From Thermocrinis jamiesonii (GTDB taxonomy: Bacteria > Aquificota > Aquificia > Aquificales > Aquificaceae): a stretch of DNA of 64,000 nucleotides. Below are positions 1-64,000 of this stretch, piece after piece. The notes under the pieces were generated by a model. It did not search any database and was not told where the DNA came from. It saw only the letters and a program-made list of their open reading frames with translations. How positions within the stretch are numbered: the first letter of the stretch is position 1; each line of letters begins with the position of its first letter. A program made the translations under genes and the position numbers. The stretch spans positions 62,650 through 126,649 of the forward strand of contig NZ_JNIE01000003.1 of assembly GCF_000702425.1 (NCBI RefSeq), given 5' to 3'.

Positions 1-31
1 TTGTGTGCAAGGTTGATGTAAAGCCTTTCAA

Positions 32-2011
32 ATGCTACATAGAATAAACTGGGCTTTGGTTTTTGCTCTCGCTCTCTCTTTTGCTTTTTCCCTTTTGCCT
101 CACCTTCTTGATATAAGGCAATTCTTCAAACATCAGGAAACTTTCTTTCTTGATGGAAAACCTTTTATACAAAATCCGGATGGTTATTTTTTTGGCAGGC
201 TTGCCAAAGCTTTTGCAGAAGGTGTTCCCATAGAAGAAGATCCGCTTAGAAACTTTCCGGAAGATGGAATTAAATACAGATATACACCCCTTATTAGCGT
301 AATATACGGCTTTTTGATGAAGATGACCGGTCTTCCCTTAGAGTGGGTTGGCTTTTGGTTTTCTCCGATCCTTGGAAGTCTTTTTGTGGTTCCTCTCGTT
401 CTTCTTTGGCACAAGGTTGGTAATCTTTGGATAGGCTTTGCTGGTGCAGTCATCACTGCCTTATCTTCTGCTTACCTTATGAGGGTTTTTGTGCTGGATA
501 TAGATACAGATAGCTTAAATCTTTTCTTTATCTTTTCCGTTGCTCTATTTTTGTGGCTTGCTTACCAAAACAAAAACCACTGGAAGGGATACGCCTATTA
601 CAGCCTTGCACTGCTTTTTAGCTTTCTGTTTTATTGGTGGTATGCCCATCCTGAGTTTTTCGTCCTTTCCTTTTTAGGTTTTTGGCTTTTGACCTTTAAA
701 AGCAGTAGATTTTTCCTTTTTTCCCTCTTTGGGTTTTTGGTGCTTTGGGTTGGGATCTCCTTTATGGCTGGTTATCCTGTGGGTTTTGATATTCTACAAA
801 GGGTATTTATATACTTTGGTTTTAAGTTTCCTGTGATAGAGTCCCAAAGCATACCGGAAGTTATGAAAACCATCGGAGAGCAAGGAAAGGTTTCTTTTCT
901 TAAAACCTCTGGCTTTTACTTCTCTTCTGAAATACCTTTTTACATAGCCTTAGTGTTTTTACCTGTATTTTTCATAAGGTATATAAAAGTTAATCTACTC
1001 CTTCTGCCCCTTTGGGTGCTTCTTTTGTTTGCCTTCTTGAAAGGCAACAACAGGCTTTATATGTATGTTAGCCCACTGCTTAGTATGAGCTTTGCTTACG
1101 CTGTGTTTTTTATTTCCCAGCTTAAAAACTATGTGGAAAAGCCCTATCTTAAGGCTTTTGTAGGCTATGCCTTTCCGGCTTTGATGCTTTTGATAGGAAT
1201 AAATTGGTTGAGTGTGTTGAGCAGGTTTCCCTCGCTTTTTATACAAAAGGAAGTAGTCCAAAGTATGATAGAACTTAAAAAATTCACACCGCAGGATGCA
1301 AAAATTTTGACATGGTGGGACTATGGCTACCCAATAGTCTATTATTCCCAAAGGACTGTCTTTCACGACGGTGGTTCCCAGTTTTCTGTAAAAACTCCCC
1401 TTATAGCTTACGCTTTGATGAGTGAAGAAGAAAAAGCTAACAGGCTGTTTGCTTGCGTTTCAAATCCAGCGCTCAATCTCAAGACCTTTCAGCAAGTAAG
1501 GGAATTGGGACTTTACACAGCCTTAAAAGAAGCTTCAAAATCCTGCAATCCTCCAAGAGTTTATAAAACTTACCTTCTCATCACCGAAGACATGCTTGAC
1601 AAAATTGGTGCCATATCTTACTTAGCCTTTGGGAAAAGCCAAAGTATCCTAAGACTTCCAAAGTGCGAGCCTCCTTACTGTGAAGATTGGATAAATCAAA
1701 GCTTTGGTCTTTATGTGCAAAAGTTTAATCAAAGCACCACGGAGTATGAGTTTAAAAAGGTTGTTGAAGTGCGAGGGCAAGAACTCAAAGAATACGCATA
1801 CAACAGACAGAAAGGCTTTGTTATCTACAGAGTGATTAAAGATGAAGGAGTGTATGCCTTTGCTGTGCCAGAAAACTTAGAAAAGTCTGCCTTGATAACT
1901 CTATACACTATCCGAAAAAACAGGGAGGGATTTAGACTGGTTTATGATAACTTCCCTTATGCGGTGGTGTATGAGATTACCTCATATAAACCGCCTCTAT
2001 CCTTGCCTTAG
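32..2011 (+). CDS. STT3/PglB-type oligosaccharyltransferase
   Basis: Integral membrane glycosyltransferase that would move a lipid-linked glycan onto Asn of exported proteins. Seen: a multi-spanning hydrophobic N-terminal two thirds, an early NPDGYFFGR segment (residues 48-55) matching the first conserved loop of PglB, an acidic DIDTD loop (156-160), and the diagnostic WWDYG motif at 428-432 starting the soluble C-terminal domain. The 659-residue length fits bacterial single-subunit enzymes. No clear Shine-Dalgarno precedes the ATG. It converges on the pilin operon, overlapping its last gene by 35 bp at the 3' ends. Inference: pilins or the PilY1 tip protein could be substrates. The family call is firm, the substrate unknown. 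Confidence 0.88.
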   Translation: MLHRINWALVFALALSFAFSLLPHLLDIRQFFKHQETFFLDGKPFIQNPDGYFFGRLAKAFAEGVPIEEDPLRNFPEDGIKYRYTPLISVIYGFLMKMTGLPLEWVGFWFSPILGSLFVVPLVLLWHKVGNLWIGFAGAVITALSSAYLMRVFVLDIDTDSLNLFFIFSVALFLWLAYQNKNHWKGYAYYSLALLFSFLFYWWYAHPEFFVLSFLGFWLLTFKSSRFFLFSLFGFLVLWVGISFMAGYPVGFDILQRVFIYFGFKFPVIESQSIPEVMKTIGEQGKVSFLKTSGFYFSSEIPFYIALVFLPVFFIRYIKVNLLLLPLWVLLLFAFLKGNNRLYMYVSPLLSMSFAYAVFFISQLKNYVEKPYLKAFVGYAFPALMLLIGINWLSVLSRFPSLFIQKEVVQSMIELKKFTPQDAKILTWWDYGYPIVYYSQRTVFHDGGSQFSVKTPLIAYALMSEEEKANRLFACVSNPALNLKTFQQVRELGLYTALKEASKSCNPPRVYKTYLLITEDMLDKIGAISYLAFGKSQSILRLPKCEPPYCEDWINQSFGLYVQKFNQSTTEYEFKKVVEVRGQELKEYAYNRQKGFVIYRVIKDEGVYAFAVPENLEKSALITLYTIRKNREGFRLVYDNFPYAVVYEITSYKPPLSLP

Positions 2012-2492
2012 AGCCCTGCGGACCTTCCGCTTCAGAGACTATAAAGTATATGTATCCTCTGCCACTTGATGAAGGTCTTGAATATGCTACACCAGCTATC
2101 TGTTCTCCCGGAGGTGGAGAGTATCCACTAAAACACACAGTAATTTGATTTATATATCTTCTTTCATGCTCTTCAGATAGCCTATAATCAATGCTCATTT
2201 GACAACAATTGTTAGCATCAGTTGGGCTATTATCTGGACAGTAGCCGTTGATCATCGTGTTAAAAACTCCGCTTTTTATCTGAGATAATACGTAGTTTAT
2301 CCCACCAACAGCCGCCTCTCTAGTGGAGGTGTAAATCTTAACCCTTTCAGCTGTGCCAAAAGTTCTCAGCAGTATGTAGTAAAGCCCAGCAATAGCCACA
2401 GCTACCAGTATGCCCGTCACTAAAGCAGAAACAAGGGCTACGCCCTTTACCTTATGTTGTTTAGTGGAATGTCTTCCTCTATAAGTTTCCAT
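1977..2492 (-). CDS. PilX-like minor pilin/prepilin-like protein
   Basis: Last gene of the pilus operon. It has a basic leader ending KVKG, then a hydrophobic helix beginning VALVSALV and a soluble domain with several Cys. This resembles PilX-type minor pilins (GxALVxALI), although the usual Glu at mature position 5 is absent. The start at 2492 lies inside the preceding gene (46-bp overlap) and gives an unusually long leader of about 17 residues. No closer ATG, GTG or TTG exists in frame. It would be a minor component priming pilus assembly at the inner membrane. The PilX assignment rests on operon position and N-terminus only. Confidence 0.7.
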   Translation of the reverse strand: METYRGRHSTKQHKVKGVALVSALVTGILVAVAIAGLYYILLRTFGTAERVKIYTSTREAAVGGINYVLSQIKSGVFNTMINGYCPDNSPTDANNCCQMSIDYRLSEEHERRYINQITVCFSGYSPPPGEQIAGVAYSRPSSSGRGYIYFIVSEAEGPQGSKARIEAVYMR

Positions 2493-3346
2493 CTATATTC
2501 CCTCCATTCAGACTCTACCGAAATATTTCCACACCTTTCAAAGGTGTTAGGTGGGTCCATAAGCACCCCTGTTCTACCACCAACCTGAACCAGCATACAT
2601 ATCCTCAGAGCAACTAAGTCGCTAAGATTTGGTGGTGGATTTTCAGTGTAATTGCTTCCGTCAAAGTATCTCACACGAAAAACCGCTACACAGCTTGCCA
2701 CCGGTTGAGGAACATCACCATAAAGTTCTCTATTTAGGTTAAAAGTCCTTGGCGCACACTCTCTTGGCAGGTTTGTATTGGTCAAGTAGTACCTTACTGC
2801 AAAATCTTTTAGTTGTCTGCCATTTGTAGGAAAGACTAAGGTGTTAGGTGGGATGCTTTCATTACAATCCACAAGATTTTTGTTAGTCATATCCAAACAT
2901 ATGCGATGGGATGGTGGGTTAGGGGGACAATTCTCAAGCGTCCAGCGGAGGCTAACAGTTAATTTCCTACCAATGTTATCCACTATCCACCAGCAACCAG
3001 AATCTTCAAACTCTCTTACGGAAAGGCTTAAAAAGTAAAGTTCATCCCCGTTGGGACATTGTGCAATACCTACTGTTGAGTTAGAACCTGCAAAAGCATC
3101 CAAAGAACTGCAAGTGGGAGAATCCCAAAAACGCAAACTTGATGCTGGCACCCCAAAGCCTATGGATGCTATATCTTTTCTTAAGCTATAAAGTAAAACC
3201 TCTATGTCCTGCTCATTTTTGGCAACGAGCGACTGAGTTATAGCCTGCTGAACTATGGTCCTGTAAGCAAAGAATATACCGCCCGCCAAGATAGAAGTAA
3301 TAGCTATAACTACCAAAACCTCAATTAGAGTTATACCCTTTCTCAT
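2447..3346 (-). CDS. PilW-like type IV prepilin
   Basis: Type III prepilin N-terminus MRKG^ITLIEVLVVIAI with cleavage after Gly and the conserved Glu at mature position 5, then a single hydrophobic helix and a large Cys-rich globular domain (299 residues). Size and order (after FimT-like and PilV-like genes, before a PilX-like gene) match PilW of minor-pilin operons. It would sit near the pilus tip with PilY1. Its start overlaps the stop of the PilV-like gene by 4 bp, indicating translational coupling. It carries at least five N-x-S/T sequons, potentially relevant to the neighbouring oligosaccharyltransferase. Confidence 0.82.
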   Translation of the reverse strand: MRKGITLIEVLVVIAITSILAGGIFFAYRTIVQQAITQSLVAKNEQDIEVLLYSLRKDIASIGFGVPASSLRFWDSPTCSSLDAFAGSNSTVGIAQCPNGDELYFLSLSVREFEDSGCWWIVDNIGRKLTVSLRWTLENCPPNPPSHRICLDMTNKNLVDCNESIPPNTLVFPTNGRQLKDFAVRYYLTNTNLPRECAPRTFNLNRELYGDVPQPVASCVAVFRVRYFDGSNYTENPPPNLSDLVALRICMLVQVGGRTGVLMDPPNTFERCGNISVESEWREYRWKLIEEDIPLNNIR

Positions 3347-3999
3347 GGCAAGCTCCTAATAACAGTGCTGTGAATGCTCTTGTAGTTGCCGTTAGTGTCA
3401 AAATACCAGACTATCAAACCAACAGCCCTGCCTATTTCTATGTTAGCACCTTCTCTTTGCAAACTTGCCAAAGTGCTTGCAGTGTAAATAAATCTTCCTT
3501 TAAACCTCTCCCCACATTTAAGATTTGGGGTAGTGGGATTTCCGTCTCTATAACAGCATCCACAGTAATCTACATTGCAGTCGCATGGCACTATCCTAAG
3601 CCAACTTGCTGTGCTGTTTGCGTTATTTCTAAAAGCCTGATTGTTGCCGTTGTATGGATCGTAAAAGTCTGGGATCCCGTCTCCGTCTGCATCCACATCC
3701 TCAAAGGTGCAGTTGCCCCCGATGCATCTGGAAAGATCCCAGTTGTTTGGATAGCTGTAGCCTGTGGAGCAAAGAAAAGGGTTAGGATGATTTGAATCGC
3801 AGGATGCAGTAGGTGAAAAGCTTGTAGTTCTTATATAGTTGGCGAAGGCTGTGGATATTTCGCTTGCCCTGTCTTTTAGTTGGTTTCTAATCTGCAGTTC
3901 CGTATAAAGCAAAATCCCCCTCAAAAATCCCACCATCACTATAAAGAGTATTATTGCAGCCACCAAAAGCTCTATAAGAGTAAAGCCTTTTCTATTCAT
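3343..3999 (-). CDS. PilV-like type IV prepilin
   Basis: Begins MNRKG^FTLIELLVAAIILF, a canonical prepilin peptidase site with Glu at mature position 5, followed by one membrane helix and a globular domain with many Cys and a short acidic DVDADGDGIPD stretch that looks like a calcium-binding loop. At 218 residues it fits PilV/PilE-like minor pilins. It overlaps the upstream FimT-like gene by 8 bp and the downstream PilW-like gene by 4 bp, so the set is one coupled operon. Confidence 0.82.
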   Translation of the reverse strand: MNRKGFTLIELLVAAIILFIVMVGFLRGILLYTELQIRNQLKDRASEISTAFANYIRTTSFSPTASCDSNHPNPFLCSTGYSYPNNWDLSRCIGGNCTFEDVDADGDGIPDFYDPYNGNNQAFRNNANSTASWLRIVPCDCNVDYCGCCYRDGNPTTPNLKCGERFKGRFIYTASTLASLQREGANIEIGRAVGLIVWYFDTNGNYKSIHSTVIRSLP

Positions 4000-4450
4000 A
4001 CCTTATCCTCCCAAATCTATTTACTATTACTCTCCTAACACCATAGCCATTCTCAATGATAACACTGCCCATTCCCAAGAGACAGTTTTCATTCAAAGGA
4101 TAACCCCTCCTGTCAAAGACTACGTAGTAGCTGTTATTTACTTTTACACCTGGCGGAAGGCTTTTATCGATTATATTTATTGGTGATACGTCCCGACAGC
4201 CACTTTGAATGGAGAATATCCTGTATTGGCTTTGATTGGCAAAGAACCTTATTCCCCATGTTGCATTAGAAGACATAGACCTAAACTGAACCTCTTTTAG
4301 GTCATTGACTACTTGAGTAGTAGCTGAGTATAGCCTTTCCCTCAGAACCATGTTTCTTAGCCCCATAAAGGCCACACTACCTAAGATAGCAATTATCACA
4401 ATAACCACCAAAAGCTCAAATACGCTAAAACCTCTTACTTTTCTATCCAT
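3992..4450 (-). CDS. FimT/GspH-like pseudopilin
   Basis: Prepilin-like protein of 152 residues starting MDRKVRG^FSVFELLVVIVIIAIL, with Glu at mature position 5. The small domain that follows is typical of FimT/GspH minor pseudopilins. Its start lies inside the pilY1 3' end (16-bp overlap), so it is translated from the same mRNA. Likely a tip-priming minor pilin, possibly DNA-binding as known for FimT of competence pili. That second role is family knowledge, not visible here. Confidence 0.8.
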   Translation of the reverse strand: MDRKVRGFSVFELLVVIVIIAILGSVAFMGLRNMVLRERLYSATTQVVNDLKEVQFRSMSSNATWGIRFFANQSQYRIFSIQSGCRDVSPINIIDKSLPPGVKVNNSYYVVFDRRGYPLNENCLLGMGSVIIENGYGVRRVIVNRFGRIRYE

Positions 4451-7400
4451 AGCAAGAACCTTTCCCTAGATTCTATAGTAGGTTGCTGGCTAAATCTCAA
4501 AATTACACCCGTTCCTATTTGAACAAACTTCTCACTTCCCTCTTTAGTAGAAGATTGCAAAGCTTGGAATGGATTACCTAAAGGTGGCATACCAGAACTC
4601 ACCTGCATCTTTGATTTAATGCTTACAGTTTGACCTATGGCAATAGTGCCAATTACCGCTTCAGGAGAAAGCACAGAAGGTCTTGGATAAGGTCTGCCGG
4701 TCTTGTAATAAACCACAATCAAATTGGAAGAGCCACCAAACTCGCATATATCCTGAGGTGGCACAAAGGTTAGCGCATCCACTATGCCACCAAGCACTAA
4801 AGGTTGGGAATATATGCCTTCGTTGGTGAGCTCGTGATACCAACCTCTTACCGGTTCAGCGTGAGCAATGGTTGTAGTTGTGTTATAAACCACATCCCGC
4901 ATACCACACCCTGCACTATCACACATACACATCTGTTTTATTTCGGACACCACTACATCTGTAGTGCTATTAGTAACATTTTCCATGTCATTTTTGCGGT
5001 AAGTAACACAGGAGGAACCGTTCCAATTATCGTCCTTAAAACCTATGAAGTAATTTTTGTAAGGTATTGTTTTGTCATTTTGGCTCAAGTATCTTCCAGT
5101 TCCGAAAAAGACCCATAGCTTGTTGTTTTCATCCTTTGTAAAGTTTGCTGCACCAAAAACTGGGGGTGAGTGTCCAGCGGTTTTAAAGCTTTCAAGATCA
5201 ACTACGTTGCATATATCATTACTTCTTAGACTACTTACCGTTTTGTAGTTGTTTCCAGACCTGAGGCTAAGCCTGTAGAAGTTGCCCCAATATTTGCCAC
5301 TGTTGTCTTTACCGTAAGCTCCAAAGTAGATAACATCATCCTGATAGTCGCTATCCACATCTACTACCGTTATATCACCTACCGCAGCTGACACGTTGTT
5401 GGGAATTGGAATATCTATGGTTTTAACTATGTCGCCGGTTCTTAAGTTTATGAAATAAAGCTTGGGAGAATTTGTGAAGCTTTCTCCAGCTGGGTCCTTT
5501 GGACCTGAGCCTATTACCACATACCACTCACCGTTTTTATTTCTGTCTCCAAGACGAACTACAGCAGGATGGGACGTGGTGAGGGTTTTGTCAGGCAAAG
5601 AAACTTCCCACAGCAGTTGGGGATTACTCAAATTTGTAATATTAAGGGCAAACACGGAGGAAGAGTAATTGCCAAGCTCTTTACCACCAAACCCCATAGT
5701 TCCCACAAGAACTGTTCTCCAGCTATTTACATCCTTAGGCGAATTTTCAGGACCACCAATGGACGCATCAAAGACGTAAGTTCTATAATCTACAGTGGGA
5801 ACTCTGCAGTATTCAGGATGTCCTTGCCACACCAAGTAAGGAAGGGCATTTTTTGGAATAAAAGCCCATTCTTCCCTTCCTATTAGATCTGTTAAGTCGT
5901 TGTCAGGAGCATTGACTAATTTCACTGGCGTGTCTGGATCTCCAGTTTCCTTCACATACCCTACCCTAAAGGCATGAAGCATGCCATCGTTCGCACCAAC
6001 AAATAGAAGAGAAGGCCTGTTTTTGTATTGAGCGGTGCGTATGTAATCTAAATAGGTTCTGTCTCCATATCTTAGATGGTAGATGTTTAGAGGATCCGAG
6101 CCGGCTACAGATGGAGTGCTGGCGTATATGTCTCCTAGTTTCCACGTTGCATCACCCGAAGAGCTATAGCCTGGACAGATGCTTGAAAAGGTAGTTGTGT
6201 CAAACTCTCTGACCCTTCTAACGTAGCTCAAGCTCCCGCATGTTGTATCATTGCTCAAATTCTCGCCCCTTATGTATCTTATGATGCAGTCCGCTTTTGT
6301 CTGGTCAATGGTATTATCAACTGCTTGGAAGGCATCCCTTATGTCAGTTTCTCCAGTTTGGAAGGGGTGAAGAGTACCGTTTTTGTTGTATAAGATTATT
6401 CTATCCTGCTGTCTTGTGAGAGCAAGCTGGCAAGAACTTTCAAAGACAGGCCTAACTTGGTTAAAGTCTATAACACTCTCTCTGGTGCAAGAACTGGATA
6501 CATCCGATCCTTGAAGTATGGCGACTTTTGTTTCGTTGCTGGAAGCATCAAAAAAGAACTGAAATATTTTGTCAAAGACTACACCCACAAGGTTCAGGAT
6601 TTTGTCTGCCGTGGTATCCTCCCTTAAGTTTTGCTTTGTATCCACCCAAAAAGAGCGCAAAAAGCCTATCCAGGATATTTCCTTTCCGTCGGCGGTTGTG
6701 TATTTGGGATAGAAGTAGGGTTGGACTATTACAGAAGAAACCGAAGCTCTGGAGGTTAAAGTGGCAACGGTGGCACCAGCGGAAGCTTTGCGGAGGATGT
6801 CTGAAAAAACTTTTGTTAAAGATTCTTCCATTTTGATTGGATTAGCTACAAAGAAATAAGTATCAGGTACTTCGTCCCCGTCTTTATCCCATTCACTTTG
6901 TAAATCTGGAATACCATTTCCATTCATATCATCAAATCCACCCCACTTTGCGGCATACCATAGTGGGTCTTTGAGCTGTCCAGCAGTAGTTCCAGAAACC
7001 ATAAAGGTTCTACTCCAAGTTAAAGGCATGTTGGCAATGACGGAAGGTGTATCACCATCAGCGCTGTTAGGAACATCTCTGTCTTTCACAACAAGCCATT
7101 GTCCATCTTCCGTTGTCCCACTTATGAAGAACCCCAAGACTTGGTCAATACATCCAGCAGCATACTCAGAGGTTAATCTGACTTCAATTTGATTACTTCC
7201 GATTGGTCTGATTTCATACAAGACCACCGCATCCATGTCGTGGTCTGCGCCTTGTTCCACATCCTCAAAGTTTATCCTAAACTTAGCATAAGTTAAATTT
7301 CCGCTTGAATCGTAATCAACCTGTTCTACATAAAAATCAACTATTTGATTCGTAGGACAAAACGCATTTGAGCTGCATCCACTGATAGTTAAATTTCCAT

Positions 7401-9312
7401 GTCCATCCCTGCTTACAGTGCATTTTTGAAAGCAATTATTGTAGACACCTAAGCATCCACTTACACTTTTTGCAAGTGGAGCAATCCTTACCACTTTATC
7501 ACCCACCTTAATGGCTATATCTGGTATCGGAGATGATAAAACCACAGAGTAAGTTTTTAAGTTTGGTGGTTGTCGTCCAGAAAAGTTATCTCTAAATCTC
7601 GTGTTTGCATAGTAGGCTATACTGGCAGAATAGTAGCTTCCCTGTTTTGTAGGTTCCTCTGGACAAAGCCCTCTTATGTTAGAAAGACTGGATACAGACT
7701 TAGAAGAACATATGAAATCATAGAAAGAACCACTTTGCCCAATAAAGTAGTTGCCAGTTATTCCTTCAAAAGTGCTGATGGTGTTTGCAAGATTTGAAAC
7801 ATTTAATCCAACCAAGTCCCCACTTGAACCACCAAAAGCTGACCCAGGAAGCTTGTCTGAATCATAGCTTGGATAAGGATCACTGAAGACTATCATAAAC
7901 GGTTTTGAACATATCGGAAATAGTTCATAAGGCATGTAATATCTTGAACCACTTCTTATCCCCCAATCTGGTTTAGGCAAGTTCAGCCCGCTATCTTGAC
8001 TTCCAGAATAGGTAAAATCAGATGTTGGAGAGCTCTTACCTGCAAGGTATCTTACAGCTTCATACATCATCTCTGCAATAGGATTGCCCCACATTCTACA
8101 TTGTCCTTCTGATAATGGAGCGTTCGTAATCCAACCACAGGATCCTCCAGATGGATCTTGATAAGAGTAATCAGAATATCTAAAACCTACCACAGTCATC
8201 CTATCTAAGGTTAGAATTATGTTCCCAGGAACATTTTCTGAAGTTTGAAATATACCAGTATTTGGATTTAATTCATCCTGAATAGTCCAGATATTTTTTC
8301 TTAGAACTCCACCGCTTAGGTTCTTAGTGTAAGAACCTGTTAATAAACCAAAATACATTTTTGCCCTATCAATACAAAGACCCTCTGTGCTCGTATCACA
8401 ATCGCTATCTGTATTACAAGGTTTAAGAGATTTACTGCACCACTTTCCACCATCTTCGTATTCACCATATTTTTGAAGAAGCCCTATTGGCTTATATGTC
8501 CCACCTGGATATCTTTTACAATTCTCTTCAAGTCCAACAGAAGGATCGCAAACTTTGACCCTAATGTAATAGTCTTGTATATCATTTCTTGTCCCAACAG
8601 GACCTCTTCTCCATCTAGAAGGAGTTCCAGGTCCACTACATACCGCTCTCTCTGAAGAAGCCCACTCCCATATTCTATGTCCATCATTTAGAGCTACTCT
8701 TATTTTTCTCGTATCTCCCACTGAAGTGCTGGTAATACAAAAGAGATGTCGTCTCCCAGGAGAAGGTGGATCAAAAGGTGTTAACAATCTAGTATCTGAC
8801 CCTGCGTATTCTTTTCCCCAGCTATGGGCATCCTGAGGAATGTAAGTAGCTTCAAGGATTGTTTCGCTTGAACTATCAGTAGACCTATATCCACCATAAA
8901 GAACTTTTCTTAACACATCAATACGTGCCATAGTTAGCCAGTTCAAGAAGTTCCCACTCCATTCGTTAGCTCCACCGCAGTATTTGTTGTTTGTCCTTCT
9001 CGTTGGAACGAATTTTGCATTAGCTCCGCTTCCTTGATACCTATAGCATTTATAAGGATCAAAGTATCCGTAATAGTCTATGGAATGTTTGTATCCTACG
9101 TCCAACCTTCCATCTCCGTCAAGGTCCGAAGCGTCGTTATAGGCTTCATAATAAAGTTTGTGGTCCCTGCTCATTACAAGCATTACAATAGGAGGCACAG
9201 ATGTTCCTACGGTAGGAGGTATGTAGCAGTAATCAGACATACTTGCACTATAAGATTTTTGGGTGCTGAAAGATATCAATACCACCAGACAAAGGAGTAA
9301 AATCCTCCTCAT
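4435..9312 (-). CDS. pilY1: PilY1-type pilus tip adhesin
   Basis: Very large secreted protein (1625 residues) with a Sec signal peptide (MRRILLLCLVVLISFSTQKSYSA). The N-terminal part has the conserved PilY1 pattern YEAYNDASDLDGDGRLDVGY, then GNFLNWLTMARIDVLRKVLYGG. A calcium-type acidic loop (DMNGNGIPD) lies near residue 790. The C-terminal beta-propeller region contains DVDSDYQDDVIYFG near residue 1320, the calcium-binding loop that controls pilus extension and retraction in characterised PilY1 proteins. No von Willebrand MIDAS (DxSxS) is evident. It heads the minor-pilin operon. I count 18 N-x-S/T sequons. Shine-Dalgarno AGGAGG precedes the start. Confidence 0.92.
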   Translation of the reverse strand: MRRILLLCLVVLISFSTQKSYSASMSDYCYIPPTVGTSVPPIVMLVMSRDHKLYYEAYNDASDLDGDGRLDVGYKHSIDYYGYFDPYKCYRYQGSGANAKFVPTRRTNNKYCGGANEWSGNFLNWLTMARIDVLRKVLYGGYRSTDSSSETILEATYIPQDAHSWGKEYAGSDTRLLTPFDPPSPGRRHLFCITSTSVGDTRKIRVALNDGHRIWEWASSERAVCSGPGTPSRWRRGPVGTRNDIQDYYIRVKVCDPSVGLEENCKRYPGGTYKPIGLLQKYGEYEDGGKWCSKSLKPCNTDSDCDTSTEGLCIDRAKMYFGLLTGSYTKNLSGGVLRKNIWTIQDELNPNTGIFQTSENVPGNIILTLDRMTVVGFRYSDYSYQDPSGGSCGWITNAPLSEGQCRMWGNPIAEMMYEAVRYLAGKSSPTSDFTYSGSQDSGLNLPKPDWGIRSGSRYYMPYELFPICSKPFMIVFSDPYPSYDSDKLPGSAFGGSSGDLVGLNVSNLANTISTFEGITGNYFIGQSGSFYDFICSSKSVSSLSNIRGLCPEEPTKQGSYYSASIAYYANTRFRDNFSGRQPPNLKTYSVVLSSPIPDIAIKVGDKVVRIAPLAKSVSGCLGVYNNCFQKCTVSRDGHGNLTISGCSSNAFCPTNQIVDFYVEQVDYDSSGNLTYAKFRINFEDVEQGADHDMDAVVLYEIRPIGSNQIEVRLTSEYAAGCIDQVLGFFISGTTEDGQWLVVKDRDVPNSADGDTPSVIANMPLTWSRTFMVSGTTAGQLKDPLWYAAKWGGFDDMNGNGIPDLQSEWDKDGDEVPDTYFFVANPIKMEESLTKVFSDILRKASAGATVATLTSRASVSSVIVQPYFYPKYTTADGKEISWIGFLRSFWVDTKQNLREDTTADKILNLVGVVFDKIFQFFFDASSNETKVAILQGSDVSSSCTRESVIDFNQVRPVFESSCQLALTRQQDRIILYNKNGTLHPFQTGETDIRDAFQAVDNTIDQTKADCIIRYIRGENLSNDTTCGSLSYVRRVREFDTTTFSSICPGYSSSGDATWKLGDIYASTPSVAGSDPLNIYHLRYGDRTYLDYIRTAQYKNRPSLLFVGANDGMLHAFRVGYVKETGDPDTPVKLVNAPDNDLTDLIGREEWAFIPKNALPYLVWQGHPEYCRVPTVDYRTYVFDASIGGPENSPKDVNSWRTVLVGTMGFGGKELGNYSSSVFALNITNLSNPQLLWEVSLPDKTLTTSHPAVVRLGDRNKNGEWYVVIGSGPKDPAGESFTNSPKLYFINLRTGDIVKTIDIPIPNNVSAAVGDITVVDVDSDYQDDVIYFGAYGKDNSGKYWGNFYRLSLRSGNNYKTVSSLRSNDICNVVDLESFKTAGHSPPVFGAANFTKDENNKLWVFFGTGRYLSQNDKTIPYKNYFIGFKDDNWNGSSCVTYRKNDMENVTNSTTDVVVSEIKQMCMCDSAGCGMRDVVYNTTTTIAHAEPVRGWYHELTNEGIYSQPLVLGGIVDALTFVPPQDICEFGGSSNLIVVYYKTGRPYPRPSVLSPEAVIGTIAIGQTVSIKSKMQVSSGMPPLGNPFQALQSSTKEGSEKFVQIGTGVILRFSQQPTIESRERFLLWIEK

Positions 9313-9315
9313 TTT

Positions 9316-9328
9316 CCAGTCCTCCTGG
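9316..9328 (-). promoter_or_regulatory. Shine-Dalgarno of pilY1 in a small stem-loop
   Basis: Read on the minus strand, CCAG-GAGGA-CTGG places the pilY1 Shine-Dalgarno core in the loop of a 4-bp stem just before the ATG at 9312. The stem is short and may be chance. It is noted because it decides the start codon. Confidence 0.35.
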
Positions 9329-9380
9329 TAAGTTAAAAGGATAATCCATTTAAAGTTTGCTAACGTGATACAAGCGTGAA

Positions 9381-9401
9381 GGAGAAAGGTTTTATTTCTC
9401 C
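9381..9401 (-). terminator. Hairpin at the end of array A
   Basis: Minus-strand stem GGAGAAA / TTTCTCC with a 7-nt loop that contains the TAA stop of the last array A gene. It has no U-tract, so it is either a weak terminator or an attenuator/processing site between array A and the pilY1 operon 70 bp downstream on the same strand. Confidence 0.4.
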
Positions 9402-9622
9402 CCTTTATGAGGAACCTCTAAAACTTTGTATAGAAGCATGCGGATCTCTGTAAATTCTTTCCTTATATCCTTTATATCTCTTTTTATTTCTCTAACATCT
9501 TCTTCGAGCTTGTCTATTTGCCTGTTGGTGTCATCAATACGTTTGTTTAAAAGGAAAGCATATCCCGTGGTAATTCCCGCCACGCTTGCTATGATCGTTA
9601 GCGTCTGTATCCAATACATCAC
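9392..9622 (-). CDS. Array A, copy 3: small TM plus coiled-coil protein
   Basis: Predicted 75-76 residues, start GTG at 9622 or ATG at 9619. N-terminal hydrophobic segment after a W-x-Q-x-LTII start, then NKRIDD, a charged heptad-rich coiled coil, and the family tail EIRMLLYKVLEVPHK. Function unknown. It is a diverged copy: its coil lacks the RMDRLE repeats of copy 2, and its last residues (HKGEK) no longer encode an ideal AAGGAGGA, consistent with it being the last gene. It overlaps copy 2 by a few bases. Lys/Arg follow the membrane segment, suggesting a cytoplasmic C-terminus by the positive-inside rule. Confidence 0.75.
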   Translation of the reverse strand: MMYWIQTLTIIASVAGITTGYAFLLNKRIDDTNRQIDKLEEDVREIKRDIKDIRKEFTEIRMLLYKVLEVPHKGEK

Positions 9623-9861
9623 TTTTCCTCTTTGTGGGGAACCTCTAAAACCTTATACAAAAGCATACGGATCTCTTTTAGCTCATCTTCAAGTTTGTCC
9701 ATCCTCTGCTCCAACCTATCCATTCTATGCTCCAGCCTATCCATTCTTCTATTCAAGTCCTCCCTTAGGTCATCTATTCGCTTGTTCAAAAGAAAGGCAT
9801 AGCCTGTCAAAATTCCAGCCATACTTGCTATTATCGTCAGCGTTTGTGTCCAGTCCATCAT
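9619..9861 (-). CDS. Array A, copy 2: small TM plus coiled-coil protein
   Basis: 80 residues. Same plan as its neighbours: membrane segment (about residues 6-25), NKRIDDLRED, then three consecutive heptads of RMDRLEx/RMDKLED type, then the tail ELKEIRMLLYKVLEVPHKEEK. The start overlaps the stop of copy 1 (ATGA); a second Met follows directly. The Shine-Dalgarno AAGGAGGA is formed by the last codons of copy 1. Function not recognised. The repeat of whole genes and of internal heptads points to recent tandem duplication. Confidence 0.78.
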   Translation of the reverse strand: MMDWTQTLTIIASMAGILTGYAFLLNKRIDDLREDLNRRMDRLEHRMDRLEQRMDKLEDELKEIRMLLYKVLEVPHKEEK

Positions 9862-10076
9862 TTTTCCTCCTTATGAGGAACCTCTAAAACCTTATACAAA
9901 AGCATGCGTATCTCTTTTAGCTCATCTTCAAGCCTGTCCATTCTTCTGTTTAAGTCCTCCCTTAGGTCGTCTATTCGCCTGTTGGTGTCATCAATGCGTT
10001 TGTTTAAAAGGAAAGCGTATCCTGTGATAATTCCAGCTATACTCGCTATGATCGTTAGCGTTTGTGTCCAATCCAT
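9858..10076 (-). CDS. Array A, copy 1: small TM plus coiled-coil protein
   Basis: 72 residues, first gene of array A. Starts MDWTQTLTIIAS, hydrophobic through residue 24, then NKRIDDTNRRIDDL, a short coil, and the conserved tail LLYKVLEVPHKEEK. Its HKEE codons (CAT AAG GAG GAA) serve as the ribosome-binding site of copy 2. It is divergent from rnr, with 71 bp between. The tail and N-terminal W-x-Q-x-LTI signature are shared with the four genes at 58561-59556, so both loci hold one family. No known family recognised. Confidence 0.78.
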   Translation of the reverse strand: MDWTQTLTIIASIAGIITGYAFLLNKRIDDTNRRIDDLREDLNRRMDRLEDELKEIRMLLYKVLEVPHKEEK

Positions 10077-10147
10077 AGTTTAATTTTATTTCTTTTGTCT
10101 TTGGATGGCGGTTTGGGAAAAAAGCTTTAAAATATTATGCATCTATC

Positions 10148-12238
10148 ATGAAAGAAAGTTTCTTTAAGGAAGAAGACATAATAAAAGCACTAAAGAGAAA
10201 GCCCTTAAACTTCAGTGAGCTTGTTAAACACTTTTCTGTAGATAAAAAAGGCAGAAAGGTACTAAAAAAAATCCTCAAAAAACTTAAAAAGAAAGGTCTT
10301 ATAACTGTTAGCAATGGAAAATATAAATTAGCTAAAGAGGACGTAGTTGTTGGCACAGTAATTGCAAATCCCAATGGTTTTGGCTTTCTTTCGTTGGGAG
10401 AGGGGAAAAAGGATCTTTACATCCCTCCCTTTGAAATGGAAAAGCTTTTGCACGGGGACAAAATAAGAGCTAAGGTAGTGGAGTTTGAAGGGAAGAAGGA
10501 AATAAGAGTTCTAAAAGTTCTAAAGAGGGGGAAAAAAGAAATAGTCTGTTCCATTAGAAAGACAAAAAAAGCATGCTATGGAATACCCTTAGATGAAAAT
10601 AGTTTTCACACGGTGATGTTGCCAACAGAAGCATGTAAGGATCTAAAAGATGGTTATATAGTGCTTGTGGAAATAACCCGTTATCCTTCCAAAAACTTTC
10701 CTATGGCTGGCAAGGTAAAACGGATTTTGGGAGACCCAAAAGAGAGAAATCTTATAGTTGATATACTAATATACAAGTACAGGTTACCCACTGAACATAA
10801 ACCAGAAACTCTGAAAGAAGCAGAAAAGTTGTTTATTGATTGGGAAAAAGAACTTAAAAGGAGAAGAGACTTAAGAGACAACCTATGCTTTACAATAGAC
10901 CCTCCAAAGGCGAGGGACTTCGACGATGCGGTAGCAATAGAAAAAACGCCAGAAGGTTACTATCGTCTTTGGGTGCACATAGCAGATGTTTCTTATTTTG
11001 TAAAAGAAGGCTCAGCCATTGATAAAGAAGCCTTTGAAAGAGGTTTTACTTTCTATCTTCCAGACAGAGCACTTCATATGCTCCCTGAAAAACTTTCTGC
11101 AGACCTTTGCAGTCTTAAACCAGAAGAAGACAAGCTTGCCTTTACCTGCGAAATGGTTTTTAATTCAAAAGGGGATCTGCTTTGGTATGACATATACGAA
11201 AGCATAATAAGAAGTAAAGCAAGACTGACTTATGATGAAGCCCTTAGGTTAATAGTAGGGGACCCAGCCCTTGAAAAGAAATATCCCTATCTTATAGAAC
11301 CTTTGAGATTAATGGAAGATCTGTATAGGATCCTTTCTTACAGAAGATGGGAAAGGGGTAGTATAGACTTTGACCTACCAGAGGCAGAAGTAATAGTGGA
11401 TGAATACGGAGAGCCTACCGCAGTAGTCCCCTATCAACGTCACATAGCCCACAGAATAATAGAACACTTTATGATTTCTGCCAACGAAACGGTAGCAAAG
11501 CACCTTGAGACTGTAGGATACCCGTGTCTTTACAGAATTCATGAAAAACCAGATATGAAAAAAGTAGAAAACTTACTTGAAATCCTTGAGGGTCTTGGAT
11601 ACAAAGTTAAAAAACTCTCCCTTGAACCAAAGTTTTTTCAAAAAGTAATAGAAGACTTTGAAGGAAGAGATGAAGAAAACTTGGTAAGATTTTTAACATT
11701 GCGTAGTATGATGAAGGCAAAGTATTCTCCGCACAACTTGGGACACTTTGGACTTGCAAGCGACGGATACGCACACTTTACCTCACCTATCAGAAGGTAT
11801 GCAGATTTAGTGGTTCATAGACTTTTAAAGAAGGCTCTACGTGGAGAAAAAATAGACTATCAAAAAACGGTGGAGTATTTGGAATTTGTCGGCGAACATT
11901 TGTCCATTCAGGAGGATCTGGCTGAAAAAGTAGAAAAAGAAGCGATAGAAAGGTTAAAGGTTAGGCTGATGAAAAGCAAAATAGGAGAAGAGTTTGAAGG
12001 CATTATAACGAGCGTGACATCTTTTGGGTTCTTTGTGGAGCTAAAAGACTACCTTGTAAGGGGATTAGTCAGCATAACTTCCTTGGAAGGGGATACATAC
12101 ATATATGACGAAAAGGCACACAGACTGGTAGGATACAGAACAGGAAAAGTTTATCGCTTAGGAGATAAAGTAAAGGTAAAGTTAGTATCCGTAGATGAAG
12201 AAAGGGCAAGGCTTAACTTTGTGCTAAAAGAAGCTTAA
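10148..12238 (+). CDS. rnr: Ribonuclease R
   Basis: 3'-5' exoribonuclease that degrades structured RNA. Seen: an N-terminal winged-helix region (about 1-65), cold-shock-like OB domains, an RNB catalytic domain with the metal-binding aspartates in TIDPPKARDFDDA (near residues 248-260), the RNB HFTSPIRRYADL block, and a C-terminal S1 domain (about 615-692; GIITSVTSFGFFVEL). The 696-residue length is usual for RNase R and long for RNase II. Its TAA and the stop of the convergent alcohol dehydrogenase share the palindrome TTAA at 12235-12238. Confidence 0.95.
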   Translation: MKESFFKEEDIIKALKRKPLNFSELVKHFSVDKKGRKVLKKILKKLKKKGLITVSNGKYKLAKEDVVVGTVIANPNGFGFLSLGEGKKDLYIPPFEMEKLLHGDKIRAKVVEFEGKKEIRVLKVLKRGKKEIVCSIRKTKKACYGIPLDENSFHTVMLPTEACKDLKDGYIVLVEITRYPSKNFPMAGKVKRILGDPKERNLIVDILIYKYRLPTEHKPETLKEAEKLFIDWEKELKRRRDLRDNLCFTIDPPKARDFDDAVAIEKTPEGYYRLWVHIADVSYFVKEGSAIDKEAFERGFTFYLPDRALHMLPEKLSADLCSLKPEEDKLAFTCEMVFNSKGDLLWYDIYESIIRSKARLTYDEALRLIVGDPALEKKYPYLIEPLRLMEDLYRILSYRRWERGSIDFDLPEAEVIVDEYGEPTAVVPYQRHIAHRIIEHFMISANETVAKHLETVGYPCLYRIHEKPDMKKVENLLEILEGLGYKVKKLSLEPKFFQKVIEDFEGRDEENLVRFLTLRSMMKAKYSPHNLGHFGLASDGYAHFTSPIRRYADLVVHRLLKKALRGEKIDYQKTVEYLEFVGEHLSIQEDLAEKVEKEAIERLKVRLMKSKIGEEFEGIITSVTSFGFFVELKDYLVRGLVSITSLEGDTYIYDEKAHRLVGYRTGKVYRLGDKVKVKLVSVDEERARLNFVLKEA

Positions 12239-13395
12239 AAACCTTCATAGGATTGTTGGTATAGCTTTAGTATATCTTCCATTGAAGGCTCTACAGGATT
12301 TATCGGAAAAAGTCCCCTTGAGAGCATGTAGGTATCTTCTGCCAACCTTTCAAGCTTTTCCTTTTCCACTCCCAACTCTTTAAGACTTACACGCATACCA
12401 ACCTTTTCTAAAAAATCTGCTACTGCAGAAACCGCCTTTTCAGGCTTAGGTTCGTATCCCATGATTTCTGCAAACAAGGCATACTTTTTGGGATTGCCTT
12501 TGTAGTTAAAGTTAGTTATAGCTGGTGCCAAAGCGGCAAGCCCTTCGGCGTGGGCTATGTTTGGATAGTGTGCGGAGACAGGATGTTCCATACCGTGAAT
12601 TAGCGCTACCCTTTTTTTATCTATGGCAATACCTGCAAGCATGGCAGCATAGCTCATCCATTCCCTTGCTTTGAGGTTACTCGGTTCCGAAACTGCCACA
12701 GGCAACCATTCTTTTATTATCCTCAGAGCCCTTATGGCCAATTCATCCGCAAAGACGTTTTCCACTTTGTTTGTGAGAGACTCAAGGGCGTGGATGAAAG
12801 CATCTACTCCGGTAATGGCGGTAAGCTTTGGGCTCATAGAAAGGCAAAGCTCTGGGTCTATTAAGGCTACTTTCGGATAGTTCAGAGAGTGGGATATAAC
12901 CAACTTTTCCTTTCTGATAGGGTTTGATATCACCGAATAGCGATTCACTTCGCTCCCTGTTCCTGCAGTTGTAGGTATGCATATTACCGGTCTGTTAAGA
13001 TAGGGAATAAGTCTCGGACCTTCTGGATAATTAACATAGTCCCAAGCGTAACCTTCATTGGAAGAAACTATAGAAACCGCTTTTGCGGTATCTAATGCAC
13101 TACCTCCCCCCAAACCTACTATGTAATCTATTTTTTCTTCAACCACTATTTGGCTTGCCTCATTCACTATCTTATCTGTCGGATTTGGTTCTACCTTGTC
13201 GTAGACGATTACCTTTTCCACTCCCCAACTTTTAAGGGAGCCTAAAGCTTTTTCCAAAGCACCATTTTCCTTAGCGCTTTTTCTTCCGGTTATTATGATA
13301 GCTCTGTATCCGTATCTTTTTGCTACCTCTCCAAGACTTTTAATCCTTCCTCTGCCAAATATTATTTCAACAGGAAGGTAAAAATCAAAGTTCAT
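12235..13395 (-). CDS. Iron-containing alcohol dehydrogenase
   Basis: Group III NAD(P)-dependent dehydrogenase, 386 residues. The nucleotide-binding GLGGGSALDTAKA and the metal-ligand region (DAFIHALES, then HGMEHPVSAHYPNIAHAEG with three His) are intact, so it should be active. Substrate cannot be told: ethanol, butanol or lactaldehyde-type alcohols are all possible. The start overlaps the stop of the zinc-finger gene upstream by 4 bp, suggesting cotranscription. Confidence 0.9.
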   Translation of the reverse strand: MNFDFYLPVEIIFGRGRIKSLGEVAKRYGYRAIIITGRKSAKENGALEKALGSLKSWGVEKVIVYDKVEPNPTDKIVNEASQIVVEEKIDYIVGLGGGSALDTAKAVSIVSSNEGYAWDYVNYPEGPRLIPYLNRPVICIPTTAGTGSEVNRYSVISNPIRKEKLVISHSLNYPKVALIDPELCLSMSPKLTAITGVDAFIHALESLTNKVENVFADELAIRALRIIKEWLPVAVSEPSNLKAREWMSYAAMLAGIAIDKKRVALIHGMEHPVSAHYPNIAHAEGLAALAPAITNFNYKGNPKKYALFAEIMGYEPKPEKAVSAVADFLEKVGMRVSLKELGVEKEKLERLAEDTYMLSRGLFPINPVEPSMEDILKLYQQSYEGF

Positions 13396-13835
13396 GCTTC
13401 TGTGATGTCTTCTCTTTGAATCTCCATCTCCTCAGGTAGTGTGCCTTCAAATATCATAGGTGTATAAGTTGGGATAATTCCCTCTTCTTCTGCCTTCTCT
13501 GCACAGTGAGCATGATATCTTGTCCAAGGAATGGCTAAAAGTCTTTCGTATTCTATGTATTCACCACAGTATTCGCATACCCCATAAGTTCCCGCCTGTA
13601 TTTTCTGCAATGCATAATCTATTTCCTTTATCACGAACATCTCTCTGGCAGATAGATTATCCAGTATTTCTTGGGTATAGGTCATTTGGCTCAAATCTTC
13701 TTGATCTCCGGGTTCCCTTATCTGCTCGCCTATTCTACTTTGAGTGTCTTCTATCTTTCTGAACCGCTCTAACAGCTTTTCTTTTTCTTGCTCAAGCTTC
13801 TCCTTAAGTATAGCCAACTGCTCTGGGGTTAGCAT
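13392..13835 (-). CDS. DksA/TraR-type zinc-finger protein
   Basis: 147 residues: an N-terminal coiled coil (EQLAILKEKLEQEKEKLLERF), the DksA-like middle segment, then a zinc finger CEYC-x17-HAHC. The third ligand is His where DksA normally has Cys, giving a Cys3His site with the same spacing. DksA proteins bind the RNA polymerase secondary channel and act with ppGpp. The acidic coil-tip residues of true DksA are not clear here, so this is a family member rather than a certain DksA. Good Shine-Dalgarno AAGGAGG before the ATG. Confidence 0.85.
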   Translation of the reverse strand: MLTPEQLAILKEKLEQEKEKLLERFRKIEDTQSRIGEQIREPGDQEDLSQMTYTQEILDNLSAREMFVIKEIDYALQKIQAGTYGVCEYCGEYIEYERLLAIPWTRYHAHCAEKAEEEGIIPTYTPMIFEGTLPEEMEIQREDITEA

Positions 13836-13868
13836 AGCTTAAACCTCCTTGATTAATTAATTTTTTTG

Positions 13869-13897
13869 ATTATACTACAGAAGCGGTACCAAGTCAG
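13869..13897 (-). promoter_or_regulatory. Sigma-70-type promoter of the zinc-finger gene
   Basis: On the minus strand CTGACT (-35), 17-nt spacer, TATAAT (-10), followed by a short leader with the AAGGAGG site before 13835. The -35 matches TTGACA at four of six positions. Confidence 0.55.
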
Positions 13898-13971
13898 ATA
13901 GAAAGGATTAACAAGAACAACACTCACCTTCCCCTCTCTAAGCTTCCCTCCCTTTTACCCAGTTTCTAAGG

Positions 13972-15339
13972 TTATCTGACCAAGTTTATTGTATCATCAA
14001 GTATGGCATTTGTTGCGGTTATTGTTCTGGCGTTTGCTTGATATGACCTTTGAGCGGAAATTAGGTTTATGAACTCCGTAGCTATATCCACATTTGACAT
14101 CTCCAACATACCAGAGCGGACTTTTTCTGCACCACCCGGTGCCATTATTGTTGGTGTAGAAATAGAAGTATAAAGGTTAGCACCCTTCTTTATAAGCTCC
14201 TCCGGATCGGGGAAAACAGCTATGGCTACCCTGTAAAGAGGTAAGGATTTGCCGTTGGAGTATACACCCACTACTGCACCGTCTTCGGAAAGAACATAAA
14301 CATCCACCAGGTCCCCCTTGGCGTATCCGTCTTGGTCTGCGGTTACTATGAAATCTGCAGAGTATTGAGTAATGTAGGAATTTGATATTGGATCTCCAAT
14401 ATTTGGGGCACCTACTTGGGGCGTTTCACCTACGTATATGCGCCAATCTGCAGCAGCTGGAAAGGTTCCTCCGCTGGGTGTAGTAGTAGGAACAGTTAAG
14501 GAAGCAGGGTTTAAATAATACAAAAAGCTTCTTCCGTCAGGGGATGGTTCTCTAACTACATCGCCGTCATAAATCAACTTACCAGAAGGATCAAACTGCA
14601 CATTTGTCCAATTACCTGACAGCTCATAACCAGCAGTGCTGGGATTAATGTCCGAGCGCAGGTAAATTTCCCACATATTTGTTGCTGATTTTCTAAAAAA
14701 TAGGTCCGCCTGATAGGGAGTGCCCAAACTGTCGTATATTGTTATGGTGTATTTGTAATTGTAGGAAGTTGGATCGTTTGGGTCAAAGGGTGTTGCTGGC
14801 ACGGCAGCGTCAGCGTTTAAATTGGAAGGTTGTAAAAAGGTGATTGTTCCTGTGGATTTTGGAGGAAGTTGTTGTATAACGTGTATGTCCTCAAGCCCAG
14901 TACCTATGGTCCTTCCCTTCTCATCCACTCTAAAACCCTGTAGTTTTAAACCACCAGAGTTTACCATATAACCATCCCTGCTAAGTCTGAATTGCCCATC
15001 TCTGGTGTAATAGAACGTGTTGCTTATCGGATCCTTAATTATAAAAAGACCTCTACCTTGTATAGCAAGGTCTGTATTTACACCTGTCTGTTTAAAGTTG
15101 CCTATGGTCCAGAGCTTCTGCGTGCTATCCACCAAAATACCTGCCCCATACGTGGTAGATTTCATAGTGTTCGTCACAGTATTTAGGCCTATAGTAACTG
15201 AAGATATCACATCTTGAAAGACGGGCCTGCTTCCCTTAAAGCCTATGGTATTTACGTTAGCTAAGTTATCAGAGGTTATGTCCATCCAAGTTCTGTATGC
15301 GTTGAGTCCTGTAACTGCGTTAAAAAAGCTTCTCATCAT
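13972..15339 (-). CDS. flgE: Flagellar hook protein FlgE
   Basis: 455 residues. N-terminal MMRSFFNAVTGLNAYRTWMD then SDNLANVNTIGFKGSR is the conserved hook/rod signature, and the C-terminal SNVDIATEFINLISAQRSYQANARTI is the matching terminal helix. The middle is beta-rich, as expected for the exposed hook domains. It forms the flagellar hook outside the cell. It follows flgD by 2 bp on the same strand, the usual order. Confidence 0.95.
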   Translation of the reverse strand: MMRSFFNAVTGLNAYRTWMDITSDNLANVNTIGFKGSRPVFQDVISSVTIGLNTVTNTMKSTTYGAGILVDSTQKLWTIGNFKQTGVNTDLAIQGRGLFIIKDPISNTFYYTRDGQFRLSRDGYMVNSGGLKLQGFRVDEKGRTIGTGLEDIHVIQQLPPKSTGTITFLQPSNLNADAAVPATPFDPNDPTSYNYKYTITIYDSLGTPYQADLFFRKSATNMWEIYLRSDINPSTAGYELSGNWTNVQFDPSGKLIYDGDVVREPSPDGRSFLYYLNPASLTVPTTTPSGGTFPAAADWRIYVGETPQVGAPNIGDPISNSYITQYSADFIVTADQDGYAKGDLVDVYVLSEDGAVVGVYSNGKSLPLYRVAIAVFPDPEELIKKGANLYTSISTPTIMAPGGAEKVRSGMLEMSNVDIATEFINLISAQRSYQANARTITATNAILDDTINLVR

Positions 15340-15341
15340 GG

Positions 15342-15968
15342 TTAAGCACCCCCTATGTATATTATTTTTGACGGGCTTAGTAAGCTACCATCGGCAAGCT
15401 CAAAAAGAAGCTCTCCGTTTATAACTGCCGCAGCTTTTATAACACCCCTCAAGCCAACTTGCACGTAAGGATATTCCATTCCGTCTTTGTATATCTTAAC
15501 TTTAAACTGCCCTCCTGGAAAGCCATCCAAACTGAGTTCATTTAAACCCTTTTTAAGGTCCATCCTTAACTCTTTCACTACCGTATCTCCATCCATAAAC
15601 TTAACGACCACATCGTTTATATCTTCCGAAGAAAGAAGAGTGTATTTTCCTTCCTTTAGCGTGCTAACCTCATCAACCGAAAAAACAACATCCTTACCCA
15701 CTAGGGAAAGACTGGAAATTAGGGTAGATTGGTTGAAGAGAGCCTTTATACCTTCGGTAAAAGATCTTATGTCGTTAAAAAACCTAACTTGGTTTAACTT
15801 GACCACATCGTCTAACATCTTTGAAAGGTCCTGTGCTTGGAAAGGATCCTGATATCTTAGCGTCTCCAGATATATTTTTAGAAAATCTTCGGAGCTCATA
15901 CTATCTACACCAGGGGTGTAATTAGGTGGCAAAACCTTTGGTGCGAATGGTTTCAAGCTTACTTCCAT
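15342..15968 (-). CDS. flgD: Hook-capping protein FlgD
   Basis: 208 residues with the FlgD N-terminal motif SSEDFLKIYLETLRYQDPFQ and a C-terminal beta domain. FlgD caps the growing hook and directs FlgE polymerisation. Immediately upstream of flgE. A good Shine-Dalgarno (AAGGAGGGG) precedes the ATG at 15968. Confidence 0.93.
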   Translation of the reverse strand: MEVSLKPFAPKVLPPNYTPGVDSMSSEDFLKIYLETLRYQDPFQAQDLSKMLDDVVKLNQVRFFNDIRSFTEGIKALFNQSTLISSLSLVGKDVVFSVDEVSTLKEGKYTLLSSEDINDVVVKFMDGDTVVKELRMDLKKGLNELSLDGFPGGQFKVKIYKDGMEYPYVQVGLRGVIKAAAVINGELLFELADGSLLSPSKIIYIGGA

Positions 15969-16008
15969 CTTTACCCCTCCTTTCTTTTTTTAAATCCTTT
16001 TGGAGTAT

Positions 16009-16209
16009 TTAGGCAAAGCTCCTTTCAACATAGCTTGCATTTTCAATGCTTCCCCTTATGGCGTATATCCCTACTTCGTTCTCTAAGATGATCCGATTGT
16101 TTTTAACCTGCACCTTTACTATGTTTCCCTCTTTCGGGTTTAGTTTCTTTCTTATGTCGCTCGGCAGAGCTATCAGTCCCCTTGCCATTACATTTATTAT
16201 TTCCTCCAT
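16009..16209 (-). CDS. AbrB/SpoVT-type DNA-binding protein
   Basis: 66 residues from the ATG at 16209: MEEIINVMARGLIALPSDIRKKLNPKEG then a short beta region, the swapped-hairpin AbrB/MazE fold. A longer TTG start at 16248 is possible but would begin inside a perfect palindrome that looks like an operator, so the shorter form is preferred. No MazF or other toxin gene lies next to it, so it is either a stand-alone regulator or an orphan antitoxin. It precedes flgD on the same strand with 40 bp between. Confidence 0.72.
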   Translation of the reverse strand: MEEIINVMARGLIALPSDIRKKLNPKEGNIVKVQVKNNRIILENEVGIYAIRGSIENASYVERSFA

Positions 16210-16231
16210 AAGTTTGAATATATGGAGTGGT

Positions 16232-16244
16232 TTGACAATGTCAA
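16232..16244. promoter_or_regulatory. Palindromic operator candidate at the AbrB-type gene
   Basis: Perfect 13-bp inverted repeat TTGACAATGTCAA, 23 bp upstream of the ATG at 16209. On the minus strand it includes TTGACA, which with TATATT 16 bp later would form a promoter of the AbrB-type gene. A dimeric repressor bound here would block it, the usual layout for autoregulation. Confidence 0.5.
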
Positions 16245-16265
16245 GCAATTTACGATTAAACTACA

Positions 16266-16601
16266 TCAAACTTCTGGAGAACATCTATTTACGTTGCCAA
16301 AGCATTGAGGACAAAGGTCAAAGAAGACCAAAACACCAAGTCCTCCAAGCATCATATTTACCTGAGTTATAACCAAATTTTCCTGTCTTTCTGGTAATAT
16401 TTGATACTTTTCAAGCTTTAGCCCACAGGCGGTCATACCTTCCTCTTGACCAAGCTTGTGAAATTGAAAGACAAGTCTTCTTGTTCTTCTGCACTTCATC
16501 CACTTCGGATTTAGATCAAGCATTACAAAATTTATCTGAACGTTTTTGTCTATCAGCTGAGCCCTTTCTAAAAGCCTCTCATACTTCTCTTTTTCTTTCA
16601 T
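16266..16601 (-). CDS. Hypothetical protein with C-terminal Cys cluster
   Basis: 111 residues, not recognised. Charged N-terminal helix, a central part with MKCRRTRRLVFQFHK, and a C-terminal FFDLCPQCFGNVNRC containing a CPxC pair that could bind metal or be redox-active. A strong GGAGG precedes the ATG at 16601, which lies 23 bp inside the end of ispG, so it is translated with the ispG-pgk group. Confidence 0.6.
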   Translation of the reverse strand: MKEKEKYERLLERAQLIDKNVQINFVMLDLNPKWMKCRRTRRLVFQFHKLGQEEGMTACGLKLEKYQILPERQENLVITQVNMMLGGLGVLVFFDLCPQCFGNVNRCSPEV

Positions 16602-17649
16602 AGCTTAAAACCTCCTCCAATAGAGCTTTTGCCATATTTTCTTCGCTTACTTTCTTTATAGGTTTTCCGTCTTTGAATAGCCAAGCAAAACCCTTCCCAC
16701 ACGCAAGCCCAAGATCTGCCTCTTTTGCCTCCCCTATGGCATTGACCACACACCCCATTATGGCAATCTTCAGAGGTTTATCCAAGCCCTTTAATTTTTC
16801 CTCCACTTCCTTAACTACCTTAGGCAAATCTACCTCTATTCTACCGCAGGTGGGGCAGGCTATGATTTCTATACCCCTCCTTCTTAGCCCCAGAGATTGA
16901 AGTATGGCATAAGCGGTTTCTACTTCCACTTCTGGGTCATCCGTCAAAGAAACCCTTATCGTATCTCCTATACCTTTGTAAAGCAGTATGCCTATGCCTA
17001 CAGAGGACTTTACTATGCCCTTTAAGCCCATGCCCGCCTCTGTTATTCCTATGTGCAGTGGTATGTCTGTTTTCTCTGCAAAGAGTTCGTTGGCTTTTAT
17101 GTTTTCCAAAACATCCGAACCTTTTATAGATACCTTGAAGTTGTAAAGCCCCCACTTTTCAAACTTTTCGGACCACCTGACCGCACTTTCAAAAAGCGCC
17201 TCTGCTTTTGGGTATCCGTATTTGTCCAAAAGGTCTTTTTCAAGGGATCCTGAATTTACCCCTAAGCGAATTGCAACCCCCTTTTTCTTAGCCTCTTCTA
17301 CTATCTCTTTTACTATCTCCTCTTTGCCGATGTTTCCTGGATTTATTCGTATTCCATGGACACCAGCTTCCATAGACTTAAAGGCATAGGAGGGTGCAAA
17401 GTGAATGTCCGCTATAACGGGGATGGGGGAATTTTTGACTATATCAGGTAGCGCTTCTACGTCTTCTTGGTGAGGAACTGCGACCCTTATCAGCTCGCAT
17501 CCCGCCTGAGCCAATCTTTTTATTTGAGACAGAGTAGCTTCCACATCGTGGGTTTTTGTAGATGTCATAGACTGCACCACTATTGGTGCAGAACCGCCTA
17601 CTTTCACCCAACCTACGCTGATTTGCCTTGTTTTTCTTCTTTGAATCAT
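16579..17649 (-). CDS. ispG: 4-hydroxy-3-methylbut-2-enyl diphosphate synthase
   Basis: 356-residue [4Fe-4S] enzyme of the MEP isoprenoid pathway, making HMBPP from MEcPP. Seen: the N-terminal VQSMTSTKTHDVEAT barrel start, and the C-terminal cluster-binding region with CPTCGR and MGCVVNAIGEAKEADLG supplying the Cys ligands and conserved Glu. Length matches the short bacterial form. It lies 9 bp after pgk. Products feed the polyprenyl synthase and the geranylgeranyl-reductase-type enzyme in the same window. Confidence 0.96.
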   Translation of the reverse strand: MIQRRKTRQISVGWVKVGGSAPIVVQSMTSTKTHDVEATLSQIKRLAQAGCELIRVAVPHQEDVEALPDIVKNSPIPVIADIHFAPSYAFKSMEAGVHGIRINPGNIGKEEIVKEIVEEAKKKGVAIRLGVNSGSLEKDLLDKYGYPKAEALFESAVRWSEKFEKWGLYNFKVSIKGSDVLENIKANELFAEKTDIPLHIGITEAGMGLKGIVKSSVGIGILLYKGIGDTIRVSLTDDPEVEVETAYAILQSLGLRRRGIEIIACPTCGRIEVDLPKVVKEVEEKLKGLDKPLKIAIMGCVVNAIGEAKEADLGLACGKGFAWLFKDGKPIKKVSEENMAKALLEEVLSYERKREV

Positions 17650-17658
17650 ACTCTAAAG

Positions 17659-18855
17659 TTAAGCTTTATCGTCCAGAACTTCAATGCACGGAAGGGTTTT
17701 TCCTTCCAAAAGTTCAAGAAAGGCTCCACCACCCGTAGAAACAAAGTCTATGGCGTTATAAACACCTGCCTTATGTATGGCATGGTCCGTATCCCCTCCA
17801 CCTGCTATTGTTAGGGCGGAGGACTGTGCCAGCATTTTTGCGGTTTCGTAAGTGCCATCTTTGAACCTATCCAACTCAAAAACTCCCATAGGACCGTTCC
17901 AGATTATAGTCTGAGCGTCAGAGATTACCTCCTTCAGAAGACTTACAGAAACAGGTCCTATATCCAAGCCCATCCATCCTTCAGGTATTTCCTGCCAAGG
18001 GACCACTTTTGTAGGTGTCTGATCTGATATTTCCGTGCCTACCACAAAATCAACCGGTAGGTAAAACTTAACTCCCAATTTTTTTGCTACGTCTATTATG
18101 TCCCTTGCAGTTTCCAAAAGCTCATGCTCAACCAAAGAGTTACCCACCGGATAACCCATAGCCTTTATGAAAGTAAATGCCATTGCTCCACCCACAAAAA
18201 GCTTATCCACTCTTCTAAGCAAGTTCTTCAGAATACCAAGCTTAGAAGACACCTTTGCGCCACCTATGATGGCAACTACTGGTCTTTGGGGATTGACCAT
18301 AGCCCTTTCAAAGTATGTTATTTCCTTTTCCAAAAGAAAGCCCATCACCGCAGGCTTAAGAAACTTAGGAACCAAATAAACCGATGAGTGCTTTCTGTGG
18401 CAGGTGCCAAAGGCATCATTTATATAAACCTCTCCATAACTCGCAAGTTCTTTGGCAAATTCCTCATCCTTATTTTCCTCTCCAGGATTAAAGCGTAGGT
18501 TTTCAAGAAGTAGCACCTCTCCTTCCTTTAACTCCTGAACCATCTTTTTTACATCTTCCCCTACGCATGCGGGGGCAAGCTTGACCTCTCTGTTGAGATA
18601 CCGAGAGAGTCTCTTTGCAACAGGAGCAAGGCTAAACTTAGGATCCCTTTTCCCCTTTGGTCTTCCAAGATGGGACATCAGAATTACCTTAGCCTTTGCA
18701 TCCAAAAGGTATTCAATAGTCGGCAAAGAAGACCTTATACGCGTATCATCTTCTATGTTGCCAAATTCATCTATGGGCACGTTAAAGTCTACCCTAACCA
18801 ATACTTTCTTACCAAAGACATCTACATCTCTCAGAGTTTTTTTGCCAAAGGGCAT
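17659..18855 (-). CDS. pgk: Phosphoglycerate kinase
   Basis: 398 residues. N-terminal VLVRVDFNVPIDEFG substrate motif, SHLGRPKG, and the C-terminal GGGDTDHAI/STGGGAFLELLEG nucleotide motif are present. Converts 3-phosphoglycerate and ATP to 1,3-bisphosphoglycerate, here mainly in gluconeogenesis if the organism is an autotroph (inference). AGGAGG before the ATG. It follows a 110-residue unknown gene by 12 bp. Confidence 0.97.
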   Translation of the reverse strand: MPFGKKTLRDVDVFGKKVLVRVDFNVPIDEFGNIEDDTRIRSSLPTIEYLLDAKAKVILMSHLGRPKGKRDPKFSLAPVAKRLSRYLNREVKLAPACVGEDVKKMVQELKEGEVLLLENLRFNPGEENKDEEFAKELASYGEVYINDAFGTCHRKHSSVYLVPKFLKPAVMGFLLEKEITYFERAMVNPQRPVVAIIGGAKVSSKLGILKNLLRRVDKLFVGGAMAFTFIKAMGYPVGNSLVEHELLETARDIIDVAKKLGVKFYLPVDFVVGTEISDQTPTKVVPWQEIPEGWMGLDIGPVSVSLLKEVISDAQTIIWNGPMGVFELDRFKDGTYETAKMLAQSSALTIAGGGDTDHAIHKAGVYNAIDFVSTGGGAFLELLEGKTLPCIEVLDDKA

Positions 18856-18867
18856 TTTTTTAGCCTC

Positions 18868-19200
18868 CTAAAAATCTATATCAATATCTTCGTCGTCAAA
18901 CTCTACGTCCTGTCCTGCAGGATAAAACCCTCTTAAATGTAGTGCAAGGGCTTTCAAAATTTCCAAGTAGTGGAGTATATCCTCATAGGCGGTAAGTATA
19001 GACTTATACTTTGAAATATCTTCGTAGCTCATCTTTTTGCTTTTCAAGAGCTTCTTCGTTGCAACTCTTGCCATATAAGCTCTGGAAAATTTCTCTTGCC
19101 ACTCTTTCCAAAAATCCTTTGAGTTGATAGGAGTCTTTACAATATAATACTCTAAGTTGGAAAGCTCCTCAAGAAGCTGAAGATCAAGAGGATTTTTCAT
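18868..19200 (-). CDS. Hypothetical helical protein upstream of pgk
   Basis: 110 residues from the ATG at 19200, chosen because AAGGAGG lies directly upstream; the more distal in-frame Met at 19218 would overlap that site. Mostly alpha-helical with many Tyr, Lys and Glu, ending in an acidic tail DVEFDDEDIDIDF. No membrane segment, Cys motif or known domain recognised. Same strand and 12 bp ahead of pgk, so probably cotranscribed. Confidence 0.65.
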   Translation of the reverse strand: MKNPLDLQLLEELSNLEYYIVKTPINSKDFWKEWQEKFSRAYMARVATKKLLKSKKMSYEDISKYKSILTAYEDILHYLEILKALALHLRGFYPAGQDVEFDDEDIDIDF

Positions 19201-19307
19201 AATAAAACCTCCTTCCAAAATATTTTACACTGACTATAAACCCTTGCATAAGTTATTCTTGGTTTGCTTGGGCAAACAAAAATATTTGGAAGAACTTAGA
19301 AAAGTGT

Positions 19308-19865
19308 TCAATCTTTAAACTTTCCCTCAAAGGTTCTTACATAATCCAAAAGCTCCTTTTTGCCGTCAAAGAAGATAGCTACATACTGGGCAAGCCTTTC
19401 TCCAAGTCTTCTGCAAGCTTCCTTCTCTTCTTCTGTTCTTGGCTCACCAGCTATAACCGCTCCGTAGTGAAGGGTAAATTTCTTGCCTACATAGTCAGTT
19501 ACTCCAAAGACTAAAAAGCCAAAGTTCATAAGCACTGTAAGTATAGACATACAGGCAGTTTCATTTCCACCACCCCAACCACCTGAAGAGGAAAAGGCAC
19601 AGGCAATTTTCCCGTCTATCTCTCCCCAAAGCTCTCCCAAAACATCGTCAAAAAACCTTTTTAGTTTCCAAGAGATGACCCCCATGTTTGTAGGGGAACC
19701 AACCGCAAGCCCATCAGCCCAAAGTACATCCTCTTTTGTCGCATCATCTACCTTTTTAACTCTTACCTCCGTTCCTTCCACCCTTTTTGCACCTTCTGCT
19801 ACTAAAAAAGCCATCTTTTCAGTATTTCCTGTTCTTGAATCGTATAAAACAAGCACTTTGCCCAT
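19308..19865 (-). CDS. Flavodoxin-fold NAD(P)H:quinone oxidoreductase (WrbA-like)
   Basis: 185 residues. FMN-binding loop YDSRTGNTEKMA at the N-terminus, GSPTNMGVISWKLKRFFDD as in WrbA, and SSSGGWGGGNETACMSIL for the second flavin loop. WrbA-type proteins reduce quinones by two electrons or act as electron carriers. It is slightly short of typical WrbA (about 200). Divergent from the epimerase gene. Confidence 0.82.
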   Translation of the reverse strand: MGKVLVLYDSRTGNTEKMAFLVAEGAKRVEGTEVRVKKVDDATKEDVLWADGLAVGSPTNMGVISWKLKRFFDDVLGELWGEIDGKIACAFSSSGGWGGGNETACMSILTVLMNFGFLVFGVTDYVGKKFTLHYGAVIAGEPRTEEEKEACRRLGERLAQYVAIFFDGKKELLDYVRTFEGKFKD

Positions 19866-19874
19866 ATCAATTAT

Positions 19875-19902
19875 TTTACACTACACTATGTTTTAATATA
19901 AT
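19875..19902 (+). promoter_or_regulatory. Promoter of the UDP-sugar decarboxylase gene, leaderless layout
   Basis: TTTACA, 16-nt spacer, TATAAT, then only six bases to the GTG at 19909. Transcription would start at or next to the start codon, and no Shine-Dalgarno exists, so the mRNA is probably leaderless. Confidence 0.6.
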
Positions 19903-19908
19903 TTCATC

Positions 19909-20850
19909 GTGCGAGTTTTGATAACCGGTTGCGCTGGCTTTATTGGATCCCATCTGTGCGATAGATTTTTAAAAGAAGGCTTTGAAGTCATCGGAATAGA
20001 CAACTTTATAACAGGAAGTCCGGACAACATAGCCCATCTTATCGGACATCCAAAATTCAAGTTTATCCATTATAACGTGGTAAATTACCTATACATAGAT
20101 GGACCTTTGGATTTGATACTACACTTTGCCTGTCCTGCTTCACCGGTAGATTACATGAACTATCCAATACATACGATGAAAGTAGATTCCTTAGGAACGC
20201 TAAACACCTTAGAACTTGCCAAGCTAAAGTCCGCAAGGTATGTTTTTGCATCCTCTTCCGAAGTTTACGGAGATCCGCAGGTTCATCCCCAAAGGGAAGA
20301 TTACTGGGGATATGTAAATCCCGTAGGTGTAAGAAGCGTATATTCAGAAGCTAAGAGATTTTCGGAAGCTCTGTGCATGGCTTATTGGAGAGAGCATAAA
20401 GTAGATGTCAGAATAGCAAGGATATTTAATACCTACGGCGAGAGGATGAGAATGGATGACGGTAGGGTAATTCCCACTTTTCTCTCTAAAGCTTTAAAGG
20501 GTGAGCCTATTCCAATTTATGGAGATGGAAGTCAAACCAGGAGTTTTTGCTTCATAGAAGATTTAGTGGATGGTATTTTTAAGCTTTCTATTACGGACCA
20601 CTTAAAGGGTCAGGTCATTAACTTAGGCAATCCTGAAGAGATAAGCATATTGGACCTTGCAAAGCTTGTGTTGGAAATAACAAATTCTAACTCACCTATA
20701 CAGATGCTAAAAGGAAGGGAAGAGGATCCAAAAAGAAGATGTCCTGACATCAGAAAGGCTAAGGAGCTTCTGGGTTGGGAACCTAAGACAAGTTTAAAAG
20801 ATGGGTTGAAAAAAACTGTAGAATGGTTAAAATCATACCTAAGGAGGTAA
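19909..20850 (+). CDS. UDP-glucuronate decarboxylase-like NAD-dependent epimerase
   Basis: Extended short-chain dehydrogenase of 313 residues. GCAGFIGSHL binds NAD, and the catalytic YSEAK follows. FACPASPVDYMNYPI and ARIFNTYGERMRMDDGRVIPTF are characteristic of UDP-xylose synthases, which convert UDP-glucuronate to UDP-xylose for surface glycans. A role in supplying the glycosyltransferases of this region is inference. GTG start. tatA follows 6 bp downstream, an unexpected operon partner. Confidence 0.85.
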   Translation: MRVLITGCAGFIGSHLCDRFLKEGFEVIGIDNFITGSPDNIAHLIGHPKFKFIHYNVVNYLYIDGPLDLILHFACPASPVDYMNYPIHTMKVDSLGTLNTLELAKLKSARYVFASSSEVYGDPQVHPQREDYWGYVNPVGVRSVYSEAKRFSEALCMAYWREHKVDVRIARIFNTYGERMRMDDGRVIPTFLSKALKGEPIPIYGDGSQTRSFCFIEDLVDGIFKLSITDHLKGQVINLGNPEEISILDLAKLVLEITNSNSPIQMLKGREEDPKRRCPDIRKAKELLGWEPKTSLKDGLKKTVEWLKSYLRR

Positions 20851-20856
20851 TATACA

Positions 20857-21060
20857 ATGTTTCACATGCCTAATCTAACTGAGTTGTTGGTAATACTGCT
20901 TATAGTGTTCCTTCTATTTGGTGCCTCCAAATTACCCGAAGTGGGAAGGGGCTTAGGCGAAGGTATCAGAAATTTCAAGAAAGCCCTATCTGGTGAAACG
21001 GAAGAAGAAAAAAAGATCAAAGAGGTAAAGGGTGAAGAGGTAAATAAGGAGAAGGTTTAA
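20857..21060 (+). CDS. tatA: Sec-independent translocase subunit TatA
   Basis: 67 residues: one N-terminal membrane helix ([22 protein letters not shown]) with the FG-x-x-KLPE hinge, an amphipathic helix ([15 protein letters not shown]) and a charged tail. It forms the pore-like part of the twin-arginine system. Strong AGGAGG before the ATG. tatC is not in this window. The stop shares TTAA with convergent nusB. Confidence 0.93.
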
Positions 21061-21488
21061 GTATTTTCCGCAGGATTAGAGGGGGTGTTTGATAGATTTA
21101 GCTTTGATATAACGCCATTTATGAATTTTGCTGGTGTTTTTCCTGCATACTTGGTGGTTATTTTAAGGTAATCAGAAAGTACAAGTACGGGATATTTTAC
21201 TTTTATATAAAGCAATTCGGCGAAAATCAACCTAAGGATATTTCTCTCTATGTAGCCCAATCTATCAAAGTCCCAACCTTCAAGATTGTCTGCTATTTGT
21301 TTATCAACAGCTTCAGCGTGATTGAAGTAGGTTCTTAAGAGTTTCCTCAAGTATCTTCTCCTTTCTTCGTGTTTTATCTTATTCATAGCTATGTATTCTT
21401 CTATAATTTCTTCTATGTTCCCTCCCTTTATGTCCCACTGGTAAAGAACTAAAAAAGCGTCTTCTCTCGCTTTTGTTTTATAAATCAT
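21057..21488 (-). CDS. nusB: Transcription antitermination factor NusB
   Basis: 143 residues from the ATG at 21488, which overlaps the ribH stop as ATGA; a longer reading from 21542 lies entirely within ribH and is rejected. All-helical with [14 protein letters not shown] at the N-terminus and the conserved [19 protein letters not shown] and [11 protein letters not shown] segments. NusB binds boxA RNA with NusE/S10 in rRNA antitermination. The ribH-nusB linkage is widespread in bacteria. Confidence 0.93.
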
Positions 21489-21949
21489 CTTATATCTTTG
21501 AAGAGGTTTATCATCTCTATTACCGAGAGCATGGCGTCCCATCCCTTGTTTCCATGCTTTGTTCCAGCCCTTTCTATAGCTTGCTCCAGTGTGTCCGCAG
21601 TGATAACACCAAAGGATACAGGTTTTCTGTGCTCCAAACTTAACATAGCCAAACCCTTTGATAGCTCATTGGCTATGTAGTCAAAATGGGGAGTAGCACC
21701 TCTTATTAGAACTCCAAGAGCTACTACTCCTTCAACATCTTCCTTGAGCAATAGCTCTTTGACCGCCATGGGAATCTCCCAAGATCCCGGCACTCTGACC
21801 AAGGTTAAATCCTCCTCTTTTCCCTCGTGTCTTAAAAAGCAGTCTATTGCACCCTCTATTAACCTTTCCACTATTGCATGGTTAAACCTGCTTGCTACAA
21901 TCCCGACCTTTACTCCTCTGGCTGTAAGCATACCTTCATACTTCCTCAT
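21485..21949 (-). CDS. ribH: 6,7-dimethyl-8-ribityllumazine synthase
   Basis: 154 residues, penultimate step of riboflavin synthesis. Seen: [58 protein letters not shown] and the C-terminal [19 protein letters not shown]. Substrate-binding Phe, Glu and His residues are in place. Like the Aquifex enzyme it probably forms a 60-mer. It overlaps panC by 14 bp. Confidence 0.96.
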
Positions 21950-22799
21950 GGCTTATCCTCCAGTTGTCTATCAGTCTTGTGTTGCCCACGTAAACAGCCA
22001 CAAGAATTCTATCTCCTTCTTTCACTTCATTAACCGGATTTAAATTCTCATCTGTTATTTCCACGTAATCAATTTTGCTTACATGGGGGTGTTTTAAAAG
22101 AAATTCTCTGATTGCCTGCTTTAGCAGAGCAGCCTCCGTGTTTCCACCTTGAAAGAGTTTTTGAGCCAGTAAAAAAGACTTGTATATAGCCAATGCACTT
22201 TGTCTTTCTTCTGGACTAAGATAGACGTTTCTTGAACTGCAAGCAAGGCCATCCTCTTCTCTTACCGTAGGCACAGGGATAATCTCTACGGGAATAGATA
22301 GATCTTTTACTAATCTTTCCACAACCTTTAGCTGTTGATAGTCTTTTTCTCCAAAGTAAGCTCTGGTAGGCTGAACTATATTGAAGAGTTTTAACACCAC
22401 AATAGCAACGCCGTTAAAGTGTCCAGGTCTGTAAAGGCCTTCCAGCTTGTCTGTTAAACCTGGAATTTCTATTTTTGTGATTGGAAGTTCTTGATACATC
22501 TCCTCGTCGCTTGGAGCAAATACCACATCTACCCCTGCTTCTGCACAAAGCTCAAGGTCCCTGTCCAAATCTCTTGGATACCGATCAAAGTCTTCCCCCG
22601 CCCCAAACTGGAGTGGATTTACGTATATACTTACAACTGTAATATCGTTCTGCAGTTTTGAAAGCTTTATAAGCTCCATGTGTCCTTTGTGTAAATAACC
22701 CATCGTAGGCACAAAACCCACGGACACGTTGTTACCTTCACACTTTACATCCCTAATAAACCCTCTGATTTCCTTTATTCTTCTGAACAAACGTGGCAT
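21936..22799 (-). CDS. panC: Pantoate-beta-alanine ligase
   Basis: 287 residues. [15 protein letters not shown] carries the HxGH adenylylation motif; [23 protein letters not shown] and [17 protein letters not shown] are conserved, and [12 protein letters not shown] supplies the KMSKS-equivalent region. Makes pantothenate from pantoate and beta-alanine. First gene of the panC-ribH-nusB operon, preceded by GGAGGAG and by a TATAAT about 20 bp further upstream. Confidence 0.96.
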
Positions 22800-22901
22800 T
22801 TCTCCTCCACTAAGCTAAATAATTATAGTCTAAACCTTTCAGACAAAAATCATAGTATAAACCGGACTTTTGGCTAAAATCCTTAAGAAAGGAGGTAAGC
22901 G

Positions 22902-23117
22902 ATGATTATTTACGAAGAAGCACTCAAAGACAAGGGGATATTTTTCTTTGATAACAAAGAAATCCCTAAGTATATAGAGATCTCGGATAAGGAAATAAAG
23001 GTGGTGGGATCTAACAGAGAGATTATCATACCCAAAGATTCTCTAAGAGGTAAGGCTATTCTAAATAGGATTGGTATAGGTAAAGAAAGTGAGCTATCGC
23101 AAGAGATTTACTTATAA
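22902..23117 (+). CDS. Small hypothetical protein upstream of hisS
   Basis: 71 residues, not recognised: MIIYEEALKDKGIFFFDNKEIPKYIEI, mixed alpha/beta with no membrane segment or Cys. AAAGGAGGTAAGCG before the ATG is a very strong Shine-Dalgarno, so it is translated. Its last codons overlap a TATAAT that could be the hisS -10 element. Confidence 0.6.
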   Translation: MIIYEEALKDKGIFFFDNKEIPKYIEISDKEIKVVGSNREIIIPKDSLRGKAILNRIGIGKESELSQEIYL

Positions 23118-23118
23118 T
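23113..23118 (+). promoter_or_regulatory. Possible -10 element of hisS
   Basis: TATAAT spanning the stop codon of the preceding small gene, 10 bp before the hisS ATG. If used, the leader would be only a few nucleotides. No convincing -35 was found. Confidence 0.35.
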
Positions 23119-23128
23119 TTTAGACTGT

Positions 23129-24352
23129 ATGGCAGAATTCATAAGCGTTAGAGGTTTTCACGACATATTCGGAGAGGAGCTTGATAAGTTTAATGCAGTA
23201 AGGCGTGCTGTAAGAAGGATTCTTGAACTTCACAACTTTGAAGAAGTCATCCTACCTGTAGTTGAGTATGCAGAAGTGTTTCAGAGAAGCATAGGGGAGG
23301 CTACCGATATAGTTCAGAAGGAAATGTTCGTGTTCCCAGATAAGAAAGGAAGGCTTTTGGCACTCAGACCGGAAGGGACCGCAGGTGTTGTTAGAGCCTT
23401 TATCCAGCATAGGCTCTTTGCCTTGAAACCTTACACTAAGCTTTTCTACGAAGGTCCTATGTTTAGGTATGAGAGACCCCAAGCGGGCAGATACAGACAG
23501 TTCCATCAAATTGGTGCTGAAGTATTTGGAATTTCGGACCCTTTGGCAGATGCGGAGGTAATAAACATATCTTACAAAATCCTGAAGGAGCTAAATATAG
23601 ACTGTTCTGTGGAAATAAACTCCATAGGATGCAGAGTATGCAGGCCTAATTACAGAAAGGCCCTTGTGGAGTATTTAAACCGCATAGCGGGTGCCTTATG
23701 TCAGGATTGTATAGACAGAAAGGACAGGAATCCTCTTCGGGTGCTTGACTGCAAGGTTCCTACCTGTAAAGAGGCGGTAAAGGAAGCTCCCAAGACGTTA
23801 AACTTTCTCTGCCAAGACTGTGAAAAACACCACAAAGAGCTTCTTGATTACTTAGAAAGTCTTGGTATTCCTTACGTTGAAAATCCAAACTTAGTAAGAG
23901 GGTTGGATTACTACACTAAGACAGTTTTTGAGATCGTATCACAGGAGTTAGGAATAACAGTGATAGCAGGTGGTAGGTATGACTATCTTGTTGAAGAGAT
24001 GGGTGGAGTGCCTACTCCCGCTGTAGGTTTTGCGGTAGGCGTGGAGCGTCTCAGTATGCTCTTGAAGGAATTACCAAAAAAGCCTCCCCTTTACATTGTT
24101 ATACCGATAGGAAATACCATAGGCTATGCCCTCAAGGTATGTGAGCTTTTGAGGGAAAGGGGCAAAAGGGTAGAACTCTCTTACAAAAGGAGCAGTGTAA
24201 AAAAGCAGTTGGAACTCGCGAACAAGTTGAAGGCAGACTATGCGGTCATCGTCGGCGAGGATGAGATGAAGGAAGAAAGCATATCTATAAAAAACTTACA
24301 CACCGGAGAACAAAAGAAGTATAGTCTAAAAGGTTTGTTAAGTGAGGTGTGA
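23129..24352 (+). CDS. hisS: Histidyl-tRNA synthetase
   Basis: Class II synthetase, 407 residues. Motif 2 region FYEGPMFRYERPQAGRYRQF and the histidine-binding LVRGLDYYTKTVFE are intact; the C-terminal anticodon domain begins near LYIVIPIG. Two CxxC pairs (CRVCRPNYR, CQDC and again CQDC) in the insertion could bind zinc. No Shine-Dalgarno is visible before the ATG. Its end overlaps the next gene by 11 bp. Confidence 0.96.
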   Translation: MAEFISVRGFHDIFGEELDKFNAVRRAVRRILELHNFEEVILPVVEYAEVFQRSIGEATDIVQKEMFVFPDKKGRLLALRPEGTAGVVRAFIQHRLFALKPYTKLFYEGPMFRYERPQAGRYRQFHQIGAEVFGISDPLADAEVINISYKILKELNIDCSVEINSIGCRVCRPNYRKALVEYLNRIAGALCQDCIDRKDRNPLRVLDCKVPTCKEAVKEAPKTLNFLCQDCEKHHKELLDYLESLGIPYVENPNLVRGLDYYTKTVFEIVSQELGITVIAGGRYDYLVEEMGGVPTPAVGFAVGVERLSMLLKELPKKPPLYIVIPIGNTIGYALKVCELLRERGKRVELSYKRSSVKKQLELANKLKADYAVIVGEDEMKEESISIKNLHTGEQKKYSLKGLLSEV

Positions 24353-24902
24353 AAAAGACTTTTCAAATAGTCCTTACTCAGAAATAGTGGAGTTAATACT
24401 AAAGCTTAAAGGGGAGGTATTTTTGTCTCCAAGGGAAAGGTGGTTTTTGAAAAGATTGGAAGAAGAGAAGTATCCTTTGGAGGTAATAAAAAAGGGAATA
24501 GAAAAATTTTACGCAAACATTCCTCCGGAAAGGAGACAGAAAACTCCCGCATTTTTTGCTTTAAAACATATCCAACAAATAAGGAAAAGAGCTATTCTGA
24601 AACAAAGTGTAGAAGATTGGCAAGAAAGGTTTAAAAGAAAGCTGGAAAGATTGAAGCAGTTTATTCAAGTGCCGGAGGTGAATCCAAAAAGCAAAGTAGA
24701 GGCGGAAGAGATACTTATGGAACTCGAAAAAAAACTTTACAAACACCTTTGGGATAGTCTGCCGGAAGAAGAAAAAAAGGAAATACTAAAAAAGTATGCA
24801 CAGTTTAAAAATGACAAAACCACCCTTAGCTTTATGGTAAGGGGAGAGCTGAGGAAAAGGTTTAACCTTGAAGTGTTTTCTTTGTTTGTGGAGGAAAGAT
24901 GA
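24342..24902 (+). CDS. Hypothetical helical protein between hisS and a flavoprotein
   Basis: 186 residues, not recognised. Almost entirely helical and highly charged. It includes LSPRERWFLKRLEEEKYPLEV near the N-terminus and repeated Lys/Glu helices later. It begins inside hisS and its stop overlaps the next ATG (ATGA), so translation is coupled to both neighbours. No membrane segment. Confidence 0.62.
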   Translation: MRCEKDFSNSPYSEIVELILKLKGEVFLSPRERWFLKRLEEEKYPLEVIKKGIEKFYANIPPERRQKTPAFFALKHIQQIRKRAILKQSVEDWQERFKRKLERLKQFIQVPEVNPKSKVEAEEILMELEKKLYKHLWDSLPEEEKKEILKKYAQFKNDKTTLSFMVRGELRKRFNLEVFSLFVEER

Positions 24903-25960
24903 GGTTTGATGTGGTTGTGGTAGGTGGTGGTCCTGGGGGTGCCATGAGTGCCTACGAGCTTTCAAGAAGTGGGCTAAAGGTTTTGCTTATAGAGAAAAGG
25001 GCGCTTCCAAGATTTAAACTGTGCGCAGGATGTCTTTCTGCAAGGGTAGAAAAACTATTGCCTACGGGTTGGGACAGTTTGATAAAACACACCATAAGAA
25101 TGGGAACTCTTGGTTATAAAGGTGAAGAATCCTTTACTTTTAGCTGTTTTAAACCTTTGGCTTACATAGTGGATAGGTCCGAATTTGACTACTTTTTGGT
25201 AAAGAAGGCTTTGGAGGCTGGCGCTGAAGTTTGGGATGGATGTGAGTTTTTGGGATTTAACGAAGGTAAAAGGATGGAAATTTTAACGAGTAGGGGAAAG
25301 GTAGAAGCGGAGTTTTTAATAGGAGCAGACGGCTTTTATTCAAAGGTTGCAAAAGCTCTTGGTTATAAAAAGGATAAGTTTTTCAGGTCTTTGGAGTTCT
25401 TTTCCGAAACAGGGTTAGATCAGGAGGTGAGAATAGACGTAGGGCTTGTGGAAAGGGGCTATGCTTGGGTTTTCCCAAACAGCGTGGGAATTGCATCCGC
25501 TGGCAAGGATGAGCTTTTGGAGATCCTAAAGGTTTATACAAAAAGGCTTGGCTTGAAAGAAAGCTCAAGGATCCATGGCTGGCACATACCCTTTTTGGAA
25601 AAAGAAAAGGATTTCCACAGTGGCAGTGGGAGGGTCCTTTTGGTGGGAGATGCATCTAACTGCGTAGATCCACTCCTTGGGGAAGGAATTTACTATGCGC
25701 TCTATGGCGCAATCTTAGCGGTAAGGGCAATTATTACTAATCCTTCAAATCCCAATTTGGAATACAAAAGGCTATCCAAACCCATGATAAAGGAGCTAAT
25801 ATATGCGGGAAGGATCGCAAGGATTGCTTACCAATTTCAGAAATGGGCTTACATGTGGGGCAAAAAAGGTGCGCTCAAAGCCTATTACAAACTTCTTACC
25901 GGAGAATATACCTACAAAAGCCTATTCTTCAAAGCTTGGCTAAGGCTTTTCCTGAGTTAA
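24899..25960 (+). CDS. Geranylgeranyl reductase family FAD-dependent oxidoreductase
   Basis: 353 residues. FAD-binding VVVGGGPGGAMSAYELSRSG, then FKLCAGCLSARVEKLLP (the Cys-containing loop of the geranylgeranyl reductase family), and LLVGDASNCVDPLLGEGIYYAL as the second FAD motif. Such enzymes saturate isoprenoid chains of lipids or quinones, or act on chlorophyll-type substrates; the target here is probably menaquinone or a related isoprenoid (inference). The 3' end overlaps convergent ygfZ by 21 bp. Confidence 0.87.
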   Translation: MRFDVVVVGGGPGGAMSAYELSRSGLKVLLIEKRALPRFKLCAGCLSARVEKLLPTGWDSLIKHTIRMGTLGYKGEESFTFSCFKPLAYIVDRSEFDYFLVKKALEAGAEVWDGCEFLGFNEGKRMEILTSRGKVEAEFLIGADGFYSKVAKALGYKKDKFFRSLEFFSETGLDQEVRIDVGLVERGYAWVFPNSVGIASAGKDELLEILKVYTKRLGLKESSRIHGWHIPFLEKEKDFHSGSGRVLLVGDASNCVDPLLGEGIYYALYGAILAVRAIITNPSNPNLEYKRLSKPMIKELIYAGRIARIAYQFQKWAYMWGKKGALKAYYKLLTGEYTYKSLFFKAWLRLFLS

Positions 25961-26848
25961 GGTTTCAAGCAAAACTGCTCGTCCGTTTTCCGTTGTGTAT
26001 TCTTTACCCTTCTCCGCCTTGGCAAATAACACATATCCCAAAGCTAAACCCTTTCTGGATACCGATGTGATAATACCTATGTCCTTGTCCCCCTCTACTA
26101 TCTTTTCTCCTTCCTTTACGTTTTGAACTTGGAATAGGGCTAAAGTCCTTGGTAGTCTTCCCTTGTAGTATATCCTGGCTATGACTTCTTGACCTACATA
26201 ACAGCCCTTTGTAAGGCTTATGGCGGTTTGTAAAAGACCTGCTTCCAAAGGCGAAAAACCATCTCTCAACTCTTTACCTATCTTTGGTATAGCTCTCTCT
26301 ATCCTCAAATCCTCAAACTCCTCTTCTGAGATCGTTTCACTTTTTGGCAAAAGTTCCAAAACATCGTCTATTTTGCCAAAGATGTCAAAGCCCTCTTCTC
26401 TAATCCTTATGGGATTGTTGGCTACAAAAATACCGTCCTTTTCAAAAAAACTGCCCTCCTGCGGAACTTGTCCAAAGGTTTTTTCTATCCACTCTTTACT
26501 GTCTTTTTCAAAGACGAAAAGGTGTCTGTAGCTTTCGGTCAGGTCCTGAAAATAGACCTTCAGAGAAAGCTTTAGTTTTTCAAACTCAGCGATTATTCTG
26601 TTGCTTTCTCCTCCCGTGTCCAAAATGTAGCTGTCTTCAAGCTTATACACAAAAAAATCTTCAATGGGAAAGCCATTTTGCTTTAGCCAAAGGTTGTAGG
26701 TCAAAGTGTAAGGCTTCATACCTTTTATGTCGTTTGTCAGAAGATTATGAAGAAAGGCGGTGTGCTCTTCCTGAAAACCCTTAGGTAGTGTTTTTCCACT
26801 TTTACCAAAAACTCTAATTTTAGACCTTTTGAGAATCAACCACTTCAC
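25940..26848 (-). CDS. ygfZ: YgfZ/GcvT-like iron-sulfur maturation protein
   Basis: 302 residues with the diagnostic motif [21 protein letters not shown], which contains the conserved Cys of YgfZ, in the aminomethyltransferase-like fold. YgfZ binds folate and helps assembly or repair of Fe-S proteins such as radical-SAM enzymes. The start overlaps the stop of the citramalate synthase gene by 4 bp. Confidence 0.88.
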
Positions 26849-28428
26849 TGCATTTCCTCCTCATCCTTCATCAGCTTATACACAAGGCTGTCTGTGAGGG
26901 CTATCCAGGATGCCTCTATTATGTTCTCTGAAACACCCACCGTTCCCCACTTCCTCTTTCCGTCCGTTGATTCTATCAGCACTCGGACCTTTGCGGATGT
27001 TCCCTCAGATTCATTCACAATCCTAACCTTGTAATCTATAAGTTGAACTTCCTTTAAGTTTGGATAAAACTCTTCCAAAGCCTTTCTAAGGGCTCTGTCT
27101 AAGGCACTAACTGGTCCGTTTCCCAAAGAGGCGGTGTGCTCTTTTACCCCTTCCACCACTAATCTAACTGTAGCCTCCGATACTGGCAATTCGTCCGTGC
27201 TTCTTTTTGCTATTAACACTCTGTATGCGTCAAGATCAAAGTAGTTCCTAACCAAACCAAAGTGTCTTTTACAAAGCAGTTCAAAAGAAGCTTCCGCAGC
27301 CTCAAAGTGATAACCCTCTTTCTCTAACTCTTTTATCTTCTCCACAAGCCTTAAAACCTCTGGAGACCTTTCATCTACCTCAATGCCCATTTCTCTCAGC
27401 TTATACACTATGTTGCTCTTTCCAGAAAGGTCAGAAACAGTTATCTTTCTTCTGTTTCCTACCAAGGATGGGTCTATGTGTTCGTAAGTTCTGCTTTCTC
27501 TTAGCACCGCAGAGGCGTGCACTCCTGCCTTGTGAGCAAAGGCGCTGTCTCCTACATAGGGCATGTTCCTCGGCACTGGCATGTTGGAAATTTCTGCGAC
27601 AAAGTGAGCCAACTCGGTAAGCTTTCTGAGGTTTTCCTCTGGCACCACAGAAAAGCCAAGCTTTAACTGTAGGTTTGCAATTACGGAGCAAAGGTTTGCG
27701 TTTCCAGTCCTTTCCCCTATGCCGTTTATAGTGCCGTGCACCTGTCTGGCTCCAGCCAAAACTGCCATTATAGAGTTTGCCACCGCACAGTCCGAATCGT
27801 TATGCACGTGAATGCCAATCTTTGCCTCTGGAAAGGCTTCCCTAACCTTCTTTGTTATTTCGTATATCTCATGGGGCAAGCATCCACCGTTTGTGTCACA
27901 CAGCACGATCCAATCTGCACCCCCCTGAAGGGCATGCCTAAGGACTTCTAAAGCATACTCTGGATTTCTTTTGTATCCGTCAAAGAAGTGTTCTGCGTCA
28001 AAAATCACCTCTGGCACATACCTTTTAAGATATTCCACCGTTTGGGCTATCATATCAAGGTTTTCTTCCAAGCTAGTTCTTAAAGCTTCCAAAACGTGAA
28101 AATCCCAACTCTTGCCAAAGATAGTAATAGTTTGAGCGGAAGACTTTATTAGATTTTCCACCTGCGGATCCTCTTCTACTTTTTTACCCGGCCTTCTGGT
28201 AGCACCAAAAGCTACAATCTTTGACCCGTTTAACTTCATCTTTTTGAGCTTTTCAAAAAGGAGCGTATCCTTAGGGTTTGATCCAGGCCAGCCACATTCT
28301 ATGTAATCAATGCCAAATTCGTCCAACTTGGCAATTATCCTCAGTTTATCTTCTATGGAAAAATTCACTCCTTCCGCTTGGGAACCATCTCTCAAAGTTG
28401 TATCGTAAGCATAAACCTTTTCGCTCAT
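26845..28428 (-). CDS. cimA: (R)-citramalate synthase
   Basis: 527 residues from the ATG at 28428 ([17 protein letters not shown]); a TTG at 28467 is possible but adds a non-conserved segment. DTTLRDG and [13 protein letters not shown] are the HMG-CoA-lyase-like catalytic motifs, and [15 protein letters not shown] follows. The C-terminal LeuA dimer domain ends the protein. The CimA branch, rather than LeuA, is supported by [16 protein letters not shown] and the [11 protein letters not shown] segment. It makes citramalate from pyruvate and acetyl-CoA, feeding isoleucine without threonine deaminase. Divergent from the MCE gene. Confidence 0.88.
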
Positions 28429-28475
28429 AGTTATGAAAAGTTTAAGCAAAGAATTCGCAAAAAGCAATTATTATT

Positions 28476-28481
28476 TATACT
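28476..28481 (+). promoter_or_regulatory. -10 element of the MCE gene, leaderless layout
   Basis: TATACT (a second copy begins at 28481) sits six bases before the ATG at 28488. No Shine-Dalgarno exists. Transcription would begin at the start codon. A matching -35 is not clear. Confidence 0.4.
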
Positions 28482-28487
28482 ATACTT

Positions 28488-30035
28488 ATGAGGTTATCCG
28501 TAGAAGCCAAGCTTGGTGCCTTCGTATTAGCTGTAGCTTTGGCTTTTGGCTTTCTAATAGTAACCTTTGGAGATATTCCTTTTTTTAGACCACCTACCAA
28601 AGAGTATGTGGTTTATTTCAAAGATGTGGCTGGACTGTCTGTTGGTGCGGAAGTTAGAGTGGCGGGCATAAAGAGTGGTAAGGTTAAAAGTATCAGCTTG
28701 GAAGGTGAAAGGGTCAAGGTAGTCTTTGAAGTAGATAAAGACATTGTGCTTTACAAAGATGCCTCTGCCAAGATTGGCACCCTTGGACTTATGGGCGATA
28801 AATACCTTTCTGTGTATCCTGGCAGTTCTCAGGCAGGTATTTTAGAGGAAGGTGGAGTTATAAGTCAAACCTTAGGTTATGCAGATACGGATAAATTGAT
28901 AAAAGATCTGGCAGATGCATCGGAAGCGGTAAAATCTCTTGCCCAAAACTTTCAACTTATCTTGGCAGAAAACAGAGAAAATATTAGGCAGGTAATAGAA
29001 AATTTAGAGATACTAACCTTCAACCTTAATAGGATTGCGGAAGAAAACAGAGATAATCTTAGGGTTGCCATACACTCAATCAGGATCCTTGCTGACAACC
29101 TCAGCAAAACACTACCTCAAACCATAGAAAACATAGATAGACTCGTGGTTACCTTAGAAGGTATTGCTTCCGAAAATAGGCAGGACATAAAGGAAATAAT
29201 AGAAAACCTAAGAGAAGTTTCGGAAAATACAAAGGCTACTCTCCCCGAGTTGGTGAGAAATCTAAACGAGCTTTCAAAAAATCTTAACTTAGTAGTTACC
29301 GAAAACAGAGAAGATTTGCGGTCCCTATCTAAAAACCTTGCACAAGCATCTCATAATCTAAATCTTATTCTTTCCAGAATTGAGAGTGGAGAAGGCACTA
29401 TTGGAAAGCTGGTCAAGGATGAGGAACTATACAAAAACTTAGCATCCGCCACAAGAACTTTTTCGCAGGCAGGGGAAGTAGCCAAAAGGACAAAACTCTA
29501 TATAGGTTTTAGAGGAGAGATTTACAAAGATAACGACGGCAAAGGAATACTGACACTAAAAGTACAACCAGATAATGAAAAATACTACTTAGCAGAGATA
29601 GTTGGGGATTCAAGGGGTAAGGTTACGTACGAAGAAACGAACAATGCGGGCACCGTAATAAAAAAAGAATTTACCCCCCAATTTACCCTGCAGTACGCAA
29701 GGATATTTCCTCTTTTTGGCAAAGAGGCAGTATTTAGGGCTGGTTTGAAGGAATCTGAAGGTGGAGTGGGTTTTGATTTGGTTTGGAACGAAAAGATTAT
29801 GCTGTTTTCCGATCTTTGGGATTTTGGAAGAAAGGAGAGGATAGACAATAAAAAACTAAAACCAAACCTTCAGGTTGGATTACAATATAACGTGAAAGGT
29901 CCGGTGTATATAAGGGTAGGTGGAGATGAGCTTCTTAACAAAAAACTGAGGGGCGGAATGGCAGGAGTAGGAGTTTTATTTAGGGATGACGACCTGAAGT
30001 ATATCTTAGGCACACTAAGGCTACCGCTTCCTTAA
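28488..30035 (+). CDS. MCE/MlaD family lipid-transport protein
   Basis: 515 residues: signal anchor at residues 8-27, one MCE domain (about 37-115; VYFKDVAGLSVGAEVRVAGIKSGKV), a long helical region (about 130-330) with repeated ENRENIR/EENRDNLR/ENRQDIK/ENREDLR units, and a C-terminal beta-rich domain. MCE proteins form periplasmic rings or tubes carrying phospholipids between membranes. Partner genes mlaE and mlaF are not here. The length, with beta C-terminus, resembles large MlaD-like proteins whose helices form a needle. Confidence 0.88.
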   Translation: MRLSVEAKLGAFVLAVALAFGFLIVTFGDIPFFRPPTKEYVVYFKDVAGLSVGAEVRVAGIKSGKVKSISLEGERVKVVFEVDKDIVLYKDASAKIGTLGLMGDKYLSVYPGSSQAGILEEGGVISQTLGYADTDKLIKDLADASEAVKSLAQNFQLILAENRENIRQVIENLEILTFNLNRIAEENRDNLRVAIHSIRILADNLSKTLPQTIENIDRLVVTLEGIASENRQDIKEIIENLREVSENTKATLPELVRNLNELSKNLNLVVTENREDLRSLSKNLAQASHNLNLILSRIESGEGTIGKLVKDEELYKNLASATRTFSQAGEVAKRTKLYIGFRGEIYKDNDGKGILTLKVQPDNEKYYLAEIVGDSRGKVTYEETNNAGTVIKKEFTPQFTLQYARIFPLFGKEAVFRAGLKESEGGVGFDLVWNEKIMLFSDLWDFGRKERIDNKKLKPNLQVGLQYNVKGPVYIRVGGDELLNKKLRGGMAGVGVLFRDDDLKYILGTLRLPLP

Positions 30036-30047
30036 TCTTACTTAACC

Positions 30048-30458
30048 ATGAAGGAGCTTTTTTACGAAAGAGTAAAACAATTCTTTGGAGCTACTGTAGG
30101 CCTAATAACTCTCCTGTTTTTCGCATGTTTGCCCCTATATCCTTACTTTAAACTACCCCTTCACATAAACTTGGTCTTAGGCGGTATGCTTATAACTCTA
30201 ACCTTAGGTATCTTTTCTCTCATTTTGGTATTAACCTTAAGAAAAAAACTTTTCCCCATATACACCAAAGAGGAAACACAGTGGGTTCAAAAAGCCATAC
30301 GTAGATACTTTTGGCTATACTTCTTAGCCTCCCTTCCCTTTTTCTTTAGTTTTATAGTTTACATTATCTTTGCTCCACTTTCTGTCCTAATTTTTGGCTA
30401 TGTTCTATCCATTTTTGGTTTAATATTATTGAAGCCAAGGAAGGAGGATCTGATATGA
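30048..30458 (+). CDS. Small integral membrane protein
   Basis: 136 residues with about four hydrophobic segments (17-33, 40-66, 91-111, 112-128) separated by basic loops; no known family recognised. It lies 12 bp after the MCE gene and overlaps the DUF465 gene by 4 bp, so it belongs to that operon and may be a membrane partner of the lipid-transport protein (inference). Confidence 0.65.
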   Translation: MKELFYERVKQFFGATVGLITLLFFACLPLYPYFKLPLHINLVLGGMLITLTLGIFSLILVLTLRKKLFPIYTKEETQWVQKAIRRYFWLYFLASLPFFFSFIVYIIFAPLSVLIFGYVLSIFGLILLKPRKEDLI

Positions 30459-30682
30459 CAAGAGAGGAGATAATACAAAAACTCCTTCAGGAGGACAAAG
30501 AGTTTAGGTATCATTACGAAAAACACGAGGAGCTTGACAAACAGATAGATAAGTTGGAAAAACACCATCCGATGACTCACGACTTGGAGATGGAAATAGA
30601 AAGACTAAAAAAAGAGAGACTATACCACAAAGACATGATTGAGTTAAAGATCCAGCAGTTTTTAAACAGCCAAAAAGCTTAA
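30455..30682 (+). CDS. DUF465/YdcH-like small coiled-coil protein
   Basis: 75 residues, entirely helical: FRYHYEKHEELDKQIDKLEKH then METEIERLKKERLYHKDMIE-type helices separated by a short turn. The pattern (H..LD..I..LE ... LKKERL..KD.I) fits the DUF465 family of unknown function. ATGA overlap with the preceding membrane gene. Its stop shares TTAA with the convergent SDR gene. Confidence 0.72.
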   Translation: MTREEIIQKLLQEDKEFRYHYEKHEELDKQIDKLEKHHPMTHDLEMEIERLKKERLYHKDMIELKIQQFLNSQKA

Positions 30683-31407
30683 CTGCACTCGCCCGATATG
30701 TGCCTTCCGCTATCCAAGTTAATTATCTCTCCGGTCATGCTCTCCACACTAAGAAGGAACTTGGTTAGCTCCACTACATCCCTTATGGAGACTTCCCTCT
30801 TTAACGGCGTCTTGTCTATGTAGCTATTCCATTTTTCTTGGGAAAAATCGGGGGGCTTTAGGGTTGGGCCTAAGGCTATGGCATTTACCAATATGTAAGG
30901 GGCAAACTCTTTTGCAAGAACTTTTACTGAAGTGTGTAAAGCGCCTTTTGAGATAAAGTAAGCGCTGTAGTTTTTGTAGGGTGTGGTGTTTGTTGCCCAA
31001 TCTCCAAAGGCTATTATTCTTCCCTTTATGGATTGCTCGTTTTTGAGCATGTAAGAAGCACATTCTTTGGATATGAACAAAAAAGCCTCCGCTATGGGTA
31101 GAAAATGTTTTTTCACATCTTCTTCAGTTAAGCTCTCAAGTGGTGTGGGAAAGTAAGGACTTGCAAGATGAATAAAGGCATCTATCCTTCCAAAAACATC
31201 AAAAGTTTTTTGAACTATAGCTTTATAAGAATTTCTTTCGGAAAGGTCGGCTTTTATTCCCAAAACTTCCCCGTACTTTTTTAATTTCTCTACTTCCTTT
31301 TCTGAAGAAAGATAAACCACTGCCAAAGACCAGCCATCCTCTAAAAGCTCTTTGGCTATGTGAAAACCTATGCGCCTTACTCCAGTTATTATTCCAACTT
31401 TTCTCAC
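30679..31407 (-). CDS. Short-chain dehydrogenase/reductase
   Basis: 242 residues, Rossmann fold. The cofactor loop reads ITGVRRIGFHIA, where the usual first Gly of TGxxxGxG is replaced by Arg-Arg, a form seen in pteridine-reductase-like SDRs that favours NADPH. The catalytic YFISK is present, with NAIALGPTL after it. Closest in style to PTR1/FolM-like enzymes, but the substrate cannot be fixed. Confidence 0.8.
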   Translation of the reverse strand: MRKVGIITGVRRIGFHIAKELLEDGWSLAVVYLSSEKEVEKLKKYGEVLGIKADLSERNSYKAIVQKTFDVFGRIDAFIHLASPYFPTPLESLTEEDVKKHFLPIAEAFLFISKECASYMLKNEQSIKGRIIAFGDWATNTTPYKNYSAYFISKGALHTSVKVLAKEFAPYILVNAIALGPTLKPPDFSQEKWNSYIDKTPLKREVSIRDVVELTKFLLSVESMTGEIINLDSGRHISGECS

Positions 31408-31418
31408 AAAAGACTATT

Positions 31419-31631
31419 TTAGCAACTACACTCCTTTATTCCCAGTTTTCTATATATGCTAACCACAGGACACCAATTGGTAAAGGCCGATTGAATCTGA
31501 TTGACAGCCATAAATGCTATAAAAGCCTTCCAGAACCAATGTATGTCCGAACCAACTATAGCTACAAGCCAGACAAATAAAAGAACAACTCCAGAAGTAA
31601 GCCTTAAAGCTCTGTCCATAGTCAGTGTCAT
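31419..31631 (-). CDS. DUF2892/YgaP-type small membrane protein
   Basis: 70 residues with two membrane segments (11-25 and 33-48) and the pattern MDRALRLTSGVVLL ... AVNQIQSAFTNWCPVVSIYRKLGI ending ECSC. This matches DUF2892, found as the C-terminal membrane part of YgaP rhodaneses. The three Cys near the end may handle sulfur or metal (inference). AAAGGAGG before the ATG. It precedes the SDR gene by 11 bp. Confidence 0.78.
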   Translation of the reverse strand: MTLTMDRALRLTSGVVLLFVWLVAIVGSDIHWFWKAFIAFMAVNQIQSAFTNWCPVVSIYRKLGIKECSC

Positions 31632-31744
31632 CTTCTACCTCCTTTAGTTTATTAGTATATTCTAATAATCTAATACATAACCATAACTTTTTCAATCCAC
31701 CTTAACAGTTTCTTAACCTTGCAAACATATTATTAAGCTACAAG

Positions 31745-32503
31745 ATGAGATATGCGATAGTAGAGCTACACGATGTTTCTCCATTCTACAAAGAGGAAGT
31801 TTATAACGCAATAGAGTTTTTGGAAAAGCTTGGTATTGAAAAATTTTCACTTCTTCTTATCCCCAACTTCAGAGGAGAGTATGCCATAAACAGGTATGTC
31901 CCTTTCCTGAGCTTTATTGAGAAAACCAAACAGGAGATAATAATGCACGGCTATACGCATACGGGCAAGAAAAGAATACAGTATTTTCTTTACACTTACG
32001 GAGAAGGCGAGTTTGGGGAGGGGGACTTAGAAGAAACCTATCGGAAATTAGAAAAAGCTGTGGAGATATTCCAAGCTATGCAATTGGATACGAAGGTATT
32101 TGTGCCACCGGCTTGGATAGGAAGCCCTTGGCTTGATGACTTGCTGTATTCCTTTGGCTTTTTAGGGGTAGGCTACAGAGGAAAAATAAGGAATTTACAG
32201 AGTGGGGAAGATATAAAATCTCCCGTATTGACCTTCAGCAACAGGCATGGACTCTCTTACATCAGCATAAAAACTGTGCCCATACTCTTTAAGCTCTTTG
32301 ATAGGTATCCTGTCCTAAGACTTGCGTTGCACACCGCCGATTTTAGAGACAGAAGAAAAATAGCCCTATGGAGGCTAATACTAACCAAAACTAAAAAAGA
32401 AAGGAGGTTAATAAGCTATGGGGAACTACTTAGCAAAAGCAGATCTTCATCTTCATTCCAAGGCGTCCAACCTACCGGGAGGTTGGTTCAGTCAGTTAAT
32501 TAA
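31745..32503 (+). CDS. DUF2334/polysaccharide-deacetylase-like protein
   Basis: 252 residues. Begins MRYAIVELHDVSPFY, with MHGYTHTGKK (HxxxH) and FVPPAWIGSPWLDDLL, the metal-site and catalytic pattern of DUF2334, a branch of the carbohydrate esterase 4 fold that deacetylates N-acetyl sugars. It runs 86 bp into the next gene; the last about 25 residues (Ser-rich) are a by-product of that overlap and probably not conserved. With the two glycosyltransferases downstream it forms a glycan or glycolipid cassette. Confidence 0.78.
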   Translation: MRYAIVELHDVSPFYKEEVYNAIEFLEKLGIEKFSLLLIPNFRGEYAINRYVPFLSFIEKTKQEIIMHGYTHTGKKRIQYFLYTYGEGEFGEGDLEETYRKLEKAVEIFQAMQLDTKVFVPPAWIGSPWLDDLLYSFGFLGVGYRGKIRNLQSGEDIKSPVLTFSNRHGLSYISIKTVPILFKLFDRYPVLRLALHTADFRDRRKIALWRLILTKTKKERRLISYGELLSKSRSSSSFQGVQPTGRLVQSVN

Positions 32504-34646
32504 TTGTCCTGAAAGCTTTACAGAACCTCAAGAAATATACAAAAGGCTCAAAGAAAGGGGAATGACCTACATTACTATAACAGACCACAACACCATAGAC
32601 GGTGTTTTGGAAATAGCCCACCTTCCGGAAGTGTTCGTAAGCTGTGAATACACCGTTTCGTTCCCAGAGGAAAAGGCAAAAATCCATGTGCTTGTTTATG
32701 GAATAGATGAGAAGATACATCAAGATCTAATGAAGCTTAGAGAAAACGTCTATGAGTTTGTAAAATACCTTAAACAAAAGGACATAGCTCATTCCTTAGC
32801 CCATCCTCTTTATCCAGTTCAGGATACCAAAATAACAAAAAGCTTGGTAGAAAAGTTCGTTCTTCTGTTTGACAATTGGGAAATAATCAACGGCACAAGA
32901 GGGGAAGGTTTAAAAGTTGTTGAAGAAAAGCTTGCCAGTCTTTACGACGGGTGGGAAAAAATAAGGGAGCTGGAAGAGAAGTATAACATTCAGTCTCTGA
33001 GAAGCAGAGAACATATAACTTTTACTGCTGGTTCCGATGACCACGGTGGTTTGGATTTAGGTAGAACTTGGACAGAAGCAAACGCAAGCTCAAAGGAAGA
33101 GTTCTTAAAAGCTATAAAGGAAGGCCGTACTTCCGTAGGAACGCAGGAGCTGGGATACGAAAGGGTGCTAAATATGGTTGGTAGAGTTGCTTACGACTAC
33201 TTAAGCAGGCACAGTATAATACCCAAGCATGTGAAACCGCTCCTTGATTTTGTCTTTATGCATTCAGACAACCTTTTCAGCGAGCTTTTTGTTAGAAACC
33301 TCTTTGGAACCGATGCCCCCAGACATTACATATTCAAAGAGATAATAAACAAACTACCTTTCATGAGTTTAGAAAGGCTCATAAAAGAGTTTTCTCCCGC
33401 CCACCTTGGTGAGACTATTCTATCTTTTATACTGCACTTCCTTCCTCTGGTTATACTCAGCCTGCAAAAGAAGGAAGAGGACAACGCAAAAAGGATAGCT
33501 ATGAGTTTTGGACTCAACAACGAAAAATCTGTGAGATTAGCATACGTAACCGACACATACTTTGACATCAACGGAGTAGCCAGAAGCTCAAAGATCGTAA
33601 GATCATTGGCGAATACATACAACCTTCCCGTGGATGTTATAGCGGTGGGCAACAGGCAAGGCAAAGAAGATAAGCTGGTGCTATTGACACCTATGTTAGA
33701 GTTTTCCACGCCCTTCTATGAGGAGTTTAAGTTGAGAGTGCCCTCCCTTGTGGAGCTTTTGGATGTGCTAAAAAGATACAGTCATGTTCATGTAGCTACT
33801 CCCGGACCCTTAGGTATTATGTCCATTCTTGTAGCCAAGCTTCTTAACCTACCTCTGACCTTTGCCTTCCACACAGATGTGCCCTCTTATGCTTACAAAT
33901 ATACCAACAGTGCAGAGCTCAGAGATTGGCTTTACAGAGCCATTACTCTCATCTGCCATCTGGCTGATAAGGTTTTTGTTCCTTCGGAAACTTATCTAAG
34001 AGTATTAGCAGAGAAGGGGGTTGCGCTGGATAAGATAAGGGTATTCAAAAGGGGCGTGGATACGGAGCTTTTCAGCCCTTCCCACAGAGAGGAAGACTTC
34101 TTCCAAAAGAACTTTGGCATCCCAAAGAAAGGTAACGTGGTGTTATATGTAGGTAGGGTTTCAAAGGAGAAAAACTTGGACACGTTCCTTTACTGTGCAA
34201 AAGTATTTCCGGAGGATACCTTCATAGTGGTTGGAGATGGTCCATACAGGAAGGAGTTGGAGGAGCGCAAACCAAGGAATACTTATTTTGTAGGTTATCT
34301 TACAGGACTGCCTTTGGCAAAGGCATATGCAAGCGCAGATGTGTTTCTTTTCCCCTCAGAGACAGAAACTTATGGACAGGTTGTTTTAGAAGCTATGGCT
34401 TCTGGCTTGCCGGTGATAGTCAGCTCAAAGGGAGCATCCCACGAGCATGTGCAGGAGGGTATAAACGGTTTTATAGCAAACTCACCGGAGGATTTTGCAG
34501 AAAAGCTAAACAGAATCTTGAGCAATCCATACCTGAGAGAGTTTATGAGTAAAGAAGCCCTTTCTTACGCCAGGTCAATGGACCTAAAAGAGTCTTATCT
34601 GAACTACATTGATAGCATAATGTCCCTTTCCAAAGTAAGAGCATGA
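32418..34646 (+). CDS. PHP-domain phosphoesterase fused to GT4 glycosyltransferase
   Basis: 742 residues, two enzymes in one chain. Residues 1-240 are a PHP domain with a near-complete metal set: DLHLHSKAS, ITDHNT, a Glu in CEYTVSF, HSLAHPLY, and GSDDHGG. A helical linker (about 250-370) follows. From about residue 375 a GT4 transferase begins (RLAYVTDTYFDINGVARSS) and ends with the E-x7-E region FLFPSETETYGQVVLEAMASGLP. The GT4 half resembles phosphatidyl-inositol/diacylglycerol sugar transferases. AAAGGAGG precedes the ATG. The donor sugar is unknown. The deacetylase upstream and GT4 downstream make a three-step cassette likely. Confidence 0.85.
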   Translation: MGNYLAKADLHLHSKASNLPGGWFSQLINCPESFTEPQEIYKRLKERGMTYITITDHNTIDGVLEIAHLPEVFVSCEYTVSFPEEKAKIHVLVYGIDEKIHQDLMKLRENVYEFVKYLKQKDIAHSLAHPLYPVQDTKITKSLVEKFVLLFDNWEIINGTRGEGLKVVEEKLASLYDGWEKIRELEEKYNIQSLRSREHITFTAGSDDHGGLDLGRTWTEANASSKEEFLKAIKEGRTSVGTQELGYERVLNMVGRVAYDYLSRHSIIPKHVKPLLDFVFMHSDNLFSELFVRNLFGTDAPRHYIFKEIINKLPFMSLERLIKEFSPAHLGETILSFILHFLPLVILSLQKKEEDNAKRIAMSFGLNNEKSVRLAYVTDTYFDINGVARSSKIVRSLANTYNLPVDVIAVGNRQGKEDKLVLLTPMLEFSTPFYEEFKLRVPSLVELLDVLKRYSHVHVATPGPLGIMSILVAKLLNLPLTFAFHTDVPSYAYKYTNSAELRDWLYRAITLICHLADKVFVPSETYLRVLAEKGVALDKIRVFKRGVDTELFSPSHREEDFFQKNFGIPKKGNVVLYVGRVSKEKNLDTFLYCAKVFPEDTFIVVGDGPYRKELEERKPRNTYFVGYLTGLPLAKAYASADVFLFPSETETYGQVVLEAMASGLPVIVSSKGASHEHVQEGINGFIANSPEDFAEKLNRILSNPYLREFMSKEALSYARSMDLKESYLNYIDSIMSLSKVRA

Positions 34647-35764
34647 AAATAATGGATATAACTCCCTATTATCACAGTTATAGTGGAGGCATAAGGACAT
34701 ACATAGACAAAAAGGTAGAGTGGGTCTTTGAAATGGAATGGGAACAAGTGGTAGTCGTACCGGGCAAAGTCTATAAAAAGTATCAAGTGAAAAGAACAAC
34801 TTTTTATGAGCTTCCCTCTTTTCCTCTAATTGGTGGATACAGGTTTTTTAAAAGTTTGGAAGATATAAAAGAGGTGATAAGACTTGAAAAGCCAGACCTT
34901 TTGGAGTTTTCCGGAACCTACCTTCCCATACCATTTTTTAAGAAAGAGGGAGTGCCCATAAGCGTGTTTTATCATTCAGACGCAAAGAGAGAGCTTTCCC
35001 TTTTTCCGGTTCCGAAAAAGCTATTGGAGGGTCTCTTTAAATTAGTTGTGGATAAATGTCTAAGAGCTGTAGAGTTTATACTTGTGCCCTCTTTAAAATA
35101 CAAGAGAGAACTGGAAAGTCTGGGTTTAGAAAATGTCCACTATGTGCCCTTAGGTGTGGATACTCAGACCTTCCACCCGAGCAAAAGGGATGATCAGTTT
35201 AGACACTCACTTGGCATTCAAGATAATAAGCTTTTGCTTCTCTATGTAGGAAGGCTTAGTCCAGAAAAAGGCACAAACACACTTATAAAATTGCTGAAAG
35301 GTTTGGACCCATCCATGTTTCACATGCTGATAGTAGGTAAAGGTCCTTTAGAATTCCTTGTGAGAGCACATCAGAGAAAGCTTTCAAATCTGACCTACAT
35401 GCCTTACATAAATTCCAAAGAGCAGTTGGCTAAGGTCTATGCAAGCGGAGATATATTCGTAAGCGCAAGCATGTTTGAAACCTTTGGTTTAGCCTTTTTA
35501 GAAGCTCAGTCCAGTGGATTACCCGTCTGCGCCTTTGACTTAGACTTGGAGACCCAAATACTGAAAGACATACTGGCACCTAAGGAAGACGTAGAAACCT
35601 TAACAGAAAGTATTTACAAAGCATCAGAGCTTATAAGGCATGATAACTACCTTAGGGATTATTTGCACAAAAAGGTTAAAGAAAACTTTAGTTGGGAATT
35701 GACCTTTAAATCCCTTTTAAAAGCATACGAAAGTAAAGGTTTAATAATAAGCGTTGGGAGGTAA
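34643..35764 (+). CDS. GT4-family glycosyltransferase
   Basis: 373 residues, GT-B fold. N-terminal MDITPYYHSYSGGIRTYI acceptor loop, central LLYVGRLSPEKGT and C-terminal SASMFETFGLAFLEAQSSGLP nucleotide-sugar motif. Its start overlaps the stop of the PHP-GT4 fusion as ATGA. Probably adds the next sugar to the same lipid or glycan. Confidence 0.85.
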   Translation: MKIMDITPYYHSYSGGIRTYIDKKVEWVFEMEWEQVVVVPGKVYKKYQVKRTTFYELPSFPLIGGYRFFKSLEDIKEVIRLEKPDLLEFSGTYLPIPFFKKEGVPISVFYHSDAKRELSLFPVPKKLLEGLFKLVVDKCLRAVEFILVPSLKYKRELESLGLENVHYVPLGVDTQTFHPSKRDDQFRHSLGIQDNKLLLLYVGRLSPEKGTNTLIKLLKGLDPSMFHMLIVGKGPLEFLVRAHQRKLSNLTYMPYINSKEQLAKVYASGDIFVSASMFETFGLAFLEAQSSGLPVCAFDLDLETQILKDILAPKEDVETLTESIYKASELIRHDNYLRDYLHKKVKENFSWELTFKSLLKAYESKGLIISVGR

Positions 35765-35768
35765 AGCT

Positions 35769-35936
35769 ATGAGAAAAATAACGGTAAAAGATAGAAAAGT
35801 GGCGGAAAAATTGGAGAACAGACTTATAAGGAGGGGTTTGGTGGTAGCTGTTTGTGGAAGAGGGGAAAAGTCGCCGATGATAAATAAAGCTCACGTGCTA
35901 ATAGAGATAAAGGAGTCAGAGTCTAAGGAACTTTGA
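35769..35936 (+). CDS. Small basic hypothetical protein
   Basis: 55 residues from the ATG at 35769 (GGGAGGTAA upstream). MRKITVKDRKVAEKLENRLIRRGLVVAVCGRGEKS, then a short C-terminal strand and helix. Not recognised; the basic first half could bind nucleic acid. It follows the GT4 gene by 4 bp, and its 3' end overlaps convergent pgsA by 21 bp. Confidence 0.5.
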   Translation: MRKITVKDRKVAEKLENRLIRRGLVVAVCGRGEKSPMINKAHVLIEIKESESKEL

Positions 35937-36404
35937 GGTATAATCTAAGGCAGAAACGTAGGCAAGGAATACTGCAAGCCAAAGGGAAAGTTCGCTCAAC
36001 GGACTTGCGAGTGCAAGAAAAACTAAAGTTAAAAACTCAATTACAGTCTTTGCCTTTCCTAAGTAAGACGCTGGCATGGAGTAGCCTCTTTCCACAGAAA
36101 GGCTCCTCAAAAAGGATATGTATAGCTCTCTTATGAGCAAAAGCACAAAGGCGTATGGAGAAACTTTCTGAAGGTATAAGTAAGCAGAAAAACAAGATAG
36201 AACAAAAACCTTATCCACAAAAGGGTCAAGCAAAATACCAAGCTTGCTAACTTCTTTCTTTCTTCTGGCAATATCCCCATCCAGCCAATCGCTTAATGCT
36301 CCTATCACAATGCTGATCAAAGTTAACACGTTGTGCTGATTTAGGATCAAATAGACCACTGGGAAGGTAAGGAAAAGTCTAAACAAGGTTATGTAGTTAG
36401 CCAT
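35916..36404 (-). CDS. pgsA: CDP-alcohol phosphatidyltransferase (PgsA-like)
   Basis: 162 residues from the ATG at 36404; a longer form from 36473 would add a poorly conserved leader that runs up toward the groES promoter. The diagnostic motif is DWLDGDIARRKKEVSKLGILLDP..D, with four Asp binding metal and CDP-lipid, and several membrane helices surround it. Most likely makes phosphatidylglycerophosphate from CDP-diacylglycerol. It is somewhat short for PgsA (about 180). Confidence 0.85.
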   Translation of the reverse strand: MANYITLFRLFLTFPVVYLILNQHNVLTLISIVIGALSDWLDGDIARRKKEVSKLGILLDPFVDKVFVLSCFSAYLYLQKVSPYAFVLLLIRELYISFLRSLSVERGYSMPASYLGKAKTVIEFLTLVFLALASPLSELSLWLAVFLAYVSALDYTSKFLRL

Positions 36405-36497
36405 AATCAAGTTAAAAGTATAATGCTTTTTAAAGGCTATGCGTATATGTAGCATAAAATATGAGTTATTCATACTAAACTTTTTCTATAAAACCTC

Positions 36498-36526
36498 TTG
36501 ACAAAGAGAACGGATGCTAATATAAT
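36498..36526 (+). promoter_or_regulatory. Consensus sigma-70 promoter of groES-groEL
   Basis: TTGACA, 17-nt spacer, TATAAT: a perfect match to the housekeeping consensus, about 35 bp before the groES ATG. No CIRCE inverted repeat is visible around it, so HrcA control is not indicated. Confidence 0.85.
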
Positions 36527-36560
36527 ATTCCTTAGAAAATTCCGGACGGAGGTGGTAGGT

Positions 36561-36854
36561 ATGGCTAAACTGAGACCCTTATACGACAAAATAGTAGTTA
36601 AACGTCAAGAAGAACAAGAACAAAGAACTGCCTCTGGGATAATAATCCCAGACACCGCCAAAGAAAAACCTCAAATTGGTGAAGTGGTGGCGGTGGGAGA
36701 AGGCAAACTTTTGAACAACGGTCAAATAGTCTCCCCAAAAGTAAAGGTGGGAGACAAGATAATCTTTAACAAGTATGCAGGTACGGAAGTAGAGTTGGAT
36801 GGAGAAAAATACTTAATCATGTCTGAGGACGAAGTCCTCGCCATTATTGAATAA
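36561..36854 (+). CDS. groES: Co-chaperonin GroES
   Basis: 97 residues from the ATG at 36561 preceded by GGAGGTGG; an upstream in-frame start at 36498 lies in the promoter and is rejected. [35 protein letters not shown] includes the mobile loop that binds GroEL, and the roof and barrel strands follow. groEL begins 24 bp later. Confidence 0.97.
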
Positions 36855-36878
36855 AAAAAACTTTAAGGAGGTGAAACC

Positions 36879-38519
36879 ATGGCAGCAAAGAAGGTTGTTT
36901 ATGGAGAGGAGGCAAGAGCTAAACTAAAGGCTGGAGTTGATAAGCTTGCCAATGCAGTGAAAGTCACCCTTGGACCTAAGGGGAGAGAAGTTATCATAGA
37001 GAAAAAGTGGGGAAGCCCCTTAGTAACCAAAGACGGTGTAACAGTAGCCAAAGAAATAGAGTTGAAAGATCCATATGAAAATATGGGTGCTCAGCTTGTA
37101 AAGGAAGTCGCCTCCAAAACCGCTGATGTGGCAGGAGACGGAACAACCACCGCTACTGTTTTGGCACAGGCAATATTTACAGAAGGTCTAAAAGCCATAG
37201 CCTCTGGAGCAAATCCAATGGACCTAAAGAGGGGTATAGACAAAGCGGTGGAGGTAGTAATTGAAGAAATAAAGAAGATGTCTATACCTGTATCCGGTAG
37301 GAAAGAGATAGAACAGGTAGCAACTGTATCTGCCAACAACGATCCTACCATAGGTAAGATCATAGCGGATGCTATGGAAGCAGTAGGGAAGGAAGGGGTC
37401 ATAACTGTAGAGGAGTCTAAGACAGCGGAAACAACCTTAGAAACAGTCCAAGGAATGCAATTTGACAGAGGTTATCTCTCTCCATACTTTATAACCAACC
37501 CAGATAAAATGGAAGTGGTCTTAGAAGAACCTTACATACTTATCTACGAAAAGAAGATCTCCAATGTAAAGGACTTACTGCCTATCCTTGAGCAAGTAGT
37601 AAGGGCTGGAAAACCATTGCTTGTCATAGCGGAAGATGTGGAAGCAGAAGCCTTAGCTACCTTAGTGGTAAACCACATCAAAGGAGTAATAAGGGCATGC
37701 GCAGTCAAAGCTCCAGGTTTTGGACAAAGAAGGAAGGACTACTTGCAAGATATAGCCATACTCACTGGTGGAACTGCCATAACTGAAGAGCTTGGTATTA
37801 AGCTTGAAAGCGTAACTCTTGATATGCTCGGAAGGGCAGACAAAGTGGTAGTGGATAAGGACAATACTACCATAATAGGTGGTAAAGGTTCCAAAGAAGC
37901 CATCAATGCCAGAATAGAACAGATAAGAAAGCAGATAGTGGAAACCACATCGGACTACGATAGGGAAAAGCTTCAAGAAAGATTGGCTAAATTGGCTGGT
38001 GGTGTTGCAATAATAAGGGTAGGTGCTGCTACAGAGGCAGAAATGAAGGAAAAGAAGGCAAGAGTTGAGGACGCAGTCCATGCTACAAAGGCAGCAGTAG
38101 AAGAAGGAATAGTTCCGGGTGGTGGTGTAGCTCTGGTGAGAGGCTCAGAAGCCTTGGAAAACCTCAAGTTGGACAATCCAGATCAACAGATAGGTGTGGA
38201 TATTGTCAAAAAGGCTTGCAGAGTTCCTCTCAGGCAGATAGCAATGAATGCTGGTTTTGAGGGATACGTCGTATTGGAAAAGGTGCTTGCGTTGGGTAAA
38301 GAAAAGGGTAAGAACTACGGATTTGACGCAGCAGCTGGAGAATACAAAGATATGGTGGAAGCAGGAATTATAGACCCAACAAAGGTGGTAAGAACCGCTC
38401 TTATGAACGCCGCATCTGCCGCAAGCGTTATGCTAACTGCAGAAGCTTTGATTGCGGAAATCCCAGAGGATAAGAAGGAAAAAGTGCCCGCTTCCTCCGA
38501 AATGCCGGAGCTTGACTGA
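36879..38519 (+). CDS. groEL: Chaperonin GroEL
   Basis: 546 residues. [24 protein letters not shown] and [10 protein letters not shown] are the ATP-site and hinge signatures. The usual GGM-rich tail is missing: the protein ends ASSEMPELD. It folds client proteins with GroES in the cytoplasm. Strong AAGGAGGTG before the ATG, and an intrinsic terminator follows directly. Confidence 0.97.
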
Positions 38520-38526
38520 AAAAATC

Positions 38527-38556
38527 GGGCCCTTTACGGGGCCCTTTTTATTTTTT
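38527..38556 (+). terminator. Intrinsic terminator of groESL
   Basis: GGGCCC, six-base loop, GGGCCC, then a T-rich run. The loop contains the stop codon of the convergent FliJ-MotE gene. Confidence 0.88.
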
Positions 38557-39352
38557 CTTTTTTGTTTGCCATTATTTGAGATACTTCTGCAGCCTTCTTA
38601 GGATCCATGGCAGAAAGTATGTCTGCAGCTTGTCTTTCCCTTAATCTGAGAAGGATCTCTGCTGCTAAATTAGGATCCATGTTGTTCATTATGGCTCCTG
38701 CTTCGTCAGTATCCACTTTGTTGAATATAGCTACCAACTTTTGAAAATCTGAAGGAACCTCTTCCTTTTTTGGTTCAGCTTGCCTTAACTCTTCCAGTTT
38801 CTTTCTTTCCTCTTCCAGTTTTCTTAGCTTTTCCTCCAACTTCTTGGAAACGATCTGTAGTTCTTTATCTACACTGCTTTCCTTTCTTTCTTTTAGCTTT
38901 TTTTGAATTGCGCTTTGTGCACTTGCGAGGACTGGAACTAAAATCAGAAGGACCAAAAACTTTTTTATTAGATAGAAGAAGTTTAATCTGAGCATTTCAG
39001 ATAAGTTTTCCTTCCGCCTAAGTTCATGCTCTAACCTAAGCTTTACCGCCTCCACCCCTTTTATTTCTTTGTATACCGACCTTAACTTTTCCTGTTTGGA
39101 AGTTCTTTTTTGTTTGAGAACAGCCAGTTTATGTTCTAAATCTTTCTTTTTAGCCAACAGGATCCTAAACTCTGTAAGCTTTTCAAAGGAAAAATCATCT
39201 TTTATACTCTGGTTTAACTCATCCATTTTTGTTTCAATGGCTTTTATCTCGCTTTCAACCGCACGGATCTGCCTTTCAATTTCCTCTATTTCCTTTGCAT
39301 TAACCTTTTTCTCCCACTCTTTAACTTTCAGAACGTTTTTAATCCACCGCAT
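38534..39352 (-). CDS. FliJ-like/MotE-like fused flagellar protein
   Basis: 272 residues. Residues 1-118 are a charged coiled coil starting MRWIKNVLKVKEWEKKVNAKEIE, as in the export chaperone FliJ. At Met120 a hydrophobic stretch (125-146, LIKKFLVLLILVPVLASAQ) looks like a signal anchor; then a Lys/Glu helix and a C-terminal domain (about 200-265) with IMNNMDPNLAAEILLRLRERQAADIL, the MgtE-N/FliG-middle fold found in MotE. In other genomes these are two adjacent genes. GAAGGA lies ahead of Met120, so a separate MotE-like protein could also be made. The start overlaps hpt by 14 bp. Confidence 0.7.
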   Translation of the reverse strand: MRWIKNVLKVKEWEKKVNAKEIEEIERQIRAVESEIKAIETKMDELNQSIKDDFSFEKLTEFRILLAKKKDLEHKLAVLKQKRTSKQEKLRSVYKEIKGVEAVKLRLEHELRRKENLSEMLRLNFFYLIKKFLVLLILVPVLASAQSAIQKKLKERKESSVDKELQIVSKKLEEKLRKLEEERKKLEELRQAEPKKEEVPSDFQKLVAIFNKVDTDEAGAIMNNMDPNLAAEILLRLRERQAADILSAMDPKKAAEVSQIMANKKEKIKRAP

Positions 39353-39863
39353 AAATACCCCTCAAACTTCTCCCCTCTTCGTCCCAATCCAGACCATAGC
39401 CCACAAAAAATTTGTTCGGAACCTCAAAACCTACATAATCAACCTTTACATCTACCTTCCTTCTTTCCTTTTTATCCAAAAGCACGCACACTTTAAGCAC
39501 CGATGGACCCTTCCTCTGTATAAACTCAATAACCTCCTTTAAGGTATGGCCCGTATCCAGTATGTCATCCACTAACAATACCTTTTCTCCTCGTATATCC
39601 ATAGTAATATCCTGAACTATCCTCACACTCCCGGAGGATTCCTGCGAAGAACCGTAGCTTGATACCCACATGAAATCCACCTTTACGGGAACAGAAAACT
39701 CCCTTATGAGGTCTGCGGTAAATACGAAAGAACCTTTCAGCAAAGATACTACGGTAAAGTTTTTTCCCATATCCCTTTCTATTTCCTTTGCTAAAGCTCT
39801 TACCCTCTCCTTTATTTTTTCTTCCGGTATAACCAAATGGATGGGCTTTCCTTTTATTTGCAT
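39339..39863 (-). CDS. hpt: Hypoxanthine-guanine phosphoribosyltransferase
   Basis: 174 residues. The PRPP-binding motif VLLVDDILDTGHTL and the SLLKGSFVFTADLIRE and MWVSSYGSSQ loops are intact. It salvages hypoxanthine/guanine to IMP/GMP. Only 21 bp separate its ATG from that of divergent recN. No Shine-Dalgarno is visible, so the mRNA may be leaderless. Confidence 0.93.
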   Translation of the reverse strand: MQIKGKPIHLVIPEEKIKERVRALAKEIERDMGKNFTVVSLLKGSFVFTADLIREFSVPVKVDFMWVSSYGSSQESSGSVRIVQDITMDIRGEKVLLVDDILDTGHTLKEVIEFIQRKGPSVLKVCVLLDKKERRKVDVKVDYVGFEVPNKFFVGYGLDWDEEGRSLRGIYAVD

Positions 39864-39884
39864 GGGTTTAATTTTATCACTTTG

Positions 39885-41414
39885 ATGTTGCTCAGGCTTA
39901 GTATAGAGAAGTTTTTTCTTATTGAAGGTCAGGAACTAAATTTTGACAGAGGTCTTAATGTGATAACTGGAGAAACGGGCACAGGCAAGTCTATGACGGT
40001 ATCCACCCTCCTGTTCCTTTTAGGACAGCAGGGAGATTATCCGGAAGGAACTGCGGTGGAGTTGGAGCTACTTATAGACGGGGAAGAATATGTGCTAAGG
40101 CGGGAGATAAAAAACGGCAGAAGCAGGTTCTATCTGAACGGAATAGGAAGCACACAAAAGGTGGTCAAAGACATACTACTTAAAACGTTGATCTTTCAGG
40201 GACAGAATGACAGGCTAAGGATCCTAAGAAGGGACTTTCAAAGGGACGTCTTTGACGAAACAGTTGGATGCTATTACACAAGGAAGAAGTTTGAAGATCT
40301 TTACCGTCGGTTGGAGGAAGTAAGCAAAGAGATAGAGCATATCCTGAGCTTGGAAAAGGAAAGGGAAGTAAGGATTAGGGTAATAGAGGAAGAGCTAAAA
40401 GACATTGAAAAGATAGGATGGTCTGAAGAGGACTATGTTGATGCTTGCCGGACTGTGGAAAGATACGCAGAAGCGGAAAAGAAAAACGAGCTATGCTCAA
40501 AAGGTGTGTATCACATAGACAACTCTTTGATTCCATCAATTAAAAGCCTTGCAAAACTGCTTGGTGAGCTTGGATTAGAGCAGGAAAGATTAAGCGTCCT
40601 TAGAATGCAAGAGGAACTCTTTAACATAAGAAGACGTCTTTCAGACCTATACGAAAACTGGGATGTGGAACACATAAACCAACTTAACGAGAAGATATTC
40701 TTGGTACAGAGGCTGGAAAAAAGATACAGCAGAAAATACGGAGAGGTTCTCGAAATGGCCCAAAAGCTAAAGGAGGAGTTGGAAAGGCTAAGAAGGATTG
40801 AAACAAACTTAGAGAGCTTGCAAAGTCTAAGGAAGAGCTTAGAACAAGAACTGAGGGCTTTAGGAAAGGAGCTAAGCATCAAAAGAAAGCAGGGAAAGGA
40901 AAAGTTCGTTAATTTGGTATTGGAAAACTTAAAAGATCTGGGGTTAGAGGAGGCATTTTTTGACGTGGTTTTTGAAGAGCAGGAAGGAAGGTTTGGCTTT
41001 GAGGATGTAAAGTTTGTGTTTTCTTCTTACGGTGGAGAGCTTAAGGACTTAGGGCAGGTAGCCTCCGGCGGTGAAATATCAAGAATAGCCTTAAGCCTTT
41101 TTTTGCTGTCACCTGTGAAGGGAACCTATCTGCTGGATGAGATAGACGTGGGGGTAAGCGGAGAGACCTCTCTGAAAGTGGCTAAGTTCTTGAAAAGGTT
41201 GTCTTCTAAAATGCAAGTGATTGCAATAACGCACTCGCCTGCCTTAGCTTCCGCTGCAGACAAACACTTCAAAACTTACAGAATAAAAGGTAAGGTGTTT
41301 ATAAAAGAACTAAAGGAGGACAGGATAGAGGAGATTGCAAGGTTGATGGGTATTGTGAATAATCAAACTATAAAAGGTGCTATGGATCTTATCAGAGAGG
41401 TTAGCAATGTTTGA
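39885..41414 (+). CDS. recN: DNA repair protein RecN
   Basis: 509 residues from the ATG at 39885. SMC-like: Walker A GETGTGKSM near the N-terminus, FQGQNDRLRIL, two long coiled-coil arms (about 130-320), the ABC signature ASGGEISRIALSL and Walker B TYLLDEIDVGVSG. RecN tethers DNA ends during double-strand-break repair. It is somewhat shorter than the usual 550. The stop overlaps the next start. Confidence 0.92.
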   Translation: MLLRLSIEKFFLIEGQELNFDRGLNVITGETGTGKSMTVSTLLFLLGQQGDYPEGTAVELELLIDGEEYVLRREIKNGRSRFYLNGIGSTQKVVKDILLKTLIFQGQNDRLRILRRDFQRDVFDETVGCYYTRKKFEDLYRRLEEVSKEIEHILSLEKEREVRIRVIEEELKDIEKIGWSEEDYVDACRTVERYAEAEKKNELCSKGVYHIDNSLIPSIKSLAKLLGELGLEQERLSVLRMQEELFNIRRRLSDLYENWDVEHINQLNEKIFLVQRLEKRYSRKYGEVLEMAQKLKEELERLRRIETNLESLQSLRKSLEQELRALGKELSIKRKQGKEKFVNLVLENLKDLGLEEAFFDVVFEEQEGRFGFEDVKFVFSSYGGELKDLGQVASGGEISRIALSLFLLSPVKGTYLLDEIDVGVSGETSLKVAKFLKRLSSKMQVIAITHSPALASAADKHFKTYRIKGKVFIKELKEDRIEEIARLMGIVNNQTIKGAMDLIREVSNV

Positions 41415-42081
41415 GGATGTTCTTTTGGCAAAAGAAAAGGTAGGAACCTTTGTAAAGAGGCGCCTGGAGGAGTTTAAAAACCTTGGAACTTTTGGAAAAA
41501 CCACCTTTGACTTTAGGCCCTTTTTGGATGTGAAGTATGAAGCGGACATTTTCTCTGAGCTTTGCTTTTGCATACTTACAGCCAACTCTTCTGCCACTAT
41601 CGGCATAAAGGCTCAGAAAGAAATAGGCATTGAAGGGTTCAAGAGTATGAGCGTGGAGGAAATAACCTATGTTCTTTCTTCTTTGGGACACCGTTTTGCA
41701 CAGCAGAGGGCAGAAAGAATAGTAAAAGCAAGGGATAACTTTCACAAAACCTTAGAGCTTCTCAAAGCTGGCGGAGAACCCTCTACCCTTAGAGACCTTC
41801 TAAGCGATACTTGTTCAAAGTACAAGGTGGAAGGATTTGGAATGAAAGAAGCATCCCACTTTTTGAGAAACATAGGATACGATAATATATCTATCGTGGA
41901 TAGGCATATATTCAGGTTTTTGAAAGAAAAAGGGCTAATTCCGGATTACAAAACCATGACGAGGAAAATATACCTTCAGGCGGAGGAAGCCTTGAAAGGC
42001 ATAGCGGAAAAGTTGGGCCTTAGCTTAGCAGAGCTTGACCTTTACGTATTCTATTTAAAAACAGGAAAGGTGTTGAAGTAA
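41407..42081 (+). CDS. 8-oxoguanine DNA glycosylase/lyase, Ogg2 type
   Basis: 224 residues from the ATG at 41407. Helix-hairpin-helix core KVEGFGMKEASHFLRNIGY contains the catalytic Lys, and SIVDRHIFRFL supplies the catalytic Asp. The domain layout with FCILTANSSA matches the Ogg2 family known mainly from archaea and some thermophilic bacteria. It removes 8-oxoguanine and cuts the backbone. It sits right behind recN, forming a small repair operon, and ends TAATG into plsY. Confidence 0.88.
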   Translation: MFEDVLLAKEKVGTFVKRRLEEFKNLGTFGKTTFDFRPFLDVKYEADIFSELCFCILTANSSATIGIKAQKEIGIEGFKSMSVEEITYVLSSLGHRFAQQRAERIVKARDNFHKTLELLKAGGEPSTLRDLLSDTCSKYKVEGFGMKEASHFLRNIGYDNISIVDRHIFRFLKEKGLIPDYKTMTRKIYLQAEEALKGIAEKLGLSLAELDLYVFYLKTGKVLK

Positions 42082-42662
42082 TGGATAATATACTGCTTAT
42101 ACTATTTGCCTACCTGCTTGGTTCTGTTCTCTTTGGAGAACTGCTTGCAAAGAGCAAGGGTATAGACCTTAGGTCTGTGGGCAGTGGAAACGTAGGTGCT
42201 ACGAACGTAAGTAGAGCCTTAGGGAAAAAGTATGGTGTGCTTGTGTTCTTTCTTGACTTTTCTAAAGGACTATTCCCGGTAGTGCTATCAAGGATTTACT
42301 TTGGAGATGAAAGCTGGACTACAGTCTTTGTAGGCATAGCTGCCTTTTTGGGACACCTTTATCCCTTCTTTCACAACTTCAGGGGAGGCAAAGGTGTTGC
42401 CACTGCCTTTGGTGTGTTGGTGGGTGTTTCACCAACCATAGCCATTCTCTCCTTTTTAGTGTGGCTTTTGATTTTCAAATTAAAAGGCTATGTTTCCTTA
42501 GCTTCCTTAGGTGCTTCCCTTTTTGCCCTTGTCCTTTCAATTTTTACGCTTTCTCAAAAACTCATCCTTATGTTTCTTTTTATCACACTTTTGATAATTT
42601 ACAGACACAAAGACAACATAAGAAGACTTTTAGAAGGGACCGAGCTTGGCTTTAAGCGATGA
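42081..42662 (+). CDS. plsY: Glycerol-3-phosphate acyltransferase PlsY
   Basis: 193 residues with five predicted membrane helices. The three conserved loops are visible: SVGSGNVGATNVSRALGKK, FFHNFRGGKGVATAFG and YRHKDNIRRLLEGTE. It transfers an acyl group from acyl-phosphate to glycerol-3-phosphate, the first step of phospholipid synthesis. TAATG coupling with the gene before. Confidence 0.95.
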   Translation: MDNILLILFAYLLGSVLFGELLAKSKGIDLRSVGSGNVGATNVSRALGKKYGVLVFFLDFSKGLFPVVLSRIYFGDESWTTVFVGIAAFLGHLYPFFHNFRGGKGVATAFGVLVGVSPTIAILSFLVWLLIFKLKGYVSLASLGASLFALVLSIFTLSQKLILMFLFITLLIIYRHKDNIRRLLEGTELGFKR

Positions 42663-44095
42663 AGTTTGTTCTTCTGTTTAACATTGCCCTTTTGATCTTT
42701 CGCATCCTATACGTCCTTTATTATCCGATGGACCTTACACCGGAAGAAGCTCAGTATTGGGACTGGTCAAGACATTTGGACCTTAGCTATTATTCCAAAC
42801 CTCCTATGGTAGCATACCTAAACTATTTTAGCTCCTCTATCTTAGGACACACCGAATTGGCGGTTAGAATCGTTCCCATCCTTCTCTCTTTTGCCCTTAC
42901 CCTTTTTACCTATTTTTTTGCCAAAAGACTTTTTGACGAGAGGGTGGGAATAATATCCGCCACCCTTCCGCAGATGTCTGTTGGCTTTTCCATAAACTCC
43001 ATTCTGATGACTACCGACGCACCTTTTATATTCTTTTGGGCTCTTAGTTTGATAGTCCTTTGGTTCTCCGTTGAATATGGAAAAACTATCCATTGGATTT
43101 TACTTGGTATCCTTTCGGGATTTGCCTTTTTAAGCAAATACACCGCAGTTTTTCTACTTCCTTTGGGAATTTTTTATACTTTTCTTTACAGAAAAGAGCT
43201 ATTCAAAGAAAAAAAACCTTACCTTAGTATTGCTATTGCCTTTTTGATGAGCCTGCCTGTTTTGTATTGGAATTACAAACACGAGTTTGTATCGCTTAAG
43301 CACGTTTCTACGCTGGCAACCAAAGGTGCTTCAACTATTAACCCAAACCATCTTTTGGAATTTTGGGGAGGTCAGATTCTCTTGGTTTCAGTAATACCTT
43401 TCTTTTTTATCCTGAAAGGTTGGCTTTTTGGATGGAAGGAAAAGGCTTTGGTTTTTTTGACAGTATTCTCTTTGCCTGTGTTTGTGTTTTTTCTGATTAT
43501 GGCCTTTGTAAAGCGTGTGGAGGCAAACTGGCCCGGCTTTGCCTACTTTTCCGGTTTTCTGATAGCCAGCTATTATCTTTCCAAAAGTAGGCTTTTATAT
43601 CCTACATACCTTTTTAGCTTTTGTCTTTTTATATTACTGCACTTTAGCCCCATTCTTGACAAAATAGGATTTAGCAAACTTGTACCACCACAGAAAGATC
43701 CGGTAAAGATAGGCATAGGCTGGGAAGCCTTGGGTAAAGAGGTTAGCAAACTTTACAGAGGGGATGAAATAGTCCTAAGTCCCTTTTATCAGATCTCTGC
43801 AGAGCTTGCCTTTTACGTAAAGGGAAATCCAAGAACTTACTGCATAAACTTGGGAAGGCGCATGAATCAATACGACCTTTGGCGTGATGGAATGAGGGAG
43901 TACGTAGGAAAGGATGGCATATACGTTAGCTATTTTCCCATTGACCAAAGGGTGCTAAAGGGTTTTGACGGTATAATAGATTACAGGGTTTTTCCCGTAT
44001 ATTGGAGAGGGAAGAAAATAAGGGAGTTCCACATATACAAGTTGAAAAGCTATAACGGTAACATAGAGGAGGAGGACATGTTTCAGAGCTATTAG
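42659..44095 (+). CDS. GT39/ArnT-like membrane glycosyltransferase
   Basis: 478 residues, about 10-12 membrane helices and a small soluble C-terminal part. The first periplasmic loop LTPEEAQYWDWSRHLDLSYYSKPPMVAY has the Asp/Glu and KPP pattern of PMT_2 (family 39) enzymes, which use polyprenyl-phosphate sugars to modify lipid A or proteins. Acceptor unknown. It overlaps plsY by 4 bp. Its last codons contain a GGAGGAGG that seems to be the ribosome site of the next gene. Confidence 0.83.
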   Translation: MKFVLLFNIALLIFRILYVLYYPMDLTPEEAQYWDWSRHLDLSYYSKPPMVAYLNYFSSSILGHTELAVRIVPILLSFALTLFTYFFAKRLFDERVGIISATLPQMSVGFSINSILMTTDAPFIFFWALSLIVLWFSVEYGKTIHWILLGILSGFAFLSKYTAVFLLPLGIFYTFLYRKELFKEKKPYLSIAIAFLMSLPVLYWNYKHEFVSLKHVSTLATKGASTINPNHLLEFWGGQILLVSVIPFFFILKGWLFGWKEKALVFLTVFSLPVFVFFLIMAFVKRVEANWPGFAYFSGFLIASYYLSKSRLLYPTYLFSFCLFILLHFSPILDKIGFSKLVPPQKDPVKIGIGWEALGKEVSKLYRGDEIVLSPFYQISAELAFYVKGNPRTYCINLGRRMNQYDLWRDGMREYVGKDGIYVSYFPIDQRVLKGFDGIIDYRVFPVYWRGKKIREFHIYKLKSYNGNIEEEDMFQSY

Positions 44096-44924
44096 ATTTT
44101 TAATCTCTCTTTATATTTTCGGCTTTTTTTATTACCACCTTACTCCTATCTCGTATTTTCATCACATAAGCTATTCCATTTACAGGCCTGTGCCTTCACC
44201 TTACGAAAAGCCATGCAGGGTAGTTTTTGGAGTGAAAAGTGCGCTGGATGGAGGAGTGGGTCAGCCCCTTCGGTTGGAAAAGTTTTTGGAAGAAAGAGCC
44301 TTAGCATACTCTGTAGGTCATGCTATCAACTACTCAAAACGTATAAGACAAGGAAAAGTTCCTGATGGATACGGATACGCAGAGATTGGGATGTTTAAAC
44401 TACTTCTTTACTTTCTTTTTGAATACGCTCCTAAGAAACTTATTTTTGCAGTGCCCCAAGACTACTACGGATTATTGGAACCAAAGGAATGCAAGCCCAT
44501 ACTTTCGGACTTACCTGTGCTTATTTCCACACCCATAGGTGAGTTTCCAAGCTATTCCTTTATCTTGGGAAGGAGGTGGAACCTTGCCTATCCAAGCTGT
44601 GAAAGGATGATGAGCTATGTTCCTGTAATAGACGGAGAAGTAAATTTTATAGTCTATAGTCCTCCCAATCTCTATCCGCCTGCAAACGTTAGCCTTTCGG
44701 AAGCAACCTTAAGTGTAAGAACTAATCGTAAGAAAACTTTGATAGAGGTTTACAAAGACGGTAAGCTATGGAGAGTTTACGATCAGCCTTTTTTGACGAT
44801 CCACCTAAGGGAAAAGGGCAACTACGAGCTAAGGATTTACTACTATAAGACTAAGATCTTTAATCTGTATTTTGGACTGAGGTTTGGATCATGCACTTCT
44901 GGTATAACCATTCAGGCTATGTAA
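44091..44924 (+). CDS. Unknown membrane-anchored protein; start in doubt
   Basis: The frame is open from about 44067, yet the first usual start codon is the GTG at 44190. Between them the frame encodes a convincing signal-anchor (IRFLISLYIFGFFYYHLTP). A perfect GGAGGAGGAC-ATG at 44071-44080 is in the wrong frame by one base (it reads MFQSY-stop, the end of the preceding gene). Either translation starts at AUU 44091, or a one-base indel or +1 shift exists. The remaining 244 residues (four Cys, beta-rich C-terminus) match no family I know. Convergent with recG, 13-bp overlap. Confidence 0.55.
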   Translation: MRFLISLYIFGFFYYHLTPISYFHHISYSIYRPVPSPYEKPCRVVFGVKSALDGGVGQPLRLEKFLEERALAYSVGHAINYSKRIRQGKVPDGYGYAEIGMFKLLLYFLFEYAPKKLIFAVPQDYYGLLEPKECKPILSDLPVLISTPIGEFPSYSFILGRRWNLAYPSCERMMSYVPVIDGEVNFIVYSPPNLYPPANVSLSEATLSVRTNRKKTLIEVYKDGKLWRVYDQPFLTIHLREKGNYELRIYYYKTKIFNLYFGLRFGSCTSGITIQAM

Positions 44925-47272
44925 GAAAGGTCTATTCTGTCAGCGTATCTATAAAGCAATACTTTTTTTAGGTCCTCGTGTTCTTTTAGTTCAGGATCCT
45001 TCCTTAGTAGCTCTTCTGCGTCCTGTTTGCAGAGTTCAAGAAGGTACCTATCCCTTTCCCTTTGAAGGTTCGCAACCCAAAAGCCAAAGTATCCCGATTG
45101 GGACTCACCGAGCAGTTCTCCCGGACCTCTTAGCCTTAGGTCCTCCTCTGCTATCTTAAACCCATCGTTAGTTTGCACCAAAACCCTCAACCTTCTTAGA
45201 GCTTCTTTATCGTAACGTATTTGATCTGGTACCACCAAGAAACAGTAGGACTGTAGTCCAGACCTACCTACTCTACCCCTTAGCTGATGTAACTGAGATA
45301 GTCCAAACCTGTGGGCGGACTCCACAACCATAACCGTAGCGCTGGGTATATCCACACCCACCTCCACAACCGTGGTAGAAACAAGAATGTCTCCATCTTC
45401 TCTAAATTCTTCCATCACCCTCTTTTTTTCTTCGTCCTTTAGCTTACCGTGGAGCAAAAGCACCTTCCTGTTGGGAAAAAGAGACACCCACTTTTTATAC
45501 TCTTCCACCGCAGACTTTAGCTCTAACTTTTCCGACGAGTCTATAAGGGGATATATAACGTAAGCTTTGTTGCCCTTCTCAAGTTCTGAGCTTATTGCTT
45601 TTATAACCTTTTCAAATTCAGACTCAAAGAAAAGCTTGGTTATAATTGGCTTTCTTCCCTGAGGCATCTGATCCAGTATGGATATGTCTAAGTCTCCATA
45701 AAGCGAAAGGGCTAAGGTTCTTGGGATAGGTGTGGCGGACATTACCAAAAAGTGTGGGAATACGCTCTCTGACTTTTCAAGAAGGAGTTTTCTTTGCATA
45801 ACTCCAAACCTGTGCTGTTCATCTACCACCGCAAAAGCCAAATTTTTGAACCTTACCTTTTGCTGTATTAGGGCATGGGTGCCCACAACGACGTGTATGT
45901 GCCCGTCCCTTACATGACGCAACAAGCTCATTTTTTGCGAAGGGCTTACAGAAGAGGTTAGAAGACCGACCTTAACACCAAGGGGTTCCAAAAGTTTTTT
46001 GAAGTTTTCGTAGTGCTGGTATGCCAGTATTTCTGTGGGAACCATTACCGCAGACTGATAGCCCTCTTTAAAAAACATATAACACACCGCCATAGCAACT
46101 ACCGTTTTACCACTACCTACGTCTCCCTGAAGTAGCCTGTTCATAGGCTTTCCTTGGTTTATGTCGTTTATTATCTCCTTAAGCACCCTCATCTGAGCTT
46201 GGGTTGGCTCAAAAGGCAAGACACCTAAAAACTCCCTTAGACTCTCCTCTGCACGGTTAAGTTTTACAGCACTTAGGGACTTTATTTCTCTTTTCTTCAA
46301 CTGAAGTGCTAACTGAAAAAGAAGCAGATCTTCGTAGATAAGTCTGTGGTGTGCTGGAGTGTCAAAGGCATACAGCTCATTGCTAGCTTCGGTTGGGTTG
46401 TGCAAAAAGTAAAGGCTCTCTGGTAGTTTTGGCAGTTTGTGTTTTTCCAACAGCTCTTTTGGTAAATACTCTGGAAGATATTTTACGTATTCCAAAAGCT
46501 TTTGCATGGCTTGTCTTACCTTTCTGTGTCTTGTTTTTGCAGAAAGGCTTTGGGAGTCCTTTGTCCTTATGTTGTAAAATGGGATTATCCTTCCCGCTTC
46601 TTCTTCCTTTATTATTTCCGGATGGACCATATATTTTTCCTGCTTATACTCCATAAGCTTTCCGAAAACTATTATCTGCATGCCTTTTTTGAACCTAAGC
46701 AAAACAGACCTGTTTTTGAACTTATACTTCAAAGTTAGATAGCCTGTCCCATCTTCACACCTGACCGTTATAGGGTAGTTTCCCAAAGGATCATACTCCG
46801 CATCAACTATCCTTACCTTGAGGGCTACCGCCTTTCCCGGCAGAGCGGTTTTTATAGAGGTGTTTAGCCTTCTGTCTTCATACCTTACTGGAACAAACCA
46901 AAAGGCAGAAAAGAGGTCTTTTATGCCCAAAGACTCTATGAGTCTTTTTTCCTTTGGATCCAAAACTTTCAACTTGTCTATTTCTACGAAAAACTTTTCT
47001 AAGGGCTTTTTGGGATAAAAGTCAAAGTTTATCTGAAGTTCAGCATGCTCTATCTTTAGAGCATGCTCTATCTCGTTCAGTATGACTATCCTTTTGGGAA
47101 GTGGCATGGTATCAAATCTCTTTAAAAGCTCTAAATGAGCCTCAGAAAGCCTGTCCTTTAGAAGGTTAAAAAGATACAAACCAACCCCAAGGCTCCTTTT
47201 AAGCTTAAGATAGTCGTTCTGCTTGAGCTCTTCTATGAGCTTTTTAGCCTTCTGTAAGTTCTCCACACTCAT
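44912..47272 (-). CDS. recG: ATP-dependent DNA helicase RecG
   Basis: 786 residues. Wedge/OB domain (about 125-240), Walker A GDVGSGKTVVAMAV, DEQHRFG box, MSATPIPRTLALSLYGDLD and the C-terminal helicase half with VSTTVVEVGVDIPSATVMVVE and LRGRVGRS. It reverses stalled replication forks. The N-terminal extension of about 100 residues is longer than in E. coli but common in deep-branching bacteria. Divergent from flgM. Confidence 0.95.
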   Translation of the reverse strand: MSVENLQKAKKLIEELKQNDYLKLKRSLGVGLYLFNLLKDRLSEAHLELLKRFDTMPLPKRIVILNEIEHALKIEHAELQINFDFYPKKPLEKFFVEIDKLKVLDPKEKRLIESLGIKDLFSAFWFVPVRYEDRRLNTSIKTALPGKAVALKVRIVDAEYDPLGNYPITVRCEDGTGYLTLKYKFKNRSVLLRFKKGMQIIVFGKLMEYKQEKYMVHPEIIKEEEAGRIIPFYNIRTKDSQSLSAKTRHRKVRQAMQKLLEYVKYLPEYLPKELLEKHKLPKLPESLYFLHNPTEASNELYAFDTPAHHRLIYEDLLLFQLALQLKKREIKSLSAVKLNRAEESLREFLGVLPFEPTQAQMRVLKEIINDINQGKPMNRLLQGDVGSGKTVVAMAVCYMFFKEGYQSAVMVPTEILAYQHYENFKKLLEPLGVKVGLLTSSVSPSQKMSLLRHVRDGHIHVVVGTHALIQQKVRFKNLAFAVVDEQHRFGVMQRKLLLEKSESVFPHFLVMSATPIPRTLALSLYGDLDISILDQMPQGRKPIITKLFFESEFEKVIKAISSELEKGNKAYVIYPLIDSSEKLELKSAVEEYKKWVSLFPNRKVLLLHGKLKDEEKKRVMEEFREDGDILVSTTVVEVGVDIPSATVMVVESAHRFGLSQLHQLRGRVGRSGLQSYCFLVVPDQIRYDKEALRRLRVLVQTNDGFKIAEEDLRLRGPGELLGESQSGYFGFWVANLQRERDRYLLELCKQDAEELLRKDPELKEHEDLKKVLLYRYADRIDLSYIA

Positions 47273-47276
47273 CGCT

Positions 47277-47302
47277 TAAAATTTTTGTAGAAAATACGAT
47301 AA
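47277..47302 (+). promoter_or_regulatory. Sigma-28 (FliA)-like promoter of flgM
   Basis: TAAA, 14 nt, then TACGATAA, matching six of eight bases of the GCCGATAA -10 box at near-standard spacing (consensus TAAA-N15-GCCGATAA), 14 bp before the flgM ATG. Confidence 0.6.
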
Positions 47303-47315
47303 TATATTAAAAGCT

Positions 47316-47594
47316 ATGATTAACAGAGTAGATATACAAAAGCTCGTAGATGCGATCCTAAGCCAAGAGAAAACAACCAGAGAAAAACCCACGCTGCAGG
47401 GAAAGATCAAGGAAGTTCAAACAGAGGGTGTCAAGGTAGAGCTATCCGAAATTGCAAGAGAAAAGATGAACTTGTCCGAATTGGAAAAAAAGATCTCTGA
47501 AATAAAGTCTATGTTAGAAAAAAACGAATACAGAGTAGATCCTGAAAAGATATTTGAAGGTCTCAGCAAGTATTTGAGTATCTTTGAAAAATAA
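47316..47594 (+). CDS. flgM: Anti-sigma-28 factor FlgM
   Basis: 92 residues. The C-terminal half (LSELEKKISEIKSMLEKNEYRVDPEKIFEGL) is the FlgM sigma-binding region, with the typical YRVDPEKI signature; the N-terminus is polar and likely disordered. It holds FliA inactive until the hook is complete and FlgM is exported. The thermophile FlgM-FliA pair of Aquifex is known structurally. Convergent with the flgJ-like gene, 4 bp apart. Confidence 0.87.
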   Translation: MINRVDIQKLVDAILSQEKTTREKPTLQGKIKEVQTEGVKVELSEIAREKMNLSELEKKISEIKSMLEKNEYRVDPEKIFEGLSKYLSIFEK

Positions 47595-47598
47595 AAGT

Positions 47599-47862
47599 CT
47601 AAGGTTTATCGTTTAGATTGCCGAGTATGAACTGCGCTATGCCTATTCCACCACTTTGGGCTAAGTGCCTGCTTAAGTTTTCCAAAAAAAGATCATAGTA
47701 TATCTGCTGTTGAAAACCTTTCCCTTTAGTTAAAGATCTAAATCCTTCCTTTAGCAGTTCTTTAATGAAAATGCTTTCAAATTCTTGAGCAAGCTTTTTC
47801 TTGTCTTTGGTGTAATCCTGAAGGTAATTCAAAGACGGTGGAAGGTAAATTTTCAGGTCCAT
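47599..47862 (-). CDS. flgJ: FlgJ-like rod-binding protein (N-terminal domain only)
   Basis: 87 residues: AQEFESIFIKELLKEG, then QIYYDLFLENLSRHLAQSGGIGIAQFIL, the FlgJ rod-capping domain. It lacks the muramidase domain of enterobacterial FlgJ, as in many other phyla. It helps rod assembly in the periplasm. Confidence 0.85.
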   Translation of the reverse strand: MDLKIYLPPSLNYLQDYTKDKKKLAQEFESIFIKELLKEGFRSLTKGKGFQQQIYYDLFLENLSRHLAQSGGIGIAQFILGNLNDKP

Positions 47863-47877
47863 AAACCAAAATTTTAA

Positions 47878-47883
47878 TATAAT
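47878..47883 (+). promoter_or_regulatory. -10 element of the polyprenyl synthase gene, leaderless layout
   Basis: TATAAT, then seven bases to the GTG at 47891; no Shine-Dalgarno and no good -35. Suggests a leaderless mRNA. Confidence 0.4.
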
Positions 47884-47890
47884 TTACAAA

Positions 47891-48793
47891 GTGTTGAAGT
47901 TGGATAAGCTAAATAATTTAATGCTTGATTACCTGGACCCAGAAGTTAAGCTTGTGCTGGATATTGGGAAATATACCTTAGAAGCAGGGGGAAAGAGGAT
48001 AAGACCCATGCTTATGATGGAAGTTTGTAGGATGTTCAAGGGTAACTGTGAAAGCATTCTTCCCTTGGCTGTGGGAATAGAATACATACACACCGCTTCT
48101 TTGCTGCACGATGATGTGGTAGATGGGGCTCTTACCAGAAGGGGGAAACCTTCCGCCAACCTTATTTTTGGCAATCAGGCGGTTGTGCTAGGTGGAGACT
48201 ACTTTTACGCAAAGGCTCTTTGGCTTTATGCAGTTTACGGCAATCTAAAGGCTGTGGAGCTCGTCAGCAGGGCGGTTATGCATATGTCCCAATCACAGAT
48301 TCTTGAGCTTAGCTCCATAGGTAAAATAATCTCAGAAGAGGAATACTTTAAGATCATAGATGGGAAGACTGGCGCTCTGTTTTCTGCAAGTATGGGAGTT
48401 GGTGCCCTAATGGCAGGAAGCCCTTTTTATGAAGACTTCTACAAAATAGGCCTAAAGGTAGGAAGAGCCTTTCAGCTTATAGACGACGCTTTGGATTATG
48501 TCGGTTCAGAAGATAGACTTGGCAAACCCGCCGGCAACGACTTGAAGGAAGGAAAATGCACCTATCCACTCATCTCTGTTATAGATCAGCTTGACGAAGA
48601 GTGGGTTTTGGAAAGGTTTGGAAAGGAAAGAAGGGAAGAACTAAGGCAAAAGGTTATAGAACTTGGAGGAGTAGAAAACACAAAAAGGAGAGCATGGCAG
48701 GAAATAGAGCAAGCTATAGAATACATATCCAAGTTTGAAAACAGTTCAAATCTTGTGGAGCTTTTAGAAAGCGTCGTCAAAAGGGATTATTAA
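47891..48793 (+). CDS. Polyprenyl diphosphate synthase
   Basis: 300 residues, trans-isoprenyl synthase. First aspartate-rich motif LLHDDVVDGALTRRGKPS and second QLIDDALDYVG are intact; GGKRIRPML binds substrate. The bulky residues ahead of the first motif suggest a long-chain product, such as the octaprenyl or heptaprenyl side chain of the quinone (inference). GTG start. Confidence 0.92.
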   Translation: MLKLDKLNNLMLDYLDPEVKLVLDIGKYTLEAGGKRIRPMLMMEVCRMFKGNCESILPLAVGIEYIHTASLLHDDVVDGALTRRGKPSANLIFGNQAVVLGGDYFYAKALWLYAVYGNLKAVELVSRAVMHMSQSQILELSSIGKIISEEEYFKIIDGKTGALFSASMGVGALMAGSPFYEDFYKIGLKVGRAFQLIDDALDYVGSEDRLGKPAGNDLKEGKCTYPLISVIDQLDEEWVLERFGKERREELRQKVIELGGVENTKRRAWQEIEQAIEYISKFENSSNLVELLESVVKRDY

Positions 48794-48799
48794 ACAAAG

Positions 48800-48827
48800 T
48801 TGCAATTTTTGTAGTTTGGAATATAAT
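48800..48827 (+). promoter_or_regulatory. Promoter of the cold-shock gene
   Basis: TTGCAA, 16-nt spacer, TATAAT. The transcript would begin near 48834, giving a leader of about 84 nt. Confidence 0.65.
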
Positions 48828-48846
48828 TTACTCAACAGAGTTGTTC

Positions 48847-48876
48847 TATAGAAGGGAGGGCGCCTAACCTTCTGTA
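48847..48876 (+). promoter_or_regulatory. Structured leader hairpin of the cold-shock mRNA
   Basis: Stem TATAGAAGG / CCTTCTGTA (one G-U pair) around a 12-base loop that contains the palindrome GGCGCC. It lies in the 5' leader between the promoter and the AGGAGG at 48901, where cspA-type mRNAs carry temperature-responsive structure. Confidence 0.5.
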
Positions 48877-48917
48877 GTTCCGCTCTGATAAAACTTTTTT
48901 AGGAGGTTTTTAGCACC

Positions 48918-49127
48918 ATGACGTTAAGAGGCACAGTAAAGTGGTTCAGCAAGGACAAAGGTTATGGGTTTATAACCCGCGATGACAATCAGGGAGATGT
49001 GTTTGTGCATTTTTCCGCTATACAGCAAAAGGGTTTTAAAACCCTTCAAAAGGGTCAAAAGGTAGAGTTTGAGGTAGAGCAGGACGTCAAAGGTCCAAGA
49101 GCCAAAAACGTAAGAGTTATTTATTGA
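48918..49127 (+). CDS. Cold-shock protein (CspA family)
   Basis: 69 residues, one OB fold. RNP1 KGYGFITRD and RNP2 VFVHFSAIQ are intact. It binds single-stranded nucleic acid as an RNA chaperone. Strong AGGAGG and its own promoter, so monocistronic. Confidence 0.96.
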
Positions 49128-49136
49128 TGCGCCACA

Positions 49137-49156
49137 GCCCCTTCGGGGGTTTAAAA
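49137..49156 (+). terminator. Possible terminator of the cold-shock gene
   Basis: CCCC-TTCG-GGGG with a UUCG tetraloop, followed by TTTAAAAAAA. The U-tract is short, so strength is uncertain. Confidence 0.5.
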
Positions 49157-49173
49157 AAATATACTATATTCTT

Positions 49174-50688
49174 ATGGAGCATATTCTATTTCAGAAAAAC
49201 ATAAAGCATACTGCCCATGGTCTGAACTTTTATCTTTCTTACTTTGACGACATAGCAAAGGTATTGCCAAGAGACTGTTATTGTTTTGTGGTTGGTGGTT
49301 GGGTAAGGGACCGCATCCTTGGAGAACCGGTAGGTTATAAAATAGACGTGGATTTGCTCTTGACCTGCGATCCACTAAAAGTTGCCCGTGAGTTTGCAAA
49401 CCTTGTGGGAGGCTCTTACTTTGAGTTTGAAAAAAAGGGACTCCTCCGAAGACCCAGCATAGCTACCGTAATACTGAAGCTTCCGCCTTACAAATACCGC
49501 TTTGACTTTGCCCAAATAAAGGGAAAGGACATAGAAAAGGCCCTTGTGGAGGACTTGCTATCGAGAGACTTTACCGCTAACGCTATGGCTGTTAGCATAG
49601 ACGACGTGCTTAGCATAGGTGCAAAGCAAACCATAATCTACGATCCAGCCCACGGCATAGAAGACTTAGAAAGTGGTATTCTAAGGCCTGTGTCTTTAAA
49701 AAATTTAGAAGAGGATCCAGTTAGAATTCTTCGTGGCTTTAGGCTTAGCGTAGAGAAGGACTTGGAGCTTTCAGAAGAGTTTCTGGACTTTGTCAAAGAG
49801 AAATCACACTTAATAAGGCGTGCGCCTGTGGAAAGGGTAACCTTGGAGCTTCTAAAGATCTTCAGACACAAAAGAAGCGGAAAGGTAATAAGAATGCTTT
49901 ACGAATACGGTGTGCTTCAACACATAATCCCAGAGGTGGAAAGATGGGAAGAGATAAAGGATCAGGGAAATCATCACAAGTATTCTCTCAGGGAACACAT
50001 GCTGAGGGTCATGGAATCTGTGGATCAGGTGGTAGAAGAAAGGGAAAAGTATTTACCTGTAGAGTTGTTAAAAGATGTGGGGCAAAAGGAGTTTTTGGGT
50101 GAATTCTCAGACTTGGAGCTTCTTAAAATATCCGCTTTGCTTCATGATATAGCCAAACCTCACACCTTTGAGGTCAGAGAAGGGAAAATAACCTTTTACA
50201 ACCACGACAAACTCGGCTCGCAAATTGCAATGGAAATAGGCAAAAGGCTAAAGCTTGGGGAGGATGCGATTAAGTTCGTATGCTCAATAGTAGAGAATCA
50301 TCTAAGGCCCTTTTATCTGAGAGAATCTCTAAGAAAAGGAGAACTTACAGACAGAGGAAGGGCTAAATTCTGGAGAGACTGTGGAGAAATAGCTCCTTGG
50401 CTTTTTCTCCATGCGATCGCAGATGCTTTTGGTAGTGGGGACACAGAAGAAGAGATAAACTGGCTGTTAAGGACAATTCATGATCTGAGCGAGTTTAGAA
50501 GAAAAACCCTTGAAAGCATACCTACAAAATCCTTGCTATCTGGAGAAGAAATTATGAACCTTTTGAACATAGGTCCGGGCCCAAAGGTAGGGGAAGTAAA
50601 GAAAGCCTTAGAAAAGGCTCAATGGGAAGGTTTGGTAAAAACCAAAGAAGACGCAATAAAGTTTGTAAAGGAAAACTTTTCACCTTGA
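49174..50688 (+). CDS. tRNA nucleotidyltransferase with HD domain
   Basis: 504 residues, class II nucleotidyltransferase. [10 protein letters not shown] and the IDVDLL metal-binding Asp pair come first; [25 protein letters not shown] for the neck, then an HD domain with [12 protein letters not shown] and IVENHLRPF. In Aquifex the CCA end is built by separate CC- and A-adding enzymes of this class; length suits the A-adding type, but sequence alone here does not decide between CC-, A- or full CCA activity. The tRNA gene in this window has no encoded CCA, so such enzymes are required. Confidence 0.88.
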
Positions 50689-51150
50689 GAACTCAAAATT
50701 TATGGGCGATCCATCCTGAAGCCTTAGCTCAAAGCCTATACCACAGTTTTCTCTATCCCTTCCCACCCTTCCCAAAACCTGAGCCTTCTTGACCATTTCC
50801 CCTTTCTTTACAAAAAGATTACCTGCCTTAGTATATACCGCTATATATCCGTTTTCTTGTTCCACCATAACCACCAAACCATGGCTTTTCAGATCGTCCC
50901 CCGCATAAAGGACCTTTCCGTTTTCCAATGCCCTAAAGAATTCACCGCAGGCAGTTTTTATAAAGTATCCCCTTTCAGACTTTGTGGGTGTGCCCTTTAC
51001 TGGCATAGGAACTACTACAGGTTGTTCTTTTGGCTTTACAGCTTCCTGAGGTTTAGGCGTGTATTTTGGAGCAGTGGGTTTTTTGTCCCTTATTTCTATC
51101 TGAACGCAGGAACTAATAAAGATAAACAAAAGGAAGACCATAGGAACCAT
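50680..51150 (-). CDS. Lipoprotein with degenerate M23/LytM domain
   Basis: 156 residues. Signal with lipobox ending FISSC, a Pro/Lys-rich linker (24-60), then a LytM-like domain ([43 protein letters not shown]). The zinc-binding HxH near the end is absent (GFELRLQ), so peptidase activity is unlikely. Such proteins (EnvC/NlpD style) activate amidases or bind peptidoglycan. The start overlaps nnrE/D by 38 bp. Convergent with the nucleotidyltransferase gene, 9-bp overlap. Confidence 0.8.
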
Positions 51151-52639
51151 TTTCCAGCATCCTGTAGGCTTCTGGTAGGTGTTCTACCAAGTCAAGAGCT
51201 TTAACGCTTTCTGTGTGTCTGTATTTTTCAGCTATCTCCCCTGCTAAACCATGGAGAAAAACGCCAAGCCTTAGGGCATAGCTAACCTCAAAACCTCTTC
51301 CCAAAAGGGCTACCAAAATACCAGAAAGCACGTCCCCTACCCCACCCTTTGCCATAGCGGGTGTTCCTCTGGTGGAAAGAAAAACCTTTCCTTCTGGACA
51401 GGCAATGGCGGTTCTTGAAGACTTTAAAACCACATAACAGTTGTAATTAACCGCAAACTCCAAAGCGGTGTCCATAAGATTAAAGACTATTTCCTCTTTG
51501 TTTAAGCCAGAAAGCCTTTCAAACTCTCCCACATGAGGCGTAAGTATGGTAGGACCTTCTCTGTCTTTCAGAACACCAACCTTTCCACTGTCCGCTAAGT
51601 TGTTTATGGCGTCCGCATCCAACAGAATGGGTTTTTTCCAGTTTTTCAAAAGCTCAAGTATGAGCTTCTGTCCTTCTTCGTATCTTCCCATTCCCATACC
51701 AACTCCCAGCGCGCTGAACCTGTCCTGCTCTGCAAGTATAAAGTCGCAAGCCTTAGGGGATAGGAACTTTTTCCCTGGTAAGGGAATACTCATCTCTTCC
51801 ACAAGGGAAGTTTCAAATATGTGGTTTAAGCCTTCTGGAACACCTACGCTAACCAAACCCGCTCCAGCCCTTGTGCTTGCTTTTGCGCTCATTATAATTG
51901 CCCCAGTTTTGCCCACGCTTGAGCCTACCAAAAGCACGTGTCCAGCTTTGCCTTTGTGAATATCCACCTCCCTTTTTGGCGCCTCAACTCTTAAGATCAC
52001 TTCCCTATTTACGTGTTCTACAAACTCATTTGGAATTCCGATGTGGGCTATGTAAAGTTCCCCGCACCTTTTGGAGGCAGGATGCAAAAGGTGACAAACC
52101 TTTGGAAACTGAAAGGTAACGGTGATGTTTGCCCTAACACTCGGTGTATAAATTTTTCCGCTGTCTGCGGAAAGTCCGGAGGGTATATCTATGGAAAGAA
52201 TGGGCGTTTTTGTCCTCTCTAAGGCTTCTATTGCTGTCTTGGCTGGACCTTCTACGGGAGGTTGAAAGCCCGTTCCAAAGATGGCATCCACTATAAGCTG
52301 GTAGTTTTCCAAAGGGGGAAGCTCTTTTAGAGGTTCAAGCCCTAAGTTTTTGAGAATTTTTAGCTGAAATTCTGCGTCCGCCTTTACCTCCCCAAAGACC
52401 AAAAAAACATCTACTTTGTAGCCCCAAAGCAGAAGGTGTCTTGCACAAGCCAAACCATCTCCCCCGTTGTTTCCCTTTCCTGCAACAACCAAAATTTTTG
52501 TATCCTGCCCAAACCTTTCTCTGATAACCCTTGCTACGCTCAAAGAGGCATTCTCCATGAGCACTAAGGATGGTATGCCCAACCCCTCTATGGTTTTCCT
52601 GTCCGCAAGGATCATCTCTTCCGCTTTAAGGATTTTCAC
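51113..52639 (-). CDS. nnr: Bifunctional NAD(P)HX epimerase/dehydratase
   Basis: 508 residues, two domains. N-terminal YjeF epimerase domain (1-215) with VAGKGNNGGDGLACARHL; C-terminal ADP-dependent dehydratase (about 225-500) with LLDADAINNL, LTPHVGEFERL and GGVGDVLSGILVALLG. It repairs heat-damaged NADH and NADPH hydrates, of special use in a thermophile. Confidence 0.95.
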   Translation of the reverse strand: MKILKAEEMILADRKTIEGLGIPSLVLMENASLSVARVIRERFGQDTKILVVAGKGNNGGDGLACARHLLLWGYKVDVFLVFGEVKADAEFQLKILKNLGLEPLKELPPLENYQLIVDAIFGTGFQPPVEGPAKTAIEALERTKTPILSIDIPSGLSADSGKIYTPSVRANITVTFQFPKVCHLLHPASKRCGELYIAHIGIPNEFVEHVNREVILRVEAPKREVDIHKGKAGHVLLVGSSVGKTGAIIMSAKASTRAGAGLVSVGVPEGLNHIFETSLVEEMSIPLPGKKFLSPKACDFILAEQDRFSALGVGMGMGRYEEGQKLILELLKNWKKPILLDADAINNLADSGKVGVLKDREGPTILTPHVGEFERLSGLNKEEIVFNLMDTALEFAVNYNCYVVLKSSRTAIACPEGKVFLSTRGTPAMAKGGVGDVLSGILVALLGRGFEVSYALRLGVFLHGLAGEIAEKYRHTESVKALDLVEHLPEAYRMLENGSYGLPFVYLY

Positions 52640-52783
52640 ATTTAAAATAATACACTATACATCGGGTGAGAAATTAACCAAACATAGCTTTCTCTGAAAC
52701 CGCTATAGCCAATGGTATTACCCATAAAGGTAAGCCAAAGGCATTATACCTTTCCTCGCTTAAGGTAACATGTAGTTTATGAT

Positions 52784-52789
52784 TATAAT
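52784..52789 (+). promoter_or_regulatory. -10 element of atpA
   Basis: TATAAT 30 bp before the ATG; the best -35 (TAAGGT, 17 bp away) is weak. A GTAGGAGGTAATG ribosome site follows. Confidence 0.5.
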
Positions 52790-52819
52790 ATTACTCTAAA
52801 GTTTGTAGGAGGTAATGTT

Positions 52820-54331
52820 ATGGCAACCATAAGCTACGAAGAAGCTTTGCAGATGCTTAAAGAACAGCTAAAGGGCTTAGAGGAATCTGTAAAAATGGAA
52901 GAGGTGGGGGTAGTCTATTACGTAGGTGATGGTGTAGCAAGGGCATACGGATTGGACAACGTAATGGCAAACGAGGTGGTTGAGTTTGAAGGTGGTACGT
53001 TAGGTTTGGCTTTCAACTTAGAAGAGGATAACGTGGGTCTGATTGTGCTCGGCAGTGAAAGCAATATAAGGGAAGGATCTTTGGTAAGAAGAACAGGTAG
53101 AATTCTTGATGCGCCAGTAGGTGAAGGCCTTATTGGTAGGGTTATAGACCCACTTGGAAATCCCTTAGATGGAAAAGGTCCGTTGCAGTATGAATACAGG
53201 TCTCCTGTAGAAAAGATCGCTCCCGGTGTGGTAAAGCGTAAATCTGTGCATGAGCCACTGCAAACGGGCATTAAGGCAATAGATGCTATGATTCCCATTG
53301 GAAGGGGTCAAAGGGAGCTGATTATAGGAGACCGCTCTACTGGTAAAACTACCATATGTATAGATACTATTCTCAACCAAAAAGACACGGATGTTTATTG
53401 CATATACGTTGCCATAGGGCAAAAGAGATCAACCACAGCACGGATTATAGAACTGCTTGAAAAAAGCGGAGCGATGGAATATACATGTGTGGTAGTCGCT
53501 TCTGCCACAGACCCAGCATCTTTGCAATACTTGGCTCCCTTTGTGGGATGCACCATAGGTGAGTATTTCAGGGACAACGGAAAGCATGCACTTATAATTT
53601 ACGATGACCTTTCAAAGCATGCAGAAGCTTACAGACAACTATCTTTGCTTATGAGAAGACCTCCGGGAAGGGAAGCGTATCCTGGAGACGTTTTCTATCT
53701 TCATTCAAGGCTTTTGGAAAGGGCTGCCAAGCTCAACGACGAGCTAGGGGCAGGATCTTTGACTGCTCTTCCAATAATAGAAACTAAGGCTGGAGACGTA
53801 GCCGCATACATTCCTACAAACGTTATATCCATCACAGATGGGCAGATATACTTAGAGCCTGACCTGTTTAACAAAGGTATAAGACCTGCCATAAACGTAG
53901 GTCTTTCTGTTTCGCGTGTGGGTGGTGCGGCACAGATAAAGGCTATGAAACAGGTAGCGGGATCTCTTAGGCTGGAGTTAGCTCAGTTTAGGGAGCTGGA
54001 AGCCTTCGTGCAGTTTGCCTCTGAACTTGACAAAGCAACCCAGCAGACCATCAACAGAGGACTGAGGCTTGTAGAGCTTCTAAAGCAAGAGCCATACAAT
54101 CCCATACCTGTGGAAAAGCAAATAGTAGCCATATATGCGGGGACCAATGGATACTTGGATGACCTACCTGTGGAAGCGGTTAGGAAGTTTGAAAAACAAC
54201 TATACACATACCTTGATAAACAAAGACCCGATATCCTAAAAGAGATAAAAGAAAAGAAGGCCCTTGATGATGAGCTCAAAAAGAAAATAGACGAAGCGCT
54301 CAAGGACTTTAAGTCTAAATTCACACCTTGA
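52820..54331 (+). CDS. atpA: F1 ATP synthase subunit alpha
   Basis: 503 residues. Walker [10 protein letters not shown] (Ser where GDRQTGKT is usual), [17 protein letters not shown] and [24 protein letters not shown] are intact. Non-catalytic nucleotide-binding subunit of the F1 hexamer. No other atp gene is in the window: atpA stands alone with its own promoter and is followed by DUF72, showing a split atp operon. Confidence 0.97.
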
Positions 54332-55119
54332 AGGTTTATGTAGGATGTAGTGGTTTTTACTACAGAGACTGGGTGGGGGTCTTTTACCCACCCAACTTAA
54401 AAAGGCAGGAGTGGATAAGGTATTATGAGAAGTTCTTTAACGTATTGGAGCTTAACTCTTCCTTTTACAGATTTCCGGATAGAAGTAGTATAAAAAGTTT
54501 GCTGGAAAGGACAAGCAAGCTCAGGTTCTCTGTAAAGGCTCATCAAGTTTTTACCCACAGAAGGAACTTTTCTTCGGAAGACGTAAAAAAGTTCGTCTAT
54601 TCCATAGAGCCCATAATTCAGAAAGAAAGGCTTATAGCCATACTCTTTCAATTTCCGCACAACTTTGGTTATTCTACAGAAAGTCTTGAGCACCTGAAAA
54701 AGATTTCTAAGGGATTCTCTGGTGTGGATAAGGTGGTAGAGGTAAGAAACAAAAGCTTTAGGAGGGCTGACTTTTACCAGTTTTTGGAAGAAAATGGTTT
54801 TTCCTTAGTGAATAGCGATGCGCCGAAAGATAAGAGGTTTTTGGTGGGACCTTGGGTGGGAATTGGGGCAATAAACTACGTCAGACTTCACGGAAAAGAC
54901 CCAGAAAACCTCTATGACTATCTTTACTCTTTGGAAGAGCTGAGAAAGATTAAAAGTAAAATAAAAGAGTTGGGAGATAGGGAGACCTACATATTTTTTA
55001 ACAACACTGCAAAGGCTAAGGCAGTGCTAAACGCCCTTCAAACTAAGCTTTTGTTTGGAATTGATGTGGAAATTCCGGAAAGCTTACAAAGAGCCTTTGA
55101 AGAAAGGGAGTGGGAATGA
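54328..55119 (+). CDS. DUF72 family protein
   Basis: 263 residues, TIM-barrel-like. [17 protein letters not shown] and [10 protein letters not shown] at the N-terminus, [19 protein letters not shown] and YVRLHGK are the standard DUF72 motifs; biochemical role unknown (nuclease activity was suggested for relatives). TTG start overlapping the atpA stop as TTGA. Confidence 0.88.
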
Positions 55120-55850
55120 TGAACCGCACCCTACTTTATGGAGAGGGGCTTTTTGAAACGATGAAACTGCCCATATCGGAAAAAAGGCTTAGACTGCACT
55201 ACGAAAGGTTAAAAAGCTCTGCAGAGTTTTTTGGCATACCCTGTCCAAGCTACGAAGAGTTTAAAAAGGATTGCACGATAGAGGTAAAAGAGCAAACTTA
55301 CCTCAAGTTTTGCCTGATAGCCAAAGGGGAAAGCTATTATGGCGGAAAGGCTAACGATTATGGAAAGCTTATTTTGGTCAAAAGGTTCAAACCTTTAAAC
55401 GGGTCCGTCAAACTAAATATTTCTCCCTACAGAAGACACTCTGCGGACCCCACTTGCAGACACAAGACAACGAACTACCTTTTTAACGTGGTAGTAAAAA
55501 GGCAAGCTATGGAGGAAGGTTTTTACGATGGGATTATAGTAAATGAGCGGGATGAGGTATGTGAAACCTCTTCTGCTAACCTTTTGTTCCTTAAGGGAAA
55601 CACTCTTTACACACCAGCTAAGGAAAGTGGAATACTTGAAGGCACTACCTTGAGGATTTTGAAGGAATTTATGGATGTTAAGGAGGAACGCATAAAGGTT
55701 GAAAGGCTAAAAGATTTTGAGGGTGCTTTTATAGTTAATGCCTTGATAGACTGCTTACCGGTTGAGATTGAAGGATTTGGCTTAAGGATTCTGAAGGACG
55801 TGTCTTTGGAGATAAAAAAAGTTATTGAAAGGTTCGGAGTTGAGTTATAA
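55116..55850 (+). CDS. Class IV aminotransferase, probable aminodeoxychorismate lyase
   Basis: 244 residues from the ATG at 55116, overlapping the DUF72 stop as ATGA. PLP fold-type IV: LLYGEGLFETMKLP, the Schiff-base Lys in HKTTNYLFN, VCETSSANLLFL and ILEGTTLRILK. Short length and GLFET fit PabC (4-aminobenzoate for folate) or a D-amino-acid/branched-chain aminotransferase; PabC is favoured, not proven. Confidence 0.8.
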   Translation: MMNRTLLYGEGLFETMKLPISEKRLRLHYERLKSSAEFFGIPCPSYEEFKKDCTIEVKEQTYLKFCLIAKGESYYGGKANDYGKLILVKRFKPLNGSVKLNISPYRRHSADPTCRHKTTNYLFNVVVKRQAMEEGFYDGIIVNERDEVCETSSANLLFLKGNTLYTPAKESGILEGTTLRILKEFMDVKEERIKVERLKDFEGAFIVNALIDCLPVEIEGFGLRILKDVSLEIKKVIERFGVEL

Positions 55851-55851
55851 T
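55825..55851 (+). promoter_or_regulatory. Possible tRNA promoter
   Basis: TTGAAA, 15-nt spacer, TATAAT inside the end of the aminotransferase gene; a second candidate -10, TATAAA, is at 55852-55857. The tRNA begins at 55865. Confidence 0.4.
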
Positions 55852-55864
55852 TATAAATAGTAAA

Positions 55865-55936
55865 GGGTGCGTAGCTCAATGGCAGAGCGGGCGGCTCATA
55901 ACCGCCCGGTTGGGGGTTCGAGTCCTCCCGCACCCA
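55865..55936 (+). tRNA. tRNA with CAT anticodon (Met or lysidine Ile2)
   Basis: 72-nt cloverleaf: acceptor GGGTGCG/CGCACCC, D stem GCTC/GAGC, anticodon stem GGCGG/CCGCC around CTCATAA, five-base variable loop, T arm GGGGG-TTCGAGT-CCTCC (one G-T). No CCA encoded. The first pair is G-C and the anticodon stem lacks the three G-C pairs of initiators, so not tRNA-fMet. The anticodon arm GGCTCATAACC followed by CGGT is more like bacterial Ile2, read after lysidine modification, than typical elongator Met; undecided. Confidence 0.93.
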
Positions 55937-55938
55937 CT

Positions 55939-56415
55939 TTAGTTCAAAAACCTACCAAGCACATCTCCAAAGAACACAAAAACTCCAATCCTTATAGCAC
56001 GTGCCAAAATGCTGGCTACTATAAAAGCCAAAAAGGGCATGTTAAAAATACCTGCCAGCCAGCACACCAACTTGTAAGGCTCTCCCAAAAGGACTGCAAA
56101 AAATCCATACCTGTTAAAAAGCGCCTCTCCCTTTGTGTATAGCCTCTCTTTAAAAAGCCTTTTTACAAAGCTCTCTCCCAAAAGCTTGGCTAAAAAGAAT
56201 GCCACAATTGCACCTAAGATATTTCCCAAAAAGGCTACGAGACCTGCGGTATAGGGGTTTAGCTTAAAAAGTGGAGCGGTAGCTACAAAGGGATAAGGAG
56301 GCACCGGCTGGATTATGGACTCGGTAAAGGAAAGAACGAATAAAGCGGTATAGCCATGAGATAACACAAAGCTTTCTGCCCAAGCCTTAAGCTCTGGGAA
56401 AAACTTCTCTATCAA
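55939..56415 (-). CDS. YqaA/SNARE-associated family membrane protein
   Basis: 158 residues from a TTG at 56415, which overlaps the stop of the MBL gene and has GGAGGT six bases upstream; a longer reading from 56445 has no such site. Four or five hydrophobic segments; FTESIIQPVPPYPFVATAPLF and GNILGAIVAFFLAKLLGESF are typical of the YqaA branch of DedA-like proteins, now thought to be lipid transporters/scramblases. Confidence 0.82.
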   Translation of the reverse strand: MIEKFFPELKAWAESFVLSHGYTALFVLSFTESIIQPVPPYPFVATAPLFKLNPYTAGLVAFLGNILGAIVAFFLAKLLGESFVKRLFKERLYTKGEALFNRYGFFAVLLGEPYKLVCWLAGIFNMPFLAFIVASILARAIRIGVFVFFGDVLGRFLN

Positions 56416-57173
56416 AGCTCCACCTCCATCCCATCGTAAGCGCATATGGTTTCCACGCCTGTTTCTTTTGTAACTTCCACCGCTATGTCTTCTAAGCTGT
56501 AGTTCAAAAGCACTTCGTATCCAAAGTGGGTAAGTATGGCGTGCTTGGGCTTTAGATGGGAAAGGATTTTTTTAGCGTCCTGAACGGTAAGGTGTTCTAT
56601 GTATTTTTTCTTTTCGTAAAGGGTGGTGTTTATTATGATGAGGTCCAAGTTTTTGGGATAGACTTCAAGCATTCTGTCCTCATAAAGTGCGCAGGAAACG
56701 TATAAAATCCTCCTGTTGTATAAAATGGCGTAGGTTTCTGTGTGGTGATGTTTGTGTTTCATAACAGCCTTTATGCTCAAGCCTTTGTATTCGTATTCTT
56801 TCCCTTCTTCTAAAATAAATTCCTTTGCGATCCTCTCCCTTCTGATAAAAGGCAGAACTACTCTGTTTTCTCCTTCAAGGGCAGACAGGGGAGCAAAAAG
56901 GACTAAATCTCTTTTTTTCCCCCCATCGGTGGCAGATTCAATTACTGAGTTGATGTCCGAAGAGTGGTCCAAGTGTATGTGGGATAAAACTACACAGTCT
57001 AAGTTTCTTGGGTCAAATCCCATATCATGCAAATAAACAAAGGCTCCAGGACCAGGGTCTGTGTGGATCCAGAGGTCAGAAAGCCTCAGAAGAAAACCAC
57101 CAGACCGCCGGATGCGTCTGAAAACGCTTGCCCTCCCGCCCGCAGTGCCTACGAATATCAGTTTATCACTCAA
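56412..57173 (-). CDS. Metallo-beta-lactamase-fold hydrolase
   Basis: 253 residues. VVLSHIHLDHSSD is the HxHxDH zinc motif; MKHKHHHTETYA, then DLIIINTTLY and HAILTHFG supply further ligands. Style is RNase Z/PhnP-like, acting on a phosphodiester or lactone; substrate unknown. Overlaps the second ferredoxin gene by 8 bp and YqaA by 4 bp, so the four genes form one operon. Confidence 0.85.
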   Translation of the reverse strand: MSDKLIFVGTAGGRASVFRRIRRSGGFLLRLSDLWIHTDPGPGAFVYLHDMGFDPRNLDCVVLSHIHLDHSSDINSVIESATDGGKKRDLVLFAPLSALEGENRVVLPFIRRERIAKEFILEEGKEYEYKGLSIKAVMKHKHHHTETYAILYNRRILYVSCALYEDRMLEVYPKNLDLIIINTTLYEKKKYIEHLTVQDAKKILSHLKPKHAILTHFGYEVLLNYSLEDIAVEVTKETGVETICAYDGMEVEL

Positions 57174-57381
57174 GGATTATGGAACCGCTGGGGCAGTCCT
57201 GCGCTATTTGAAAGACTCTTTCTATGAGACTTTCAGTTATAACCTTTGCATATACTATGGGAATACCGTCTCCTCTGTCTGAGAATACCTCTGGCAATTC
57301 TTCGTAGCAAAGCCTGCAGGCGGTGCAGGTATCTATGTCAATCTTTATGCTTCCTCTGTAATTATGGACCCACTGGGGCAT
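57166..57381 (-). CDS. Single-cluster ferredoxin, copy 2
   Basis: 71 residues. DTCTACRLCYEELPEVF (C-x2-C-x2-C) and DCPSGSIIL give the four ligands of one [4Fe-4S] cluster. Its N-terminal extension MPQWVHNYRGS is read from the end of copy 1 in another frame (37-bp overlap) and is probably a by-product of tandem duplication. Electron carrier; partner unknown. Confidence 0.85.
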   Translation of the reverse strand: MPQWVHNYRGSIKIDIDTCTACRLCYEELPEVFSDRGDGIPIVYAKVITESLIERVFQIAQDCPSGSIILE

Positions 57382-57563
57382 TCGTCTGTGACCTCTTTTA
57401 CCTCTTGCTCAAGCTCTGGGGGAACTACCATCCAACCATCTGGACCAGGGGATACCACTTCTGCGATTCCATCCCCTCTGTTTTTGTATACCTCTGGCAC
57501 TCTATCGTAGCAAAGCTCACAGGATGTGCAGGTGTCTGGGTCTACTTTAGTCTTCAAAGCCAT
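57345..57563 (-). CDS. Single-cluster ferredoxin, copy 1
   Basis: 72 residues. DTCTSCELCYDRVPEVYKNRGDG and DECPSGSIITEE supply the [4Fe-4S] ligands. Close paralogue of the gene after it: the GDG turn and the CPSGSII end are shared. The copies differ mostly between (PGPDGWMVVPPELEQE here), which may tune redox partner choice. Confidence 0.88.
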   Translation of the reverse strand: MALKTKVDPDTCTSCELCYDRVPEVYKNRGDGIAEVVSPGPDGWMVVPPELEQEVKEVTDECPSGSIITEEA

Positions 57564-57631
57564 ACTCTAACCTCCTAAAAGTTTTGAATTGCATAAATTA
57601 TATCATATTTAGAAAATAAATATGTCTTTAA

Positions 57632-58513
57632 TCATATAACTCCCAGTGTTTCTGCCACTGTTTTACCTATAAACGCTGGGTTTTCTATAACATATACACC
57701 AGCATCTTTTAATGCAGACATCTTTGCCTGAGCTGTTCCCTTTCCTCCGGTGATTATTGCTCCTGCGTGTCCCATCCTTCTGCCCGGAGGTGCGGTTATA
57801 CCCGCTATGTATGCAAAGACAGGTTTTTTGACGTTTTCCTTTATGTATTCTGCCGCTTCCTCTTCTGCAGTTCCTCCGATCTCTCCAATCATAAGTATGG
57901 CTTGAGTTTCTGGGTCCTGATTGAACATAGCTATAACGTCTTTGTGGGATAGTCCATGCACTGGGTCTCCTCCTATGCCTACTGCGGTGGATTGTCCAAG
58001 TCCGTAGCGCGTAAGCTGATAGGACGCTTCATAAGTTAGGGTGCCACTTCTGGAAACAATCCCAATGTTTCCTCTCTTGAAAATATGCCCTGGCATTATA
58101 CCTACTTTTGCCTCTCCGGGGGTGATAACTCCAGGACAGTTGGGACCTATGAGCTTTGCGTTGGGATAGTTTCTGATCATGTAGTGTTTTACCTTCAGCA
58201 TATCCCTTACTGGGATACCTTCTGTGATGCAGACTATAAGCTCTATGCCCGCATCTAAGGCTTCCACTATGGCATCCGCCGCAAAGGCAGGTGGGACGAA
58301 TATAAGAGAGCAGTTAGCTCCTGTTTCTTTAACCGCTTCTTCTACAGTATTGAAAACTGGTATATCCTCTACAGTTTGCCCACCCTTTCCGGGAGTAACT
58401 CCAGCAACAACCTGCGTGCCATAGGCTTTACACTGCAAAGCATGAAAGGACCCTTCCTTTCCAGTAATACCCTGAACCACAACCTTGGTATCCTTCCCCA
58501 CAAGTATTGCCAT
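57632..58513 (-). CDS. sucD: Succinyl-CoA synthetase alpha subunit
   Basis: 293 residues. N-terminal CoA-binding Rossmann domain ([14 protein letters not shown]), [21 protein letters not shown], and the phospho-His loop [11 protein letters not shown]. Length matches SucD rather than the longer citryl-CoA synthetase subunit of Hydrogenobacter. Makes succinyl-CoA in the reductive TCA cycle if present (inference). The beta subunit gene is not in this window. Confidence 0.93.
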
Positions 58514-58560
58514 ACCAACCCCCCATAAAAGAGTGTAAAAGATTATAGCACAAGTAATCC

Positions 58561-58809
58561 TTATTCTTGCTTATGTGAAACTTCTAAGAATTTGTAGAGC
58601 AAAAACTTAATTTCCTTAAACCCTTCTTCCATTCTCCTCTCTACGGAGTCTATTCTTCTGTTGATGTCTTCAAACCTTCTGTTTATGTACTCAAACCTTT
58701 TACTTATGTCCTCAAATCTTTTGTTGATGAGGGAGACTGCTAAGGTGATAACTGCAGTTATGATGGAAGAAGTTCCCACGATGATTGTCAGAACTTGTTC
58801 CCAGCCCAT
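58561..58809 (-). CDS. Array B, copy 4: TM plus coiled-coil protein, three heptads
   Basis: 82 residues, last gene of array B and the most diverged. Same membrane segment ([27 protein letters not shown]), then [20 protein letters not shown], i.e. three 7-residue units, then [31 protein letters not shown]. Its tail codons have lost the AAGGAGGA found in copies 1-3, fitting a gene with nothing behind it. Function unknown. 47 bp upstream of sucD on the same strand. Confidence 0.75.
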
Positions 58810-59121
58810 TTATTCCTCCTTGTGTGGAACTTCCAAGACCTTATAAAGCAAAAACTTTATTTCTTTCAGCTCCGTTTCCATACGCCTTTCCAAAGAGTCT
58901 ATCCTCCTGTTTATGTCTTCAAACCTCCTGTTCATGTCTTCAAATCTCCTGTTCATGTCTTCAAACCTTTTGCTAATATCTTCAAATCTTTTGTTTATGT
59001 CCTCAAACCTTCTGTTTATGTCCTCAAATCTTTTGTTAATGAGGGAAACCGTCAAGGTAATAACTGCAGTTATGATGGAAGAGGTTCCCACGATGATTGT
59101 CAAAACCTGCTCCCAACCCAT
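58810..59121 (-). CDS. Array B, copy 3: TM plus coiled-coil protein, six heptads
   Basis: 103 residues, the longest copy. After the membrane segment come six consecutive RFED(I/M)(N/S)(K/R)-type heptads, then [31 protein letters not shown]. It directly abuts its neighbours (TAA then ATG, no spacer), and its ribosome site AAGGAGGA lies in the last codons of copy 2. The coil is 35 residues longer than in copy 1, five heptads exactly. Confidence 0.78.
   Translation of the reverse strand: MGWEQVLTIIVGTSSIITAVITLTVSLINKRFEDINRRFEDINKRFEDISKRFEDMNRRFEDMNRRFEDINRRIDSLERRMETELKEIKFLLYKVLEVPHKEE
58900..59037 (-). repeat. 21-bp tandem repeat in copy 3 of array B
   Basis: Six-fold 21-bp unit, on the plus strand like AAACCTCCTGTTCATGTCTT-C, with exact boundaries at 58921, 58942, 58963, 58984 and 59005. 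Each unit encodes one coiled-coil heptad. Imperfect between units (mostly third-base and I/M, N/S, K/R changes). Confidence 0.85.
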
Positions 59122-59349
59122 TTATTCCTCCTTGTGTGGGACTTCCAAGACCTTATAAAGCAAAAACTTTATCTCTTTCAGTTCGGACTCCATGCGCCTC
59201 TCCAAAGAGTCTATCCTCCTGTTCATGTCCTCAAATCTTTTGTTCATGTCTTCAAACCTTTTGTTGATGAGGGAGACTGCCAACGTAATTATTGCAGCTA
59301 CGATGGAAGAAGTTCCCACGATGATTGTCAAAACCTGTTCCCAACCCAT
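59122..59349 (-). CDS. Array B, copy 2: TM plus coiled-coil protein, two heptads
   Basis: 75 residues: membrane segment to residue 28, two KRFEDMN-type heptads, then [31 protein letters not shown]. Abuts copies 1 and 3 with no spacer. Apart from heptad number it is almost identical to copy 1. Confidence 0.78.
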   Translation of the reverse strand: MGWEQVLTIIVGTSSIVAAIITLAVSLINKRFEDMNKRFEDMNRRIDSLERRMESELKEIKFLLYKVLEVPHKEE

Positions 59350-59556
59350 TTACTCCTCCTTGTGCGGAACTTCCAAGACCTTATAAAGCAAAAACTTTAT
59401 CTCTTTCAGTTCGGACTCCATACGCCTTTCCAAAGAGTCTATCCTTCTGTTTATGTCCTCAAACCTTTTGTTGATGAGGGAAACCGCTAAGGTGATAACT
59501 GCAGCTACGATGGAAGAAGTTCCCACGACGATTGTCAAAACCTGTTCCCAATTCAT
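59350..59556 (-). CDS. Array B, copy 1: TM plus coiled-coil protein, one heptad
   Basis: 68 residues, first and shortest copy: MNWEQVLTIVVGTSSIVAAVIT membrane segment, one KRFEDIN heptad, [31 protein letters not shown]. No Shine-Dalgarno of the usual spacing precedes its ATG, unlike the later copies. The porin terminator lies 45 bp upstream, so it needs its own promoter or read-through. Confidence 0.75.
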   Translation of the reverse strand: MNWEQVLTIVVGTSSIVAAVITLAVSLINKRFEDINRRIDSLERRMESELKEIKFLLYKVLEVPHKEE

Positions 59557-59600
59557 AGAATACTATTTTATGCCTCTTGAGAAATTTAGAGTTTCAAAAT

Positions 59601-59624
59601 AAAAAAACCCCGCACAAGGCGGGG
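59601..59624 (-). terminator. Intrinsic terminator of the porin gene
   Basis: On the minus strand CCCCGC, five-base loop, GCGGGG, then seven T. Perfect 6-bp GC stem, 25 bp after the porin stop codon. Confidence 0.92.
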
Positions 59625-59648
59625 CTGGAGTAAAGGAGCTTTTAAGAG

Positions 59649-60833
59649 TTAGAATTGAACTTGGAATTGAAGAGTCACGTCGGTGAAGTTTTTGCCACCA
59701 CCAGAAACGTTTGCTTTTGCAGCACTGTTGAGATTCACGCTATCAACACCAAGAGACACCTTTGCCGCTTGTCCTTTGATGTAGTAATGAGCCCACACGC
59801 CTACCCTTGTATTTTTGGGGTCAGTGCCAGATGCTTTTCTCTTGTTTTGCTCAAACTTTACAGCGAGGGCTGGTTTTCCAAAACCTACCACTTGGTCGTA
59901 AAGCAGTTGTCCTTGGGCATAGATGTGTGAAAGGTCTAAATCTGATGTACCATTCGCATCTTTAACACTTATATATCCCACTTGCAAGTTGGGCACTATA
60001 TCTCCAAACTTTTGCTCGTATAGTGCATCTACTGTCCACATCTTTGTGTCTCTTCCATTCCTACCCACTACCCTATAACCTGCACCAATTGACAACACAT
60101 TTTGCTTTCCAAGGTAGGTATCGCTTACGGTGTATCCAGTTTCAGGCTTAAAGCCAAGCATGGTGGGAGTAAATTGAAGCCTTAAAGTGTATGCCAGGCT
60201 GTCGTCTGTAGAGCTACCTATGGTGGCACCATCGGTTACAGCTAAGTAATACTTGAGCATTCCTTCTGCTACGTTACCCCAAACGACCACACCAGCGTCT
60301 CTGGGGCTGACATCAATATTTGTCTGCACATTTAGAGGATTAACACCAGGACCAAGCCCTTGACCTGCATACGAAGTAGGAACCAACAGAGCATATGTGC
60401 TGGTTAGCGATGCTCTGGAGAATGGCACCCTTTGCAATCCTGCTTGAACTCTAAGCTCGTCTGCAAACTTCAAGCCTATAAAGGCGTCCCTTACCCTAAC
60501 ACCAAAGGGTTCTGAAGTTCTTTCTGTACACTTTGGTTCACCATCTTCAATCTCATCACAATATTTGTCCTTTATCGCTCTTGTTCCTTCCAAGTTCATA
60601 CCGAAATACACCAGCTTATTCACTTGCCCACTGGCGGTAATGTTGAATAGTTGCACTTTGAAGTTAGCCCTGCTTTTTTCGTTTGTTTTCCTCTTCCCCT
60701 CATAGGTTCCACGGATCATGGTGGAGAAGCCGATGTTGGCAAAGGTTTGTTCATCTACCTTTACCCTCCAGGCGTGGGCTGGCAATGTGGCAACCCCCAT
60801 AAGTGCTGCCATAGCTAATAGGCTTTTCCTCAT
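59649..60833 (-). CDS. Outer-membrane porin
   Basis: 394 residues from the ATG at 60833 (AAAGGAGGG upstream). Signal peptide MRKSLLAMAALMGVATLPAHA, then alternating beta strands through to a C-terminal VTLQFQVQF ending in Phe, the outer-membrane assembly signal. Gly/Tyr-rich loops and one Cys pair (CDEIEDGEPKC) in an early loop. Similar in style to the phosphate-selective porin O/P or major porins of Aquificae; selectivity unknown. Strong promoter and terminator suggest high expression. Confidence 0.85.
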   Translation of the reverse strand: MRKSLLAMAALMGVATLPAHAWRVKVDEQTFANIGFSTMIRGTYEGKRKTNEKSRANFKVQLFNITASGQVNKLVYFGMNLEGTRAIKDKYCDEIEDGEPKCTERTSEPFGVRVRDAFIGLKFADELRVQAGLQRVPFSRASLTSTYALLVPTSYAGQGLGPGVNPLNVQTNIDVSPRDAGVVVWGNVAEGMLKYYLAVTDGATIGSSTDDSLAYTLRLQFTPTMLGFKPETGYTVSDTYLGKQNVLSIGAGYRVVGRNGRDTKMWTVDALYEQKFGDIVPNLQVGYISVKDANGTSDLDLSHIYAQGQLLYDQVVGFGKPALAVKFEQNKRKASGTDPKNTRVGVWAHYYIKGQAAKVSLGVDSVNLNSAAKANVSGGGKNFTDVTLQFQVQF

Positions 60834-60868
60834 GTTTCTACCCTCCTTTAAAGTTTTTGATGGTTTTA

Positions 60869-60897
60869 ATAATAGCATTTTAAGAAAAGTTTGTCAA
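60869..60897 (-). promoter_or_regulatory. Strong promoter of the porin gene
   Basis: On the minus strand TTGACA, 17-nt spacer, TATTAT, about 36 bp before the ATG. Confidence 0.8.
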
Positions 60898-60972
60898 GCG
60901 TTTTTTTTATTTGCAGGATTGCAGTTGGCTTTTTTAAGCTCTTTGTTTTTCCACACTTTTCGCCTTTGGATT

Positions 60973-60990
60973 TTTTGCAAGTTTGCAAAA
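60973..60990. repeat. Inverted repeat between the porin and GT4 genes
   Basis: TTTTGCAA-GT-TTGCAAAA, a perfect 8-bp inverted repeat. It is AT-rich and has no minus-strand U-tract, so it looks more like a protein site about 75 bp upstream of the porin -35 than a terminator. Confidence 0.45.
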
Positions 60991-60994
60991 GTTT

Positions 60995-62095
60995 TTAATC
61001 GGAAAGGGAGTTGATCAGATCAACCCACTTTTTGATGTTAGTCTCTATTGAGTAGTTCTTTGCGGTGTTTATTGCGTTTTCAGAAAGTCTTGAGTATTCT
61101 TCTTTGCTGATGTTTATCATTTTTTCAAGCTTTTGGGCTATTTCTTCTTTGTTGTCAACCTGGGCGCTAAAGCCGTTGAAGCCGTCTATCAGATATTCCC
61201 CAATGCCTCCTGCCAAGGTAGAAAGAACTACTTTACCACAGGCCATAGCCTGCAAAAGACTGCCCGCAATGCCTTCGGACCTTGAGGTAAGCACAAAGTA
61301 GTCCCCCGCTTGTAAGATTTTCTCTACATCTTCTCTGTAGCCGAGCGCTATGGTGTGGTTTTCAAGGTTGAAACTTTTTATAAGCTTTCGTGCCTGTTCT
61401 GAGTCTGTATCCTTTCCCACAAGTAATAATTTCAAGTTTTTGTGCTTTTTGACCACCCAAGAAAATACTTCCAAGAGCGTATCCTGACCCTTCCGCCAAG
61501 GTTGCCAATTGGCAACATTCACAAAAACCTTATGTTCTTTTCCCAAGCCAAGCCTTTTTCTGTATTCTTCCCTTAGCTCCTCCGAAGGTTTGAACCTTGA
61601 AAGGTCAATACCCGACTCTATAACCACTATCTTCTCCGGAAAAAAGCCAATGTTTATAAGATGCTCCGCCACCTTTTTGGAAACTACAACTATCTTATCC
61701 GCAAACCTATATTTAAGATGCTTTGAGAAAAAGGAAGGAGTAAAGCCAGACCTTCTTAGGGCTATTATCTTAGGTTTTTTCTTCAAAAACGGCAGTATGC
61801 CAATCACGTAATTTAAAGACCAAGAGGAGTTGGCTATCAAAACATCGTAGTTTCCCTCTTTGACAATTTGGTATAGTCTTAAGTAATTTTTTATGTTAAA
61901 CCTTCTTTTACTGCCGTTATCCACCTCGTAGAACTTTAGTTCCACCTTTCCTTTTAGCCTTTCTATCATCTCTCTGTGCCCAAAGGCTAAGGCAAGATGC
62001 ACTTCAAAGTGTTTGCTAAGGTGTAAAGCGTTTAGGTAGGTCTGTTCCTTAGTTCCGCACCATCCTAAGCCGTCTATAACTTCCAACACCTTCAC
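60995..62095 (-). CDS. GT4-family glycosyltransferase
   Basis: 366 residues, GT-B fold. N-terminal LEVIDGLGWCGTKEQTYLNAL, VANWQPWRKGQDTLLEVF, and the nucleotide-sugar motif TSRSEGIAGSLLQAMACGKVVLST. GTG start. Likely acts in lipopolysaccharide core or capsule synthesis; acceptor unknown. Divergent from the EpmA gene by 31 bp. Confidence 0.85.
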   Translation of the reverse strand: MKVLEVIDGLGWCGTKEQTYLNALHLSKHFEVHLALAFGHREMIERLKGKVELKFYEVDNGSKRRFNIKNYLRLYQIVKEGNYDVLIANSSWSLNYVIGILPFLKKKPKIIALRRSGFTPSFFSKHLKYRFADKIVVVSKKVAEHLINIGFFPEKIVVIESGIDLSRFKPSEELREEYRKRLGLGKEHKVFVNVANWQPWRKGQDTLLEVFSWVVKKHKNLKLLLVGKDTDSEQARKLIKSFNLENHTIALGYREDVEKILQAGDYFVLTSRSEGIAGSLLQAMACGKVVLSTLAGGIGEYLIDGFNGFSAQVDNKEEIAQKLEKMINISKEEYSRLSENAINTAKNYSIETNIKKWVDLINSLSD

Positions 62096-62109
62096 CGCAC
62101 TCTAAGTAA

Positions 62110-62115
62110 TATAAT
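62110..62115 (+). promoter_or_regulatory. -10 element of the epmA gene, near-leaderless
   Basis: TATAAT, 11 bp before the ATG at 62127; leader of about five nucleotides, no Shine-Dalgarno. Confidence 0.45.
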
Positions 62116-62126
62116 ATTTCACGCTT

Positions 62127-63038
62127 ATGTTTAAAAAGACAGAAAACTTGCTTACCGCCTGGGCAGATTTTTTAGACACCATACGGAACTTCTTTAAATC
62201 AAAAGGTTACTTAGAGGTAACAACTCCGACCTTACAGAAATACCCAAACGTGGATCCCAACTTAGAACCTATCAAGGTCAAGCTTAATCTAAAGGGAAAG
62301 GAAAGGGAGTTTTGGCTTCATACTTCACCCGAGCACGCAATGAAAAAATTGCTTGCAAAGTTCCCGACAAACATGTTCCAGATAACCAAAGTTTTCAGGA
62401 ATGGAGAATACGGAAGACTACACAGACCAGAATTTACCATGCTGGAGTGGTATAAGCTAAGGGCAAACTACGAGCACCTTATAGAAGAGATTGGAGAACT
62501 TTTAAAAGTCTTTGGGTTTGAAAACTACGAGGTCCTTGAGCTTGAAAGTGCCTTTGAAAAATACTTAGGTGTGGTTCTATCCGAAGATGAAGAGGTCCTA
62601 AAAAACAATCTCATATCTTACGGATATGAGTTTGACGATAAGGAAAATTGGGAGAGCTTATTTTACCGCCTATACATAGATTTGGAAAAGCACCTTGGCT
62701 TTGAAAATCCTACCTTCCTCGTAAATTTCCCTTCCCAGCTTGCAATTTACAGCGTGGTAAGGGACAGATACGCAGAAAGATTTGAGCTATACATAAAGGG
62801 TGTCGAAATAGCAAACGGATGGACGGAGGAAAGGGACCCGGAAAAAGTAAGAAAAAGAATGGAGTTGTGGGTAAAGGATAGAAAACTTCCGGTGGATGAA
62901 GAGCTTTTGCATGCGTTAGCCAATCTACCAGAATTTGCAGGATGTTCCATAGGCTTAGAAAGATTGTTTATGGTAGTTTATAATATAGAAAGCTTAGACA
63001 AACTTCCTTGGACCTTTACGATGGAGGAAAAAGAATGA
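62127..63038 (+). CDS. epmA: EF-P lysine ligase EpmA (PoxA/GenX)
   Basis: 303 residues, the catalytic core of a class II lysyl-tRNA synthetase without the anticodon domain. Motif 2 region FQITKVFRNGEYGRLHRPEFTMLEWY, FELYIKGVEIANGWTE, and motif 3 GCSIGLERLFMV. EpmA attaches beta-lysine to elongation factor P, which relieves stalling at polyproline. epmB and efp are not in this window. Overlaps the next gene as ATGA. Confidence 0.9.
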   Translation: MFKKTENLLTAWADFLDTIRNFFKSKGYLEVTTPTLQKYPNVDPNLEPIKVKLNLKGKEREFWLHTSPEHAMKKLLAKFPTNMFQITKVFRNGEYGRLHRPEFTMLEWYKLRANYEHLIEEIGELLKVFGFENYEVLELESAFEKYLGVVLSEDEEVLKNNLISYGYEFDDKENWESLFYRLYIDLEKHLGFENPTFLVNFPSQLAIYSVVRDRYAERFELYIKGVEIANGWTEERDPEKVRKRMELWVKDRKLPVDEELLHALANLPEFAGCSIGLERLFMVVYNIESLDKLPWTFTMEEKE

Positions 63039-64000
63039 ACAGTCTAAAGGACGCCCTTAAAACACTTTTGGAACCTTCCTATGCTCCCTTTTTAGTTTCA
63101 AGCCTTTATTTGAGACTTACACCAGAAAGCAGAGCGGATCAGAAATATCTAAAGGTCTTTAAAAACATGGTAAAGGCTCAAAAAGCGAACCTGGAAAAGA
63201 GAAACCTCAGCAGAGAAGTCTTTGACTCTGTATTAGAAGACTTTCAAAAAATGGAGGCTTTTGTTGGCGATCCGGAAAATTTGAAGTCCTGTGGAGCAAT
63301 AGCCATCTTTTCGTGCAGTAGTAAAAACGTATTTGTTCCCGTAAAGCTTCCTTACGCATACAGAGACAGGTTGATGGTGTCAGTAAATCCGTTGGTCAGG
63401 GAAATAGCAGCCATAGACGAAGAATTAGGTAGAATTGGCGTTGTTCTTTTAGACAGAAAGCACATTAGGTTCTTTTTGATGGATTTTGAAAGCATTGTAG
63501 AAGTTTCTGATTTTCTGGAACCGTTGGCCACAAGGTCCCATAGGTTTCACAGCGGTGGTGCTGCGTTGAAGGGAGCACAAGGCACCTTTAAATACTCCAT
63601 ACCCTCGAGGGCTTCATCACCAAACATGGTCCAGCACTCTATGGGTGAATACAGGTTCCACATGAGGATTCAGGAAGAAAAGCACAGGATATTTAAAATA
63701 GCCAACGACGCCCTTATGGAAGCATGGAAAGAAAGCAAGTTTGACAAGTTGGTCATAGGAAGCTTAAGGGAAGATATAAAAGACATAGAAAGTCACCTAC
63801 ACACTTACCTTTTGGAAAGATTGGTGGGCTATGTAAGGCTAAATCCTTCGGAGGCAAATGAGCAGGAGATTAGGGAAAAAGTCTTGGACTTGCTTTGGCA
63901 GAAAGACAGAGAGCAAGAGGAGAGTCTTATAAATCAGCTTAGGAGTTTGGAAGGGGAAGGTTTAGCGGTCAGCGGTCTATCAAAGACTCTTGAGCAGTTG
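63035..64000 (+). CDS. Bacterial eRF1/Vms1-like release factor family protein (partial)
   Basis: First 322 codons, cut by the window end. LSSLYLRLTPES-like N-terminus, CGAIAIFSCSSKNVFVPVKLP, RIGVVLLDRKHIRFFLMDF and a later helical-beta region resemble the baeRF group, bacterial relatives of eukaryotic release factor 1 and Vms1, proposed to act on peptidyl-tRNA at stalled ribosomes. No GGQ is seen in this part. ATGA coupling to epmA supports a translation-rescue role (inference). Confidence 0.72.
   Translation, partial: MNSLKDALKTLLEPSYAPFLVSSLYLRLTPESRADQKYLKVFKNMVKAQKANLEKRNLSREVFDSVLEDFQKMEAFVGDPENLKSCGAIAIFSCSSKNVFVPVKLPYAYRDRLMVSVNPLVREIAAIDEELGRIGVVLLDRKHIRFFLMDFESIVEVSDFLEPLATRSHRFHSGGAALKGAQGTFKYSIPSRASSPNMVQHSMGEYRFHMRIQEEKHRIFKIANDALMEAWKESKFDKLVIGSLREDIKDIESHLHTYLLERLVGYVRLNPSEANEQEIREKVLDLLWQKDREQEESLINQLRSLEGEGLAVSGLSKTLEQL

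What the first reader, a model, noticed from the sequence alone, without database searches (positions are those of the whole stretch)
58561..59556. Four tandem genes whose lengths differ by exact heptads (array B)
Four abutting genes encode 68, 75, 103 and 82 residues. They share a membrane segment and tail and differ mainly in the count of a 7-residue RFED(I/M)(N/S)(K/R) unit: 1, 2, 6 and 3. Each unit is 21 bp. Gaining or losing whole heptads keeps both reading frame and coiled-coil register, so slippage can change rod length without breaking the protein. This looks like an in-genome series of rulers or mixed-length oligomers at the membrane. No known family was recognised.
Basis: partly seen in the sequence, partly recalled or inferred. 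Interest (0 to 1): 0.85.

Follow-up and report, generated by a model that had tools for sequence, protein, structure and literature searches.

The report
Membrane coiled-coil genes with countable heptads
A heat-loving bacterial family (Aquificaceae) carries rows of tiny membrane-anchored rod proteins. Related species have gained or lost exact 7-residue units in them, and the end of each gene often doubles as the translation start signal of the next; what the rods do is still unknown.

Summary
Four directly abutting minus-strand genes (68, 75, 103, 82 aa) share an N-terminal membrane helix and a tail. Their rods hold 1, 2, 6 and 3 RFED-type heptads, each 21 bp. Array A in the same window (9392-10076) belongs to the same family. 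No Pfam or NCBIfam model reaches its cut-off for the window proteins. Convincing homologues were found only in Aquificaceae, patchily, as 1-6 gene clusters. Synonymous change exceeds non-synonymous, so these are real proteins under purifying selection. Orthologues 92-96% identical in DNA differ by single clean 21-bp indels in three comparisons, and a fourth differs by 63 bp; other orthologues keep their count. Unit gain/loss is therefore real but slow. Across the family, rods also step by 4 or 11 residues, not only by 7. The tail codons (CAC AAG GAG GAG) hold a Shine-Dalgarno sequence for the next gene, lost in the last copy of array B. Clusters lie beside type IV pilus genes more often than expected (post hoc lead). 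The ruler idea is weakened, because length sets differ between genomes. Most likely: inner-membrane, cytoplasm-facing coiled-coil adaptors with tolerated rod length and one docking tail. Function not shown.

The parts
59350..59556 (-). B1, first gene of the array, 68 aa; TM helix, 1 RFED heptad, conserved tail
59122..59349 (-). B2, 75 aa; 2 RFED heptads
58810..59121 (-). B3, 103 aa; 6 RFED heptads; AlphaFold2 gives one continuous helix, residues 3-97, rod pLDDT above 90
58561..58809 (-). B4, last gene, 82 aa; 3 RFED-type heptads; diverged tail SHKQE without the AGGAGG motif
59350..59364 (-). tail codons of B1 (CAC AAG GAG GAG TAA) containing AAGGAGG, placed as the Shine-Dalgarno sequence for B2
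   Evidence: sequence and scan
59122..59136 (-). tail codons of B2 (CAC AAG GAG GAA TAA) containing AAGGAGG, placed as the Shine-Dalgarno sequence for B3
58810..58824 (-). tail codons of B3 (CAC AAG GAG GAA TAA) containing AAGGAGG, placed as the Shine-Dalgarno sequence for B4
59606..59626 (-). terminator-like hairpin between the upstream porin gene and B1, so the array probably starts its own transcript
   Evidence: one found, about one expected by chance in the region
9392..10076 (-). array A: three more genes of the same family (72, 80, 76 aa; 9858-10076, 9619-9861, 9392-9622), overlapping by 4 nt, 80 bp upstream of a pilY1-like gene on the same strand

Best explanation
Array B is one cluster of a multigene family found, in these searches, only in Aquificaceae. 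Each protein is a single-pass inner-membrane protein with a few N-terminal residues outside and a cytoplasmic parallel coiled coil (a = Phe/Ile, d = Ile/Met/Leu) that ends in a conserved amphipathic tail (EIR-x-LLYKVLEVPHKE). The rod is a flexible-length spacer: whole 21-bp units are gained or lost by slipped pairing or unequal recombination, because only changes that keep frame and helix face survive. The tail is the constant working end and most likely docks one common cytoplasmic or membrane partner. Clusters grow by tandem gene duplication. Because the tail codons also supply the Shine-Dalgarno sequence for the next ATG, a duplicated copy is placed in a translationally coupled operon. Paralogues of different length probably co-assemble. 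Shown: architecture, homology, purifying selection, unit indels, clusters and SD motifs. Inferred: topology, oligomerisation, docking role, co-assembly.
For: Common architecture and tail in a 32-member alignment: invariant K30 and E52, near-invariant L, Y, K, P. AlphaFold2 gives one helix, rod pLDDT above 90. Clean a/d hydrophobic positions; K/R more frequent on the C-terminal side of the TM in 65 of 67 proteins, the two exceptions being fragments without a TM. dN/dS 0.01-0.22 between orthologues or paralogues outside the window, and B1-B3 tails differ by 6-7 synonymous but 0-1 non-synonymous changes. Single 21-bp indels between orthologues 96.0, 92.5 and 92.7% identical, and 63 bp in a fourth pair. 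60 distinct rods: mod-7 classes 1, 4, 5 hold 56 of 60, none in 0 or 3. GGAGG before the next ATG in 15 of 18 internal copies against 3 of 13 terminal or solitary copies with the same tail type, Fisher p = 0.001. A nearly identical copy pair in G023 (2 differences in 267 bp) shows recent duplication or conversion.
Against: No binding partner or phenotype is known, and genomic neighbours are mostly unrelated housekeeping genes. Many family members are solitary, so co-assembly of paralogues cannot be essential everywhere. Members of an array are not independent, which weakens the SD and mod-7 statistics. The family is absent from several genus mates, so it is dispensable.
Confidence: 0.5

Rival explanations
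1. The proteins are accessory parts of the type IV pilus machine: the membrane helix sits in the inner-membrane platform and the cytoplasmic rod and tail hold or space a pilus motor or platform protein.
For: In 12 genomes, 5 of 25 family clusters lie within 1.5 kb of a pilin gene (expected 0.24). Counting orthologous loci once leaves 3, P about 0.002 at 1.5 kb. Array A is 80 bp upstream of pilY1 on the same strand. L058 and L120 follow the pilQ-like gene by about 16 bp, with pilins downstream. In L118, L119 and L072 pilins follow on the same strand within 20-90 bp; in L138 the neighbour is T2SSF/PilC.
Against: About 20 of 25 clusters, including array B, are not beside pilus genes. The test was chosen after seeing the neighbours. 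Whether pilus-bearing genomes without the family exist was not tested.
Confidence: 0.2
2. A length ruler: the in-genome series sets defined distances from the membrane for a partner.
For: Four rods differing by 1, 2 and 5 heptads in one array; rigid continuous helix predicted.
Against: Length sets differ between genomes and orthologues change length; no partner of graded length seen.
Confidence: 0.07
3. Descendants of a phage membrane coiled-coil protein (spanin- or holin-associated type) that was domesticated and amplified.
For: 29 of 32 members weakly match phrog_1009 (best 1e-9) and 25 match an Rz-like spanin family (best 6.5e-7); in the members examined one by one the phrog_1009 match usually runs collinear from the membrane helix through the rod.
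Against: Coiled coils give many such matches to unrelated families; the tail is not matched; no hit in 50,697 phage records or IMG/VR; clusters sit among housekeeping genes; predicted topology is opposite to Rz.
Confidence: 0.1
4. Largely selfish or neutral amplification: the unit breeds tandem copies because each carries its own start signal, with little benefit to the cell.
For: Patchy presence, variable copy number, some copies with in-frame stops.
Against: Strong purifying selection on orthologues, dN/dS down to 0.01 at dS near 2.
Confidence: 0.13

Closest known systems
Borrelia Bdr proteins (KID-repeat family)
   Same: Multigene family of small inner-membrane proteins with repeat tracts whose count differs between otherwise near-identical orthologues (bdrT about 9 against 6 repeats, PMC3303823; inner membrane, KID repeats, PMC4370689); function unknown in both.
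   Different: Bdr carry KID/KIE repeats, are on plasmids/prophages, and (from memory) are anchored by a C-terminal helix. The present family has an N-terminal helix, RFED/RIDD heptads and a constant C-terminal tail, in short gene arrays on chromosomal contigs.
phrog_1009 and Rz-like spanin (phrog_739) phage families
   Same: N-terminal membrane helix followed by a coiled coil; weak matches, usually collinear.
   Different: No conserved EIRxLLYKVLEVPHKE tail matched; no homologue found in phage records by sequence.
CCDC90/MCUR1-like proteins (PF07798)
   Same: Membrane-anchored coiled coils with heptad/hendecad repeats (from memory).
   Different: C-terminal anchor (from memory); among the members scanned only the long member L062 reached E <= 0.01, below the cut-off.
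Phage-shock protein PspB and ZapG/YhcB (from memory)
   Same: Small N-terminal TM plus cytoplasmic coiled coil.
   Different: No PspB model among the matches listed; ZapG-like only at 0.009, below cut-off.

Membership tests
Borrelia Bdr | KID/KIE tripeptide repeats | tested here: not met
   Units are RFED(I/M)(N/S)(K/R) and RI(D/E)DTN(K/R)
Borrelia Bdr | C-terminal membrane anchor | tested here: not met
   The hydrophobic segment is N-terminal in 65 of 67 members (the other two are fragments); tail is polar at its end
Borrelia Bdr | repeat number varies between orthologues | tested here: met
   21-bp indels; Bdr case in PMC3303823
Rz-like spanin (phrog_739) | profile match covering the protein | tested here: inconclusive
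   25 of 32 match at E <= 0.01, best 6.5e-7, TM and rod only, among 137 families matched
Rz-like spanin (phrog_739) | lysis-cassette context / phage origin | tested here: not met
   Neighbours are housekeeping or pilus genes; no phage record hit
CCDC90-like PF07798 | match above gathering score | tested here: not met
   Only L062, 23.1 bits against 33.5
Any Pfam or NCBIfam family | match above curated cut-off | tested here: not met
   None above cut-off for the window proteins; the long relative L062 passes NPV_P10 by 0.9 bit (30.7 against 29.8), taken as coiled-coil noise
Type IV pilus component | consistent genetic linkage to pilus genes | tested here: inconclusive
   Enriched but a minority of clusters

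The most novel reading that the evidence does not exclude
A previously undescribed Aquificaceae-specific membrane adaptor family in which heptad-sized DNA repeats tune rod length without breaking the protein and the protein tail's own codons serve as the ribosome-binding site of the next copy, so that tandem duplication makes a self-propagating operon of different-length subunits acting on one partner, possibly the type IV pilus platform.
Probability: 0.3. Interest if true: 0.65.

Novelty: new variant of a known kind. Interest (0 to 1): 0.48.

Why it matters
It is a clean natural series of coiled coils that differ by counted heptads, with orthologues caught between counts, in a family where frame, helix register and (in many arrays) the next gene's start signal are all encoded in the same few bases. 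That makes the tolerance of rod length and the origin of tandem gene arrays directly testable. It also points to an unannotated membrane family in a deep-branching thermophile lineage, with a lead to type IV pili.

Tried and rejected
PADLOC matches (LmuB, Leo, Zorya and others) are scattered coiled-coil matches and were rejected. The PDB profile search gave nothing. Phage and viral-contig searches were empty; plasmid hits cover part of the query and are low-identity coiled coils, including three in Borrelia plasmids. The Thermodesulfatator hit L057 has RFEDMNK units but its membrane segment at the C-terminal end, and none of the family tail, so it was not counted. Fold search was not run because a single helix matches everything. 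Literature searches found no description of the family in the open library.

Full report
OBSERVATION. Each TAA stop is followed directly by the next ATG. Read in frame from the K of LINKR, the rods consist of 21-bp units. RFED-type units number 1, 2, 6 and 3, followed in all by a common RRIDS(L/V)E heptad, a further RRME... heptad and the tail. The TRF result agrees. The units are similar but mostly not identical at DNA level; the closest pair, B2.1 and B3.4, is identical and lies in different genes, which is compatible with exchange between paralogues.

WHAT IT IS. Array A at 9392-10076 is the same family. Searches of relatives and of 136 Aquificota genomes give convincing full-length matches only within the window's own family, called Aquificaceae here from the named relatives (Aquificaceae and Thermocrinis MAGs). 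The matches are patchy, and within the genus three of six mates lack the family. Clusters hold one to six genes. Alignment shows an N-terminal membrane helix, a rod of very variable length (15 to 155 residues between the anchors; the 15 is from a contig-end fragment) and a constant tail, consensus EIRxLLYKVLEVPHKE. Pfam, NCBIfam, PADLOC and PDB show only sub-threshold or generic coiled-coil matches. One exception, the long relative L062, passes the NPV_P10 cut-off by 0.9 bit, which I take as coiled-coil noise. AlphaFold2 of B3 with 13 sequences gives one helix from residue 3 to 97, mean pLDDT 84, rod above 90; a single-helix monomer model says nothing about oligomer state. In the rod of B3 the a positions are F F F F F F I M I V and the d positions I I I M M I L E L V. 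Lysine and arginine lie mainly after the membrane helix in all full-length members, so by the positive-inside rule the rod should be cytoplasmic (inference).

SELECTION. Orthologous and paralogous pairs outside the window give dN/dS 0.014 to 0.22, and B1-B3 tails differ by 6-7 synonymous and 0-1 non-synonymous changes. These are real, constrained proteins.

UNIT GAIN AND LOSS. In syntenic orthologues the alignments show one clean 21-bp indel each: L069/L070 second copy (96.0% identical otherwise), L125/L133 (92.5%), L066/L064 (92.7%); L063/L118 second copy differs by 63 bp (gaps of 42 and 21, 86.4%). Unchanged counts: L059/L061 both copies, L069/L070 first copy, L133/L134, L063/L118 last copy (dS 1.8). 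L068/L073 differ by 3 residues and have a replaced rod. So of ten comparisons about half keep the count, four change by whole heptads and one differs otherwise. Array B itself has no close orthologue: genus mates carry other genes upstream of sucD, and the nearest candidate is the single 90-aa gene L065 in G002, two genes from a glycosyltransferase about 46% identical to the one near array B.

LENGTH STEPS. Over 60 distinct rods, length from the K of NKR to the E of EIR modulo 7 is 1 (28), 4 (18), 5 (10), 2 (2), 6 (2), never 0 or 3 (the uniform null is rejected, but related sequences are not independent). This fits steps of 7 combined with 4 or 11 residues, which keep a coiled-coil face. Exact heptads are a property of array B, not a rule of the family.

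TAIL AS START SIGNAL. In B1-B3 the codons for HKEE read CAC AAG GAG GAG/GAA TAA and are followed directly by ATG, which places AAGGAGG a few bases before the next start codon. B4, with no family gene after it, reads CAT AAG CAA GAA TAA. Over all arrays GGAGG occurs in 15 of 18 internal abutting copies and 3 of 13 terminal or solitary copies with this tail type, Fisher p = 0.001; for AGGAGG 12 of 18 against 3 of 13, p = 0.03 (copies within an array are related, so these overstate the evidence, and I classed the copies by eye). I take this as translational coupling. It may also explain part of the tail conservation in arrays, but not in solitary members, where the protein motif is kept with other codons.

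CONTEXT. Neighbours are diverse: sucD and porin for array B, pilY1 and rnr for array A, carA/cstA, transaldolase, RND pump, nuo genes and others. Type IV pilus genes recur. With pilin positions, 5 of 25 clusters lie within 1.5 kb of a pilin (expected 0.24); collapsing orthologous sites leaves three, P about 0.002. Array A precedes pilY1 by 80 bp, the L058/L120 site follows the pilQ-like gene by about 16 bp, and L138 adjoins pilC. The test was framed after seeing the contexts, so it is a lead.

FUNCTION. I commit to a membrane-anchored cytoplasmic coiled-coil adaptor with tolerated rod length and a constant docking tail, probability about 0.5 as a description of how it works. The pilus platform is the best single candidate partner (about 0.2). 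The ruler idea is weakened because length sets are not conserved between genomes and orthologues change length. Phage ancestry is possible: in several members the phrog_1009 match runs from the membrane helix through the rod. But coiled coils inflate such matches, and no phage record was hit.

KNOWN KINDS. The nearest parallel is the Borrelia Bdr family: small inner-membrane proteins with repeat counts that differ between orthologues (PMC3303823, PMC4370689). Defining features of Bdr (KID repeats and, from memory, a C-terminal anchor) are not met, so it works like Bdr in its repeat evolution but is not a member.

Noticed in passing
window 9392-10076: Array A: three genes of the same family overlapping by 4 nt, rods 29, 36 and 32 residues, 80 bp upstream of a pilY1-like gene (4435-9312).
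   Followed up: yes
window 58513-59649: Synteny break: in five of six genus mates the gene upstream of sucD is a divergent bc1-type (Rieske) gene, in G003 another gene; the window genome has array B, a porin and a glycosyltransferase there.
   Followed up: partly
L074:2693-3190 (own genome, C4): A 165-aa protein with heptad repeats and a C-terminal membrane helix, Bdr/CCDC90-like in layout, in the same genome but a different architecture.
   Followed up: partly
L058:5311-6769: Six-gene array after a pilQ-like gene; copies 2 and 4 differ by 2 of 267 bases, and the pattern of lengths suggests duplication of a two-gene block.
   Followed up: partly
L060:3664-4167 and L062:2564-3160: Very long members (167 and 198 aa) that keep the membrane helix and tail.
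   Followed up: no
L057:2944-3249 (Thermodesulfatator MAG): RFEDMNK heptads in a protein with its hydrophobic segment at the C-terminal end; possible convergence or exchange of the repeat.
   Followed up: no
G076:C8:7376-7588 and G076:C4:96891-97106: Family matches with an in-frame TGA, probably decaying copies.
   Followed up: no
L072:4125-4277 and L127:4377-4529: Members that lack most of the membrane helix in the called ORF; L127 ends near a contig end, L072 may use another start.
   Followed up: no
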